In this document: positions 1-42,393 of the stretch, one piece after another
Position numbering within the stretch: position 1 is the first letter of the stretch
Layout of the letters: every line of letters begins with the position of its first letter
Assembly (NCBI GenBank): GCA_918272565.1
Contig: CAKJYW010000014.1
Location: 1 to 42,393 of the forward strand
Source: Bacilli bacterium
Lineage (GTDB): Bacteria > Bacillota_I > Bacilli_A > ML615J-28 > CAG-698
Length of the DNA: 42,393 nucleotides
Reading direction: 5' to 3'
Program-made: the position numbers and the translations under genes
The notes under the pieces: generated by a model
What the model was told of the DNA's origin: nothing
What the model saw: only the letters and a program-made list of their open reading frames with translations
Database searches by the model: none

Positions 1-2
1 GT

Positions 3-299
3 AGTGAAGTGATTGATTCAACACAAAACTTCTTTATTGTTTATATTTTACTTGTTGGTACAATTACACTTGCTATATCTTTGCTTAACCCAACAATTGA
101 CATCTTGTCTAACCTCACCGCAACACTTTCATGTATCGGTAATGTTGGACCAGCTATGGGAATTGTTGGTTATTTAGGAGATTTCTCTAGTTACTCTAAT
201 GCTTCAAAGATTATTTTCTCATTGACTATGGTTTTAGGTAGACTTGAAGTTTATCCACTTTTGATTTTATTCGCTAAATCTACATGGAGGAAGTTGTAA
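3..299 (+). CDS. ktrB: Potassium uptake channel subunit, TrkH/KtrB family (C-terminal part)
   Basis: The reading frame is open to the window edge, so only the last ~98 residues are present. They hold two hydrophobic stretches and the family-typical end: a SCIGNVGPAMG filter-loop segment (the last pore loop of the fourfold repeat) followed by GRLEVYPLLILF and a short basic tail. In TrkH/KtrB proteins this is the final P-loop and transmembrane helix of the K+ translocating subunit, which works with a cytosolic KtrA/TrkA RCK protein; that partner is not in view. The stop codon overlaps the next start by one base (TAATG), so it is translationally coupled to the rRNA/tRNA methylase. Choice between TrkH and KtrB cannot be made from this fragment. 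Confidence 0.85.
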   Translation, partial: SEVIDSTQNFFIVYILLVGTITLAISLLNPTIDILSNLTATLSCIGNVGPAMGIVGYLGDFSSYSNASKIIFSLTMVLGRLEVYPLLILFAKSTWRKL

Positions 300-1012
300 T
301 GAAAAGATATAAGAAGAACGACAACGTCAGTTACACTTTAGGTACAACTCTTACCATTGAGCTTTTAAAAGAAAAAATCGAATATGTTAGAAAAGTCTAT
401 TTTCATACTAAGTTAGAACAAAATGAAGTTATTCAAAAAATAGAAGTATTATGTAAAAAACATAATATTCCAATTGAAAAAAGCGATAAGCCTTTTAATA
501 TCTTATCGCAAAAAGAGAACTGTTTTGTTATTGGAGAATTCAATAAATTTGATACAGAGCTAGAGAAGAACAAGAATCATGTCGTTTTAGTTAATCCAAG
601 CAACTCAGGTAACTTAGGAACTATCATTAGAAGTATGGTTGGTTTTGGAATTACTAATCTAGCTATTATTAGCCCTGGCGTTGATATTTTCGATGTTAAG
701 ACTGTTAGAGCATCAATGGGAGCCTTGTTTAGTATTAATTTTGAGTATTTTGATTCTTTCTTAGACTATCAAGATCACTATCAAAATAATAACTTATATC
801 CTTTTATGCTCCAAGCCAATAAGAAGATTACTAATACTAAATTCCAAAAACCATTTAGCTTGATTTTTGGAAACGAAGCAACTGGTCTTCCTCGTGATTT
901 CCTAAGAGTAGGTACTAGTGTAATCATTCCTCATAGCAAGAACATCGATAGCTTAAATTTAACAATAGCCGCATCAATTGCGATGTATGAGGCTACAAAA
1001 GAAGAATTCTAA
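299..1012 (+). CDS. TrmH/SpoU-family RNA 2'-O-ribose methyltransferase
   Basis: 237 residues. The SPOUT knot motifs are clear: motif 1 NPSNSGNLGTIIR at about residues 99-111, motif 2 FGNEATGLP at about 190-198, motif 3 SLNLTIAASIAMYE at about 218-231. Proteins of this family transfer a methyl group from S-adenosylmethionine to a ribose 2'-OH of rRNA or tRNA; the ~90-residue N-terminal part would bind RNA. An in-frame ATG lies 15 nt upstream at 284, but the GGAGG at 286-290 lies inside that extension and is well spaced for the ATG at 299, which also overlaps the ktrB stop. The exact RNA target (RlmB, TrmH or TsnR-like) cannot be read from the sequence. A terminator follows directly. Confidence 0.88.
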   Translation: MKRYKKNDNVSYTLGTTLTIELLKEKIEYVRKVYFHTKLEQNEVIQKIEVLCKKHNIPIEKSDKPFNILSQKENCFVIGEFNKFDTELEKNKNHVVLVNPSNSGNLGTIIRSMVGFGITNLAIISPGVDIFDVKTVRASMGALFSINFEYFDSFLDYQDHYQNNNLYPFMLQANKKITNTKFQKPFSLIFGNEATGLPRDFLRVGTSVIIPHSKNIDSLNLTIAASIAMYEATKEEF

Positions 1013-1020
1013 TTAAATAT

Positions 1021-1057
1021 GAACTAATTCCTTTAGTGGGGATTAGTTCATTTTTTT
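1021..1057 (+). terminator. Rho-independent terminator after the RNA methylase
   Basis: GAACTAATTCC (1021-1031) pairs with GGGATTAGTTC (about 1039-1049), including G-T wobbles, and is followed by a run of seven T. It separates the ktrB-methylase unit from tetR. Confidence 0.85.
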
Positions 1058-1067
1058 AATATTTTTG

Positions 1068-1098
1068 TTGATTATTCAACGCGTGTGTATTATAATAC
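1068..1098 (+). promoter_or_regulatory. tetR promoter with 12-bp palindrome over the -10
   Basis: TTGATT (1068-1073), a 17-nt spacer and TATAAT (1091-1096) sit 32 nt before the tetR start. GTATTATAATAC (1087-1098) is a perfect 12-bp palindrome covering the -10 hexamer. TetR-family proteins commonly repress their own gene through a palindrome in this position, so it is a candidate operator; AT-rich palindromes of this size can arise by chance. Confidence 0.6.
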
Positions 1099-1127
1099 TA
1101 CTAGACTTTGGCCTTTTAGGAGGATTT

Positions 1128-1709
1128 ATGGCAAAAAAGAATGACAGAAGAGTTGAAAGAACAAGGAATGCGATTATTTCAACTTTCAAAGAAATGATTA
1201 TTGAAAAAGACTTTAAAGACATTACTATTAAAGAACTTGCGGAAAGAGCAAACATCAATAGAAAGACTTTCTATCTACATTATCAATCTATGGATGAAAT
1301 CTTGTTTGATTTATCACTTGATTTATCTGATCATATTTTTGAAATCTTACAAAAGCAAGGATTCTTCGATGGTGACGTTTACCATTTAGATATTGATATG
1401 TTAGTTAATTCTTTAAATGATTGCTTAACTAATGACTTTACAATCACTAAAAGATTAATCTCATCAGATAGTTATCATTTCTTTATTAGAAATATTAAAG
1501 ATTTATTCAAAGAAGCCTTTATCAGGAAGATAAAAAAAGAAGTTCCTCTTGATGAATACAAGATGAACTTGGTTGGTGACTACATCGGTAGCGGTGTTGC
1601 TAAAATATTAAAAGATTGGTTTAATGACCAAGGCAATATGAGCGCTCACGATATTTCAACTCTTATTAGCACTTTAGTATTTAATGGTGTAAATGGTTTA
1701 TTAAATTGA
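1128..1709 (+). CDS. TetR/AcrR-family transcriptional regulator
   Basis: 193 residues. Residues ~10-58 form the TetR N-terminal helix-turn-helix: RNAIISTFKEMI, then the DITIKELAERANINRKTFYLHYQSMDEIL block, where the second helix and the K-TFYLHY recognition helix are unmistakable. The rest is an all-helical ligand/dimerisation domain without recognisable specificity. I take the ATG at 1128, preceded by AGGAGG (1119-1124), rather than the upstream TTG at 1065, which would lie inside the promoter. It is a single-gene unit with its own promoter and a terminator that overlaps its stop. TetR proteins usually repress themselves and a nearby gene; neither the RNA methylase nor the LytTR gene is an obvious target, so its regulon is unknown. 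Confidence 0.88.
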   Translation: MAKKNDRRVERTRNAIISTFKEMIIEKDFKDITIKELAERANINRKTFYLHYQSMDEILFDLSLDLSDHIFEILQKQGFFDGDVYHLDIDMLVNSLNDCLTNDFTITKRLISSDSYHFFIRNIKDLFKEAFIRKIKKEVPLDEYKMNLVGDYIGSGVAKILKDWFNDQGNMSAHDISTLISTLVFNGVNGLLN

Positions 1710-1732
1710 TACGTAAGTATCAATTTTTTTTT
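1706..1732 (+). terminator. Terminator overlapping the tetR stop codon
   Basis: TTGATAC (1706-1712), loop GTAA, GTATCAA (1717-1723) followed by nine T. The TGA stop lies in the first stem arm. Confidence 0.9.
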
Positions 1733-1799
1733 ACCACTTATTCCTTTTTTTTACCGATTATGCAAAAATTATTAAAAAATAAAATTTTATAAATATAAT
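1731..1799 (+). promoter_or_regulatory. lytTR operon promoter with two direct repeats (candidate LytTR sites)
   Basis: TATAAT lies at 1794-1799, but the -35 position (1771-1776) is ATTAAA, a poor match. Immediately upstream are two similar sequences in the same orientation, TTACCACTTATTC (1731-1743) and TTACCGATTATGC (1751-1763), exactly 20 bp apart. LytTR regulators bind pairs of ~9-12 bp direct repeats about two helical turns apart. A weak -35 preceded by such repeats is what an activator-dependent, autoregulated promoter would look like; that reading is inference. Confidence 0.5.
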
Positions 1800-1819
1800 A
1801 TAAATGTGGAGGTTCTCAT

Positions 1820-2287
1820 ATGGAAAAGGGAATTAGATTAAAATTTATTCAAGATGATAATGTGAAAGATATTGAAATTATCATTCGTGCTAAGGAACAA
1901 AATGAAGAAGTTGAGAAAATTTTAAATTTGATTGGCAGTGAAACAAGCGAAAACATTTCTTGTCAAGTTTTGTCAACTGAAAAAATGATTGATAAAAAGG
2001 ATATAATTATTATTTCTAAAGAAGGTAGATTTTTGATTGTTAAAACTGTAAATGGTGAATATGTCCTTAATGAACCCATGTATAAAGTTGAAGAAAAACT
2101 TGATAAAGTTTGGTTTATTAAAATATCCCAATCAGAGATAGTTAATTTAAAATATGTAAAAAAATGGGAGCTAGTCTCTGGTGGAATAATAAAAATAGAA
2201 TTAATAAATGGCATTTTTTCATATACTTCTAGAAGATATGCTGTTTTGATTAGAGAAGTATTAAAAAAAGGAGGCGGCAAAAGATGA
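1820..2287 (+). CDS. LytTR-domain DNA-binding regulator
   Basis: 155 residues with no receiver domain. Residues ~58-152 match a LytTR DNA-binding domain: KDIIIISKEGRFLIVKTV, then FIKISQSEIVNLKYV (the family's F-x-[RK]-[IV]-x-[QR]S-x-[IL]-[VI]-N signature), the IKIELINGIFSYTSRRY strand pair and the terminal helix. The N-terminal ~55 residues are a short alpha/beta region of unknown role. The gene starts behind GGAGG (1808-1812) and overlaps the next ORF (stop 2287, start 2284). Stand-alone LytTR proteins next to DUF3021 membrane proteins are known as LytTR regulatory systems in Firmicutes, where the membrane protein holds the regulator inactive. Here the operon also carries a large lipoprotein, its likely output. 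Confidence 0.82.
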   Translation: MEKGIRLKFIQDDNVKDIEIIIRAKEQNEEVEKILNLIGSETSENISCQVLSTEKMIDKKDIIIISKEGRFLIVKTVNGEYVLNEPMYKVEEKLDKVWFIKISQSEIVNLKYVKKWELVSGGIIKIELINGIFSYTSRRYAVLIREVLKKGGGKR

Positions 2288-2751
2288 AGAAAAAGTTGAT
2301 AAAGCGACTAATAATCGGCTTTTTTATAGGGGCAATAATAGGAAATGTAATATCGATTCTTTCAGGACTCCCTGATGGAGAATTAACTTTCATTAGCGAA
2401 AAATTAGAGGATAGCATAGGTTTGACTTTTGGCATCATTTTAAATTCATTCCTTTCTGGACTAATTGGAGCAGCTGGTTTTGGTGGTTCAGTATTTTATG
2501 ATATTGAAAAATGGAGCATTATAAAAGCAACTTTGTCTCATTATGTTTGTTGTATAATATGTTTCACTCTTGCTTTCTTTATTTTATATTGGGGTGATTT
2601 TGTAACTTATTTAATAATGTTTATTATTGAAACAATTATATTTTTATTAATATGGATAATAATATATCAAATATGGAAAAAAAGTGTTAGAGAATTAAAT
2701 GAGAATTTAGAGAAGTATCAAAAGGAGCAAGAAAATGAAAAAAGCGAATAA
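2284..2751 (+). CDS. DUF3021-type four-helix membrane protein
   Basis: 155 residues, four hydrophobic segments (about 7-28, 45-70, 83-105, 108-132) and a charged 22-residue C-terminal tail. The mid-protein sequence GGSVFYDIEKWSIIKATLSHYVCC matches the DUF3021 pattern of an aromatic/WS-x-x-KAT-x-H segment between helices 2 and 3. The start ATG at 2284 follows GGAGGCGG and overlaps the lytTR stop. The stop at 2751 lies 17 nt inside the lipoprotein gene. In characterised LytTR regulatory systems such as S. mutans BrsRM and HdrRM, the partner membrane protein antagonises the LytTR regulator; by position this protein is the likely anti-regulator or membrane sensor. No enzymatic motif is seen. Confidence 0.75.
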   Translation: MKKKLIKRLIIGFFIGAIIGNVISILSGLPDGELTFISEKLEDSIGLTFGIILNSFLSGLIGAAGFGGSVFYDIEKWSIIKATLSHYVCCIICFTLAFFILYWGDFVTYLIMFIIETIIFLLIWIIIYQIWKKSVRELNENLEKYQKEQENEKSE

Positions 2752-5700
2752 TTTTATAAAAATCTTTCTGTTTTTATTTTTAATTGTTTTATCAATTAGC
2801 GTTTTTGTTGGATGTGGAGATAATAATTCTACTAATAATGAAACAGATGATCCGGTAGTTAATCCTACTGATAATCCACAAGATAATCCAGCAGATGATC
2901 CTACTAATAATCCTACTGATAATCCAGCAGATGATCCAGCAGATGATCCTACTAATAATCCTAATGATAATCCGGTAGATGATCCACAGGATAATCCAAC
3001 AGATAATCCACAGGATGATCCTAATACACAACCAGTAGTTACTGAATCATTTAAAAAATTACAAGAAGCAATATATAAATTAACTCTAATTAATATTCCA
3101 ACATTAACAGATGTTGAAGTATCAGAAGATGCTATTTTGAATGTTGAAGAAGGTAAAATAAAAGGTGGTTTGAATTTAGATAAAGACTTATTTAAATCTT
3201 TATATGATTATTTAAAAGAAGAAATCCATAAAGTTTCTAGTTTCAAAGAAGAAGATGAAAAATGCATTGAGGAAGCAAATAATGCAAATTGGAGTTTTGT
3301 CATTCAAGTAAACGGAAAGAAGAAGCTTATTTGTGTTGAAATATTATTCAATGAGGAAGAGAATAATTCTTTATATATAAATGTTCTAGCTAGTGATTAT
3401 TATAATATTTCTGTAAAAACTTTAGAGGGTGGAAATGTCTTAATTACTAGAAATGGCAAATTAGTCTCTAGTGGTTCATTAGAAGCAATAAATGATGAAA
3501 TTATAGAACTATTAGCTAATTCTAGCGAAGGATATAATTTTATTGGCTGGTATATAGGAGATGAGTTGTTATCAAGTAATGCTAAATATTCTTATTTAGT
3601 TAATAAAGCTGATGCTTTAATTGTTGCAAAATTTGAAGAAATTAAGCCTAATATTAATGATGATTTTATTAAGTTCAGAAGCAAATTAAATGATAATAGC
3701 GGTATTTTACTTCCTTTATTTGAAAATGTTAGTATTAAAAATGAAGTGGTAAATCTCGACAATGCTAATCAATTAGAAATTCAAGGTGATTTAGTATTTA
3801 TAGATAAAGAATTAATTACTCAATCATTTAATGATATTAAAGCAGCAATCAGTCAAAAATTAGGTAATCCTATTAATGATAATAACACAACTGCTCTATC
3901 TTTAGTTTGGGTTATTACTAATTATGATAGTGAGGCTCCTCATCAAGTTGAAGTGGAACTTTTTGCTAGTTTAGATAATTCATTGATTAATATTAAATGG
4001 ATAAAAAGCCCTATTGTTATTATTAATGTAGAATCAAAAGGTCCAGGAACAGCTTATGGAGTTTATTTTGATGGTGCTAATAATGAAGTAAAATACACTA
4101 AGTATTATGGATTTGTTAATAGTCTTTATGGAACATTATACATAGATAAAGAAGATGGAATAGTATTTGATGGGTGGTTTGTTAATAATCAATTAGTTTC
4201 AACAGATGAAAAATTTGTATTTAATTATAGTATTACAAATTTCACAGAAATCACATTTGTGGCTGAGTTTAGTGAAAAAGCTAATGAAGAAGTTCAGATG
4301 ACTGAATCTTACAAATCAGGTAGAGAAGCGATTTATTCACTAACAGGCATTTATATTCCTGAATTAGCTAATATCACACTACTTGCTTCATCTGATATCT
4401 CACCTAATAAAGGTGTTGTATGCTTTGATATCCCTGCAGATAAGGCACTTTATACTTCTTTATATAATCATTTGAAAGAAGAAGTTCACAAATTATCTAA
4501 TTTTAACAAAGATGATGAATCATTTGATGAAAAGGAAAAATATGCTAACTGGAATTATTTAGTTGCAAATGATAATCAAAAGAGATTAGTTTGGATTGGA
4601 ATTATCTTTGATGATGAAAATCAAACAAACACTAAAGTTTATATCAATGTAACTTCAAGTGATTATTACAAAATTACTGTAACTTCAACAACAGGTGGTA
4701 CTGCTACATTAAAGAAAGATGGAAATGTAATAAATGGAAATGTCATAGAGACATTCTATGATGAGAAATTAACTTTAGAAGCTACACCTAATAATGGATA
4801 TAATTTTATTGGTTGGTATAAAGGTAATGAATTATTAAGCAATAATAGTAGTTATGTTTATGAAGTAGAAAAGAGCGATGTCCAAATTGAAGCTAGATTT
4901 GAAGAAAATAAGACTAATATGACATCTAGTTATCAAAGTGGTAGAAATAGTTTCCATGATATTTCTAATATTTGGCTTCCTGAGCTTGAAGGTGTAGAAC
5001 TACTTAATACATCTTCATTTGATGTTGCTAAGAAAGATGCTCGTTTTAAGATCAGTAGCACTAGCGCTTCCTATACTGCAATTATTAATGCTTTAAAGAG
5101 TGAAATGACTCAATATCCTAGTGCGAATAATAATAATCATTTAGAACTTGATTTTTATATTTTCTGGGAATGGGATTATTTAGATCAAGGTAGAATGCAC
5201 AAAGTAACTATTTGGGCAGAAAATAACAACACCGAAATTGAAGTTGGTTATTTATTTAGAGATTTCTATACAATAACATTAAAAAAAACTGCTGGTGGGA
5301 ATGTCACTTTAAAAGTTTCTGGAAATGCTATGGAAAATAATACTGCTCATTTATGTTATAACACTAGTTGCGATTTATATAGTGAAGCATCAAGCGGATA
5401 CAAATTTGTTGGATGGTTTATTGGTGATACTTTATTAAGTGAAAATGCTATATATAATGGGTATATGTTAGTTAGCGATGTTGATATTACCGCAAAATTT
5501 GAAGAAATACCTTCTAATATGAGCGAAAGTTATAAATCATTTAGAAATTCTTTAAACGAATTATCTGGTGTTTTATTACCTGCTTTTGAAAACGTTAATG
5601 CTAACAATACCTATATTAACCCAGATAATACTAATCATGTTCGTGATGAAGCAGAAGCAGAATTAGTGTTACCATCAAATGAAGGATTAAATCAAGCATT

Positions 5701-6835
5701 TTTAGATATTAAAGCAGCATTTACAGCTGTTTTTGGGGATCCCGAAAGTGATCAAGCAAATCAATATATGATTTTCACTCAATGGTCTATTCCTCATTAT
5801 GATGCTTTAATACCTTATCGAGATGAAGTAATGATGAATGCTGAACCAAATGGTACTAGTATTAATGTTATGTGGCGTAAGCAACCTATCGTTATTATTA
5901 ATGTTGCATCAAGTGGTCCAGGAGAAGCAGTTGGTGTTTACATCGGGGAAAATTATGAAGAAGTTCCTTACACTAAATATTTTGAAATAGTAGATGCTTT
6001 TCATGGTACATTAAAAGCTACTCCAAATGATGGTAAAGTGTTCTTGGGCTGGTATTTTGGTGATGAATTATTATCACAGGATGCTAAATATATCTTCGAT
6101 TATAAAAATGTAGATTTCACTGAAATTACATTCGTTGGTAAATTTGGTGATGCTCCTAACCAACAAGCAAATACAACAGAAAGCTATAGTGATGCAAGTG
6201 GCAAATTTGAAGATGTTACTGGAAGCACTTTGCCTGAAATTGATAATTTAGAAGTTTCAGGTGCCTATGTCTCTGGTGAAAATCAAGGTATTTCAATAGA
6301 TATGACAGGTGGAACTAATTTGACTTATGGTTCATTCCAAACAATTTATTCAAGTTTTGTCCAATCATTTGGTGAAGCCACAAGCAACGAAGGTGATGAA
6401 AATGAGCATGCAGTTGTATGGAAAAATAGTAATTTTATTTTACAATTAAACTGGAATCCTTCTTTAAGCGCAAAAATTAGCATTTATGAAGTTAATCTTT
6501 TGGATTTTAGTGTAGCTAAAACAAATTTATATGGAGTTTTAGGTATTACTTTACCAGATTTAGATAATGTTAAGATGTATGGAGACAGTACATTTAATAA
6601 TGAAACTAAAGAGATGACTTGCGACCTTTGTGGAACAGGATGCACATATCAAGCATTTGAACAGCTCATCACTTTATTTGCTTCAACATTAGGCGCTTGG
6701 AGTAATGGATTCCCTCAAGGATCAGAAAATGATGGATATGCTGATATTCAATGGACAACACAAGAAGGTGTATGGGTTCAAATATTCTGGCAATCAGGCG
6801 AAATGTTTATTAATTCATACAAAATGAATAATTAA
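2735..6835 (+). CDS. Large surface lipoprotein with DNP-repeat stalk and InlB-type B-repeats
   Basis: 1366 residues. A lipoprotein signal peptide (hydrophobic 7-26, lipobox FVGC with Cys27) is followed by a low-complexity linker (~28-103) of tetrapeptide units ending in NP or DP, acidic and proline rich. Beyond it lie five pairs of an ~110-residue module and an ~80-residue beta repeat. The beta repeats end in GY-FIGWY-GDELLS-NA-Y then AKFEE, the hallmark of divergent InlB B-repeats (Flg_new type). Two more copies of the 110-residue module close the protein, without B-repeats. The module begins ESYKSxRxxLxxLSGIxLPELxNV and I do not recognise it. There is no LPXTG or enzyme motif. Start: AAAGGAG at 2721-2727. 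Likely a cell-surface adhesin, binding or sensing protein made under LytTR control; exact role unknown. Confidence 0.75.
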   Translation: MKKANNFIKIFLFLFLIVLSISVFVGCGDNNSTNNETDDPVVNPTDNPQDNPADDPTNNPTDNPADDPADDPTNNPNDNPVDDPQDNPTDNPQDDPNTQPVVTESFKKLQEAIYKLTLINIPTLTDVEVSEDAILNVEEGKIKGGLNLDKDLFKSLYDYLKEEIHKVSSFKEEDEKCIEEANNANWSFVIQVNGKKKLICVEILFNEEENNSLYINVLASDYYNISVKTLEGGNVLITRNGKLVSSGSLEAINDEIIELLANSSEGYNFIGWYIGDELLSSNAKYSYLVNKADALIVAKFEEIKPNINDDFIKFRSKLNDNSGILLPLFENVSIKNEVVNLDNANQLEIQGDLVFIDKELITQSFNDIKAAISQKLGNPINDNNTTALSLVWVITNYDSEAPHQVEVELFASLDNSLINIKWIKSPIVIINVESKGPGTAYGVYFDGANNEVKYTKYYGFVNSLYGTLYIDKEDGIVFDGWFVNNQLVSTDEKFVFNYSITNFTEITFVAEFSEKANEEVQMTESYKSGREAIYSLTGIYIPELANITLLASSDISPNKGVVCFDIPADKALYTSLYNHLKEEVHKLSNFNKDDESFDEKEKYANWNYLVANDNQKRLVWIGIIFDDENQTNTKVYINVTSSDYYKITVTSTTGGTATLKKDGNVINGNVIETFYDEKLTLEATPNNGYNFIGWYKGNELLSNNSSYVYEVEKSDVQIEARFEENKTNMTSSYQSGRNSFHDISNIWLPELEGVELLNTSSFDVAKKDARFKISSTSASYTAIINALKSEMTQYPSANNNNHLELDFYIFWEWDYLDQGRMHKVTIWAENNNTEIEVGYLFRDFYTITLKKTAGGNVTLKVSGNAMENNTAHLCYNTSCDLYSEASSGYKFVGWFIGDTLLSENAIYNGYMLVSDVDITAKFEEIPSNMSESYKSFRNSLNELSGVLLPAFENVNANNTYINPDNTNHVRDEAEAELVLPSNEGLNQAFLDIKAAFTAVFGDPESDQANQYMIFTQWSIPHYDALIPYRDEVMMNAEPNGTSINVMWRKQPIVIINVASSGPGEAVGVYIGENYEEVPYTKYFEIVDAFHGTLKATPNDGKVFLGWYFGDELLSQDAKYIFDYKNVDFTEITFVGKFGDAPNQQANTTESYSDASGKFEDVTGSTLPEIDNLEVSGAYVSGENQGISIDMTGGTNLTYGSFQTIYSSFVQSFGEATSNEGDENEHAVVWKNSNFILQLNWNPSLSAKISIYEVNLLDFSVAKTNLYGVLGITLPDLDNVKMYGDSTFNNETKEMTCDLCGTGCTYQAFEQLITLFASTLGAWSNGFPQGSENDGYADIQWTTQEGVWVQIFWQSGEMFINSYKMNN
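2818..3040 (+). repeat. 12-bp tandem repeat tract coding for (D/N)(D/N)P tetrapeptides
   Basis: Within the lipoprotein gene, units such as GATAATCCAACA, GATGATCCAGCA and AATAATCCTACT repeat in steps of 12 bp, coding for a proline/asparagine/aspartate stalk of roughly 18 units. A multiple-of-three period means copy-number change would alter stalk length without breaking the frame. Confidence 0.85.
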
Positions 6836-6855
6836 TTATTATAAAAGACAAAAAA

Positions 6856-6884
6856 AAGAAGTGGCAATTTATTTGCCACTTCTT
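6856..6884. terminator. Bidirectional terminator between the lipoprotein gene and aroQ
   Basis: AAGAAGTGGCAA (6856-6867), loop TTTAT, TTGCCACTTCTT (6873-6884). Read on the minus strand it is followed by seven T after the aroQ stop. Read on the plus strand the T-run is poorer, but it is the only stem after the lipoprotein gene. Confidence 0.85.
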
Positions 6885-7153
6885 TGATATTCTTTTGATA
6901 AATCTAACATGCATTCTAATAATCTTTGGTAATACTCTTTGATTTTCTCATTTTGTATGTTTTTAGAGTTGGTTTCTAATAGGTAGGCTTCTCTATCTTT
7001 ATCAAATAATTCTACTTGAAGTTCCTTTTTTATTTCCCCTATTTTTTTAGCTAGATTCATTCTCTTTTCAAATAAAAGAGATATTTCTTTATCAACGATT
7101 TCAATTTCTTTACGTAGTTTAATTATTTCTTTTTCTAACTCAGTTTTATTCAT
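6869..7153 (-). CDS. aroQ: Chorismate mutase, AroQ (type II) class
   Basis: 94 residues, the usual size for a monofunctional AroQ mutase. It converts chorismate to prephenate in phenylalanine/tyrosine synthesis. Helix 1 carries LRKEIEIVDKEISLLFEKRM, giving the substrate-binding Arg, the D-I-LL pattern and the second Arg. Lys of AKKIGEIKK and the FDKDREAYLL turn follow, and a late Gln lies in KEYQ. The start is the ATG at 7153, preceded by GGTGA with a 5-nt spacer; the GTG at 7162 sits inside that element and is the less likely start. It is transcribed divergently from the aroB operon, whose last aro products supply its substrate, and ends in the shared hairpin that contains its stop codon. 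No prephenate dehydratase or dehydrogenase is in the window. Confidence 0.85.
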   Translation of the reverse strand: MNKTELEKEIIKLRKEIEIVDKEISLLFEKRMNLAKKIGEIKKELQVELFDKDREAYLLETNSKNIQNEKIKEYYQRLLECMLDLSKEYQRSGK

Positions 7154-7171
7154 TTTCTTCACCCGATTACT

Positions 7172-7222
7172 ATTTTAGCACATTTTAGTTTTCTTGCAAA
7201 TATTAGGAAAATATATTATAAT
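7172..7222. promoter_or_regulatory. Divergent aroQ / aroB promoters sharing one palindromic -35 (TTGCAA)
   Basis: TTGCAA at 7194-7199 is its own reverse complement. To the right, 17 nt lead to TATAAT (7217-7222), the aroB promoter. To the left, on the minus strand, 16 nt lead to TAAAAT (7172-7177), which is preceded by TGC and so forms an extended -10, the aroQ promoter. The -10 boxes face away from each other and the single hexamer fits both. Confidence 0.65.
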
Positions 7223-7246
7223 AAATTGTTAAGAGAAGGTTTTTTT

Positions 7247-8230
7247 ATGGAAATAATATCTAAAGTTTTAGATAAAGAATATAAGATAGTAATAGGACGC
7301 AATATCTTAAAAGATATCAATAAATACTATGTATTACCTAATAAGGTGATGATTATTTATGATGAAGGTGTAAGTGTTGATTATCTTGACTCACTAACAT
7401 CAAACATCTTAGGTGAGGTTTACGTCTTTGCATCTTTAGCTGAAAAAAGTAAGAATATAGAGACTTATAGCGCTATAATAAGGCAACTTATTAAAAGTGA
7501 ATTTAGTAGAAGTGATTTAATAATTGCTCTAGGAGGGGGCGCAACATGCGATCTAGCTGGGTTTGTAGCTAGTAGCTATAAAAGAGGAATTAACCTAATC
7601 TTTTCCCCAACAACCACCCTTTCCATGGTCGATGCTTCAATCGGTGGAAAGAACGCTATCGATTTTAGTGGAATTAAAAATAGTGTTGGTTCATTTTATT
7701 TACCTAAATTAGTCTTAATTGATTTAGATACTTTATCTAGCCTAGATAAGAAGATCTATAACGAAGGACTAGTTGAAGCTTTTAAGATGGGTTTAATAAA
7801 AGATAAGAGTCTATTTGATTTATTCTTTGGTGTTATTAATAAAAATATAGAAGAAATTATAATTAAATCAATAAATGCTAAAAATAGTTTTGTTGAAAGA
7901 GATTTTTACGATAAAGGCGTAAGAAAATATCTTAATTTTGGGCATACTTTAGCTCATGCTCTAGAAGCTTATTCTAATTATGAAGTAAGCCATGCCAGTG
8001 CTGTTGCTTTTGGGATTATTAAATTACTTAAGGGCGACCTAAAAGAAAAGACAAAAGAAATATTTGATAAATTAGAAGTCAGATATGAATTTGATGTTGA
8101 TTTATGCGAATTAATTAAATTCATTAAACAAGATAAGAAAATAGAAGATGATTATCTAGATCTTGTTTTAGTAGAGGAAATAGAAAAACCATTTATTAAA
8201 AGAGTAAAAATAGAAGAAATAAAGTTTTAA
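7247..8230 (+). CDS. aroB: 3-dehydroquinate synthase
   Basis: 327 residues. Converts DAHP to 3-dehydroquinate, step 2 of the shikimate pathway, with NAD+ and a divalent metal. The NAD-binding loop LGGGATCDLAGFVASSYKRG and the substrate loop PTTTLSMVDASIGGKNAIDF are intact. The metal ligands are visible as Glu in EGLVEAFK, His in NFGHTLAHALE and His in VSHASAVAFG. It is somewhat shorter than the usual ~350-360 residues, mostly by short loops and C-terminus. I choose ATG 7247 (preceded by AGAGAAGG, 7231-7238) over the upstream TTG at 7226, which lies only 4 nt beyond the -10. It is the first gene of the plus-strand shikimate operon; aroC follows after 10 nt. Confidence 0.93.
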   Translation: MEIISKVLDKEYKIVIGRNILKDINKYYVLPNKVMIIYDEGVSVDYLDSLTSNILGEVYVFASLAEKSKNIETYSAIIRQLIKSEFSRSDLIIALGGGATCDLAGFVASSYKRGINLIFSPTTTLSMVDASIGGKNAIDFSGIKNSVGSFYLPKLVLIDLDTLSSLDKKIYNEGLVEAFKMGLIKDKSLFDLFFGVINKNIEEIIIKSINAKNSFVERDFYDKGVRKYLNFGHTLAHALEAYSNYEVSHASAVAFGIIKLLKGDLKEKTKEIFDKLEVRYEFDVDLCELIKFIKQDKKIEDDYLDLVLVEEIEKPFIKRVKIEEIKF

Positions 8231-8240
8231 GGAGATTATT

Positions 8241-9263
8241 ATGTCTTCAACATATTCTAAAAACATAAAAATATCAATCTTTGGAGCTTCTCATGATTCC
8301 TTAATGGGAGTTATTCTAGATTTGGTAGCCCCTGGAATAAAGATTGACCTAGATTACATAAATAATGAACTAGAAAGAAGAAAAGGTGGAGATCTTTCAT
8401 CAAAAAGAAAAGAAGCTGACAAGGTGAAAGTTGTTAGTGGTATCTTTAATGGACTAACAACTGGCGCTCCTTTAACTTTCATTTTAGAAAATGAAGATGT
8501 CGATAGTAGTAAATACGATAATATGAAAGCTACGCCTCGTCCATCTCACGCAGATTATGCTAGTTACATTAAATCTTTAGGATATAATGATTATCGAGGT
8601 GGAGGCACTACTAGCGGTAGATTAACAGCGCTAATTGTAGCAGTTGGGGCTTTCTTTAAGAAGATATTAAGTGAAAAAGGGATAAAGATTGAATCAAGTT
8701 TTACTCAAATTGGTAATAGAACTGGTGAATTTTTAGACCCAGATGAAATAAATGACTATATTTATGATATAGCTTCTTCAAATGATTCAGTAGGTGGCGA
8801 AATTAAGGTTATAGCGAGTGGTGTAGAAGCGGGAATTGGTGAACCTTTCTTTGATTCAATGGAATCAACAATCAGCCAGCTAATGTTTTCTATTCCTGGA
8901 GTTAAAGGTGTTTCCTTTGGATTAGGCGAAGCTTTTAAAGAAAAAAGAGGAAGCGAAGTTGCTGATGAATTTGAATACATCGATAAAAGAATAGTTACTA
9001 AAACAAATTATAATGGTGGCATAAATGGTGGAATTACTAATGGCATGGATATAATAGCTAATGTCATAGTGAAAGCTACTCCATCAATTAAGCGTACATT
9101 TGATACAGTTAACTTAGAAACTAAAACTAATGATAAAGTTGAAATCGATGGAAGATTTGATCCTTGCATTTTACTTAAGATGCCTCCGATTGTTGAAGCG
9201 GTCATGGCAATAAGCATTATGGATCAAATGGTTGGAAGATACGGATATTTATGGATGAAATAG
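8241..9263 (+). CDS. aroC: Chorismate synthase
   Basis: 340 residues, the short form seen in Clostridia-like bacteria. It makes chorismate from EPSP using reduced FMN. Conserved blocks include RPSHADYA (active-site His), DYRGGGTTSGRLTA and, near the end, the EIDGRFDPCILLKMPPIVEA signature. The first signature is unusual: the normal G-E-S-H-G reads G15-A-S-H18-D, keeping the catalytic His but not the Glu or second Gly. An AAGGAG lies just before the start. Its stop overlaps the aroE-aroK start by 13 nt, so translation is coupled. The core enzyme looks complete; activity despite the altered motif is inferred. Confidence 0.9.
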   Translation: MSSTYSKNIKISIFGASHDSLMGVILDLVAPGIKIDLDYINNELERRKGGDLSSKRKEADKVKVVSGIFNGLTTGAPLTFILENEDVDSSKYDNMKATPRPSHADYASYIKSLGYNDYRGGGTTSGRLTALIVAVGAFFKKILSEKGIKIESSFTQIGNRTGEFLDPDEINDYIYDIASSNDSVGGEIKVIASGVEAGIGEPFFDSMESTISQLMFSIPGVKGVSFGLGEAFKEKRGSEVADEFEYIDKRIVTKTNYNGGINGGITNGMDIIANVIVKATPSIKRTFDTVNLETKTNDKVEIDGRFDPCILLKMPPIVEAVMAISIMDQMVGRYGYLWMK

Positions 9264-10453
9264 AATATGGACTTTTGGGTAAAAAAATAGGTTATTCCTA
9301 TTCTAAACTTATCTATGAATTTTCAGGATATAATTACGAACTTGTTGAAGTTAGTGAAGAGGATTTAGAATCATTTATTAAGGGAAAGAAATACAAAGGA
9401 CTAAATGTCACTATTCCTTATAAAGAAAAAGTTATCGAGTTTTTAGATGAATTATCTTTTGTAGCTAAAAAATGTGGAGTTGTAAATACCATAATTAATG
9501 ATAATGGCAAGCTTATCGGTGATAATACTGACTATTATGGCTTTTTGTATTTATTAAAAGAATATGGGCAAATAGATGAATTAAGAAATAAATCATTTCT
9601 AATTTTAGGATCAGGTGCCACATCTAAAACAATTAGAATGGTTTTTAATGATAATGGAATTAATGATGTTAAAGTTGCTTCTAGTAAAGATGGTTTTGAT
9701 TATCATTATAGTGAATTAAGTGATTTACATTTTGATTTTGTAATTAATGCTACACCAGTTGGAACTTATCCTAATATAAGTGAAAAGATTGATGCAAGAG
9801 GCGATAACATCATTGATGTTATTTATAACCCGTATAAAACTAGGTTAGAACTTGATAATAAGTTTAACGCATCTGGTCTAGATATGCTTATCGTTCAAGC
9901 GATTGAATCGATGAATAGGTTTAATTTAGTACCTAAAAGTTTTTCTGATATTAAAGATTATTTAAATAGAAATACTAGAAATATCGTCCTTGTTGGGCTT
10001 CCAGGTAGTGGTAAAACAACTATTGGTGAAGTGTTAAGCAGGAAACTAAAAAAAGATTTCTTTGATACAGATAAGGAAATCGAAAAAGAAGAACAGATAG
10101 AAAGAATAATTAAAGAAAAAGGCGAAGAATATTTTAGGGAAAAAGAGACTGATGTTATAAAAGAAGTTTCTTTAAAGCATGGGGCTATTATTTCTACAGG
10201 TGGTGGCGTAGTTTTAAAAGATGAGAACATGAAAATGCTCATGGCTAATGGAATAGTCTTCTATATTGATAGAGAAATTGATGAAATTTATGCGACTTTC
10301 ACCCCTCATCCCCTAACAAAATCAAAAGAAGATTTAATAACACTTTATAATATTCGAAATCCATTGTATAATAAGTATAGTGATTACGTTATTAAAGAAA
10401 AAGAATTAGAAAAAACAGTTGATAAGATTATAGAATTAGTTGATTTTAAGTAG
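9251..10453 (+). CDS. aroE-aroK: Fused shikimate dehydrogenase / shikimate kinase
   Basis: 400 residues, two enzymes in one chain. Residues 1-~235 are an AroE: YSYSKLIY substrate loop, NVTIPYK with the catalytic Lys, GDNTDYYGF with the catalytic Asp, an LGSGATSKT dinucleotide loop and a QAIESMNRF end; this is a compact form of the usual ~270. Residues ~242-400 are an AroK: Walker A GLPGSGKTT (249-257), FDTDKEIE metal/substrate aspartates, EEYFREKE, the STGGGVV glycine loop and IRNPLYNKYSD. The lid motif normally RPLL reads H353-P-L-T, so its Arg is missing. The domain order places two consecutive steps (dehydroshikimate to shikimate to shikimate 3-phosphate) together. The start overlaps aroC. 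Confidence 0.92.
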   Translation: MDEIEYGLLGKKIGYSYSKLIYEFSGYNYELVEVSEEDLESFIKGKKYKGLNVTIPYKEKVIEFLDELSFVAKKCGVVNTIINDNGKLIGDNTDYYGFLYLLKEYGQIDELRNKSFLILGSGATSKTIRMVFNDNGINDVKVASSKDGFDYHYSELSDLHFDFVINATPVGTYPNISEKIDARGDNIIDVIYNPYKTRLELDNKFNASGLDMLIVQAIESMNRFNLVPKSFSDIKDYLNRNTRNIVLVGLPGSGKTTIGEVLSRKLKKDFFDTDKEIEKEEQIERIIKEKGEEYFREKETDVIKEVSLKHGAIISTGGGVVLKDENMKMLMANGIVFYIDREIDEIYATFTPHPLTKSKEDLITLYNIRNPLYNKYSDYVIKEKELEKTVDKIIELVDFK

Positions 10454-10478
10454 TCTTATTATAGATTTGGTGACTATT

Positions 10479-11492
10479 ATGATTGTTACGTTGAATAAGA
10501 ACATTTCAAAAAAAGAAATCGATGAACTGATAAAAGGCTTTAAAGATAAACAAATAGAAGCGGAGTTTATTGATTTCAATAACAATAAATTATTATTGTT
10601 ATTTGGTGAAACAGAAATGATCGATGAGAATGCTTTATCGAATAATGAATTTATTGATAAAGCAGTGAGAGTATCTACCCCTTATAAACTGGTTAGTAGG
10701 AACTTTAAAGAAGAAGATACGATAGTTAAAGTTGGTGATGTACTAATTGGTGGTAAGGATGTTGTGATGATTGCGGGGCCATGCTCAGTAGAAAGCAAAG
10801 AGCAAATCGATGAGATATGCGGTCTAGTTAAAGAGAGTGGCGCTAACATCTTAAGAGGTGGAACTTATAAACCAAGAAAGAGTCCTTATTATTTTCAAGG
10901 ATTAGGTCAAGATGGTGTTAAATATTTAGTAGAAGCTAAAAAGAAGCATGCTATCCCAATTGTGAGTGAAATTCCATCAATCGAAAAGATCGATGAATTT
11001 AAGGATGTTGACATCATTCAAGTTGGTGCTAGAAACATGCAAAACTATGAGCTTTTAAAAGCGTTAAGTAAAATCGATAAACCTATTTTACTTAAACGCG
11101 GAATGAGTAATACGATAGAAGAACTTCTAATGAGTGCTGAATATTTACTTAAAGGCGGTAATCCTAATGTCATCTTATGTGAAAGAGGAATTAGGACATT
11201 CGAAAAAGCTACACGTAATACTCTAGATTTATCGATTGTGCCGCTACTTAAGAAATTAACACACCTACCGGTTTTGGTCGATCCATCACATGCAACAGGA
11301 AACTGGGAGTTAGTTGAACCTATGAGTTTAGCAGCAATTGCTTCTGGTGCTGATGGTTTATTAATCGAGGTTCATAATAATCCAACTATCGCCTTAAGCG
11401 ATGGTGGACAATCAATAAAAGTAGATAGATTTAAGAATATTGTTGAAAAAGGAAGAAAAATTGCAAATATAATAGGAAGGGATATCAAATAA
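10479..11492 (+). CDS. aroF: DAHP synthase, class I-beta with N-terminal ACT-like (FBD) domain
   Basis: 337 residues. Condenses phosphoenolpyruvate and erythrose 4-phosphate to DAHP, the entry step. The N-terminal ~70 residues (MIVTLNKNISKKEIDELI...) match the ferredoxin-like regulatory domain of Thermotoga-type enzymes that gives feedback inhibition by aromatic amino acids. The barrel follows with MIAGPCSVES, LRGGTYKPRKSPY, QVGARNMQNYELL, LLKRGMSNT, LCERGIRTFE and VDPSHATG. Start: GGTGA at 10469-10473 with 5 nt to ATG 10479; the TTG at 10440 would overlap the upstream gene and has no ribosome site. The stop shares bases with the next start (TAATG). A regulatory domain here suggests control of flux at enzyme level, since no attenuator is seen. 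Confidence 0.93.
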   Translation: MIVTLNKNISKKEIDELIKGFKDKQIEAEFIDFNNNKLLLLFGETEMIDENALSNNEFIDKAVRVSTPYKLVSRNFKEEDTIVKVGDVLIGGKDVVMIAGPCSVESKEQIDEICGLVKESGANILRGGTYKPRKSPYYFQGLGQDGVKYLVEAKKKHAIPIVSEIPSIEKIDEFKDVDIIQVGARNMQNYELLKALSKIDKPILLKRGMSNTIEELLMSAEYLLKGGNPNVILCERGIRTFEKATRNTLDLSIVPLLKKLTHLPVLVDPSHATGNWELVEPMSLAAIASGADGLLIEVHNNPTIALSDGGQSIKVDRFKNIVEKGRKIANIIGRDIK

Positions 11493-12769
11493 TGAGAGTA
11501 GAAATTACACCTAGTAAAATTAACGGAACTATTACAGCTCCTTCATCAAAGAGTCTTACACATCGCGCAATTATTTGTGCATCACTTGCAAATGGAAAAA
11601 GCGTAATCACAAATGCTAATATCTGTGATGACACTATTGCCACAATCTATGCAATGCGTGCCCTTGGAGCAAGAATTGACATCATTGGCTCTAAACTTGT
11701 TGTTAAGGGAATGGATTTAGAAAAGAAAGAAGGAGATGTTAGACTTGTAGTAGATTCAAGCGCATCTACTTTAAGGTTTGTTTTGCCTCTTGCAACTCAC
11801 CTTTATGATCAAGCAATCATTAAAGTTAATAGAGATTTAATGAAACGCCCATTTAAAGTTTATGAAGATCTTTATTCTCAAAAAGGCTTTGAGTTAAGAA
11901 AGGTAAAGAGTCCTAAGATTAATCGTATGTTTGCAAGCGGAGATGTTGACCAAAAGGTTTATACAATTGACGCTAGTGAATCTAGTCAATATGTAAGTGG
12001 ACTATTATTCCTTGCTCCACTATTAAGTCATACTACTAAGATTGAACTTGTTGGGGATATTGTTAGTAAATCATACATCGATTTAACTTTAGCTGTACTT
12101 GCTAAGTACGGAATTAAAGTTAAGATGGAAGATAACATCCTAACTATTAAAGGTAACCAAAAATATAAAGCAAAGAACTATGCTGTTGAAGGTGACTGGT
12201 CACTTGCTGCAAACTACCTAGCACTTGGTGCTGTATGTGGTAAAGTTACAGTTAATGGTCTAAATGTTGAAAGTGCTCAATGCGATGCTGAATTCTTGAA
12301 TGTTTTAAAGAGAATGTGCGCAAATGTTACTGTTGAAGGTAAGAGAGTAACTGCATTAAAGAGTGACCTTATGGCTACTGACATTGATTTAACTGACAAT
12401 GTTGACTTAGCTATGCCATTTAGCTTCGTTAATGCTTTTGCATTAGGTGGAAGTAGAATAAGCAATGCTCATCGCTTAGAAGCTAAAGAATCAGATAGAA
12501 AGAAAGAAATTGTTGAAACATTGAAGAAGTTTAACTTAGTTGCATCTTTTGATAAAGATAATATCTATATCGCACCAGGTGAAGCTAAGATTGAACAAAA
12601 AGAAGTATTAAAATCAAAAGATCATCGTATTTTAATGCTAATGATGCTTTTAACTGCTGCTAGTCAAACTAAGGTTATTATTGATGATGCTAGTGGATTA
12701 AATAAGTCTTATCCAAGATTCTTGGATGATATGAAGAAATTAGGAGTTAAATATAAAGTATTAGCATAA
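11492..12769 (+). CDS. aroA: EPSP synthase (3-phosphoshikimate 1-carboxyvinyltransferase)
   Basis: 425 residues, full length. Transfers enolpyruvate from PEP to shikimate 3-phosphate. The PSSKSLTHRAI block carries the substrate Lys. DSSASTLRFVLPLA is the phosphate-binding loop, and SSQYVSGLLFLAP, the DNVDLAMP aspartate region and RLEAKESDR are all present. The SSASTLRF loop differs from the E. coli GNAGT(A/T)MR type and resembles class II, Gram-positive enzymes; this is a family observation, and inhibitor sensitivity is not predicted. It begins in TAATG with aroF and ends in TAATG with the GH9-type gene, so all three are translationally linked. Confidence 0.94.
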   Translation: MRVEITPSKINGTITAPSSKSLTHRAIICASLANGKSVITNANICDDTIATIYAMRALGARIDIIGSKLVVKGMDLEKKEGDVRLVVDSSASTLRFVLPLATHLYDQAIIKVNRDLMKRPFKVYEDLYSQKGFELRKVKSPKINRMFASGDVDQKVYTIDASESSQYVSGLLFLAPLLSHTTKIELVGDIVSKSYIDLTLAVLAKYGIKVKMEDNILTIKGNQKYKAKNYAVEGDWSLAANYLALGAVCGKVTVNGLNVESAQCDAEFLNVLKRMCANVTVEGKRVTALKSDLMATDIDLTDNVDLAMPFSFVNAFALGGSRISNAHRLEAKESDRKKEIVETLKKFNLVASFDKDNIYIAPGEAKIEQKEVLKSKDHRILMLMMLLTAASQTKVIIDDASGLNKSYPRFLDDMKKLGVKYKVLA

Positions 12770-14988
12770 TGAAAAACTACGATAACAGCTATGACAGATG
12801 GCTAAATAAGAGAGTATTTAAGAAAGAATTAGTATTTGACCCAAAGTTACAGAAAGAATATGAAAAGATTAATTCTGAGTTGTGTACTTATGATACTTGT
12901 TATTCTATTTGTGATGAAAAGAATGTACTAAAGATTTCCTATAAGCTTGATATTTCTAAGAGCCGTCGTCCAACAATAGGCGTTAGAATTCCCCTTAATA
13001 TTAAGGGGAATTGTTTTAATCGGGTTAGAGTAAAAGCAAAAGTTGAAGCTAAAGGGCTTCGTAACCTTTATATGCACTATACTCTAAAGATTGGTGATAA
13101 ATATTTCACTCATGCTCCAAGTTTAAAAATAAATGAGTGGGAAGATATCATATTTGAAGTTAATCATATGAATTTAAGTGAAGCAACGCTACTTACTATA
13201 AATCCTTTTATGGGCGGTAGACCAATTGAAGCTAAAAATGATATCAATGTTTATATAGGCGAAGTTTATTTTGAAAAAGTGGAAGCTGAATATGAACTAG
13301 GATATGAAATTGGTGATAGAATTGCTTATTCACAACTTGGTTATTTCAATAATAGCAAGAAAGAATTCATTTGTAGTAAAGGCAATCAAGAATTTGAGAT
13401 TTTAAGAAGTAACAAAGTAGTATTTAAAGGGATAACTAAAGAAATAAAGACATCAATTGGTGTTTATGGCGTTGGTGATTTTAGCGAATTAAAAGAGAAT
13501 GGGTTTTATAAGATAAGAATTGGTAAAACTGTTACACCTAAATTTGAAATCGGTTATAATCCATATAGCGCTGGACTTGATGCAAGTTTGTATTTCTTAT
13601 ATCAACTTAGATGTGGCGAAGTAGTTGATAAAGTTCACGGGGCATGTCACTTAAATAGTAGAACCTATAACCAAAATGGCGATAGCGTTCCAAACTTTGG
13701 TGGCTGGCACGATGCTGGCGATTTGAGCCAATTTGAAATTCCTACAGCTGAAATTGCTGCATCTTTATTAGAACTTCATCTAAAGACAATTGATGAAGTG
13801 GCACTTTTAGAAGCTCAAAAAGGTGTTGACTGGTTACTTAGAACTACATTCCATAATGGTGAAAGAGCTCTAGCGGTTTTATTTGAAAAATGGTGGGATG
13901 ATATACTAGAAGTAGATGACTATCATTATAAAAACATGAGCGAGAATGGGCCTTTTGAAAACTTCCTTGCAAGTAATGCTTTAAGCCTTGCAAGTGCTGC
14001 ATACCATAATATTGATGAAGTATATGCTACATATTGCCTAGATGTAGCAATTGAGGATTTCGATTTTGCTTATGATGGCTATAAAAAAGGACTATATTCA
14101 AAAAGATGGGGTCCACTAATCACATCTCAAACAGCTGGAGTTGCAATCCTTGCGTCTATCCGCTTGTTTAAGTGTACTGGAGATGAAAAATATAAGATAA
14201 TTGCCAAAGAATTTGCTGATGAACTTATTAGCTGCCAAGAGACTAATTATATAGGTAATAGTAACATTAGAGGTTTCTTCTATGAAGATAAGGAACATAA
14301 ATATATCTTATCTTATGAACATAGAGGACATGAAGAATATGTTACTTCAGGATTAGTTGAACTTGCTAAAGCATTCCCTTTAGATGTTGATCATCAAAAA
14401 TGGGTTGATTCACTAAAAATGTATCGTGAATACATCCTTAATACTGTTTCCTATACTAGCCCATATAATTTCTTACCAGGACACATTTATTTCACTGATA
14501 AGATTAATTTAGATCATTTGACATTATCTGGAACTGGTAAAACTAGGGAAGAATGTGAAGCTGAATTAATTCGTCAAGTAAAAGAAGGAGTTAGAATTAC
14601 TGATACATGCTACTTAAGACGTATGCCAATAGCTATCCAAAGAAGAGGTTTTTTAGCTACGCTTCTTTCTAAGACTAAAGCAGTTAGTAGCATAGCATCT
14701 TTCTTTGATGATAAAGAGTTAAAACAAATAGTTATTTATCAACTTGAACATGTTCATGGTAGAAATCCTTTTGCCACATCTTTGATGTATGGTGTTGGTA
14801 GTAACTACCATCCACTATATGTTGCTTACTCTCTTCAAATGCCAGGAAGCCTTCCTGTTGGAATTAGAACACTAGGAGATAGTGATGCGCCTTACTGGCC
14901 TGCATATGACAATGCGGTATTCAAAGAGATTTGGGGACATACTACTGGAAAATATATAGCTGTTTTAGCTGATGTCTTAAGATGGTAA
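12769..14988 (+). CDS. GH9-family glycoside hydrolase without signal peptide
   Basis: 739 residues. Residues ~1-175 look like a jelly-roll sugar-binding module. About 180-265 form an Ig-like domain of the kind preceding GH9 catalytic domains (YSQLGYFNNSKKEF ... GFYKIRIG). The catalytic alpha/alpha barrel starts at about 270, with VHGACH, GGWHDAGD (D315/D318, the GH9 catalytic base motif) and the late GRNPFATSLMYGVGSNYHP block. A Glu in VFKEIWG near the C-terminus may be the acid. There is no signal peptide or lipobox, so the protein should be cytosolic and act on imported oligosaccharides or a glycoside. The gene begins in the TAATG of aroA and ends the aro operon; why a glycosidase sits there is not explained. 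Substrate unknown. Confidence 0.82.
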   Translation: MKNYDNSYDRWLNKRVFKKELVFDPKLQKEYEKINSELCTYDTCYSICDEKNVLKISYKLDISKSRRPTIGVRIPLNIKGNCFNRVRVKAKVEAKGLRNLYMHYTLKIGDKYFTHAPSLKINEWEDIIFEVNHMNLSEATLLTINPFMGGRPIEAKNDINVYIGEVYFEKVEAEYELGYEIGDRIAYSQLGYFNNSKKEFICSKGNQEFEILRSNKVVFKGITKEIKTSIGVYGVGDFSELKENGFYKIRIGKTVTPKFEIGYNPYSAGLDASLYFLYQLRCGEVVDKVHGACHLNSRTYNQNGDSVPNFGGWHDAGDLSQFEIPTAEIAASLLELHLKTIDEVALLEAQKGVDWLLRTTFHNGERALAVLFEKWWDDILEVDDYHYKNMSENGPFENFLASNALSLASAAYHNIDEVYATYCLDVAIEDFDFAYDGYKKGLYSKRWGPLITSQTAGVAILASIRLFKCTGDEKYKIIAKEFADELISCQETNYIGNSNIRGFFYEDKEHKYILSYEHRGHEEYVTSGLVELAKAFPLDVDHQKWVDSLKMYREYILNTVSYTSPYNFLPGHIYFTDKINLDHLTLSGTGKTREECEAELIRQVKEGVRITDTCYLRRMPIAIQRRGFLATLLSKTKAVSSIASFFDDKELKQIVIYQLEHVHGRNPFATSLMYGVGSNYHPLYVAYSLQMPGSLPVGIRTLGDSDAPYWPAYDNAVFKEIWGHTTGKYIAVLADVLRW

Positions 14989-14997
14989 AAGAGTATT

Positions 14998-15030
14998 AAC
15001 TGTAGCCTAAAAGCTACAGTTTTTTCTTTT
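14998..15030 (+). terminator. Terminator of the aro operon
   Basis: AACTGTAGC (14998-15006), loop CTAAAA, GCTACAGTT (15013-15021) and a T-rich tail to 15030. Confidence 0.92.
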
Positions 15031-15046
15031 AATAATGTCTATATTT

Positions 15047-15055
15047 TGATATAAT
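15047..15055 (+). promoter_or_regulatory. Extended -10 promoter for the glycerate kinase fusion gene
   Basis: TGA-TATAAT at 15047-15055, 21 nt before the ATG. No good -35 is present at the 17-nt position (TTTTAA), which fits an extended -10 promoter. Confidence 0.6.
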
Positions 15056-15076
15056 AAGTAAGCAAAGAGGTTTAAT

Positions 15077-16804
15077 ATGAGAGCACTAATATTGATTGAT
15101 TCTTTTAAAGGGACTATCACTTCAAAAGAATTAGGGATAATTACAAAAGAAGAACTAAACTTAAGAGGAATTGAAGCCGACTACTATCCAATTAGTGATG
15201 GTGGTGATGGCTTTCTAGATGCTATTAGTGCGCTTAAGAAGCTAGATGCAGTGCAAATTGAGTGCTTCGACCCTTTCTTTAGATTGATAGATGCTTATTA
15301 TTTGTTTGATAAAGAAGAAAAGACAGCTTATATTGAGCTAGCCAAAGAGAGTGGAATTAATCTAGTTAATAAAGATGAGCTTAATCCATATCTAGCATCT
15401 ACTTATGGATTAGGAGAAGCGATAAAAGATGCTTGTTTTAAAGGTGCTAAGAAGGTTATAGTTGGAATAGGTGGCTCAGCCACAAACGACTGTGGCAGTG
15501 GGATGCTTGAAGCACTAGGCGTTAAATTTTATCATCAAGGAAAACTATTAACTAGAATGAATAATGAGAAATTAGCTTTAGTTGATGATATAGATACTAG
15601 TTTTTTAGACGACTTAATTAAAGATACCAATATATTAGTAATGTGTGATGTAGTTAACCCTTTGCTTGGCAAGCGTGGTGCTACATACGTGTTCTCACCT
15701 CAAAAAGGTGCTAAAGATGATGATTTAGCTATTCTAGAAGCAAATATAAGTAATTTTAGTGAAGTCACTAAAAGAAAATTAGGAACTGACCTTGCGGCGT
15801 CTTCCGGTAGTGGAGCAGCTGGTGGCGTTGGTTATGCCTTAAAATCATATTTAAATGCTAAATATATTAAAGGAATTGACTTCTTGCTTAGTGAACTAGA
15901 AAAGAAAGATCTCTGTTTCTACGATACCGTTATTAGTGGCGAAGGTAGAATTGATGATCAGTCTATGGATGGTAAAGTTATTAGCGGTATAGTTAATCAT
16001 TTTAAAGATAAAAGAATTATCTTACTGTGTGCTATTAATCAGGCAAATATAGATTATGAAGTTCATTCGATAGTACCTGATGTTGCTAAGACAAGCGAAT
16101 CTATGCTTCATCCTAAAGAATGCTTTAGAAAGCTAGTTCAAAAAAGCTTTAATAGATATAATGGTGTCATCTTTGATTTAGATGGAACACTTCTAAATAC
16201 TATTGATGATATAACTGATGCCTTAAATTATGCAATTAGTGAACTTGATATTCTTCCCGTTTCAACAAGCGAAGCTAAATATCTTGTTGGAAGTGGAGTA
16301 GATAATTTAATCAAAAATATGATTAAATTAAGGAAAATTGACGAAGAAAAGTTCGATCATTTAAAAGAAAGATATTTAAGTTGTTATTATAAATGCAAAA
16401 AAAATAAAACAAAGCCATATGAAGGAATAATCGATCTTTTACTTGAACTTAAAAAAAGAAGCGTACAAATTGCGGTTTTTTCTAATAAACCAGATAATGA
16501 TACGGTAGAAGTAATCGATTATTATTTCCCTAATATTTTTGATGTGGTTGTTGGAAAGAGGAAAAATGTAGCAATAAAGCCATCAGGTGATGGAGCCAAG
16601 CCTATCATAGACTCATTCAAACTAGATAAGAAAGAGATTTTATATATAGGTGATACAAGTGTCGATATGGCAACTGCTCGTAACATTGGAGTTGATTCAG
16701 TTGGTGCTTTATGGGGCTTTAGAACGAAAGATGAATTAGTAGAAGCCGGTGCTAAAACCCTAGCTAACTGCCCAATGGAAGTTTTAGGACTATTTGAGGT
16801 TTAA
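15077..16804 (+). CDS. Fused glycerate 2-kinase (GlxK type) / HAD phosphatase (Gph-like)
   Basis: 575 residues. Residues 1-~355 are a type I glycerate kinase: LILIDSFKGTITSKEL, ISDGGDGFLDA, GIGGSATNDCGSGMLEALG, SGSGAAGGVGYAL and VISGEGRIDDQSMDGKV. The chain continues without stop into a HAD phosphatase: nucleophile motif GVIFDLDGTLLNT (D367 and D369), a helical cap, motif II FSNKP, a Lys in IKPSGDG and motif IV IGDTSVDMATARN. The HAD half resembles phosphoglycolate phosphatase. The kinase half is slightly short at its C-terminus, just where the HAD domain begins. A fusion of these two would link removal of 2-phosphoglycolate with conversion of glycerate to a glycolytic phosphoglycerate; the true HAD substrate is not known. 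AGAGG precedes the ATG. truB starts 1 nt after the stop. Confidence 0.88.
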   Translation: MRALILIDSFKGTITSKELGIITKEELNLRGIEADYYPISDGGDGFLDAISALKKLDAVQIECFDPFFRLIDAYYLFDKEEKTAYIELAKESGINLVNKDELNPYLASTYGLGEAIKDACFKGAKKVIVGIGGSATNDCGSGMLEALGVKFYHQGKLLTRMNNEKLALVDDIDTSFLDDLIKDTNILVMCDVVNPLLGKRGATYVFSPQKGAKDDDLAILEANISNFSEVTKRKLGTDLAASSGSGAAGGVGYALKSYLNAKYIKGIDFLLSELEKKDLCFYDTVISGEGRIDDQSMDGKVISGIVNHFKDKRIILLCAINQANIDYEVHSIVPDVAKTSESMLHPKECFRKLVQKSFNRYNGVIFDLDGTLLNTIDDITDALNYAISELDILPVSTSEAKYLVGSGVDNLIKNMIKLRKIDEEKFDHLKERYLSCYYKCKKNKTKPYEGIIDLLLELKKRSVQIAVFSNKPDNDTVEVIDYYFPNIFDVVVGKRKNVAIKPSGDGAKPIIDSFKLDKKEILYIGDTSVDMATARNIGVDSVGALWGFRTKDELVEAGAKTLANCPMEVLGLFEV

Positions 16805-16805
16805 T

Positions 16806-17660
16806 ATGGACGGAATATTACTTATTAATAAAGAAGTAGGATTAACTTCTCAAGCAGTTCTAACAAAACTAAAGAGAATATTAGGCGAAAAGCGCATTGG
16901 TCACTGTGGGACACTTGACCCTATTGCTAGTGGTGTTTTAGTTGTTCTTATAGGCGCAGCCACAAAACTTTCATCTTACTTACTAGAAAAAGATAAAGAA
17001 TATCTAGCAAAAGTTAAATTGGGTGTTAAAACTGATACTTATGATGTAACTGGTAATGTTATAAAAGAAGGCAAAGTTGAAAACATAACTAATGAATCAA
17101 TAGATGAAGCATTAGCATCATTTTTAGGTGATATTAAACAAACACCACCAATTTATAGTGCTATTAAAGTTGATGGCAAGAAACTTTACGAATATGCAAG
17201 AATCGGTAGGGAAGTTGAAATAAAGCCTAAAGACGTTACAATTTATGAAATAAAAAGAACTAGTGAATTAGAAAACGACGAATTTAGTTTTTTAGTTAAA
17301 GCTTCTAAAGGAACATATATTAGATCTCTAATAAACGATTTAGGAGAAAAACTTGGCACCTTTGCCACAATGTCTTCTCTAACTAGAATTAAAAGCGGTA
17401 AATTTGATATTTCAGATAGCAAAAAGATAGAAGATATTGAAAAAGGAAACTTTAAATTAATTGAAATGGCTGATGCTATCGATTTAGAGAAAGTCATTGT
17501 TAGTGATAAACTAATTAAGACTATTTTAAATGGTGGTAAGATTAGCTTAAAGGAATTTAGTATTAAAGAAAAAGAAGTTGCATTAATTTATGAAGGTAAA
17601 TTAGTTGCAATATATGAAAAAGATTTAAATTATTATAAACCGGTAAGAGTATGGAATTAA
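16806..17660 (+). CDS. truB: tRNA pseudouridine-55 synthase
   Basis: 284 residues. Isomerises U55 in the T-loop of tRNAs. The N-terminal DGILLINKEVGLTS, the catalytic GHCGTLDPIASGVL (Asp in TLDP), YLAKVKLGVKTDTYD and the PPIYSAIKVDGKKLYEYAR and KGTYIRSLINDLG blocks are all present. The start is the ATG at 16806 behind GAGGT (16796-16800); the TTG at 16794 overlaps the ribosome site. The C-terminal ~70 residues form the short variable PUA-like tail. It overlaps ribF by 10 nt, as is common in Firmicutes. Confidence 0.94.
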   Translation: MDGILLINKEVGLTSQAVLTKLKRILGEKRIGHCGTLDPIASGVLVVLIGAATKLSSYLLEKDKEYLAKVKLGVKTDTYDVTGNVIKEGKVENITNESIDEALASFLGDIKQTPPIYSAIKVDGKKLYEYARIGREVEIKPKDVTIYEIKRTSELENDEFSFLVKASKGTYIRSLINDLGEKLGTFATMSSLTRIKSGKFDISDSKKIEDIEKGNFKLIEMADAIDLEKVIVSDKLIKTILNGGKISLKEFSIKEKEVALIYEGKLVAIYEKDLNYYKPVRVWN

Positions 17661-18580
17661 TTAATTTAGATTCATTTATTAATGAATCAAAACCATTACA
17701 ACTTAATAATCCTTTAATTGTTACTATCGGCATGTTTGATGGCGTTCATCTTGCTCATAGGGCTTTAATTAAGAAAATGATAGATGAAGCTAAAAGAAAA
17801 AACTTAAAAAGCGGAGTTATTACTTTTAATTATCATCCTGATTTTGTCTTAGAAAAGAGGGAAAACAAAGGCTATTTAACTAATATCGATGAAAAGATTA
17901 GAATGCTTAAGAGCTTAGAAATCGATTATCTATTTGTTATTACCTTTACAAAAGAATTTTCTTTAATATCTCACGAAGATTTTGAATCCCTTTTAACAAA
18001 ACTAAATGTCAAGGCCGTTATTGCAGGGCGTGATGCCAAATATGGATATAGGGGTTTAGGTAATATTGAAACTTTAAAGAAGAAGTTTGAAGTGATTGAG
18101 TTTAGTGATTATTATATAGATGGTGAATTAATTCATTCCAAAAACATTAGAATTAGCCTTGAAAAAGGTGAAATTGAAAAAGCTAATAAATTATTAGGTT
18201 ATAATTTCTATGTTAGAGGTATAGTTGCTAAGGGCCGCCAAATAGGTAGAACTTATAACGTGAAAACTGCTAACATCGAGCTTAATAATGAATATGATTA
18301 TTTAATTAGTGGTGTATACGGTGTTAAAGTTATAATTGATGATAAAGAATATATTGGAATATGTAATATTGGTAATAATCCATCATTTAATTTTACTTTT
18401 GCTAGACGCTTAGAGGTTAATATCTTCGATTTTAATGAAGACATTTATGGTAAAGAGATCATAGTAGAGATGATTACCTTTATTAGAAAAGAAAAGAAGT
18501 TTAATTCTAAAGAAGAATTAAAGATACAAATTGAGAAAGACACTAAATATTATCTAGATTATTTGGAGGAGAAAAGATGA
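17651..18580 (+). CDS. ribF: Bifunctional riboflavin kinase / FMN adenylyltransferase
   Basis: 309 residues. Makes FMN and FAD from riboflavin. The N-terminal nucleotidyltransferase domain shows VTIGMFDGVHLAHRALI, FNYHPDFVL, and FAD-synthetase blocks to about 155 (IAGRDAKYGYRGLG). The C-terminal flavokinase begins around 190 with VRGIVAKGRQIGRT. Its Mg-ATP signature, normally GFPTAN, reads N203-V-K-T-A-N208: the Thr and Asn remain but the G-F-P part is replaced. GVYGVKVIIDDKEYIGICNIGNNPSF and LEVNIFDFNEDIYG follow as usual. The gene overlaps truB at its start and mtnN (ATGA) at its end. Confidence 0.92.
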   Translation: MELINLDSFINESKPLQLNNPLIVTIGMFDGVHLAHRALIKKMIDEAKRKNLKSGVITFNYHPDFVLEKRENKGYLTNIDEKIRMLKSLEIDYLFVITFTKEFSLISHEDFESLLTKLNVKAVIAGRDAKYGYRGLGNIETLKKKFEVIEFSDYYIDGELIHSKNIRISLEKGEIEKANKLLGYNFYVRGIVAKGRQIGRTYNVKTANIELNNEYDYLISGVYGVKVIIDDKEYIGICNIGNNPSFNFTFARRLEVNIFDFNEDIYGKEIIVEMITFIRKEKKFNSKEELKIQIEKDTKYYLDYLEEKR

Positions 18581-19251
18581 AAATAGCAATTATAGGAGCT
18601 ATGGCTATTGAGATAGAGGAATTAAAAAAGCACTTAAAGGGATTAAAAGAAAAGAAGATATTAGAAGATTTGTTCTTTTTAGGTCGTCTTGGTGAGCATG
18701 AAATAATTTTAACTGAGTCTCATGTTGGAGTTGCTGCTGCTTCAAGCCAACTAACTTCCATTATTATGTCATTTGACATCGATTATGTTATTAATATTGG
18801 AGTGTGTGGGGGAATAAAAGGAAAAGTGGATTTACTTGATCTAGTAGTAGCGAAAAATGCTTGTTATTATGGCGCTGATGCTACGGCTTTCCCTGAATAT
18901 GTTTATGGACAAATCCCAAAATTCCCTCCTTTCTTTAGCTGTGAAGATAGTCTAGCTAAAGGACTAGAGTATAAACATCTAGATGTAGTAAGTGGCGATA
19001 AGTTTGTAAATTCAATGGATATGATAGCTAGTGATATTAAGAAATTAAAAGGAATTGATCCATCAATTGTAGATATGGAGTCAGCATCTTTTGCACAAAT
19101 AGCATATAAATACCATAAACCAATTATGATTGTTAGAACTATAAGCGATATAATTGGTGAAGAAGGTCAAGCTAAAGGTTATAGAAATACTTTAGAAGAG
19201 GCTAGTTTAAAATCTTGTAAATTTGTTCTTGATATTTTAAATAGAAAGTGA
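18577..19251 (+). CDS. mtnN: 5'-methylthioadenosine/S-adenosylhomocysteine nucleosidase
   Basis: 224 residues. Cleaves adenine from MTA, SAH and 5'-deoxyadenosine, recycling products of SAM-dependent reactions. Family features: IAIIGAMAIEIEEL at the N-terminus, ESHVGVAAASSQLTSII, the phosphate/ribose loop NIGVCGG, SGDKFVN, and VDMESASFAQIAYKY with the substrate Glu, then the catalytic Asp in VRTISDIIGEEG. GGAGGAGAAAAG precedes the ATG, which overlaps the ribF stop (ATGA). It sits where rpsO normally follows ribF, so it is an insertion in a widely conserved order. Its 3' end carries the rpsO promoter. Confidence 0.93.
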   Translation: MKIAIIGAMAIEIEELKKHLKGLKEKKILEDLFFLGRLGEHEIILTESHVGVAAASSQLTSIIMSFDIDYVINIGVCGGIKGKVDLLDLVVAKNACYYGADATAFPEYVYGQIPKFPPFFSCEDSLAKGLEYKHLDVVSGDKFVNSMDMIASDIKKLKGIDPSIVDMESASFAQIAYKYHKPIMIVRTISDIIGEEGQAKGYRNTLEEASLKSCKFVLDILNRK

Positions 19252-19257
19252 TATAAT
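19229..19257 (+). promoter_or_regulatory. rpsO promoter inside the mtnN 3' end
   Basis: TTGATA (19229-19234), 17 nt, TATAAT (19252-19257). The TGA before the -10 is both the mtnN stop codon and an extended -10 element. Confidence 0.8.
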
Positions 19258-19263
19258 AATAAA

Positions 19264-19320
19264 GGCCTGTATCTTAGATATACGATACCTCAACGTATTT
19301 CTCAGTAACAGGGGAAAATA
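19264..19320 (+). promoter_or_regulatory. Structured rpsO leader, candidate S15 autoregulatory RNA
   Basis: CCTGT (19266-19270) can pair with ACAGG (19308-19312) and enclose two small hairpins: ATC-TTA-GAT near 19271-19279, and ATAC-CTCAAC-GTAT at 19285-19298. Together they make a three-way-junction-like fold. S15 binds a three-way junction in 16S rRNA and its mRNA leaders often imitate such sites. The helices are short and alternative pairings exist (TACG 19281-19284 with CGTA 19294-19297). Confidence 0.45.
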
Positions 19321-19339
19321 ATAATTAGGAGGAAAAAAC

Positions 19340-19612
19340 ATGTCTTGTATTTCTAAAGAAGAAAAAGCAAAATTAATCGAACAATTTGGAAAGGGTACTA
19401 ATGATTCTGGTTCTGTTGAAGTTCAAATCGCTATTTTAACAGCTGAAATTAATCGTTTGAACGATCATATGAAAGAACACACACATGACTTCCACACAAA
19501 TAGAGGTCTATTAAAGAAGATTGGTCATCGTCGTGACTTATTAAATTACTTACGTGAAAAAGATATCAATAGTTATCGTGATTTAATTAAAGCTTTGAAT
19601 TTGAGAAAGTAA
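19340..19612 (+). CDS. rpsO: Small ribosomal subunit protein S15
   Basis: 90 residues, full length. Binds helices 20-22 of 16S rRNA early in 30S assembly. The family blocks are plain: GSVEVQIAILTAEINRLNDHMKEHTHDFHTNRGLLKKIGHRRDLLNYLREKD (shown here only in part below 20 residues at a time: EVQIAILTAEI, HRRDLLNYL). TAGGAGG lies 8 nt before the ATG. It has its own consensus promoter and a structured leader, and is followed by a hairpin before pnp, the usual partner. Confidence 0.96.
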   Translation: MSCISKEEKAKLIEQFGKGTNDSGSVEVQIAILTAEINRLNDHMKEHTHDFHTNRGLLKKIGHRRDLLNYLREKDINSYRDLIKALNLRK

Positions 19613-19626
19613 TAAGAGAAATTTTG

Positions 19627-19657
19627 AAAAAGGGTAAAATGTTTTTTTACCCTTTTT
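19627..19657 (+). terminator. Hairpin between rpsO and pnp
   Basis: AAAAAGGGTAAAA (19627-19639) pairs with TTTTACCCTTTTT (19645-19657). It has terminator form. No promoter is obvious between it and pnp, so it probably lets part of transcription through or serves as a processing site controlling pnp. Confidence 0.75.
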
Positions 19658-19685
19658 AAACATATATAAGGAGATTTTAGAAGTA

Positions 19686-21866
19686 ATGAGTGAAAAGAAG
19701 GTTTTTGAGTACCAACAAGGTGCTCGTAAGTTTGTTGTTGAGATTGGGGAAATCGCAAAACAAGCTAACGGAGCTGCACTAGTTAGATTCAATGATACTG
19801 CTGTAATTTCAGCTGCAGTATTTAGTAAGAATGTAAGTACAGCTGATTTCTTTCCATTGACAGTATTGTATCAAGAAAAATTATATGCTGCTGGAAAGAT
19901 TCCCGGAGGATTTTTAAAACGTGAAGGTCGTCCTACTGATCATGAAACTCTAACTGCTCGTTTAATTGATAGACCAATTAGACCATTATTTGCAGAAGGT
20001 TTCAGAAATGAAGTTCAAGTAATTAACACTGTTGTAAGTGCTAATCCTGACTGTTCAAGTCAAATGTGTGCAATGCTAGGTTCATCAATCGCTCTAACTA
20101 TCAGTGATATCCCATTCAATGGACCAATTGCTGGTGTTCAAGTTGGTAGAGTTGATGGTAAATTTGTTATTAACCCAACAGTTGAAGAATTAGATGCTTC
20201 TGATATCAACTTGATTGTAGCTGGAACAAAAGATGCAATCAATATGGTTGAAGCAGGAAGTAAAGAAGTATCAGAAGAAGATATGCTAGATGCTTTAATG
20301 TTTGGTCATGAAGAAATTAAGAAATTAGTTGCCTTCCAAGAAGAAATTCAAAAAGAAGTTGGAAAAGAAAAATATGAAGTTGAACTTTATACAATCCCAG
20401 CTGAAATTGATGCTTTAGTAAAAGGAATGGCAGAAGATGATCTAAAGAAAGCTGTATCAATTAAAGAAAAACTTGAAAGATACGAAAAGATTGATGAAAT
20501 CAATGCTCAAACATTAGAAAAGCTAGATGAATTATGGAAAGATTTAGATAGAGAAGAATACGAACAAAATGTTAAATTTGCTAACCAAATCCTAGAAGGA
20601 ATTGTAGCTAATGAAGTTCGTAGATTAATCATCGAAGATAAAGTTCGTCCTGATGGAAGAAAAGTAGATGAAATTAGACCACTTTCTAGTAGAGTAGATG
20701 TTTTAGACAGAGTTCATGGATCTGCATTATTTACACGTGGACAAACTCAAAGTTTAGGAACTGTTACTTTAGGTTCTTTAAATGAATTCCAAATCATCGA
20801 TGGTTTAGGTGTTGAAGAAGGAAAGAGATTTATATTCCATTATAATTTCCCAGCTTATTCAGTTGGTGAAACAGGAAGATATGGCTCTCCTGGACGTAGA
20901 GAAATCGGTCATGGTGCCCTAGCTGAAAGAGCACTACTTCAAGTTATTCCTAGTGAAGATGATTTCCCATATACTATTAGAGTTGTTAGTGAAATCTTAG
21001 AATCAAATGGTTCTAGTAGCCAAGCTTCAATTTGTGCTGGTACTTTAGCTCTAATGGCTGCTGGTGTTCCAATTAAGGCACCTGTTGCTGGTATTGCTAT
21101 GGGTCTAATTAGCGATAATAAAGGCTATACAATTTTAACTGATATTCAAGGTATGGAAGACCACTATGGCGATATGGACTTTAAGGTTGCTGGTACTAGA
21201 AACGGTATCACTGCTTTACAAATGGATATCAAGATTGCTGGTATCGATAAGAAGATCTTAAAAGAAGCACTAGCTCAAGCTAAGACTGGTCGTATGACAA
21301 TTTTGGGTCATATGCTTAACACTATCCCTACATATCGTGATGAATTAAGTCCATTTGCTCCTAAAGTTACAATGTTTAGAATTGATCCTGATAAGATTAG
21401 AGATGTTATCGGTAGTGGTGGAAAGACTATTAACGAAATCATCGATAAATGTAATGGTGTTAAGATTGACATTGAACAAGATGGTAGAGTATTTGTAATG
21501 CATCAAGAAAAAGAATGGATTGACAAAGCTGTTGAAATCATTCAAAACATCACACGTGAAGCTGAAGTTGGTAAATTCTATACTGGTAAAGTTGTTAGAA
21601 TTGAAAAATTCGGTGCTTTCGTTGAGCTTTGGGAAGGATGCGAAGGATTACTTCACATTTCTAAGATTGCTAAAGAAAAGATCGAAAAAGTTGAAGATGC
21701 ACTTCAAGTCGGTGATGAGATTATCGTTTGTGTAACTGAAATTGATGATAAAGGTAGAGTTAACCTAATCACTAAAGCTGCACTTGATAGAAAAAACGAT
21801 AAATCTAGTGACAAGAAAGGTGACAAACCACGTCGCGAAAAACGTCATTCTAAAAAAGACGAATAA
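19686..21866 (+). CDS. pnp: Polynucleotide phosphorylase
   Basis: 726 residues, full length. Phosphorolytic 3'-5' exoribonuclease of mRNA turnover. Domains: first RNase PH fold (~10-140), helical domain (~150-235), second, catalytic RNase PH fold (~315-540, including [27 protein letters not shown] and the GDMDFKVAG aspartates), a KH domain from ~555 ([16 protein letters not shown]) and an S1 domain from ~620 ([15 protein letters not shown] ... GLLHISK). It ends in a lysine/arginine-rich tail. AAGGAG lies 12 nt before the ATG, a long spacing, so initiation may be modest. It ends in a strong terminator. Confidence 0.96.
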
Positions 21867-21873
21867 TTAATTT

Positions 21874-21898
21874 AGCTATCCTTATGGATAGCTTTTTT
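21874..21898 (+). terminator. Terminator after pnp
   Basis: AGCTATCC (21874-21881), loop TTAT, GGATAGCT (21886-21893), followed by a T-run. Confidence 0.92.
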
Positions 21899-21899
21899 A

Positions 21900-21928
21900 T
21901 AGACAAAATCTTAAATCTATATTAAAAT
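21900..21928 (+). promoter_or_regulatory. Promoter of the GNAT gene
   Basis: TAGACA (21900-21905; one mismatch to TTGACA), 17 nt, TAAAAT (21923-21928). Confidence 0.6.
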
Positions 21929-21946
21929 CAATACAAGGTGAAGATA

Positions 21947-22411
21947 ATGATTAGAAAAGCAAAAGAATCAGATATTGAAATGATCTTAAAGTTGTTAAGT
22001 GAAGTCTTAGAGATACATGCTAAGATTAGACCTGATATTTTTATTAGTGGTAAAACTAAATATACTAAAGATGAAATACTTGGAATAATGGAAGATAAAA
22101 ACAAGCCTATTTATGTTTACACTAATTTAGATGATAAAGTTTTAGCTTATGCATTTTGTATTATTAAAGATGCACCTTTTTCTAATACTATGAAAGATAT
22201 AAAGACTTTGTTTGTGGATGACTTTTGTGTTGATGAGGATGCAAGAGGCAGTGGAATTGGAAAAGAATTGTTTTCTTATTTAATTAAAGAAGCTAAATGT
22301 TTAGGTTGCTATAATTTGACACTTAATGTTTGGGAAGGAAATGATGCTAAAAAGTTCTATGAGAAGATGGGAATGAAGGTAAAAGAGACTGAAATGGAAA
22401 TCATTTTGTGA
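21947..22411 (+). CDS. GNAT-family N-acetyltransferase
   Basis: 154 residues. The acetyl-CoA pyrophosphate loop DEDARGSGIGKELFSYLIKE (motif A, R/Q-x-x-G-x-G/A form) is at about residues 101-120. An NLTLNVWEGNDAKKFYEKMGM segment, with the family's N-x-x-A-x-x-F-Y-x-x-x-G pattern, is close to the end. Start: AAGGTGA at 21935-21941 and 5 nt to ATG 21947; a GTG at 21938 is part of this ribosome site and is unlikely to be the start. It is a single-gene unit between pnp and rnpB. The acceptor (amino acid, antibiotic, polyamine or protein) cannot be told. Confidence 0.85.
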   Translation: MIRKAKESDIEMILKLLSEVLEIHAKIRPDIFISGKTKYTKDEILGIMEDKNKPIYVYTNLDDKVLAYAFCIIKDAPFSNTMKDIKTLFVDDFCVDEDARGSGIGKELFSYLIKEAKCLGCYNLTLNVWEGNDAKKFYEKMGMKVKETEMEIIL

Positions 22412-22433
22412 TTTGCCTTACTAGAATAATTTG

Positions 22434-22462
22434 TTGAAAAAAAGAAGAAAAAAATGTATAAT
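22434..22462 (+). promoter_or_regulatory. rnpB promoter
   Basis: TTGAAA (22434-22439), 17 nt, TATAAT (22457-22462), placing the start near the first P1 base. Confidence 0.8.
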
Positions 22463-22466
22463 ACCA

Positions 22467-22799
22467 ATGTGTATTCGAGCAATCGAGCAGGTAACTGTTA
22501 GGAAAGTCCTTGCTAGCACTAGCTGCGATGCTAGTAGTGTTTATGCCTAATTAATAAATAAGTTAGGACACGCTGGGAACGTGATGGCGAAGACGACACC
22601 TCAAATGGTCGAGTTTTCATAAAGTGCCACAGTGACGATGCCTAAGGGAAACTTTAGGAGTGGAACGGGTAAACCCCATAAGCTAGAAACCCAAATTTTG
22701 GTAGGGGAATTTCAACCGAAGAAATGAATTTAGGTTGAGGCAACGTAATGTTGAGATAAATGATTGCATAATACAGAACAAGGCTTATAGAATACACAT
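22467..22799 (+). ncRNA. rnpB: RNase P RNA
   Basis: About 333 nt. The ends pair as helix P1: ATGTGTATTC (22467-22476) with GAATACACAT (22790-22799). Conserved core segments are present: the P4/CR-I strand TTAGGAAAGTCC (around 22498-22509), the AAACTTTAGGAGTGGAACGG-type region with GGGTAAACCCC (around 22650-22680), and the 3' P4 strand ACAGAACAAGGCTTATAG (22773-22790). It is the catalytic RNA that matures tRNA 5' ends. Gram-positive relatives have the B-type fold; I did not fold it fully. It accounts for the coding gap between the GNAT gene and engB. Confidence 0.93.
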
Positions 22800-22817
22800 C
22801 CCACTTTGGAGGAAAAT

Positions 22818-23396
22818 ATGTTTGATACATGTGAATATATCATTAGTGCTACATCGAAAAAACAATTTCCAAACACTAAGAATAATCCTGAATTTGTCTT
22901 TCTGGGTAGAAGTAATGTTGGGAAAAGTAGTTTTATTAATGCATTAACTAATAGAAAGAACTTGGCTAGAACATCTAGTAAACCGGGTAAAACTATTGCT
23001 ATCAATTTTTTTGAGATTGATAAGAAGTTTTATTTTGTTGATGTGCCAGGCTATGGATATGCGTCTCGTGCTAAAGATACTCGTCAAGATTTTGGTAAAT
23101 ACATTGAAGAATATCTAGTTGATAATAAAAATTTAAAGATGGCGTTTTTATTAGTTGATAGTAAAGTGGGACCAACTAATGATGATAAATTGATGTTTAA
23201 TTATTTAAAATATCTAAATCTTCCAATTACAATTATTGGAACAAAAGCAGACAAAGTTGGAACTACTAAGCAAATTGCTCAAGCTAAGATCATTAGCAAG
23301 GCACTTGAAATTGATTTAAGTACAGTGATTTTAACTTCAGCAGTTGAAAGAAGAGGCTTTGATAAAGTACTCGACTTAATAAATAAGAATTTATAG
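22818..23396 (+). CDS. engB: Ribosome biogenesis GTPase EngB (YsxC/YihA)
   Basis: 192 residues. Small TRAFAC GTPase involved in 50S subunit assembly. G1 is LGRSNVGKSSFINAL, the G2 region SSKPGKTIAINFF, G3 VDVPGYGYA, G4 GTKADKV and G5 TSAVERRG: a complete set. TTGGAGGA (22806-22813) lies before the ATG at 22818; the TTG at 22806 belongs to the ribosome site and is not the start. It lies only 18 nt after the RNase P RNA gene. No separate promoter is seen, so it may be read through from rnpB. Its stop lies in the first arm of a long terminator. Confidence 0.95.
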   Translation: MFDTCEYIISATSKKQFPNTKNNPEFVFLGRSNVGKSSFINALTNRKNLARTSSKPGKTIAINFFEIDKKFYFVDVPGYGYASRAKDTRQDFGKYIEEYLVDNKNLKMAFLLVDSKVGPTNDDKLMFNYLKYLNLPITIIGTKADKVGTTKQIAQAKIISKALEIDLSTVILTSAVERRGFDKVLDLINKNL

Positions 23397-23447
23397 AAAG
23401 CAAACTGACTTTAAAAAAAGTCAGGTTATACTTTCTATATTTTTTTA
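23393..23447 (+). terminator. Two-part terminator after engB
   Basis: Outer arms ATAGAAAG (23393-23400) and CTTTCTAT (23431-23438) enclose an inner stem CTGACT (23405-23410)/AGTCAG (23419-23424). A T-run follows. The engB stop codon is in the first arm. Confidence 0.85.
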
Positions 23448-23476
23448 TTGCAATTTAGTGGTAATTATGATATAAT
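23448..23476 (+). promoter_or_regulatory. yceD-rpmF promoter
   Basis: TTGCAA (23448-23453), 17 nt, TATAAT (23471-23476) preceded by TGA (extended -10). Confidence 0.8.
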
Positions 23477-23499
23477 ATACAAGGTTATTGGTGATAGGT

Positions 23500-23889
23500 A
23501 TGAAATGGTCTCTTCAACAACTATTTAAGTATACTCAAACTCCACTGAAATTCAGTGAAGAACTTGATTACAGCGAGTATATAAAAGGGATTGATGACAT
23601 TCTAGATATCTCTAAAGTAGAAGTTGAAGGCAGTGTGATTCATTTATATGATGATCGCTATTCATTCGAACTATTGATTAATTGCAATCTTGTTTTAGAA
23701 GATGCGGTTACATTAGATCCTGTTGATTATCCTATTAATGTTGAAGTTAATGAAATATTTGATAAGGTAGTTGATGAGGAATCAGATGAAGATGTGCGTA
23801 AGATTGAAAAGAACACAATTGATCTTTATGATGTTGTTTGGGAGAACATTCTACTATTAAAACCAATAAGAGTAACAAATAATAGGTGA
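23500..23889 (+). CDS. yceD: YceD/DUF177 family protein (23S rRNA accumulation protein)
   Basis: 129 residues. The fold is recognised from a basic/hydrophobic N-terminal strand, a middle region with a C-N-L-V-L-E-D motif where DUF177 proteins carry their conserved Cys/Arg-x-L segment, and an acidic stretch ending in DLYDVVWENILLLKPIRV (family end: D-L-x-x-x-V-x-E-x-I-x-L-x-x-P). Family members are required for 23S rRNA accumulation in plants and E. coli and nearly always precede rpmF, as here. Start: GGTGA at 23490-23494, 5 nt to ATG 23500; the upstream TTG at 23488 overlaps that element. The stop codon lies within the rpmF ribosome-binding site. Confidence 0.85.
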   Translation: MKWSLQQLFKYTQTPLKFSEELDYSEYIKGIDDILDISKVEVEGSVIHLYDDRYSFELLINCNLVLEDAVTLDPVDYPINVEVNEIFDKVVDEESDEDVRKIEKNTIDLYDVVWENILLLKPIRVTNNR

Positions 23890-23900
23890 GGTGAAAATCT

Positions 23901-24194
23901 ATGGGCGCTATAGCTCCTCAAAGAAGAATTTCTAAGACTAGAAAACGTCAACGTCGTAGTCATCAAGCCTTAACTGCTCCAAGCATGATGGTTTGCCCTA
24001 ATTGTGGCGAAATGAAACTAACTCATGTTGTGTGCAAGAACTGTGGCTATTACGATGGTAAGTTAGTTAAGGAAATCAAAGTTAAGGAAGTTGAACAAAC
24101 TTCTGAAGAAAAGAAGACTGCTGAAAAAGAAGCTAAGAAGGCTAAAAAAGCTGAAAAGAAAGCTAAGAAAGCAGAAACTGCTATAGAAGAATAA
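23901..24194 (+). CDS. rpmF: Large ribosomal subunit protein L32 with a lysine/alanine tail
   Basis: 97 residues; normal L32 is ~56-60. The first ~57 residues are typical: [15 protein letters not shown], then a four-cysteine zinc ribbon [20 protein letters not shown]. From about residue 60 the chain continues with [14 protein letters not shown], then repeated [11 protein letters not shown] blocks and an acidic end, a charged helix absent from standard L32. GAGGTGA precedes the ATG by 6 nt. It is co-transcribed with yceD. The zinc-binding form (C+) indicates ordinary zinc supply; the tail's role is unknown. Confidence 0.94.
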
Positions 24195-24219
24195 GCAGTA
24201 AAACTTAATTAATTAAAAT

Positions 24220-24250
24220 AAAAAGCACTTTAAATAGTGCTTTTTATTTT
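24220..24250 (+). terminator. Terminator after rpmF
   Basis: AAAAAGCACT (24220-24229), loop TTAAAT, AGTGCTTTTT (24236-24245) and further T. Confidence 0.9.
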
Positions 24251-24307
24251 GCTTAAATTTCGAGATTATAGAAATATAATCTTTTTTTATTTTTTTTAAA
24301 ATTTTGC

Positions 24308-24336
24308 TTGCAATTAGAAAAAGACTATTATATAAT
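24308..24336 (+). promoter_or_regulatory. mraZ promoter
   Basis: TTGCAA (24308-24313), 17 nt, TATAAT (24331-24336). The expected start (about 24343) lies within the first MraZ box. Confidence 0.85.
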
Positions 24337-24337
24337 A

Positions 24338-24365
24338 AAAGTGGTAGAAAGTGGTAAAAAGTGGT
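24338..24365 (+). promoter_or_regulatory. Three MraZ boxes (AAAGTGGT, 10-bp period)
   Basis: AAAGTGGT occurs at 24338-24345, 24348-24355 and 24358-24365, exactly one helical turn apart. This is the known operator pattern of MraZ in Mollicutes and related to the TGGG repeats of E. coli. The boxes cover the transcription start and the third overlaps the GGTGA ribosome site, so bound MraZ could block its own operon. Confidence 0.88.
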
Positions 24366-24372
24366 GACTCTT

Positions 24373-24792
24373 ATGTTTATTGGACAATATAAGAACAATT
24401 TAGATGAAAAAGGAAGGTTGGTAATACCTTCTATCTTTAGAAAAGCTTTAGGAAGCACGATGATTGTCAATAAAGGAATCGAAGAATGCATCACTATCTA
24501 CACAACTGATGATTGGAATAAATTAGTTGATAAGATTTCTGAACTACCTTTTACCAGAAGTGACAACAGACAGTTTACTAGGTATTTCATGTCAAGTGCT
24601 TTTGAAAAAGAGATTGATGGTCAAGGAAGAATCAATCTAGATAGTGTCTTACTAGAACATGCTAAGATTACAAAGGAATGTGTAATTGTTGGATGTGGCA
24701 AGACTATTGAGATTTGGTCAAAAGAGAAGTGGGATGAAATAGAAGCTGGTCGTAGTAAGCTAGATGAAATTAGTGAAAGTTTAATGCTATAA
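24373..24792 (+). CDS. mraZ: Transcriptional regulator MraZ
   Basis: 139 residues. Two AbrB-like SpoVT half-repeats: FIGQYKNNLDEKGRLVIPSIFR (first copy; key D-x-K-G-R-x-x-[IV]-P) at about 2-23 and SSAFEKEIDGQGRINLDSVLLEHA (second copy; D-x-Q-G-R-x-x-[IL]) at about 75-98. MraZ forms a ring that binds three or four repeats in front of the dcw cluster. Start: GGTGA at 24363-24367, 5 nt to ATG 24373; a GTG at 24361 is part of the third box and less likely. It shares TAATG with rsmH. Confidence 0.94.
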   Translation: MFIGQYKNNLDEKGRLVIPSIFRKALGSTMIVNKGIEECITIYTTDDWNKLVDKISELPFTRSDNRQFTRYFMSSAFEKEIDGQGRINLDSVLLEHAKITKECVIVGCGKTIEIWSKEKWDEIEAGRSKLDEISESLML

Positions 24793-25727
24793 TGGAAAAT
24801 CTTAACCATATACCCGTTCTACTAAATGAAGTTATAGCAGGACTTAACATTAAAGAAGATGGCTTATACGTAGATTGCACTATGGGTGGAGCCGGACACT
24901 CTAGTGAGATCTTAAAAAGACTATCTAATAAAGGTCACTTATATTGCTTTGATCAAGATTCTTATGCTGTTAAAAGAGGCGAAGAGAGACTAAAAGCAAT
25001 TAATAATAATTATGACATCTTTCAAACAAACTTCGTAAATATAAAAAAAGAACTAGAAGACAAAAACGTTTCTAGTGTCGATGGAATTTTGTATGATTTA
25101 GGGGTTTCCTCATTTCAGTTCGATGATGGAAGCCGTGGTTTTAGTTACAATTTTGATGCTAGACTTGATATGAGAATGAATCAGGATCAAAGTCTAACAG
25201 CTTATGATGTTGTTAATACTTATCCATATGATAGACTTAAAAAGATCTTTTATGAATATGGAGAAGAGAAATTTAGTAATAACATCGCTAAATTAATTGT
25301 TTCTGAAAGAAATAAAAAGCCGATTGAAACAACTTTTGAGCTTGTTGAAGTGATAAAAAGAGCGATACCTGCTTATGCTAGACGTCAAGGTGGCCATCCA
25401 GCAAAGAAGGTTTTTCAAGCTCTAAGAATTGAAGTTAATGATGAACTTCGTGTTTTTGAAGACTCACTTCAAGATGCACTAATGATGCTAAATCCTGGTG
25501 GAAGGATAGTTGTAATAAGCTTCCATTCACTTGAAGATAGAATTTGTAAAAAGACATTTAAAGAAAAGACAGAAATTAAAACTTTAAGAGGATTACCTAT
25601 TAAAGAAAGTGAAATAACAAAAGAATTTCAACTTGTTAATAAGAAAGTAATACAAGCTACAGACTCTGAGCTTGATACAAACAATAGAGCACATAGTGCA
25701 AAATTGAGAATTATCGAAAAACTTTAA
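24792..25727 (+). CDS. rsmH: 16S rRNA (cytosine-1402-N4)-methyltransferase
   Basis: 311 residues, full length. Methylates N4 of C1402 in the decoding centre. The N-terminal HIPVLLNEVIAGL, the SAM site DCTMGGAGHSSEIL, DGILYDLGVSSFQFDD, and the RRQGGHPAKKVFQALRIEVN and ISFHSLEDR blocks are intact, with the family end NNRAHSAKLRIIEK. It is translationally coupled to mraZ. In most Firmicutes ftsL and penicillin-binding protein genes come next; here only a 15-codon ORF follows. Confidence 0.95.
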   Translation: MENLNHIPVLLNEVIAGLNIKEDGLYVDCTMGGAGHSSEILKRLSNKGHLYCFDQDSYAVKRGEERLKAINNNYDIFQTNFVNIKKELEDKNVSSVDGILYDLGVSSFQFDDGSRGFSYNFDARLDMRMNQDQSLTAYDVVNTYPYDRLKKIFYEYGEEKFSNNIAKLIVSERNKKPIETTFELVEVIKRAIPAYARRQGGHPAKKVFQALRIEVNDELRVFEDSLQDALMMLNPGGRIVVISFHSLEDRICKKTFKEKTEIKTLRGLPIKESEITKEFQLVNKKVIQATDSELDTNNRAHSAKLRIIEKL

Positions 25728-25743
25728 ATAAAGGAGAAAAAAT

Positions 25744-25791
25744 ATGTTTAGACCTTTACCAAAACCTGTACAACCTAGACCTACAAAATAG
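25744..25791 (+). CDS. Candidate 15-residue proline-rich micropeptide
   Basis: ATG with a strong AAGGAG (25731-25736) at 7-nt spacing, 16 nt after the rsmH stop, encoding MFRPLPKPVQPRPTK and a TAG stop. It has five prolines and four basic residues in 15, no acidic residue and no hydrophobic helix. The start and ribosome site are as good as those of real genes in this window. Composition recalls ribosome-binding proline-rich peptides or a proline-stalling leader peptide; neither is shown. It could equally be a remnant of a lost downstream dcw gene. Real translation is plausible, function unknown. Confidence 0.45.
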   Translation: MFRPLPKPVQPRPTK

Positions 25792-25818
25792 TTTAGAACA
25801 ATTAAAATAATTGTAATA

Positions 25819-25920
25819 TATAATAGTTTTTAACATAGTTTTGAAATAGTAATATTTCAATTCCTAAATTTTTACCCCCATAATAAAAGACAGTGTTGCG
25901 AAATACTGTCTTTTATTTTG
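25819..25920 (+). ncRNA. Structured intergenic stretch, possible small RNA ending in a terminator
   Basis: A -10-like TATAAT lies at 25819-25824 (weak -35). It is followed by a perfect stem TTGAAATA (25841-25848)/TATTTCAA (25853-25860), an unpaired C-rich segment TTTTTACCCCCAT (about 25869-25881) and a full terminator. Either this is the 3' UTR of the mraZ-rsmH transcript or a ~85-nt RNA with its own start. Another stem, ACAATTA/TAATTGT, lies at 25798-25814. Confidence 0.3.
25885..25919 (+). terminator. Terminator of the mraZ-rsmH unit
   Basis: AAAAGACAGT (25885-25894), 10-nt loop, ACTGTCTTTT (25905-25914), then ATTTT. Confidence 0.92.
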
Positions 25921-25930
25921 CGTTTTGGTG

Positions 25931-25959
25931 TTGTTTTTTTATATCTTTAGTGTTAAAAT
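25931..25959 (+). promoter_or_regulatory. Promoter of the nucleoside importer operon
   Basis: TTGTTT (25931-25936), 17 nt, TAAAAT (25954-25959) preceded by TGT (extended -10). The 5' leader would be ~57 nt, without evident riboswitch structure. Confidence 0.65.
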
Positions 25960-26022
25960 GGAATTAAGTTAATAAATATAGTATTAACTAAATAAAAGTA
26001 ATAATATTTAACGGAGGAGAAA

Positions 26023-27108
26023 ATGAAAAAGTTTTTATCATTACTTGTTGTTTTCTGTGCTGCATTCTTACTTGTAGCTTGTGGAAACAAAACTTATGAA
26101 ATTGCCGTTGTTACTGACGTTGGTCAATTAAACGATGGTGGATTCAACCAAGGTACTTACGAAGGTGCTGTTGCTTATGCAAAAGCTAATAACAAGACTT
26201 GTAAGTACTATCAACCTGCTAACGGTGCAGATGCTACTGACAATGACCGTATCAATGCAATGCGTCAAGCAATCGAAAACGGAGCTAAAGTTATCGTTAC
26301 TCCTGGATTCATGCAAGCTACTGCATTACAAACTGTTGCAGCTGAAAATCCTGATGTAAAATTCATCTTCATCGATGGCTGGCAATTAGGATTAGCAAAT
26401 ATTACTGCAGTTTCTTATAAAGAAGAAGAATCAGGCTACTTAGCTGGTTACGCTGCTGTTATGGAAGGATACACTAAATTAGGTGGAACTTTCGGTGGTG
26501 GAGGATCTAACGCTGCATGTAATCGTTTTGCATATGGCTATGTTCAAGGTATCCAAGCTGCTGCTGCTAAATTAGGTAAGAATGTTGAAGTTAGAATTAG
26601 TTTCAACTATGGTGATGCATTCTCTGCTTCTACAGAATTACAAACTCAAATCTCTGGTTGGTACAACAAGGGAACTGAAGTTGTATTCTCATGCGGTGGA
26701 TCAATGTTACAAAGCGTTAAAGCTGCTGCTGAAGAAACTGAAAACGGAAAGATCATCGGTGTTGACGTTGACCAATCTGGTGAAAGTGAAAGAGTTATCA
26801 CATCTGCTGTTAAAGGTTTAGCTGCATCTGTTCAAAAGATTTTAGGCGAATTATATGAAGGCAAATGGGATGAATTACTAGCAGACAAATGCTCTAACTT
26901 AGGTGCTGCTGATGATGCAACTGGTTTACCAACTGCTACATGGAGATTAAAGAACTTCACAGTTGAACAATACAATGCATTATTTGCTGATCTAAAGGCT
27001 GGAAAACTTTCAATTAGTAATGAATTACCTGCTGATAACATGAAAGATGTTCTAGTTTGGACTGCTATTTCACTATTAACTACAAATACAACTATTTTAT
27101 TTGAATAG
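26023..27108 (+). CDS. bmpA: BMP-family nucleoside-binding lipoprotein
   Basis: 361 residues. Signal peptide with lipobox LVAC (Cys20), so it is a membrane-anchored receptor. The BMP/PnrA pattern is clear: IAVVTDVGQLNDGGFNQGTYEGA, GAKVIVTPGFMQATALQ, NPDVKFIFIDG, SYKEEESGYLAGYAA, GGGSNAACNRFAYGYVQGI, GTEVVFSCGGSM and GVDVDQSGES. PnrA/BmpA proteins bind purine and pyrimidine nucleosides for the NupABC-type ABC importer, encoded immediately downstream. GGAGGAG (26013-26019) precedes the ATG. A strong stem-loop without T-run after the gene probably raises receptor level over transporter level. Codon use here is richer in preferred codons, as in highly expressed genes. Confidence 0.92.
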   Translation: MKKFLSLLVVFCAAFLLVACGNKTYEIAVVTDVGQLNDGGFNQGTYEGAVAYAKANNKTCKYYQPANGADATDNDRINAMRQAIENGAKVIVTPGFMQATALQTVAAENPDVKFIFIDGWQLGLANITAVSYKEEESGYLAGYAAVMEGYTKLGGTFGGGGSNAACNRFAYGYVQGIQAAAAKLGKNVEVRISFNYGDAFSASTELQTQISGWYNKGTEVVFSCGGSMLQSVKAAAEETENGKIIGVDVDQSGESERVITSAVKGLAASVQKILGELYEGKWDELLADKCSNLGAADDATGLPTATWRLKNFTVEQYNALFADLKAGKLSISNELPADNMKDVLVWTAISLLTTNTTILFE

Positions 27109-27137
27109 TATTTAGTTTACTAAAAACAAAAAAATTT

Positions 27138-27166
27138 ATAACACCCCTGAAAACCAGGGGTGTTAT
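27138..27166 (+). terminator. Stem-loop between bmpA and the ABC genes (attenuator or mRNA stabiliser)
   Basis: ATAACACCCCTG (27138-27149), loop AAAAC, CAGGGGTGTTAT (27155-27166): a perfect 12-bp stem. It is not followed by a T-run (TTGTGTAAA), so it is unlikely to end transcription fully. It resembles stems that protect the 3' end of binding-protein mRNA. Confidence 0.7.
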
Positions 27167-27189
27167 TTGTGTAAAAAATGGAGGTTAAA

Positions 27190-28740
27190 ATGGCTGAAGA
27201 ATATGTAATCGAGATGCGTCACATTACTAAAGTATTCCCAGGAATAATTGCTAACGATGATATTACCTTAACTTTGAAAAAGGGTGAGATTCACGCTCTT
27301 TTAGGTGAAAATGGTGCTGGTAAATCTACTCTAATGAGTGTTTTATTTGGACTTTACCAACCCGAAATTGGTGAAATTTATCGTGACGGCAAGAAAGTTA
27401 TAATCAATGACCCTAATGATGCCACACGTCTAGGAATTGGTATGGTTCATCAACACTTTAAGTTAGTTGAATGCTTTAGTATTTTAGATAATATTATTTT
27501 AGGCTCTGAAGATTCTAAATTAGGATTTATCCAAAGAAAATTGGCAAGAGAAAAAGTAGAAAAACTTTCTAGTCAATATGGATTAACAGTTAATTTAGAT
27601 GACATCGTTAGTGATGTTACTGTTGGTATGCAACAAAGAACCGAAATATTAAAGATGTTATATCGAGACAATGAAATTTTAATTTTCGACGAGCCAACTG
27701 CAGTGCTTACTCCTCAAGAGATTGATGAGTTAATGGCAATTATGCGTAATTTAAAGAATGAAGGTAAATCTATTTTATTTATCTCTCATAAATTAAATGA
27801 AATAATGGCTATTTCTGACCGCTGCACTGTTCTTCGTAAAGGTAAATACATTGGAACTGTTGAGACATGCAAGACAACTAAAGAAGAATTATCTTCGATG
27901 ATGGTTGGTCGAAACGTAAAATTTGAAGTTGATAAAGATGAAGCCAAACCTCAAGAGACTGTTTTAGAAATCGAAAACATGTCTGTTATTAACAAAGTTC
28001 ATAAAAAGAAAGCTGTTAATAATGTTTCTTTGAAAGTTAGACGTGGAGAAATTGTTTGTATTGCGGGGATTGACGGTAATGGACAAACTGAATTTGTTCA
28101 CGCTTTAACTGGCTTAGAGAAGTTAGAAAGTGGAAAGATTATATTAAATGGAGAAGATATCACAGAAAAGAACATCAGATATCGTAATACTCATGGATTT
28201 AGTCATATTCCCGAAGATAGACATAAACATGGTTTGATTCTAGATTACACTCTAGAACAAAACCTTGTTTTGCAAAGATATTTTGAACCTAAATTTCAAA
28301 ATCACGGATTTATTAAATTTGAAGAAGTAAGAGATTATGCAAATAGGCTAATCGAAGAATATGATATTCGTAGTGGTCAAGGTCCAGTTACCTTAGCACG
28401 TAGCATGTCTGGTGGTAACCAACAAAAAGCAATCGTCGCTCGTGAAATGGATAGAGAGCATAAACTTTTAATCGCTGTTCAACCAACACGTGGACTTGAT
28501 GTTGGGGCAATAGAAGATATTCACTCAAAGATTATTAGAATGCGCGATAATGGCGATGCTATTTTACTAATATCACTTGAACTTGATGAAGTTATGAATC
28601 TTTCTGATAAGATTTACGTAATGTATGAAGGAGAGATTGTTGGGGTATTTAATCCAAAAGAAATAGAAGTTCAAGAATTAGGTTTATATATGGCAGGAGC
28701 CAAAAGAATGAGTATGGAGGAAATTGAAAATGCTAAATAA
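27190..28740 (+). CDS. nupA: Nucleoside ABC transporter ATP-binding protein (two ATPase domains)
   Basis: 516 residues with two nucleotide-binding domains, the sugar/nucleoside (RbsA/NupA/YufO) layout. Domain 1: Walker A GENGAGKST, signature VTVGMQQRTEI, Walker B ILIFDEPTAVL. Domain 2: degenerate Walker A AGIDGNGQTEF, signature MSGGNQQKA, and a Walker B-like LLIAVQPTRGLDVGA with Gln where the catalytic pair is expected, as usual for this family. The ATG at 27190 is chosen, because the GGAGG at 27180-27184 is placed for it and lies within the alternative upstream ATG (27178). It energises the two permeases that follow, taking nucleosides from BmpA. Confidence 0.93.
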   Translation: MAEEYVIEMRHITKVFPGIIANDDITLTLKKGEIHALLGENGAGKSTLMSVLFGLYQPEIGEIYRDGKKVIINDPNDATRLGIGMVHQHFKLVECFSILDNIILGSEDSKLGFIQRKLAREKVEKLSSQYGLTVNLDDIVSDVTVGMQQRTEILKMLYRDNEILIFDEPTAVLTPQEIDELMAIMRNLKNEGKSILFISHKLNEIMAISDRCTVLRKGKYIGTVETCKTTKEELSSMMVGRNVKFEVDKDEAKPQETVLEIENMSVINKVHKKKAVNNVSLKVRRGEIVCIAGIDGNGQTEFVHALTGLEKLESGKIILNGEDITEKNIRYRNTHGFSHIPEDRHKHGLILDYTLEQNLVLQRYFEPKFQNHGFIKFEEVRDYANRLIEEYDIRSGQGPVTLARSMSGGNQQKAIVAREMDREHKLLIAVQPTRGLDVGAIEDIHSKIIRMRDNGDAILLISLELDEVMNLSDKIYVMYEGEIVGVFNPKEIEVQELGLYMAGAKRMSMEEIENAK

Positions 28741-30028
28741 GATTTCTTCGTTTTTCAAAAAGATATGGTCATTCTTTAAGAATAATAACTCATTATTATC
28801 ATCAATAATTAGTATTGGTGTTGGTCTTGTCTTTGGACTAATAATAATGATTATTATTTCATTCTTTACAGAAGATGCATCAATCTTTGATGCGTTTGCT
28901 GGTGTGGGAAGGTTGATTATCGGACCATTCTCAAGTGGATCTGCTAGATCACTCCTTTCTAACTTTGGTGATGTAATATTCTATTCAGTTCCTCTAATTA
29001 TGACTGGTTTGTCTGTTGCTATTGCCTATAAGACAGGTTTATTCAATATTGGAGCAGCTGGACAGTACGTTATGGGAACAATCGGTTGTTTGCTAGTAGC
29101 TTTATATTTACCAACAACAAACCGTTTTAGTGGAATATTAGTTTGGCTACTTGCATTTTTAGCAGGTGCTGCCCTTGGCGCTATTTGGGGAATGATCCCA
29201 GGAATATTAAAGGCTTTATTTAATATTAATGAAGTTATCATTTGTATAATGACAAACTGGATTGCTGCAAACATTTGTACATGGTTATTTACTAATTGTA
29301 CATCTATTATTTCAAAAGAAAACACAAAGAGCGCCTTTTTGATGAAGGCGTATGCGGCAGGGAATTATACTCCAAAATTGGGCTTAGATAAAATCTTCAA
29401 TGGTTCATACATTGATATGGGTATCTTTCTAGCAATAGCAATTGCAATTGTTATATTTATTATTCTAAATAAGACAACATTTGGTTACGAGTTAAAGGCT
29501 TGTGGAAGTAATAGAGAAGCTAGCCGTTATGCTGGTTTAAATGAAAAGAAAAACATCATTCTTTCTATGGCAATTGCTGGAGCATTAGCTGGAATGGGTG
29601 CTTGTTTCTATTATTTGAATTCAACTGAATTTAAGTATTCATCTCAATATGCAAGTCTTCCTGCTTATGGATTTAACGGTATTGCATCAGCCTTCTTAGC
29701 TAACTGTCACCCAATTGGCATTATTTTCTCATCTATCTTTATTAGATGGATAAATAATGGTGGTGAATTCTTGACAGGTGTTGGCTTTAATAGGTATATT
29801 GCTGATATAGTTGTTGCTGTTATCATTTATTTAGCAGGATTCACTAGATTTGTTAGTGAACTAATTGTTAAATATAGGAAGAGAAAAGAAAAAGAAGTTT
29901 CTAGAATCGATGGTAAAGTAATCGAATATAATCCGGTAAAAGATGGACCAAAACAAGAAGAGCCGGTAGATGAAAAAGATAAAGAGCCAAATCCAGAAGC
30001 AAAAGAGGAGGTGACTAGTAATGGATAA
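28730..30028 (+). CDS. nupB: Nucleoside ABC transporter permease
   Basis: 432 residues, 9-10 membrane helices. YufP/NupB-type features: GLSVAIAYKTGLFNIGAAGQYVMG, FNINEVIICIMTNWIA, TTFGYELKACGSNREASRYAGLNEKKNII (EAA-like coupling region) and AYGFNGIASAFLANCHPIG. It has a charged cytosolic C-terminal tail of ~50 residues rich in Lys, Glu and Pro, longer than in most homologues. Start: ATGGAGG (28714-28720) is spaced for ATG 28730, which overlaps the nupA stop; the TTG at 28724 is less likely. It pairs with the next permease to form the channel. Confidence 0.92.
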   Translation: MLNKISSFFKKIWSFFKNNNSLLSSIISIGVGLVFGLIIMIIISFFTEDASIFDAFAGVGRLIIGPFSSGSARSLLSNFGDVIFYSVPLIMTGLSVAIAYKTGLFNIGAAGQYVMGTIGCLLVALYLPTTNRFSGILVWLLAFLAGAALGAIWGMIPGILKALFNINEVIICIMTNWIAANICTWLFTNCTSIISKENTKSAFLMKAYAAGNYTPKLGLDKIFNGSYIDMGIFLAIAIAIVIFIILNKTTFGYELKACGSNREASRYAGLNEKKNIILSMAIAGALAGMGACFYYLNSTEFKYSSQYASLPAYGFNGIASAFLANCHPIGIIFSSIFIRWINNGGEFLTGVGFNRYIADIVVAVIIYLAGFTRFVSELIVKYRKRKEKEVSRIDGKVIEYNPVKDGPKQEEPVDEKDKEPNPEAKEEVTSNG

Positions 30029-30986
30029 TCTATTACTTATTTTACAAAAAACCTTAATCTATGCTATTCCTCTTTTGATTGTTGCACTAGGTGGATGCTT
30101 TGCTGAAAGAAGCGGTATTATTAACCTTGCTTTAGAAGGTGAAATGATCTTTGGTGCTTTCATTGGTGCTTTATGCGTTAGAATGTTCCAAGGAGCAGAT
30201 GGATATCTACTTGCTCACCCTCAATTAATGTTCTTAGTAGCATTATTAATTTCAGGAATAAGTGGCGCAATATTTTCACTACTTTTATCATTTGCATCGG
30301 TTAAACTGAAAGCAGACCAAACAATTGCTGGTACAGCTTTGAACTTGCTAGCTCCTGCAATCTTTGTTACTATTTGTCTTGCCTTCTTTAATCAAGAAAA
30401 ATTAGTTATGCTTGATATTCCAAAATATGCAATCAAGAATAGTGAATTACCATTTATTTTAGCTATTTTCTTTGATAAAGCTTACCTATCAACATTTGTT
30501 TGTATTGCTTTATTTGTTGTTTTATCAATATGGCTGTATAAATCAAAAGTTGGTATGCATTTAAGAGCTTGTGGCGAACACCCACAAGCAGCAAATTCTG
30601 TTGGTATTAATGTATTTAAGATGAGATATTTAGGAACTACAATTTCAGGTTTCTTAGCTGGAGTTGGTGGCTATGCATTCATTGCCGCATCAGCTGCAGG
30701 AACTGCTGAAAGTAGCGTAGGTGGAATGGGATTCTTAGCTTTAGCTATCATGATTTTTGGTAACTGGAATCCTGTAGGAATTGCACTTGGAGCTTTATTA
30801 TTTGGATTCTTGAAGTGCGTTGGTCCACTAAGTGGTCAAATTGACTTTTTCAAAAACTTAGGTTTACCAATCTATTTCTATAATATCATTCCTTACCTAA
30901 TTGTAATTATCGTATTAATTATCTCAAGAAAGAAATCAGGTTGCCCTAAAGCTGAAGGTCAGCCATATGATAAAGGTCAAAGATAA
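30021..30986 (+). CDS. nupC: Nucleoside ABC transporter permease
   Basis: 321 residues, about 8-9 membrane helices. Typical YufQ/NupC blocks: GGCFAERSGIINLALEGEM, ASVKLKADQTIAGTALNLLA, KSKVGMHLRACGEHPQAANSVGINV (coupling helix) and GGMGFLALAIMIFGNWNPVG. GAGGAGGTGA precedes the ATG, which overlaps the nupB stop by 8 nt. It completes the BmpA-NupABC importer for salvage of nucleosides, which fits an organism relying on uptake of bases, though no purine pathway gene is in the window to test that. It ends in a hairpin shared with the convergent transporter. Confidence 0.93.
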   Translation: MDNLLLILQKTLIYAIPLLIVALGGCFAERSGIINLALEGEMIFGAFIGALCVRMFQGADGYLLAHPQLMFLVALLISGISGAIFSLLLSFASVKLKADQTIAGTALNLLAPAIFVTICLAFFNQEKLVMLDIPKYAIKNSELPFILAIFFDKAYLSTFVCIALFVVLSIWLYKSKVGMHLRACGEHPQAANSVGINVFKMRYLGTTISGFLAGVGGYAFIAASAAGTAESSVGGMGFLALAIMIFGNWNPVGIALGALLFGFLKCVGPLSGQIDFFKNLGLPIYFYNIIPYLIVIIVLIISRKKSGCPKAEGQPYDKGQR

Positions 30987-30992
30987 AAAAAT

Positions 30993-31018
30993 AAGGTGTA
31001 ACTTTAAAGTTACACCTT
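30993..31018. terminator. Bidirectional terminator between nupC and the phosphate symporter
   Basis: AAGGTGTAACTTT (30993-31005) is followed at once by its exact reverse complement (31006-31018), forming a 26-bp perfect inverted repeat. A T-run follows on the minus strand and a T-rich stretch on the plus strand. Confidence 0.9.
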
Positions 31019-31023
31019 TCTGT

Positions 31024-32706
31024 TTAATTACTCTTTTTCATGTAATAAGGATCTATTACATTTTCTGCTATATTATTACAATGGTCACTGATACGTTCTA
31101 GATTTGATAAGATATCAACATAGTGGATATCATAAAGGATTGATTTAGAACTATCAATATTTGTTAATTGAATATGACGATAATTTCTTTCAAGGGAGTC
31201 AATATATGACTCTCTTTTCATTATCTCATGAGCAAGTTCTGCATTTTGTTTTTCAAATGCTAGAATTGAATCTCCTACTTGTTCAACAATCAAATTGAAA
31301 TAATTAGATAGATTTGAATAAGTAATTTCATCCATTTCAATATCTTGGTCGTACCTATCTTTTAAGAACTCTACTAAATTTGTGGCGTGGTCTCCGATAC
31401 GCTCAAAGTCTCTAATGGTATCTAAGTAAATTGCTTGGTAAATACTTTGGTCAGTTGATAAGTTTTCACTGTGAAGTTGCATTAAATAATCATGGATTAA
31501 GTGATCATATACGTCAACTTTATCTTCTAAATCAAAGCATTTACGATAGTGTTCATCATCATTATCAGATAGATAAAATGCGGCTTCTTGAATCATTGAA
31601 AGAGTTACTTTACTCATATCAACAATTGATCTACGAGAGCTTTCAAGTGCTAGAATTGGAGAAGTCTTTAATAATTCATAGTTAAGACGAGTAGCACTGA
31701 TATCTGATTTTACTTGCTTTTCAGGGAATATCTTGTCAATTAATTTAACAAATTGTTTAACGAAGATTAAAGCAAGTAGAGTTGTTACAACATTATAAAT
31801 CATATGGATGATGGCTAGCATCAACATATTGATTGCTTCACCAAATAGTAAACTATTTAATAATTCTATTAATTTTGTTATAGGTCCTAGCAATATAAAG
31901 AATAAAATAGCACCTAATAGCTTGATTATGAAGTTGGCCATTGCTGTTTTTTTAGCCGCATGGTTACTTGATAGAGATGCGATTAAACCTGTTATTGTTG
32001 TTCCAACATTTGATCCCAAAATTAGTGGAATAGTTAAGGCAAGTGGCAATGCTCCACCTTCGTAGAGCTTTTGTAAAATACCAATGAAAGCTCCTGAAGA
32101 CTGAATTAGTCCAGTAAGAAGAGCACCAAGGCCAAATCCTAAGATCTTAACATCTGATAAAGTGGTAATTAGATGAGTAAAGAAATCCATCTTTTCAAAT
32201 TCCTTTAATCCAGTTCCCATTAAATCAAGTCCTAAGAAAAGAAGACCTAAACCTAAGATGATTCCACCAGTTTCTTTGATTGTGTATTTCTTACTAATAA
32301 AGACAATCATTACTACACCAATAAAGACAATTGGTAGGGCATAATCAACTAAGTCTAAACCGATGATGAATGAAGTGATTGTGGCACCAATGTTAGCACC
32401 AAGTAACACCGGAATTGCTTCACCCATTCCCATTAGGCCAGCTCCAATTAAACCAATTACTATAACTGATGTAGCACTAGCCGATTGGGTTAGTAGGGTT
32501 ATTGCTAAACCTACTAAAATTGCTTTAAAGGCGTTATTTGTAGTTTTTTGAATTAGTTTCTTTAACCTTTTACCAGCTAAGTTTTTAAGTGACGAGCTCA
32601 TTATTCTCATACCATAGAAGAATAAGCCAAGTCCACCTAAGGCAAATGATAAAATAGTAATAATTGAGTTATCAGCAAGCTGAAATATCGATAAAATATT
32701 ACCCAT
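31024..32706 (-). CDS. Na+/phosphate symporter with C-terminal PhoU domain
   Basis: 560 residues. The N-terminal ~320 residues contain 8-9 hydrophobic segments with the two inverted repeats of the Na+/Pi cotransporter family: LLTQSASATSVIVIGLIGAG and LTGLIQSSGAFIGI, plus GANIGATITS and GSNVGTTITGL. Residues ~345-550 are a helical PhoU-like domain with E-x-x-D metal-site patterns (FDLEDKVDVYDHLIHDYL; DTIRDFERIGDHATN; DILSNLERISDHCNN). Family members import phosphate with sodium, and the PhoU part is thought to modulate activity. GGGGTAAA lies before the start on the minus strand. It is a single-gene unit with its own promoter, convergent with nupC. Export instead of import has been proposed for some relatives. 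Confidence 0.92.
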   Translation of the reverse strand: MGNILSIFQLADNSIITILSFALGGLGLFFYGMRIMSSSLKNLAGKRLKKLIQKTTNNAFKAILVGLAITLLTQSASATSVIVIGLIGAGLMGMGEAIPVLLGANIGATITSFIIGLDLVDYALPIVFIGVVMIVFISKKYTIKETGGIILGLGLLFLGLDLMGTGLKEFEKMDFFTHLITTLSDVKILGFGLGALLTGLIQSSGAFIGILQKLYEGGALPLALTIPLILGSNVGTTITGLIASLSSNHAAKKTAMANFIIKLLGAILFFILLGPITKLIELLNSLLFGEAINMLMLAIIHMIYNVVTTLLALIFVKQFVKLIDKIFPEKQVKSDISATRLNYELLKTSPILALESSRRSIVDMSKVTLSMIQEAAFYLSDNDDEHYRKCFDLEDKVDVYDHLIHDYLMQLHSENLSTDQSIYQAIYLDTIRDFERIGDHATNLVEFLKDRYDQDIEMDEITYSNLSNYFNLIVEQVGDSILAFEKQNAELAHEIMKRESYIDSLERNYRHIQLTNIDSSKSILYDIHYVDILSNLERISDHCNNIAENVIDPYYMKKSN

Positions 32707-32736
32707 AGTAATTTACCCCACACTCTCTACAATACT

Positions 32737-32764
32737 ATTATACATTATAAAAATATAATGACAA
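32737..32764 (-). promoter_or_regulatory. Promoter of the phosphate symporter gene
   Basis: On the minus strand TTGTCA (32764-32759), 16 nt, TATAAT (32742-32737). Confidence 0.65.
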
Positions 32765-32802
32765 TGAAAAAAGAATGAATATTTACTGAAAATGTTTTAC
32801 AA

Positions 32803-32831
32803 TTGACTAAAAAAAAACAGTGTGATAAAAT
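32803..32831 (+). promoter_or_regulatory. valS T-box promoter
   Basis: TTGACT (32803-32808), 17 nt, TAAAAT (32826-32831) with TGA before it. Transcription should begin near 32838. Confidence 0.8.
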
Positions 32832-32837
32832 AAGTAA

Positions 32838-33131
32838 AAGCAATGAAAAGGAAGAGTAAAATTTACTTCTTTTTTAGAGACTAGTTGGTTGGTGAAAAAC
32901 TAGATTAAGTAATTTTGAAGGTAGCCTTGGAGCTTTCTTTAGGAAAAACTAAAAATATATGTTTAGTACTTTAGAACGTAAGTGGTGCGTTAAACTGTAA
33001 ATGAAGGAGCACAACCCAAACACAAACAAGTTTGTTATTTGGCTAGTGAATTAAGGTGGTACCGCGGGTATTATATGAAATATTTCGTCCTTAAAACAGA
33101 TTTATATATTTGTTTTAAGGACATTTTTTTT
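32838..33131 (+). promoter_or_regulatory. T-box riboswitch controlling valS
   Basis: About 290 nt fill the space between the symporter and valS. The T-box sequence AAGGTGGTACCGCG is at 33053-33066; its TGGT bulge matches the ACCA end of uncharged tRNA-Val. The terminator that competes with the antiterminator is GTCCTTAAAACA (33087-33098)/TGTTTTAAGGAC (33111-33122) plus eight T. Stem I has AAGGAAGAGTA at its 5' side and CTTTCTT on its 3' side. A GTA at 32921-32923 is the likely valine specifier codon, but I did not fold Stem I completely. Uncharged tRNA-Val would favour read-through into valS. Confidence 0.93.
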
Positions 33132-33143
33132 AAGGAGAGAATC

Positions 33144-35774
33144 ATGAACAAATTAAAAGATTTAAGTACAAAGTATGATTTCAAGAGTGTTGAAGAAGGA
33201 AAGTACGATAAGTGGGTCAAGGAAGGATATTTCACTGCTGGTGATAAGAGCAAGACTCCATATTGTATCGTTATCCCACCTCCAAACATTACTGGTAAAT
33301 TACACATTGGACATGTTTTAGATACTACTTTACAAGATATTATTATTAGACGTAAAAGAATGCAAGGATATGACGCATTGTATCTACCTGGAATGGACCA
33401 TGCATCTATTGCAACTCAAGCTAAAGTAGAAGCAGAGTTAAGAACTAAAGGTATTTCTCGTTATGATTTAGGTAGAGAAAAGTTCTTAGAAGCTTGTTGG
33501 GACTGGAAGAACAAATATGGTGGTATTATCCACGACCAATGGAAAAAAGTTGGTATTTCTGTTGACTACACTCGTGAAAGATTTACTTTAGATGAAGGTC
33601 TAAACAAAGCGGTTAACACAATATTTGTTAAAATGTATAATGAAGGCTTGATTTATCGTGGAGAAAAGATCATTAACTGGGATCCACAAGCCCTAACTGC
33701 TCTATCTAATATCGAAGTAGAATATAAAGATGTTGAAGCATATTTCTATTACATTAAATATCCATTTGTTGAAGGTGATGGCTCACTCCTTATTGCCACA
33801 ACTCGTCCTGAAACAATGTTCGCTGACCAAGCTTTAATGGTTAATCCTAAAGATAAAAGATATAAGAAATATGTAGGACGTAAAGTTATCATTCCGGGAA
33901 CTGATACTATAATTCCTGTTATTAGCGATGAATATGTTGATATCGAATTTGGTACAGGTGTAGTTAAAGTTACTCCTGCTCATGATCCTAACGACTTTGA
34001 AGTTGGACTAAGACATAATCTAGCTCATCCTTCATGCATCGAAGCCGATGGTAAGATGAATGAAATGGCTGGTAAATTTATTGGAATGGACCGCTTAGAG
34101 TGTAGAGAAGCCTTAGTTAAAGATTTAGATGAATTAGGCTTCTTAGATCACACTGAAAAGATGATTCACTCAGTTGGTCACAGTGAAAGAACTGGAGTTG
34201 TTGTTGAACCTAGACTATCTAAGCAATGGTTTGTTAAGATGAAACCTCTTGCTGATATGCTAATTAAGTTCCAAGAATCAGACAATAAAGTTAATTTCTT
34301 CCCTCCAAGATTTGAAAACACTTTGTTACAATGGATGTATAACATTCAAGACTGGTGTATAAGCCGTCAATTATGGTGGGGTCATCAAATCCCTGCTTGG
34401 TATAAGACAAATGACAATGGTGAAGAAGAAGTATATGTTGGAATGAGTGCACCAAGTGGAGAAGGTTGGGTTAGAGATGAAGATGCTCTAGATACTTGGT
34501 TCTCTAGTGGTCTATGGCCATTTTCAACACTTGGCTGGCCAGATGAAACAAGCGACTTAGCTAGATATTATCCAAATGATACCTTAGTTACTGGCTATGA
34601 CATCATCCCATTCTGGGTTGCTAGAATGATTTTTACATCAGAATACACAAACAATAAGATTCCATTTAAAAACTGTTTAATTCATGGTCTTATTCGTGAT
34701 GAATTAGGTAGAAAAGTATCTAAATCTTTAGGTAATGGTATCGATATTTATGAAGCATTTGAAAAATACGGAGTTGATACTATCCGTTACTTCCTAACAA
34801 CTTCAGGATCAGCTGGTCAAGATTTACGTTTCTCAACTGAAAAGATTGAAGCTGCTTGGAATTATGTTAATAAGATCTGGAATATTTCTCGTTTTATCGG
34901 TCTTAACTTTGATAACTTTGGTTATAATGATGAAGAAATCGATGACGCGCTACTTAATGATAGCGATAAATGGATCTTATCAAGATTAAATGAGACAATT
35001 AAAATAGCTGATTATAACTTTGAAAAATTTGAGTTTGGTGAAGCTAGTAAAGCTATTTACAAATTCACATGGACTGATTTTGCTAGTTGGTATCTAGAGT
35101 TAACTAAAGTTACTTTAGGAGCGGATGATAACAAGAAAAAGATTAATACTTGTAGCGTATTAAAATACTGTCTCACTGCAATCCTTAAGATGCTTCATCC
35201 ATTTATGCCATTTGTTACCGAAGAGATTTATCAAATGTATAATGATGGTAGCATTGTTGTTAGCGCTTGGCCTAAAGCTTTAGATAAATACGACTTCAAG
35301 GATGCTAAAAAAGAAGAAATCTTATTTGATGTTATCACATCAGTTAGAAACATTCGTCATAATAAAAATGTTGCCACATCTAAGAAAATCGATCTTATCT
35401 TACAAACAACATCTACTAATACTCGTGATTTTCTACTTTCATCAAAAGATTACCTACTTAAATTTACTAACTATGACAATTTAATTGTAACTTTAGATGA
35501 AGTTGATAAGAAAAAGAAGATTGTTGAAGTATTTAGTGAGGTTACTGTAATTATCCCACTAGATGCTTTAGTTGATATGGATCAAGAATTATTAAAGTTA
35601 GAAGAGCTGAAAAAGAAGACAATAGGCGAAATTGCTAGATGTAATGGAATGTTAAATAATCCTAATTTTGTTAATAAAGCTCCAAAAGAGAAGATTGAAC
35701 AAGAAAAAGAAAAGTTAGCAAGTTACAATAAGCAACTAGCTGAAATTGAAAAATCAATTAACGAATTAAAGTAA
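33144..35774 (+). CDS. valS: Valyl-tRNA synthetase
   Basis: 876 residues, normal for bacterial ValRS. Class I signatures: PPPNITGKLHIGHVLD (HIGH) near residue 40 and KVSKSLGNGID (KMSKS) near 525. The editing domain lies between (TTRPETMFADQALMVNP; GTGVVKVTPAHDPNDFEVG). It is followed by the anticodon-binding domain and a C-terminal coiled coil typical of ValRS (KLEELKKKTIGEIARCNGML). The ATG at 33144 has AAGGAG at 33132-33137; a longer frame open to 33039 runs through the T-box terminator and is not coding. folC follows after 4 nt. Confidence 0.96.
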   Translation: MNKLKDLSTKYDFKSVEEGKYDKWVKEGYFTAGDKSKTPYCIVIPPPNITGKLHIGHVLDTTLQDIIIRRKRMQGYDALYLPGMDHASIATQAKVEAELRTKGISRYDLGREKFLEACWDWKNKYGGIIHDQWKKVGISVDYTRERFTLDEGLNKAVNTIFVKMYNEGLIYRGEKIINWDPQALTALSNIEVEYKDVEAYFYYIKYPFVEGDGSLLIATTRPETMFADQALMVNPKDKRYKKYVGRKVIIPGTDTIIPVISDEYVDIEFGTGVVKVTPAHDPNDFEVGLRHNLAHPSCIEADGKMNEMAGKFIGMDRLECREALVKDLDELGFLDHTEKMIHSVGHSERTGVVVEPRLSKQWFVKMKPLADMLIKFQESDNKVNFFPPRFENTLLQWMYNIQDWCISRQLWWGHQIPAWYKTNDNGEEEVYVGMSAPSGEGWVRDEDALDTWFSSGLWPFSTLGWPDETSDLARYYPNDTLVTGYDIIPFWVARMIFTSEYTNNKIPFKNCLIHGLIRDELGRKVSKSLGNGIDIYEAFEKYGVDTIRYFLTTSGSAGQDLRFSTEKIEAAWNYVNKIWNISRFIGLNFDNFGYNDEEIDDALLNDSDKWILSRLNETIKIADYNFEKFEFGEASKAIYKFTWTDFASWYLELTKVTLGADDNKKKINTCSVLKYCLTAILKMLHPFMPFVTEEIYQMYNDGSIVVSAWPKALDKYDFKDAKKEEILFDVITSVRNIRHNKNVATSKKIDLILQTTSTNTRDFLLSSKDYLLKFTNYDNLIVTLDEVDKKKKIVEVFSEVTVIIPLDALVDMDQELLKLEELKKKTIGEIARCNGMLNNPNFVNKAPKEKIEQEKEKLASYNKQLAEIEKSINELK

Positions 35775-35778
35775 GAAG

Positions 35779-37056
35779 ATGATCAAAATGATTAATGACA
35801 TTAATGAGATGATAGCCTTCATTCAAGGCTTAAAAAGAACTACTAAGAAAGTATCTTTAGATAGATTTCTAGCTATTTCTAATCTTTACGGTTCGCCTCA
35901 TCTAGGACTAAAATTTATCCACGTTGGGGGAACAAATGGAAAAGGATCAGTAGTTTCATTTTTAAAAAACATTTTAATTGAAGCTGGCTTTAGTGTTGCT
36001 TCATACATCTCTCCTTATGTTGTTTGCTTTAACGAAAGAATTGAACTAAATAACGATTATATCTCTGATAGCGATATTTTAGAGATAGGAAACTTGATTA
36101 TCTCTAAATTTCCACTATTAGAAGAAAAAGATATCCCTCTCCCAACATTCTTTGAATTTGTTACTTTGATGGCTTTTATCTATTTTAAAAAGAAAAATCC
36201 TGATTTTTGTATAATTGAGGTGGGAATTGGAGGGCTACTTGATTGTACTAATATCATTGATCCTATCTTAAGCGTCATTTCTAATGTTAGTTACGATCAC
36301 ATGAATATTTTAGGTGACACGTTAAAAGAAATTGCGTTAAATAAATTAGGGATTGTTAAAGAAAATAGGGCGTTAATAACAATTGAAAATGAAGAAATTA
36401 ATGATTTGTTCTTTAATATAACTAAGGAAAAACATGCTAAATTAATATTAGTCAAAAAAGACGATATTAAAAATATAGAATTAAAAGACTATGAATTATC
36501 TTTTCTTTATAAAGACTATTTTGTAAAAACAAGTATGGTAGGTTTATATCAAGCAGAAAACATTGCCGTTTCTATTGAGGCAATTTTAGAACTTAATTCT
36601 AGATGTAATCTAAATATTACTAAAGATAATATTATAGATGGTATAAAGAAGACTTTCTGGCCTGGAAGATTTCAAATAGTATCACATGAGCCACTAATAA
36701 TAATTGATGGCGCTCATAATATTGATGGAATTGATAGACTTGTTGAAACGGTTAAGACGATAAAGAAAGATAAGAAACTCGTTTGTATTTTTGCTGTTAG
36801 TAAAGACAAAGCTAAAGATAAGATGATTAAAAGATTAGAAGAAGTTAGTGATGAAATGATTTTCTCATCTTTTGATTACAAAAGAAGTGATAATCCATCT
36901 GAACTCCTTGACCTAGCAAAGGATTATGAAAACAAAAGGATTATTAGTGATATTAAGCCTTATGTTAAAGATATTAAGGAAAAGAAGAAAGATGAAATAT
37001 ATCTATTCTGTGGTAGCTTATATTTTGTAAGTGAGTTACTTCCATTATTTAAATAA
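35779..37056 (+). CDS. folC: Folylpolyglutamate synthase / dihydrofolate synthase
   Basis: 425 residues. Adds glutamate to folates (and possibly to dihydropteroate). The Mur-ligase-type P-loop is GGTNGKGSVVSFLKNIL at about residues 51-67, then SPYVVCFNERIELN, EVGIGGLLDCTNII, SNVSYDHMNILGDTLKEIA and, in the C-terminal domain, WPGRFQIV and IDGAHNIDG. The start is uncertain: ATG at 35779 or 35788, both with weak ribosome sites 4-13 nt after the valS stop, suggesting coupling to valS translation. The valS-folC order is common in Firmicutes. Confidence 0.93.
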   Translation: MIKMINDINEMIAFIQGLKRTTKKVSLDRFLAISNLYGSPHLGLKFIHVGGTNGKGSVVSFLKNILIEAGFSVASYISPYVVCFNERIELNNDYISDSDILEIGNLIISKFPLLEEKDIPLPTFFEFVTLMAFIYFKKKNPDFCIIEVGIGGLLDCTNIIDPILSVISNVSYDHMNILGDTLKEIALNKLGIVKENRALITIENEEINDLFFNITKEKHAKLILVKKDDIKNIELKDYELSFLYKDYFVKTSMVGLYQAENIAVSIEAILELNSRCNLNITKDNIIDGIKKTFWPGRFQIVSHEPLIIIDGAHNIDGIDRLVETVKTIKKDKKLVCIFAVSKDKAKDKMIKRLEEVSDEMIFSSFDYKRSDNPSELLDLAKDYENKRIISDIKPYVKDIKEKKKDEIYLFCGSLYFVSELLPLFK

Positions 37057-37068
37057 AAAGGAGAAAAA

Positions 37069-38982
37069 ATGAAAGATAAAGAAAACAAACCAATTAGAAT
37101 TGAAGACGATCTTTATGGATATGTTAATAACGAGTGGATTAGTAAAGCGGTGATTCCTTCAGACTTACCTGTTACAGGTGGCTTTATTGAAATAATGCTC
37201 GATATTGAAAAGACTCTGATGGCTGATTTTGATAGCTTTGCTAAGGGAGAAAAGAAGTGCGAACTTGCACCAATGAATAATGCAATCCTTCTTTATAAAA
37301 AAGCAATGGATGTTGAAGCAAGAGAAAAAGATGGAATGAATCCACTTTTACCTCTACTTGAAAAAATCAAAAACATTAAGAATTTGAATGAATTTAATGA
37401 ATCTATTCTTGATTTATATATGGATAGAGTTCATTTTCCTTTCAAGATTGATGTTTTAGAAGATGTAAGAGATACTTCAAAGCAAGCTCTATCAATATTT
37501 GATGCGGAAACTATTATTCCTGATAAAGGAATGTATGATAAAGCGTTAGTAAGGATTATGATATTAAAGATTTATAAGAAGATGGCTTCATCTATTCTTG
37601 CTCTATCTCCTTTAAGTAAAAAAGAGCAAAAGCAATATCTAAAGGATACTATTAAGTTTGATGACTTGATTAGAAGAAAGGTGCTTTCACCAACTGAACA
37701 AGCTGATTATGTTAAGCTATTTAACCCAATGATGCTTGAAGATGTAAACAACAAGCTTAATCCGTTTGATTTGAAGGGATTACTTCTTAAGATTTATAAA
37801 GATAATACTCCACAAGAGATTAATGTATGTAATCCAAGATATGTTAATGGATTTAATGAGATATTAAATGATGAAACATTTGAATTATTTATTCATTGGT
37901 CTTATGTAAATACAATCCTAGATTTTGCTCCGGCTCTATCAAAAACAATCAGTGATTTATCAAATATGTATGGAAACAAGTTGATGGGAGTAAAAGAAAA
38001 CCCAACAATCGAAAAGCAAGCATATCGTTTGGTGTCTAATCTATTTGATAACCCTATTGGGGTATATTATGGAAGAACATATTTTGGTGAAGAAGCAAAA
38101 GCCAATATTACCGATATTGTAAAAAAGATTATTGCTACATACATCGATAGAGTTAAAAATAATGCCTTTTTAGAAGCCGCCACAAAAGAAAAAGCTATTT
38201 TGAAACTTGAAGCAATGAAAGTTAAGATGGGCTATCCTGATAACTATGATAAATTCTTTGATAGTTTAGTTGTAGATGAAGATGATTCATTCTTCGATGC
38301 TATGAATAAGATTAGAAAAGCAAAGTTAGAATACGATTTAGATAAATTTAATCATCCTACAGACTTCTCTAAATGGTCTATGCCAGGTCATATGGTTAAT
38401 GCTTGTTATGATCCATTTAAGAATGATATTACATTCCCAGCTGCTATTTTACAAAAACCATTCTATAGCCTAGATCAATCTTTAGAAGAAAATCTAGGTG
38501 GAATTGGTGCAGTAATCGGTCATGAGATTTCTCACGCCTTTGATAATAATGGTTCTCATTTTGATGAAAAAGGTAATCTTGTTGATTGGTGGCTTCCTGA
38601 AGACTTCAAGAAGTTTGAAGAACTAACCGAAGAGATGGTTAAACAATATGATGGTATCATTTACCATGGTGCAAAAGTCAATGGTAAGTTAGTAGTATCA
38701 GAAAATATTGCGGATAATGGTGGAATGGCTGTTACATTACAAATTATGCAAGGACTTGAGAACCCTAAATATGATTTGTATTTCACTAATTGGGCTAGAA
38801 TTTGGCGTCAAAAAGCTAAAGAGAATTATATCAAATTACTTATGAAGCTTGATGTTCACTCACCTAACGAACTAAGAGCAAACATCACTGTTCGTAATTT
38901 CAGTAAGTGGTACGAAACATTTAATGTTAAAGAAACAGATAAGATGTTTATTGAAGAAGCTAAACGTATAACTATATGGTAA
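37069..38982 (+). CDS. pepO: M13-family metallo-endopeptidase (PepO/neprilysin type)
   Basis: 637 residues. The zinc motif GHEISHAFD has H485, E486 and H489; the third ligand is in ENIADNGG (E545, D549 supporting), and the Asn-Ala-x-Tyr-like substrate segment appears as VNACYDPFKNDITFPAAILQ. There is no signal peptide or membrane anchor, unlike animal neprilysins, so it is a cytosolic oligopeptidase like PepO of lactic acid bacteria, digesting imported or recycled peptides. AAAAGGAG precedes the ATG. It lies 12 nt after folC and ends the valS operon with a strong terminator. Confidence 0.94.
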   Translation: MKDKENKPIRIEDDLYGYVNNEWISKAVIPSDLPVTGGFIEIMLDIEKTLMADFDSFAKGEKKCELAPMNNAILLYKKAMDVEAREKDGMNPLLPLLEKIKNIKNLNEFNESILDLYMDRVHFPFKIDVLEDVRDTSKQALSIFDAETIIPDKGMYDKALVRIMILKIYKKMASSILALSPLSKKEQKQYLKDTIKFDDLIRRKVLSPTEQADYVKLFNPMMLEDVNNKLNPFDLKGLLLKIYKDNTPQEINVCNPRYVNGFNEILNDETFELFIHWSYVNTILDFAPALSKTISDLSNMYGNKLMGVKENPTIEKQAYRLVSNLFDNPIGVYYGRTYFGEEAKANITDIVKKIIATYIDRVKNNAFLEAATKEKAILKLEAMKVKMGYPDNYDKFFDSLVVDEDDSFFDAMNKIRKAKLEYDLDKFNHPTDFSKWSMPGHMVNACYDPFKNDITFPAAILQKPFYSLDQSLEENLGGIGAVIGHEISHAFDNNGSHFDEKGNLVDWWLPEDFKKFEELTEEMVKQYDGIIYHGAKVNGKLVVSENIADNGGMAVTLQIMQGLENPKYDLYFTNWARIWRQKAKENYIKLLMKLDVHSPNELRANITVRNFSKWYETFNVKETDKMFIEEAKRITIW

Positions 38983-38989
38983 ATGTATT

Positions 38990-39030
38990 AGTGCAAGTTA
39001 CTAACTTAGTAGTAATTTGCACTTTTTTTA
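38990..39030 (+). terminator. Terminator of the valS-folC-pepO operon
   Basis: AGTGCAAGTTACT (38990-39002), loop, AGTAATTTGCACT (39011-39023) followed by a T-run. Confidence 0.92.
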
Positions 39031-39058
39031 TTTATTTAGATAAATTTATTGATTTACT

Positions 39059-39076
39059 CTCTATTATATAATAGAG
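39059..39076 (+). promoter_or_regulatory. radC promoter region with an 18-bp perfect palindrome
   Basis: CTCTATTATATAATAGAG (39059-39076) is an exact palindrome containing TATAAT at 39067-39072. The ATG of radC is 10 nt further on. Only a weak TTTATT is found where a -35 is expected (39045-39050, 16-nt spacing). The palindrome could be an operator over the -10. Confidence 0.45.
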
Positions 39077-39085
39077 GATAGAATT

Positions 39086-39775
39086 ATGAGTTTAGTAAGA
39101 GAAATACCAATTTATGAACGTCCAAGAGAGCGCTTAGAGTTACTAGGAGCTAGTTCTTTATCGATTGCAGAACTACTTGCCATAATTATTAGAACTGGTA
39201 CAAAAGATAAGTCAAGCATTGCTCTTTCTTATGAGATTTTGAAAGAATTTGAAGATTTAGAGTCTTTATCTAAAGCAACACTTCATGAACTGTGTAAGAT
39301 TAAAGGAATTGAAAAAGCTAAAGCGATATCGATTATAGCTTCACTGGAACTAGGGAAAAGAATGGCTAGTACGATGAGGGAACGTATTAAGATAAAAGAT
39401 TTATATGATGTATATGATTTACTTAGTGTTCGTCTTTCCTCTTCAACAAACGAAGAATTGAATGTGATTTATCTAAATATAAAAGGAGAAATCATAAAAG
39501 TAAAAACTTTATCGATTGGAACGATTAATAAAACATTAGTAGATGCAAAAGATATTATTAAATGGGCGATAAGATATTCATCTAATCATTTTATAATGTG
39601 TCACAACCACCCATCAGGAAATGCAACTCCAAGCAAAGAAGATGCTTTAGTAACTAAAGAAGTAGATGAGCAAGCTAAGATGATGGGAATTAAAATGCTT
39701 GATCATGTTATTATTGGAAAAGGTTGTTTCTTTAGCTTTAGTCATGGAAAGTTAATTAATGTTGAAAAAGAATAA
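39086..39775 (+). CDS. radC: RadC/JAB-domain protein
   Basis: 229 residues. The N-terminal helix-hairpin-helix-like region (~1-95: IPIYERPRERLELLGASSLSIAELLAIIIRTGT in pieces, then LCKIKGIEKAKAISIIASLELGKR) is followed by the MPN/JAB domain with the JAMM motif H173-N-H175-P-S-G and the distal Asp in SKEDALVTKEV. The name DNA repair protein is historical; in E. coli the repair role was disproved and the molecular function is unresolved. GAGGATAG precedes the ATG. The 3' end carries the promoter of the next gene. Confidence 0.93.
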   Translation: MSLVREIPIYERPRERLELLGASSLSIAELLAIIIRTGTKDKSSIALSYEILKEFEDLESLSKATLHELCKIKGIEKAKAISIIASLELGKRMASTMRERIKIKDLYDVYDLLSVRLSSSTNEELNVIYLNIKGEIIKVKTLSIGTINKTLVDAKDIIKWAIRYSSNHFIMCHNHPSGNATPSKEDALVTKEVDEQAKMMGIKMLDHVIIGKGCFFSFSHGKLINVEKE

Positions 39776-39790
39776 GTCTTTTGTTATAAT
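39762..39790 (+). promoter_or_regulatory. Promoter of the YgjP-like gene inside radC
   Basis: TTGAAA (39762-39767), 17 nt, TATAAT (39785-39790). Transcription would start about 39797, only ~11 nt before the chosen ATG. Confidence 0.75.
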
Positions 39791-39807
39791 CAAAAATGGT
39801 GTTTATA

Positions 39808-40464
39808 ATGAGAAAAGAACAAGTAGTAAAATTTAATATGGTGGTTTCTGATAGACTTTTTAATGTTACTATCAACTTTAAAAAGAGGCGTGGTGCTACT
39901 TATTATGTTGATTTTAATAACATCCGTGTTAGCGCTAGCACTTTTTATAATGTCGATTTGATAAAAAGTATGATTTTATCGGAATCATCTAAGATAATTA
40001 AGATGTCAGATAAAACTTATAATAAAGTTGACTTAAATAAATATGATAAAGCACTTCATAAAGAGGAATATCTCATTATGGGTGAGCTTGTTCCTGTTAA
40101 GGATGAGTTTTTAGCATATAAGGATTTATTTAAAAAATATAAGACGGTTTTAAATGAAATCTATTATGATACTTTAGATAGATTATCTATCAAAGGAGTT
40201 AGTTTAATTACAAAACCCCTTAAATCAAAGTGGGGAAGTTATAACAGTAAAAAAAATCAAATCACTTTAAATTTGTATTTGCTATTCTTTGAAAGGGAAA
40301 TTATTGAATATGTTGTGTGCCATGAAGTATGTCATATAGGAAATCTCACACACAATAAGAAATTTCACAACGATCTAGATATTATATGTCCAAAAAACAA
40401 GCAATTAAGAAAGAAAATTAACGATTTAACAGTCTTAACTAGAAAATTACAGCTTCTAAGTTGA
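39808..40464 (+). CDS. YgjP-like zinc metallopeptidase (DUF45/M48-related)
   Basis: 218 residues. The gluzincin motif EYVVCHEVCHIGNLTHNKKFH has H172, E173 and H176 and a downstream HNKKFH that matches the YgjP-type third ligand. SLITKPLKSKWGSYNSKKNQITLNLYL, before it, is the other family hallmark (R/K-x-x-S-x-W-G-S/C-x-x-x-x-x-x-I-x-x-N). It is probably a soluble zinc protease or peptidase; substrate unknown. Two in-frame ATGs exist; 39808 is preferred, as GGTG lies 6 nt ahead of it and the other (39796) is at the predicted transcription start. Confidence 0.88.
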   Translation: MRKEQVVKFNMVVSDRLFNVTINFKKRRGATYYVDFNNIRVSASTFYNVDLIKSMILSESSKIIKMSDKTYNKVDLNKYDKALHKEEYLIMGELVPVKDEFLAYKDLFKKYKTVLNEIYYDTLDRLSIKGVSLITKPLKSKWGSYNSKKNQITLNLYLLFFEREIIEYVVCHEVCHIGNLTHNKKFHNDLDIICPKNKQLRKKINDLTVLTRKLQLLS

Positions 40465-40478
40465 GGCTTTTTTTCTAC
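40450..40478 (+). terminator. Weak terminator overlapping the YgjP-like stop
   Basis: AGCTTC (about 40451-40456) can pair with GAGGCT (about 40464-40469, one G-T) and is followed by a T-run. The stop codon is in the loop. Confidence 0.5.
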
Positions 40479-40524
40479 TTTATGGTTGATTTAATTTTGG
40501 GCCTTTTTTTTCAAAGTAATAGTA

Positions 40525-40554
40525 TTTACTTTTTAATTTAGTGTTTGATAAAAT
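40525..40554 (+). promoter_or_regulatory. Promoter of the HTH/TPR regulator
   Basis: TTTACT (40525-40530), 18 nt, TAAAAT (40549-40554) preceded by TGA (extended -10). Confidence 0.6.
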
Positions 40555-40580
40555 TAGAAAAAAACGGGAGGAGATAAAAA

Positions 40581-41828
40581 TTGTTAAAAACGACAGGAAC
40601 TGATTTAATTAATTATGTCAAAAACTTGAAGAAGAGTAATGCTATGCATTTAAATGTATTCTCTGCAATCTTGAAACGTGAGAGGTTACAACAGAATCTA
40701 ACTTTAGAAGAAGTATCTAGTGGAATTTGTAGTGTGAGTTATTTGAGTAAACTGGAAAACAATCAAATTGAACCAAAGGATGATTATCTTAAATTTTTGT
40801 TTGATCGATTGTCTATCGACTATAATCAAGCAAGAGATAATGATTATGAAAGAATATTGCTTGAAATGATAAAAGCCTATTTTTTAGAAAACTATGACAA
40901 AATTCATGATTTAGTTAAAAAAATCGATTTTTCTATGTTTGACTGTAACGCTAGTTTGTGTAAAGTTGTCTATGATTTTACGATTAGTGATTTTGATGAT
41001 GCGAAAAAGTTGCTAAATGAAGTGGATGATGTTAAAAATTGTTTGTCTGTAGAGTCAGGTGAAGTCTTTGTTTATTTGTTGAGTGAGTATTCGGTGCTAA
41101 CTAATGACTATTCAAGTAGTCTTGAATACCTTGCTTCAACAAACAACTATTATTTTAAAGATCGTATCATTAGAGACTTGATTTTAGAAAATTATTGCAT
41201 CACTACTTATCACATTACCAAGAATTATAAGTTTATAAAACTATATGAAAGTTTGGCACCTGATTTTAAGATTGCCTATCCTTCTAATAGGAGTAGTAAG
41301 ATTAATATTCTTTATAAAACATTATTAGGGCTTGATGATGGGTCATCTTACAATGATTTAATTAGTGTAATAGATTCGATTAATGATCCACTAGCTGATT
41401 TTGAAAACTATTATTATGCACTTGTTGGGTTATGTAGAATTGGGTATTTTACGGACGTTATCTCAATTATTGAAGCGAGTGGAATGTATTATAAAAAAGA
41501 AATTCTTTGTGTTTATGGATTTGCTATTTGCACTTTAAGGTTAAAGAATAAATACCTTCATTTCCTTGACTTAATAGAGAATTTAAAAATAGATAAAATT
41601 AGAGACCAACACGATTTATTTATAATGTTCTTAAGAGAAATATTCTTACGCAAAAGTCCTATAGATATCGCTGATTATATTAGACATGTGGTAAGGCCAT
41701 TTATTGAAACTTTCCCTCATGCTTTATATGATAAATGTTATTATTATGAATATTATGAAGCGTTAACTTCTTTATCAAAATACAAAGATTTATCAATCTT
41801 CTTAAAAGAAAAGATAAGATACATCTAG
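40581..41828 (+). CDS. XRE-type HTH regulator with C-terminal TPR-like repeats
   Basis: 415 residues. Residues ~25-82 form an XRE helix-turn-helix: LKRERLQQNLTLEEVSSGICSVSYLSKLENN, typical of Rgg/PlcR/RNPP-type proteins. The remaining ~330 residues are helical, with tandem ~35-40-residue hairpins ending in aromatic pairs, as in peptide-binding TPR domains. The start is a TTG at 40581 with GGAGGAG at 40567-40573; the first ATG (codon 22) lacks a ribosome site and would leave the HTH intact, so the 20-odd-residue N-terminal extension is supported only by the ribosome site. RNPP regulators respond to small secreted peptides, but no peptide gene is seen next to it. Target unknown. Confidence 0.75.
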   Translation: MLKTTGTDLINYVKNLKKSNAMHLNVFSAILKRERLQQNLTLEEVSSGICSVSYLSKLENNQIEPKDDYLKFLFDRLSIDYNQARDNDYERILLEMIKAYFLENYDKIHDLVKKIDFSMFDCNASLCKVVYDFTISDFDDAKKLLNEVDDVKNCLSVESGEVFVYLLSEYSVLTNDYSSSLEYLASTNNYYFKDRIIRDLILENYCITTYHITKNYKFIKLYESLAPDFKIAYPSNRSSKINILYKTLLGLDDGSSYNDLISVIDSINDPLADFENYYYALVGLCRIGYFTDVISIIEASGMYYKKEILCVYGFAICTLRLKNKYLHFLDLIENLKIDKIRDQHDLFIMFLREIFLRKSPIDIADYIRHVVRPFIETFPHALYDKCYYYEYYEALTSLSKYKDLSIFLKEKIRYI

Positions 41829-41867
41829 GATTATCACCATTTATCCTTATTTAATCTATTTATTTAA

Positions 41868-41896
41868 TTGATAAATAGTAGCAAATAAACTATAAT
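41868..41896 (+). promoter_or_regulatory. Promoter of the O-methyltransferase gene
   Basis: TTGATA (41868-41873), 17 nt, TATAAT (41891-41896), 16 nt before the start codon. Confidence 0.8.
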
Positions 41897-41912
41897 ATCT
41901 ATTGGTGATAAA

Positions 41913-42393
41913 ATGAACGAATTTACTAATCTAAGTGCCTTCATTAAGGATGAAGAAGTAGAAAAAATCAAAGAATATGGTTTAACAAATAATGTTCCTA
42001 TTATTCAAGATGAAGGTCTAGCTTTCTTGCTTTTTCTAACAAAAAATAAAAATGTTAAAAAAGTATTAGAAATTGGTACCGCTATTGGCTATAGTAGCAT
42101 TAATATGGCTTTAAATAATGATGGTCTTTTTATTGATACAATTGAGCGAGATGAAAAAATGTATAATGAGGCCTTAAAAAACATCTATAATCTTAATCTT
42201 ACAAAAAGGATTAGGGTGCATTTTGTTGATGCTTTAGAGATAAGTGAAGAACAACTAGAAAAAGATTACGATTTAATCTTTATCGATGCCGCAAAAGCTC
42301 AATACATTAAATTCTTTGATAAATTTACTAAACTACTAAAAAAAGGTGGTATTGTCTTTACTGATAATCTATTATTCCATGGACTTGTATATG
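41913..42393 (+). CDS. trmR: SAM-dependent O-methyltransferase, TrmR/YrrM-like (5' part)
   Basis: The frame is open to the window end, giving the first 160 residues of a family normally ~210-220. Motif I VLEIGTAIGYSSINMA is at about residues 50-65, the acidic motif II IDTIERDEKM follows, VDALEI is the adenine-contact region and DYDLIFIDAAKAQYIKFFD carries the metal-binding Asp of class I catechol/caffeoyl-CoA-type methyltransferases. The TDNLLFHGLVY end fits the second metal site (D-N). Bacillus YrrM (TrmR) methylates 5-hydroxyuridine at tRNA position 34; assignment rests on family resemblance. GGTGA (41904-41908) lies 4 nt before the ATG. Confidence 0.82.
   Translation, partial: MNEFTNLSAFIKDEEVEKIKEYGLTNNVPIIQDEGLAFLLFLTKNKNVKKVLEIGTAIGYSSINMALNNDGLFIDTIERDEKMYNEALKNIYNLNLTKRIRVHFVDALEISEEQLEKDYDLIFIDAAKAQYIKFFDKFTKLLKKGGIVFTDNLLFHGLVY

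Follow-up and report, generated by a model that had tools for sequence, protein, structure and literature searches.

A LytTR-DUF3021 regulatory pair in one operon with a giant modular lipoprotein: a candidate LytTR regulatory system with a surface output

Introduction

LytTR regulatory systems (LRS) are widespread, with more than 4600 operons proposed (PMC6193735). As in the Streptococcus mutans systems HdrRM and BrsRM, they pair a soluble LytTR regulator with a small membrane protein encoded downstream of it; two DUFs, DUF3021 among them, occur in the S. mutans membrane proteins (PMC6193735). LRS operators are 9-bp direct repeats with a spacer of 11-13 bp, usually placed 10 bp before the -35 element; ABC transporters are the conserved partners, bacteriocins and competence are the known outputs, and neither lipoproteins nor surface proteins come up in the main text (PMC6193735). 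All characterised LRS outputs come from S. mutans.

Pairs of ECF sigma and anti-sigma factors with surface outputs are also built on a membrane inhibitor that holds an activator, in an operon that is auto-regulated. The locus described here shares with them a predicted membrane-held activator and a predicted auto-regulated operon, but in place of a sigma factor it uses a DNA-binding protein of the LytTR family, which has a predicted operator of its own.

We analysed CAKJYW010000014.1 (assembly GCA_918272565.1), a stretch of 42,393 nt referred to below as the window, from a Bacilli bacterium of the lineage ML615J-28; CAG-698. The bacterium is described as gut-type, and its genome of 1.69 Mb is 97.4% complete.

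Results

The operon and its flanking elements comprise the following features.

1705-1732, + strand: hairpin ATTGATAC-GTAA-GTATCAAT followed by a T run, read from the sequence and too GC-poor for the terminator scan
1733-1741, + strand: left half of a LytTR-type direct repeat, ACCACTTAT (motif search; PMC6193735 Table 2)
1753-1761, + strand: right half of the repeat, ACCGATTAT, after an 11-bp spacer (leave-one-out PWM, genome scan)
1772-1799, + strand: predicted operon promoter, -35 TTAAAA, 16 bp, -10 TATAAT (promoter scan, 10/12 matches)
1820-2287, + strand: LytTR regulator of 155 aa without a receiver domain (PF04397, E=1e-15)
2284-2751, + strand: DUF3021 membrane protein of 155 aa with about four TM segments and a charged C-terminal tail (PF11457, E=6e-21)
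2735-6835, + strand: giant lipoprotein of 1366 aa (ORF, Pfam, hydrophobicity, module search)
6855-6885, no strand assigned: terminator-like hairpin of 13 pairs, 20 nt past the lipoprotein stop (terminator scan)

The three genes had been read from the sequence alone as overlapping ORFs with no gap, and this is borne out: LytTR and DUF3021 overlap by 4 nt, DUF3021 and the lipoprotein ORF by 17 nt, and on the + strand the terminator scan detected no terminator-like sequence between the genes. The AAGGAG ribosome site of the lipoprotein ORF lies within the DUF3021 gene. The hairpin at 1705-1732 likely ends an upstream TetR-type gene and would insulate the operon. The T run of the downstream hairpin is stronger on the minus strand.

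The regulator has PF04397 as its sole Pfam family over the cut-off and no TM segment, and no second LytTR gene was found in the genome. It is a soluble LytTR regulator without a kinase or receiver, directly followed by a small multi-TM protein of one of the two LRS types (DUF3021 or DUF2154). The assignment of this pair to the LRS, made in the sequence-only reading, is further supported by the LytTR-type direct repeat, which ends exactly 10 bp upstream of the -35 element, the published placement (PMC6193735). Repeat size, spacer and this distance all follow the LRS layout and are conserved in relatives. The left half is identical to that at S. mutans brsRM (PMC6193735 Table 2), and the whole repeat, ACCACTTAT-11-ACCGATTAT, nearly equals the BrsR repeat ACCACTTAT-12-ACCGCTTAT (PMC6193735). 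The start that the earlier reading gave for the locus, 1731, takes in this repeat, which it left unnamed. The -35 element is weak, which would fit a promoter that depends on an activator but would also fit chance.

We scored each repeat against a PWM whose consensus derives from the same set of loci, with the scored locus left out each time. Only 1/1000 shuffles scored as well as the window repeat, and 0/1000 did so for the repeats of L047, L048, L050, L053, L029 and L030. The genome scan found the window repeat to be the only perfect site in the 1.69-Mb genome, with five 1-mismatch sites, all within ORFs. A regulon beyond the operon was rejected on these grounds, and a degenerate genome-wide pattern allowing three mismatches returned only noise, as judged by a reversed control. 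We take the repeat at 1733-1761 as the putative LytTR operator.

The lipoprotein begins with a single hydrophobic segment (residues 3-31) carrying a lipobox-like VFVGC with Cys27, and thus has the N-terminal signal, lipobox and invariant cysteine of bacterial lipoproteins; the lipoboxes of relatives read LASC, FVAC and LVAC. A linker rich in D, N and P (about residues 28-100) is followed by seven copies of a module and five InlB-type repeats (PF18998, E=3e-28 for the whole protein; PF09479, E=1e-7), and an InlB-type B-repeat region follows 5/7 module copies. The module, previously noted as a 110-residue unit, is real, each copy matching at E<1e-23.

3038-3421, + strand: module copy 1, residues 102-229 (module search)
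3653-4039, + strand: module copy 2, residues 307-435 (module search)
4298-4660, + strand: module copy 3, residues 522-642 (module search)
4919-5275, + strand: module copy 4, residues 729-847, where the core conserved in L047 and L053 begins (module search, comparison)
5519-5914, + strand: module copy 5, residues 929-1060 (module search, comparison with relatives)
6173-6499, + strand: module copy 6, residues 1147-1255, AF2 pLDDT 92.5 (module search, structure model)
6500-6826, + strand: module copy 7, residues 1256-1364 (module search)

When 22 module copies were compared with curated families, none was matched by more than one copy (best E 0.0097). Searches of the PDB returned no sequence match below 0.1 and no fold match at E<1e-3. 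The module of 110-130 aa thus appears to be an undescribed domain that is confidently folded in the structure model. Weak fold matches were to DUF4309 YjgB and LppA and, with a longer model, to DcrB, SciW, Mog1p and MTC28, which hint at a Mog1/PsbP/DcrB-like lipoprotein type of fold. The lipobox and InlB-type repeats are shared with BspA-type LRR/InlB B-repeat surface lipoproteins; in contrast to these, the window protein gave no match to BspA-like LRR_5 repeats, which are found in its sister cassettes, and is built instead of the new module. Its domain types suggest that it probably binds other cells, host or plant-fibre material.

A profile search of about 900 genomes recovered eight further loci of the window LytTR/DUF3021 subtype, ranging from Acholeplasmatales-like Bacilli to Clostridia. 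Each of the eight lies next to a same-strand lipoprotein gene, of at least 750 aa where complete. With the window included, 9/9 loci of the subtype adjoin a lipoprotein, compared with 0/9 other LytTR loci that have one of at least 700 aa (Fisher P=4e-5, the rows not being independent). In two distant MAGs, a goat-rumen Acholeplasmatales and a Christensenella, an orthologous lipoprotein follows an orthologous LytTR-DUF3021 pair, and most other loci of the subtype carry BspA-LRR/InlB lipoproteins (BspA LRR, PF13306). The linkage of the lipoprotein to the pair, on which the sequence-only reading had staked its proposal, therefore held in relatives.

The repeat keeps its place at the head of the operon, before LytTR, or before the lipoprotein where that gene comes first. 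Indeed, in the lipoprotein-first loci with this intergenic region covered (L048 and L029) it precedes the lipoprotein and not LytTR. As a qualification, the lipoprotein gene of L050 seemingly has a promoter of its own, and this promoter is itself preceded by a further copy of the repeat, directly before the gene. At the last locus found, G889, both predicted features were present.

Discussion

The window operon is probably a self-contained LRS with the giant surface lipoprotein as its dedicated output. Gene order, overlaps, operator-promoter geometry, site uniqueness and the conservation of cassette and operator are read directly from the sequences. By analogy with characterised LRS, inhibition, release and feedback may proceed as follows. 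At rest, the membrane-bound DUF3021 protein, a predicted inhibitor by its S. mutans homologues, would keep the LytTR activator inactive and transcription of the operon low. A membrane signal would free LytTR, which could then bind the repeat at 1733-1761 and bring polymerase to the promoter that lies 10 bp further on. Output of the entire operon would rise: LytTR, its DUF3021 brake and the lipoprotein, whose new modules and InlB repeats form a membrane-tethered chain, would all increase. Since distant relatives keep the same arrangement, this poorly understood class of LytTR/DUF3021 sensor appears to control surface display here. Counting against this reading, the type of lipoprotein varies among loci, and gene order differs in L029 and L052, where the pair follows the lipoprotein.

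The lipoprotein might instead serve mainly as the extracellular sensing arm of a three-component sensor, in which binding of a ligand or surface by the modules would act through DUF3021 to release LytTR, and the loop would make more sensor. We regard this as unlikely, though several observations speak for it. The DUF3021 protein has only short outside loops with which to bind a ligand. In the DUF3021 tree, the three module-lipoprotein loci form a group (89/93) separate from the BspA-lipoprotein loci, as co-evolving partners would, but this support is moderate and the grouping is equally expected from plain co-inheritance. A DUF3021 gene with an operator in G026:C20 retains its lipoprotein with no adjacent LytTR gene, and tblastn found no LytTR remnant before it; other LRS-like pairs in the order (L031, L044 and L046) lie beside small secreted or lipoprotein genes. 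Set against these points, the characterised S. mutans LRS function without a lipoprotein partner, and the loci differ freely in lipoprotein type. A fuller version, in which feedback multiplies both the sensor and the surface coat to give an all-or-none display cassette across Bacilli and Clostridia, is likewise doubtful.

It is very improbable that the pair controls distant genes, such as those for bacteriocins or competence, with the lipoprotein merely co-transcribed. The regulons of HdrR and BrsR in S. mutans do reach beyond their own operons, to genes for bacteriocins and competence (PMC6193735), but the nearly complete genome holds no other perfect operator and no intergenic 1-mismatch site, and the operators of relatives head operons with a lipoprotein or the pair itself. 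That the lipoprotein, as one large surface protein of several in the genome, is expressed independently and follows an ordinary LRS pair by accident is already disfavoured and likewise very improbable: large InlB/BspA-type surface proteins do occur elsewhere in these genomes and the module is also present, unlinked, in G021, G022 and G271, but the orthologous cassettes in two distant MAGs, the 9/9 against 0/9 comparison, the 17-nt overlap and the second operator of L050 all argue against it.

Unlike the LRS of PMC6193735, the window operon includes a third gene, which encodes a giant lipoprotein, in an arrangement conserved across classes. A subtype with one in-operon surface lipoprotein as its apparent only target is a minimal system of one promoter, one operator and one output, and brings to light an undescribed, confidently modelled domain that is present in up to seven copies per protein.

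We found no paper tying LytTR to InlB repeats, or to adhesins together with a membrane inhibitor; a paper on LytTR and BspA was set aside as a precedent, as it deals with a different, two-component regulator. A mobile origin was rejected, as searches of plasmids, phages and IMG/VR contigs returned nothing that matched the lipoprotein core, and the LytTR subtype had no match in IMG/VR. No large surface protein is annotated beside the LytTR-DUF3021 pairs in the two lactobacilli plasmids inspected; these plasmid pairs are distant from the window pair, at about 42% identity over half the protein.

Probable three-gene operon and its predicted operator

The genome around the window (1.69 Mb, 97.4% complete) carries a single copy of the LytTR gene. 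This gene opens a run of three in which successive genes overlap, as the sequence-only reading had described:

1705-1732, hairpin and T run at the end of the upstream TetR-type gene, read from the sequence
1733-1741, plus strand, operator left half of the direct repeat, ACCACTTAT
1753-1761, plus strand, operator right half of the direct repeat, ACCGATTAT, after an 11-bp spacer
1772-1799, plus strand, predicted promoter TTAAAA-16 bp-TATAAT, exactly 10 bp past the operator
1820-2287, plus strand, LytTR (Pfam LytTR, E=1e-15)
2284-2751, plus strand, DUF3021 (Pfam DUF3021, E=6e-21)
2735-6835, plus strand, 1366-aa lipoprotein ORF (Pfam InlB-type repeats PF18998, E=3e-28)
6855-6885, 13-pair hairpin 3' of the lipoprotein stop (terminator scan)

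The terminator scan found no terminator-like site on the plus strand between 1731 and 6835, and the promoter ranks among the best promoter-like matches of the scanned stretch. The operator-promoter geometry equals the published layout of LytTR Regulatory Systems (LRS), which have 9-bp repeats, an 11-13-bp spacer and a strong bias to 10 bp before the -35 (PMC6193735), and the left half is identical to those of brsRM and Treponema bryantii (PMC6193735). A PWM trained on other loci only picked out the window operator, a score that one in 1000 dinucleotide shuffles equalled; the operators of related loci L047, L050 (two), L053, L030, L048 and L029 outscore all 1000 shuffles. In the window's genome, ACCRMWTA-12-ACCRMWTA matches perfectly at one place, the 1733-1761 operator, and with a single mismatch at five others, all within ORFs. 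In the features that can be judged from sequence, namely regulator, membrane partner, gene order, operator and promoter spacing, the operon agrees with an LRS. The regulator is of a known kind.

Conservation of the lipoprotein linkage

Searching 84,980 species genomes for the window's LytTR subtype turned up seven loci, the near-identical L049 and L052 being counted once; together with the window, an orphan DUF3021 locus (L030, contig G026:C20) and a locus of genome G889 (L138), these make nine distinct loci. A same-strand lipoprotein gene adjoins the cassette in all nine, against none of nine other LytTR loci (L028, L031-L037, L107; two on short contigs) with an adjoining lipoprotein of at least 700 aa (P=4e-5, the loci being related to one another).

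The sequence-only reading suggested looking in relatives for LytTR and DUF3021 neighbours that share the lipoprotein's repeated module; L047 and L053 are two such loci. L047, from a goat-rumen Acholeplasmatales, has a LytTR 74% identical to the window's and a 1241-aa lipoprotein with seven module copies, whose gene overlaps DUF3021 by the same 17 nt; in L053, from a Christensenella MAG, a 974-aa lipoprotein with six copies lies immediately 3' of DUF3021. The core that both share with the window, 414 aa long and comprising two modules plus two InlB-type repeats, is 56% identical in L047 and 47% in L053. L048, L050, L030, L029 and L052 instead encode BspA-LRR lipoproteins of about 750-1170 aa, some with InlB or Big_2 domains, placed downstream, upstream or both. 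Where the lipoprotein gene comes first and the sequence upstream of it is available (L048 and L029), the operator precedes it and is absent before LytTR, and L050 has a second operator ahead of its lipoprotein. The G889 operator matches 16/16 consensus positions and is followed after 10 bp by TTGATT-17-TATAAT; its lipoprotein start resembles those of L030 and L050, and the gene ends at the contig edge. The G889 LytTR (5018-5467, reverse strand) has a TAA at codon 2, reflecting either decay or an assembly error, with operator, DUF3021 and lipoprotein start intact; relatives have intact copies.

In the open-licence part of the literature, the supplementary list of PMC6193735 (over 4600 LRS) aside, we found no account of a conserved LytTR/DUF3021-giant lipoprotein pairing with the operator kept at the operon head.

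The giant lipoprotein and its module

The 1366-aa protein has one hydrophobic segment, N-terminal and with VFVGC (Cys27), followed by a D/N/P-rich linker and seven module copies, five of them followed by an InlB-type repeat. These domain types suggest a binder or adhesin role. The module has no convincing match in Pfam or PDB sequences. Its AlphaFold2 model (22 copies; pLDDT 92.5) is helix-two strands-helix-four strands; a PDB fold search returned nothing below 1e-3, and the best viral-library match was a phage lipoprotein (TM 0.63, E=8e-4). The model of the 414-aa core is only fair (pLDDT 78.7, pTM 0.50).

Within the window's order, the module occurs in 3 of 43 genomes: the window's own, and G021 and G022, as a single C-terminal copy in lipoproteins unlinked to the cassette. 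Among genomes of the Christensenella MAG's order, the module (2/297 genomes) and the LytTR subtype (2/347) coincide in one cassette. A lipoprotein in genome G271 (L106, 3336-5756), away from LytTR, combines the module with BspA-type LRRs and bridges the cassettes' two lipoprotein types.

Output or sensor

With one perfect operator in the genome and a linkage conserved among loci, the giant lipoprotein is the likely dedicated output of the cassette. By analogy with S. mutans, DUF3021 would inhibit LytTR, a signal would free LytTR, and the released regulator would feed back on the operon.

Alternatively, the lipoprotein may also act as a sensor, a less probable reading that fits the grouping of DUF3021 by lipoprotein type and the order operator-DUF3021-lipoprotein-lipoprotein, with no adjoining LytTR, in G026:C20. 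At that locus (about 7535-8230, minus strand) the orphan DUF3021 occurs with a strong LytTR operator and then two large BspA-type lipoproteins, with no LytTR gene or remnant; the LytTR at G026:C1 may act on it in trans.

The window, L047 and L053 group together in the DUF3021 tree (89/93) and the LytTR+DUF3021 concatenation (87/90), and LytTR alone leaves the placement of L053 open. Because of this grouping, lipoprotein type appears, with moderate support, to track regulator lineage.

Other LytTR loci and window features

In L044 (1899-2474) and L046 (1907-2473), from another family of the order, LytTR and a weak DUF3021-type gene precede an overlapping third gene. Its product is secreted, about 190 aa long and unmatched in Pfam, and has a hydrophobic segment at the C-terminus; the trio is possibly another three-gene LRS. 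In L031 (G016:C117, 7299-8389), a 212-aa lipoprotein gene lies immediately upstream of a LytTR-DUF3021-like pair, one more lipoprotein alongside an LRS. A different LytTR type in L032, L033 and L035 adjoins elongation factor P and has a membrane protein after it (about 550-570 aa, incomplete in L032), an arrangement kept in several genera of the family.

Beside the window cassette lies a near-complete shikimate/aromatic set (6869-12769), in this order:

minus strand, chorismate mutase, the first gene
DHQ synthase, then a chorismate-synthase-like gene
9251-10453, shikimate dehydrogenase-shikimate kinase fusion (PF08501+PF01202)
DAHP-synthase-like gene and EPSP synthase

Further on, a transporter lipoprotein comes after the mraZ-like and rsmH-like genes (24361-25727), and mur and pbp genes are absent, as in wall-less relatives. 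Three tandem AAAGTGG-type repeats with a 10-bp period (24338-24365) lie immediately 5' of the MraZ-like gene and resemble the MraZ boxes of mollicutes.
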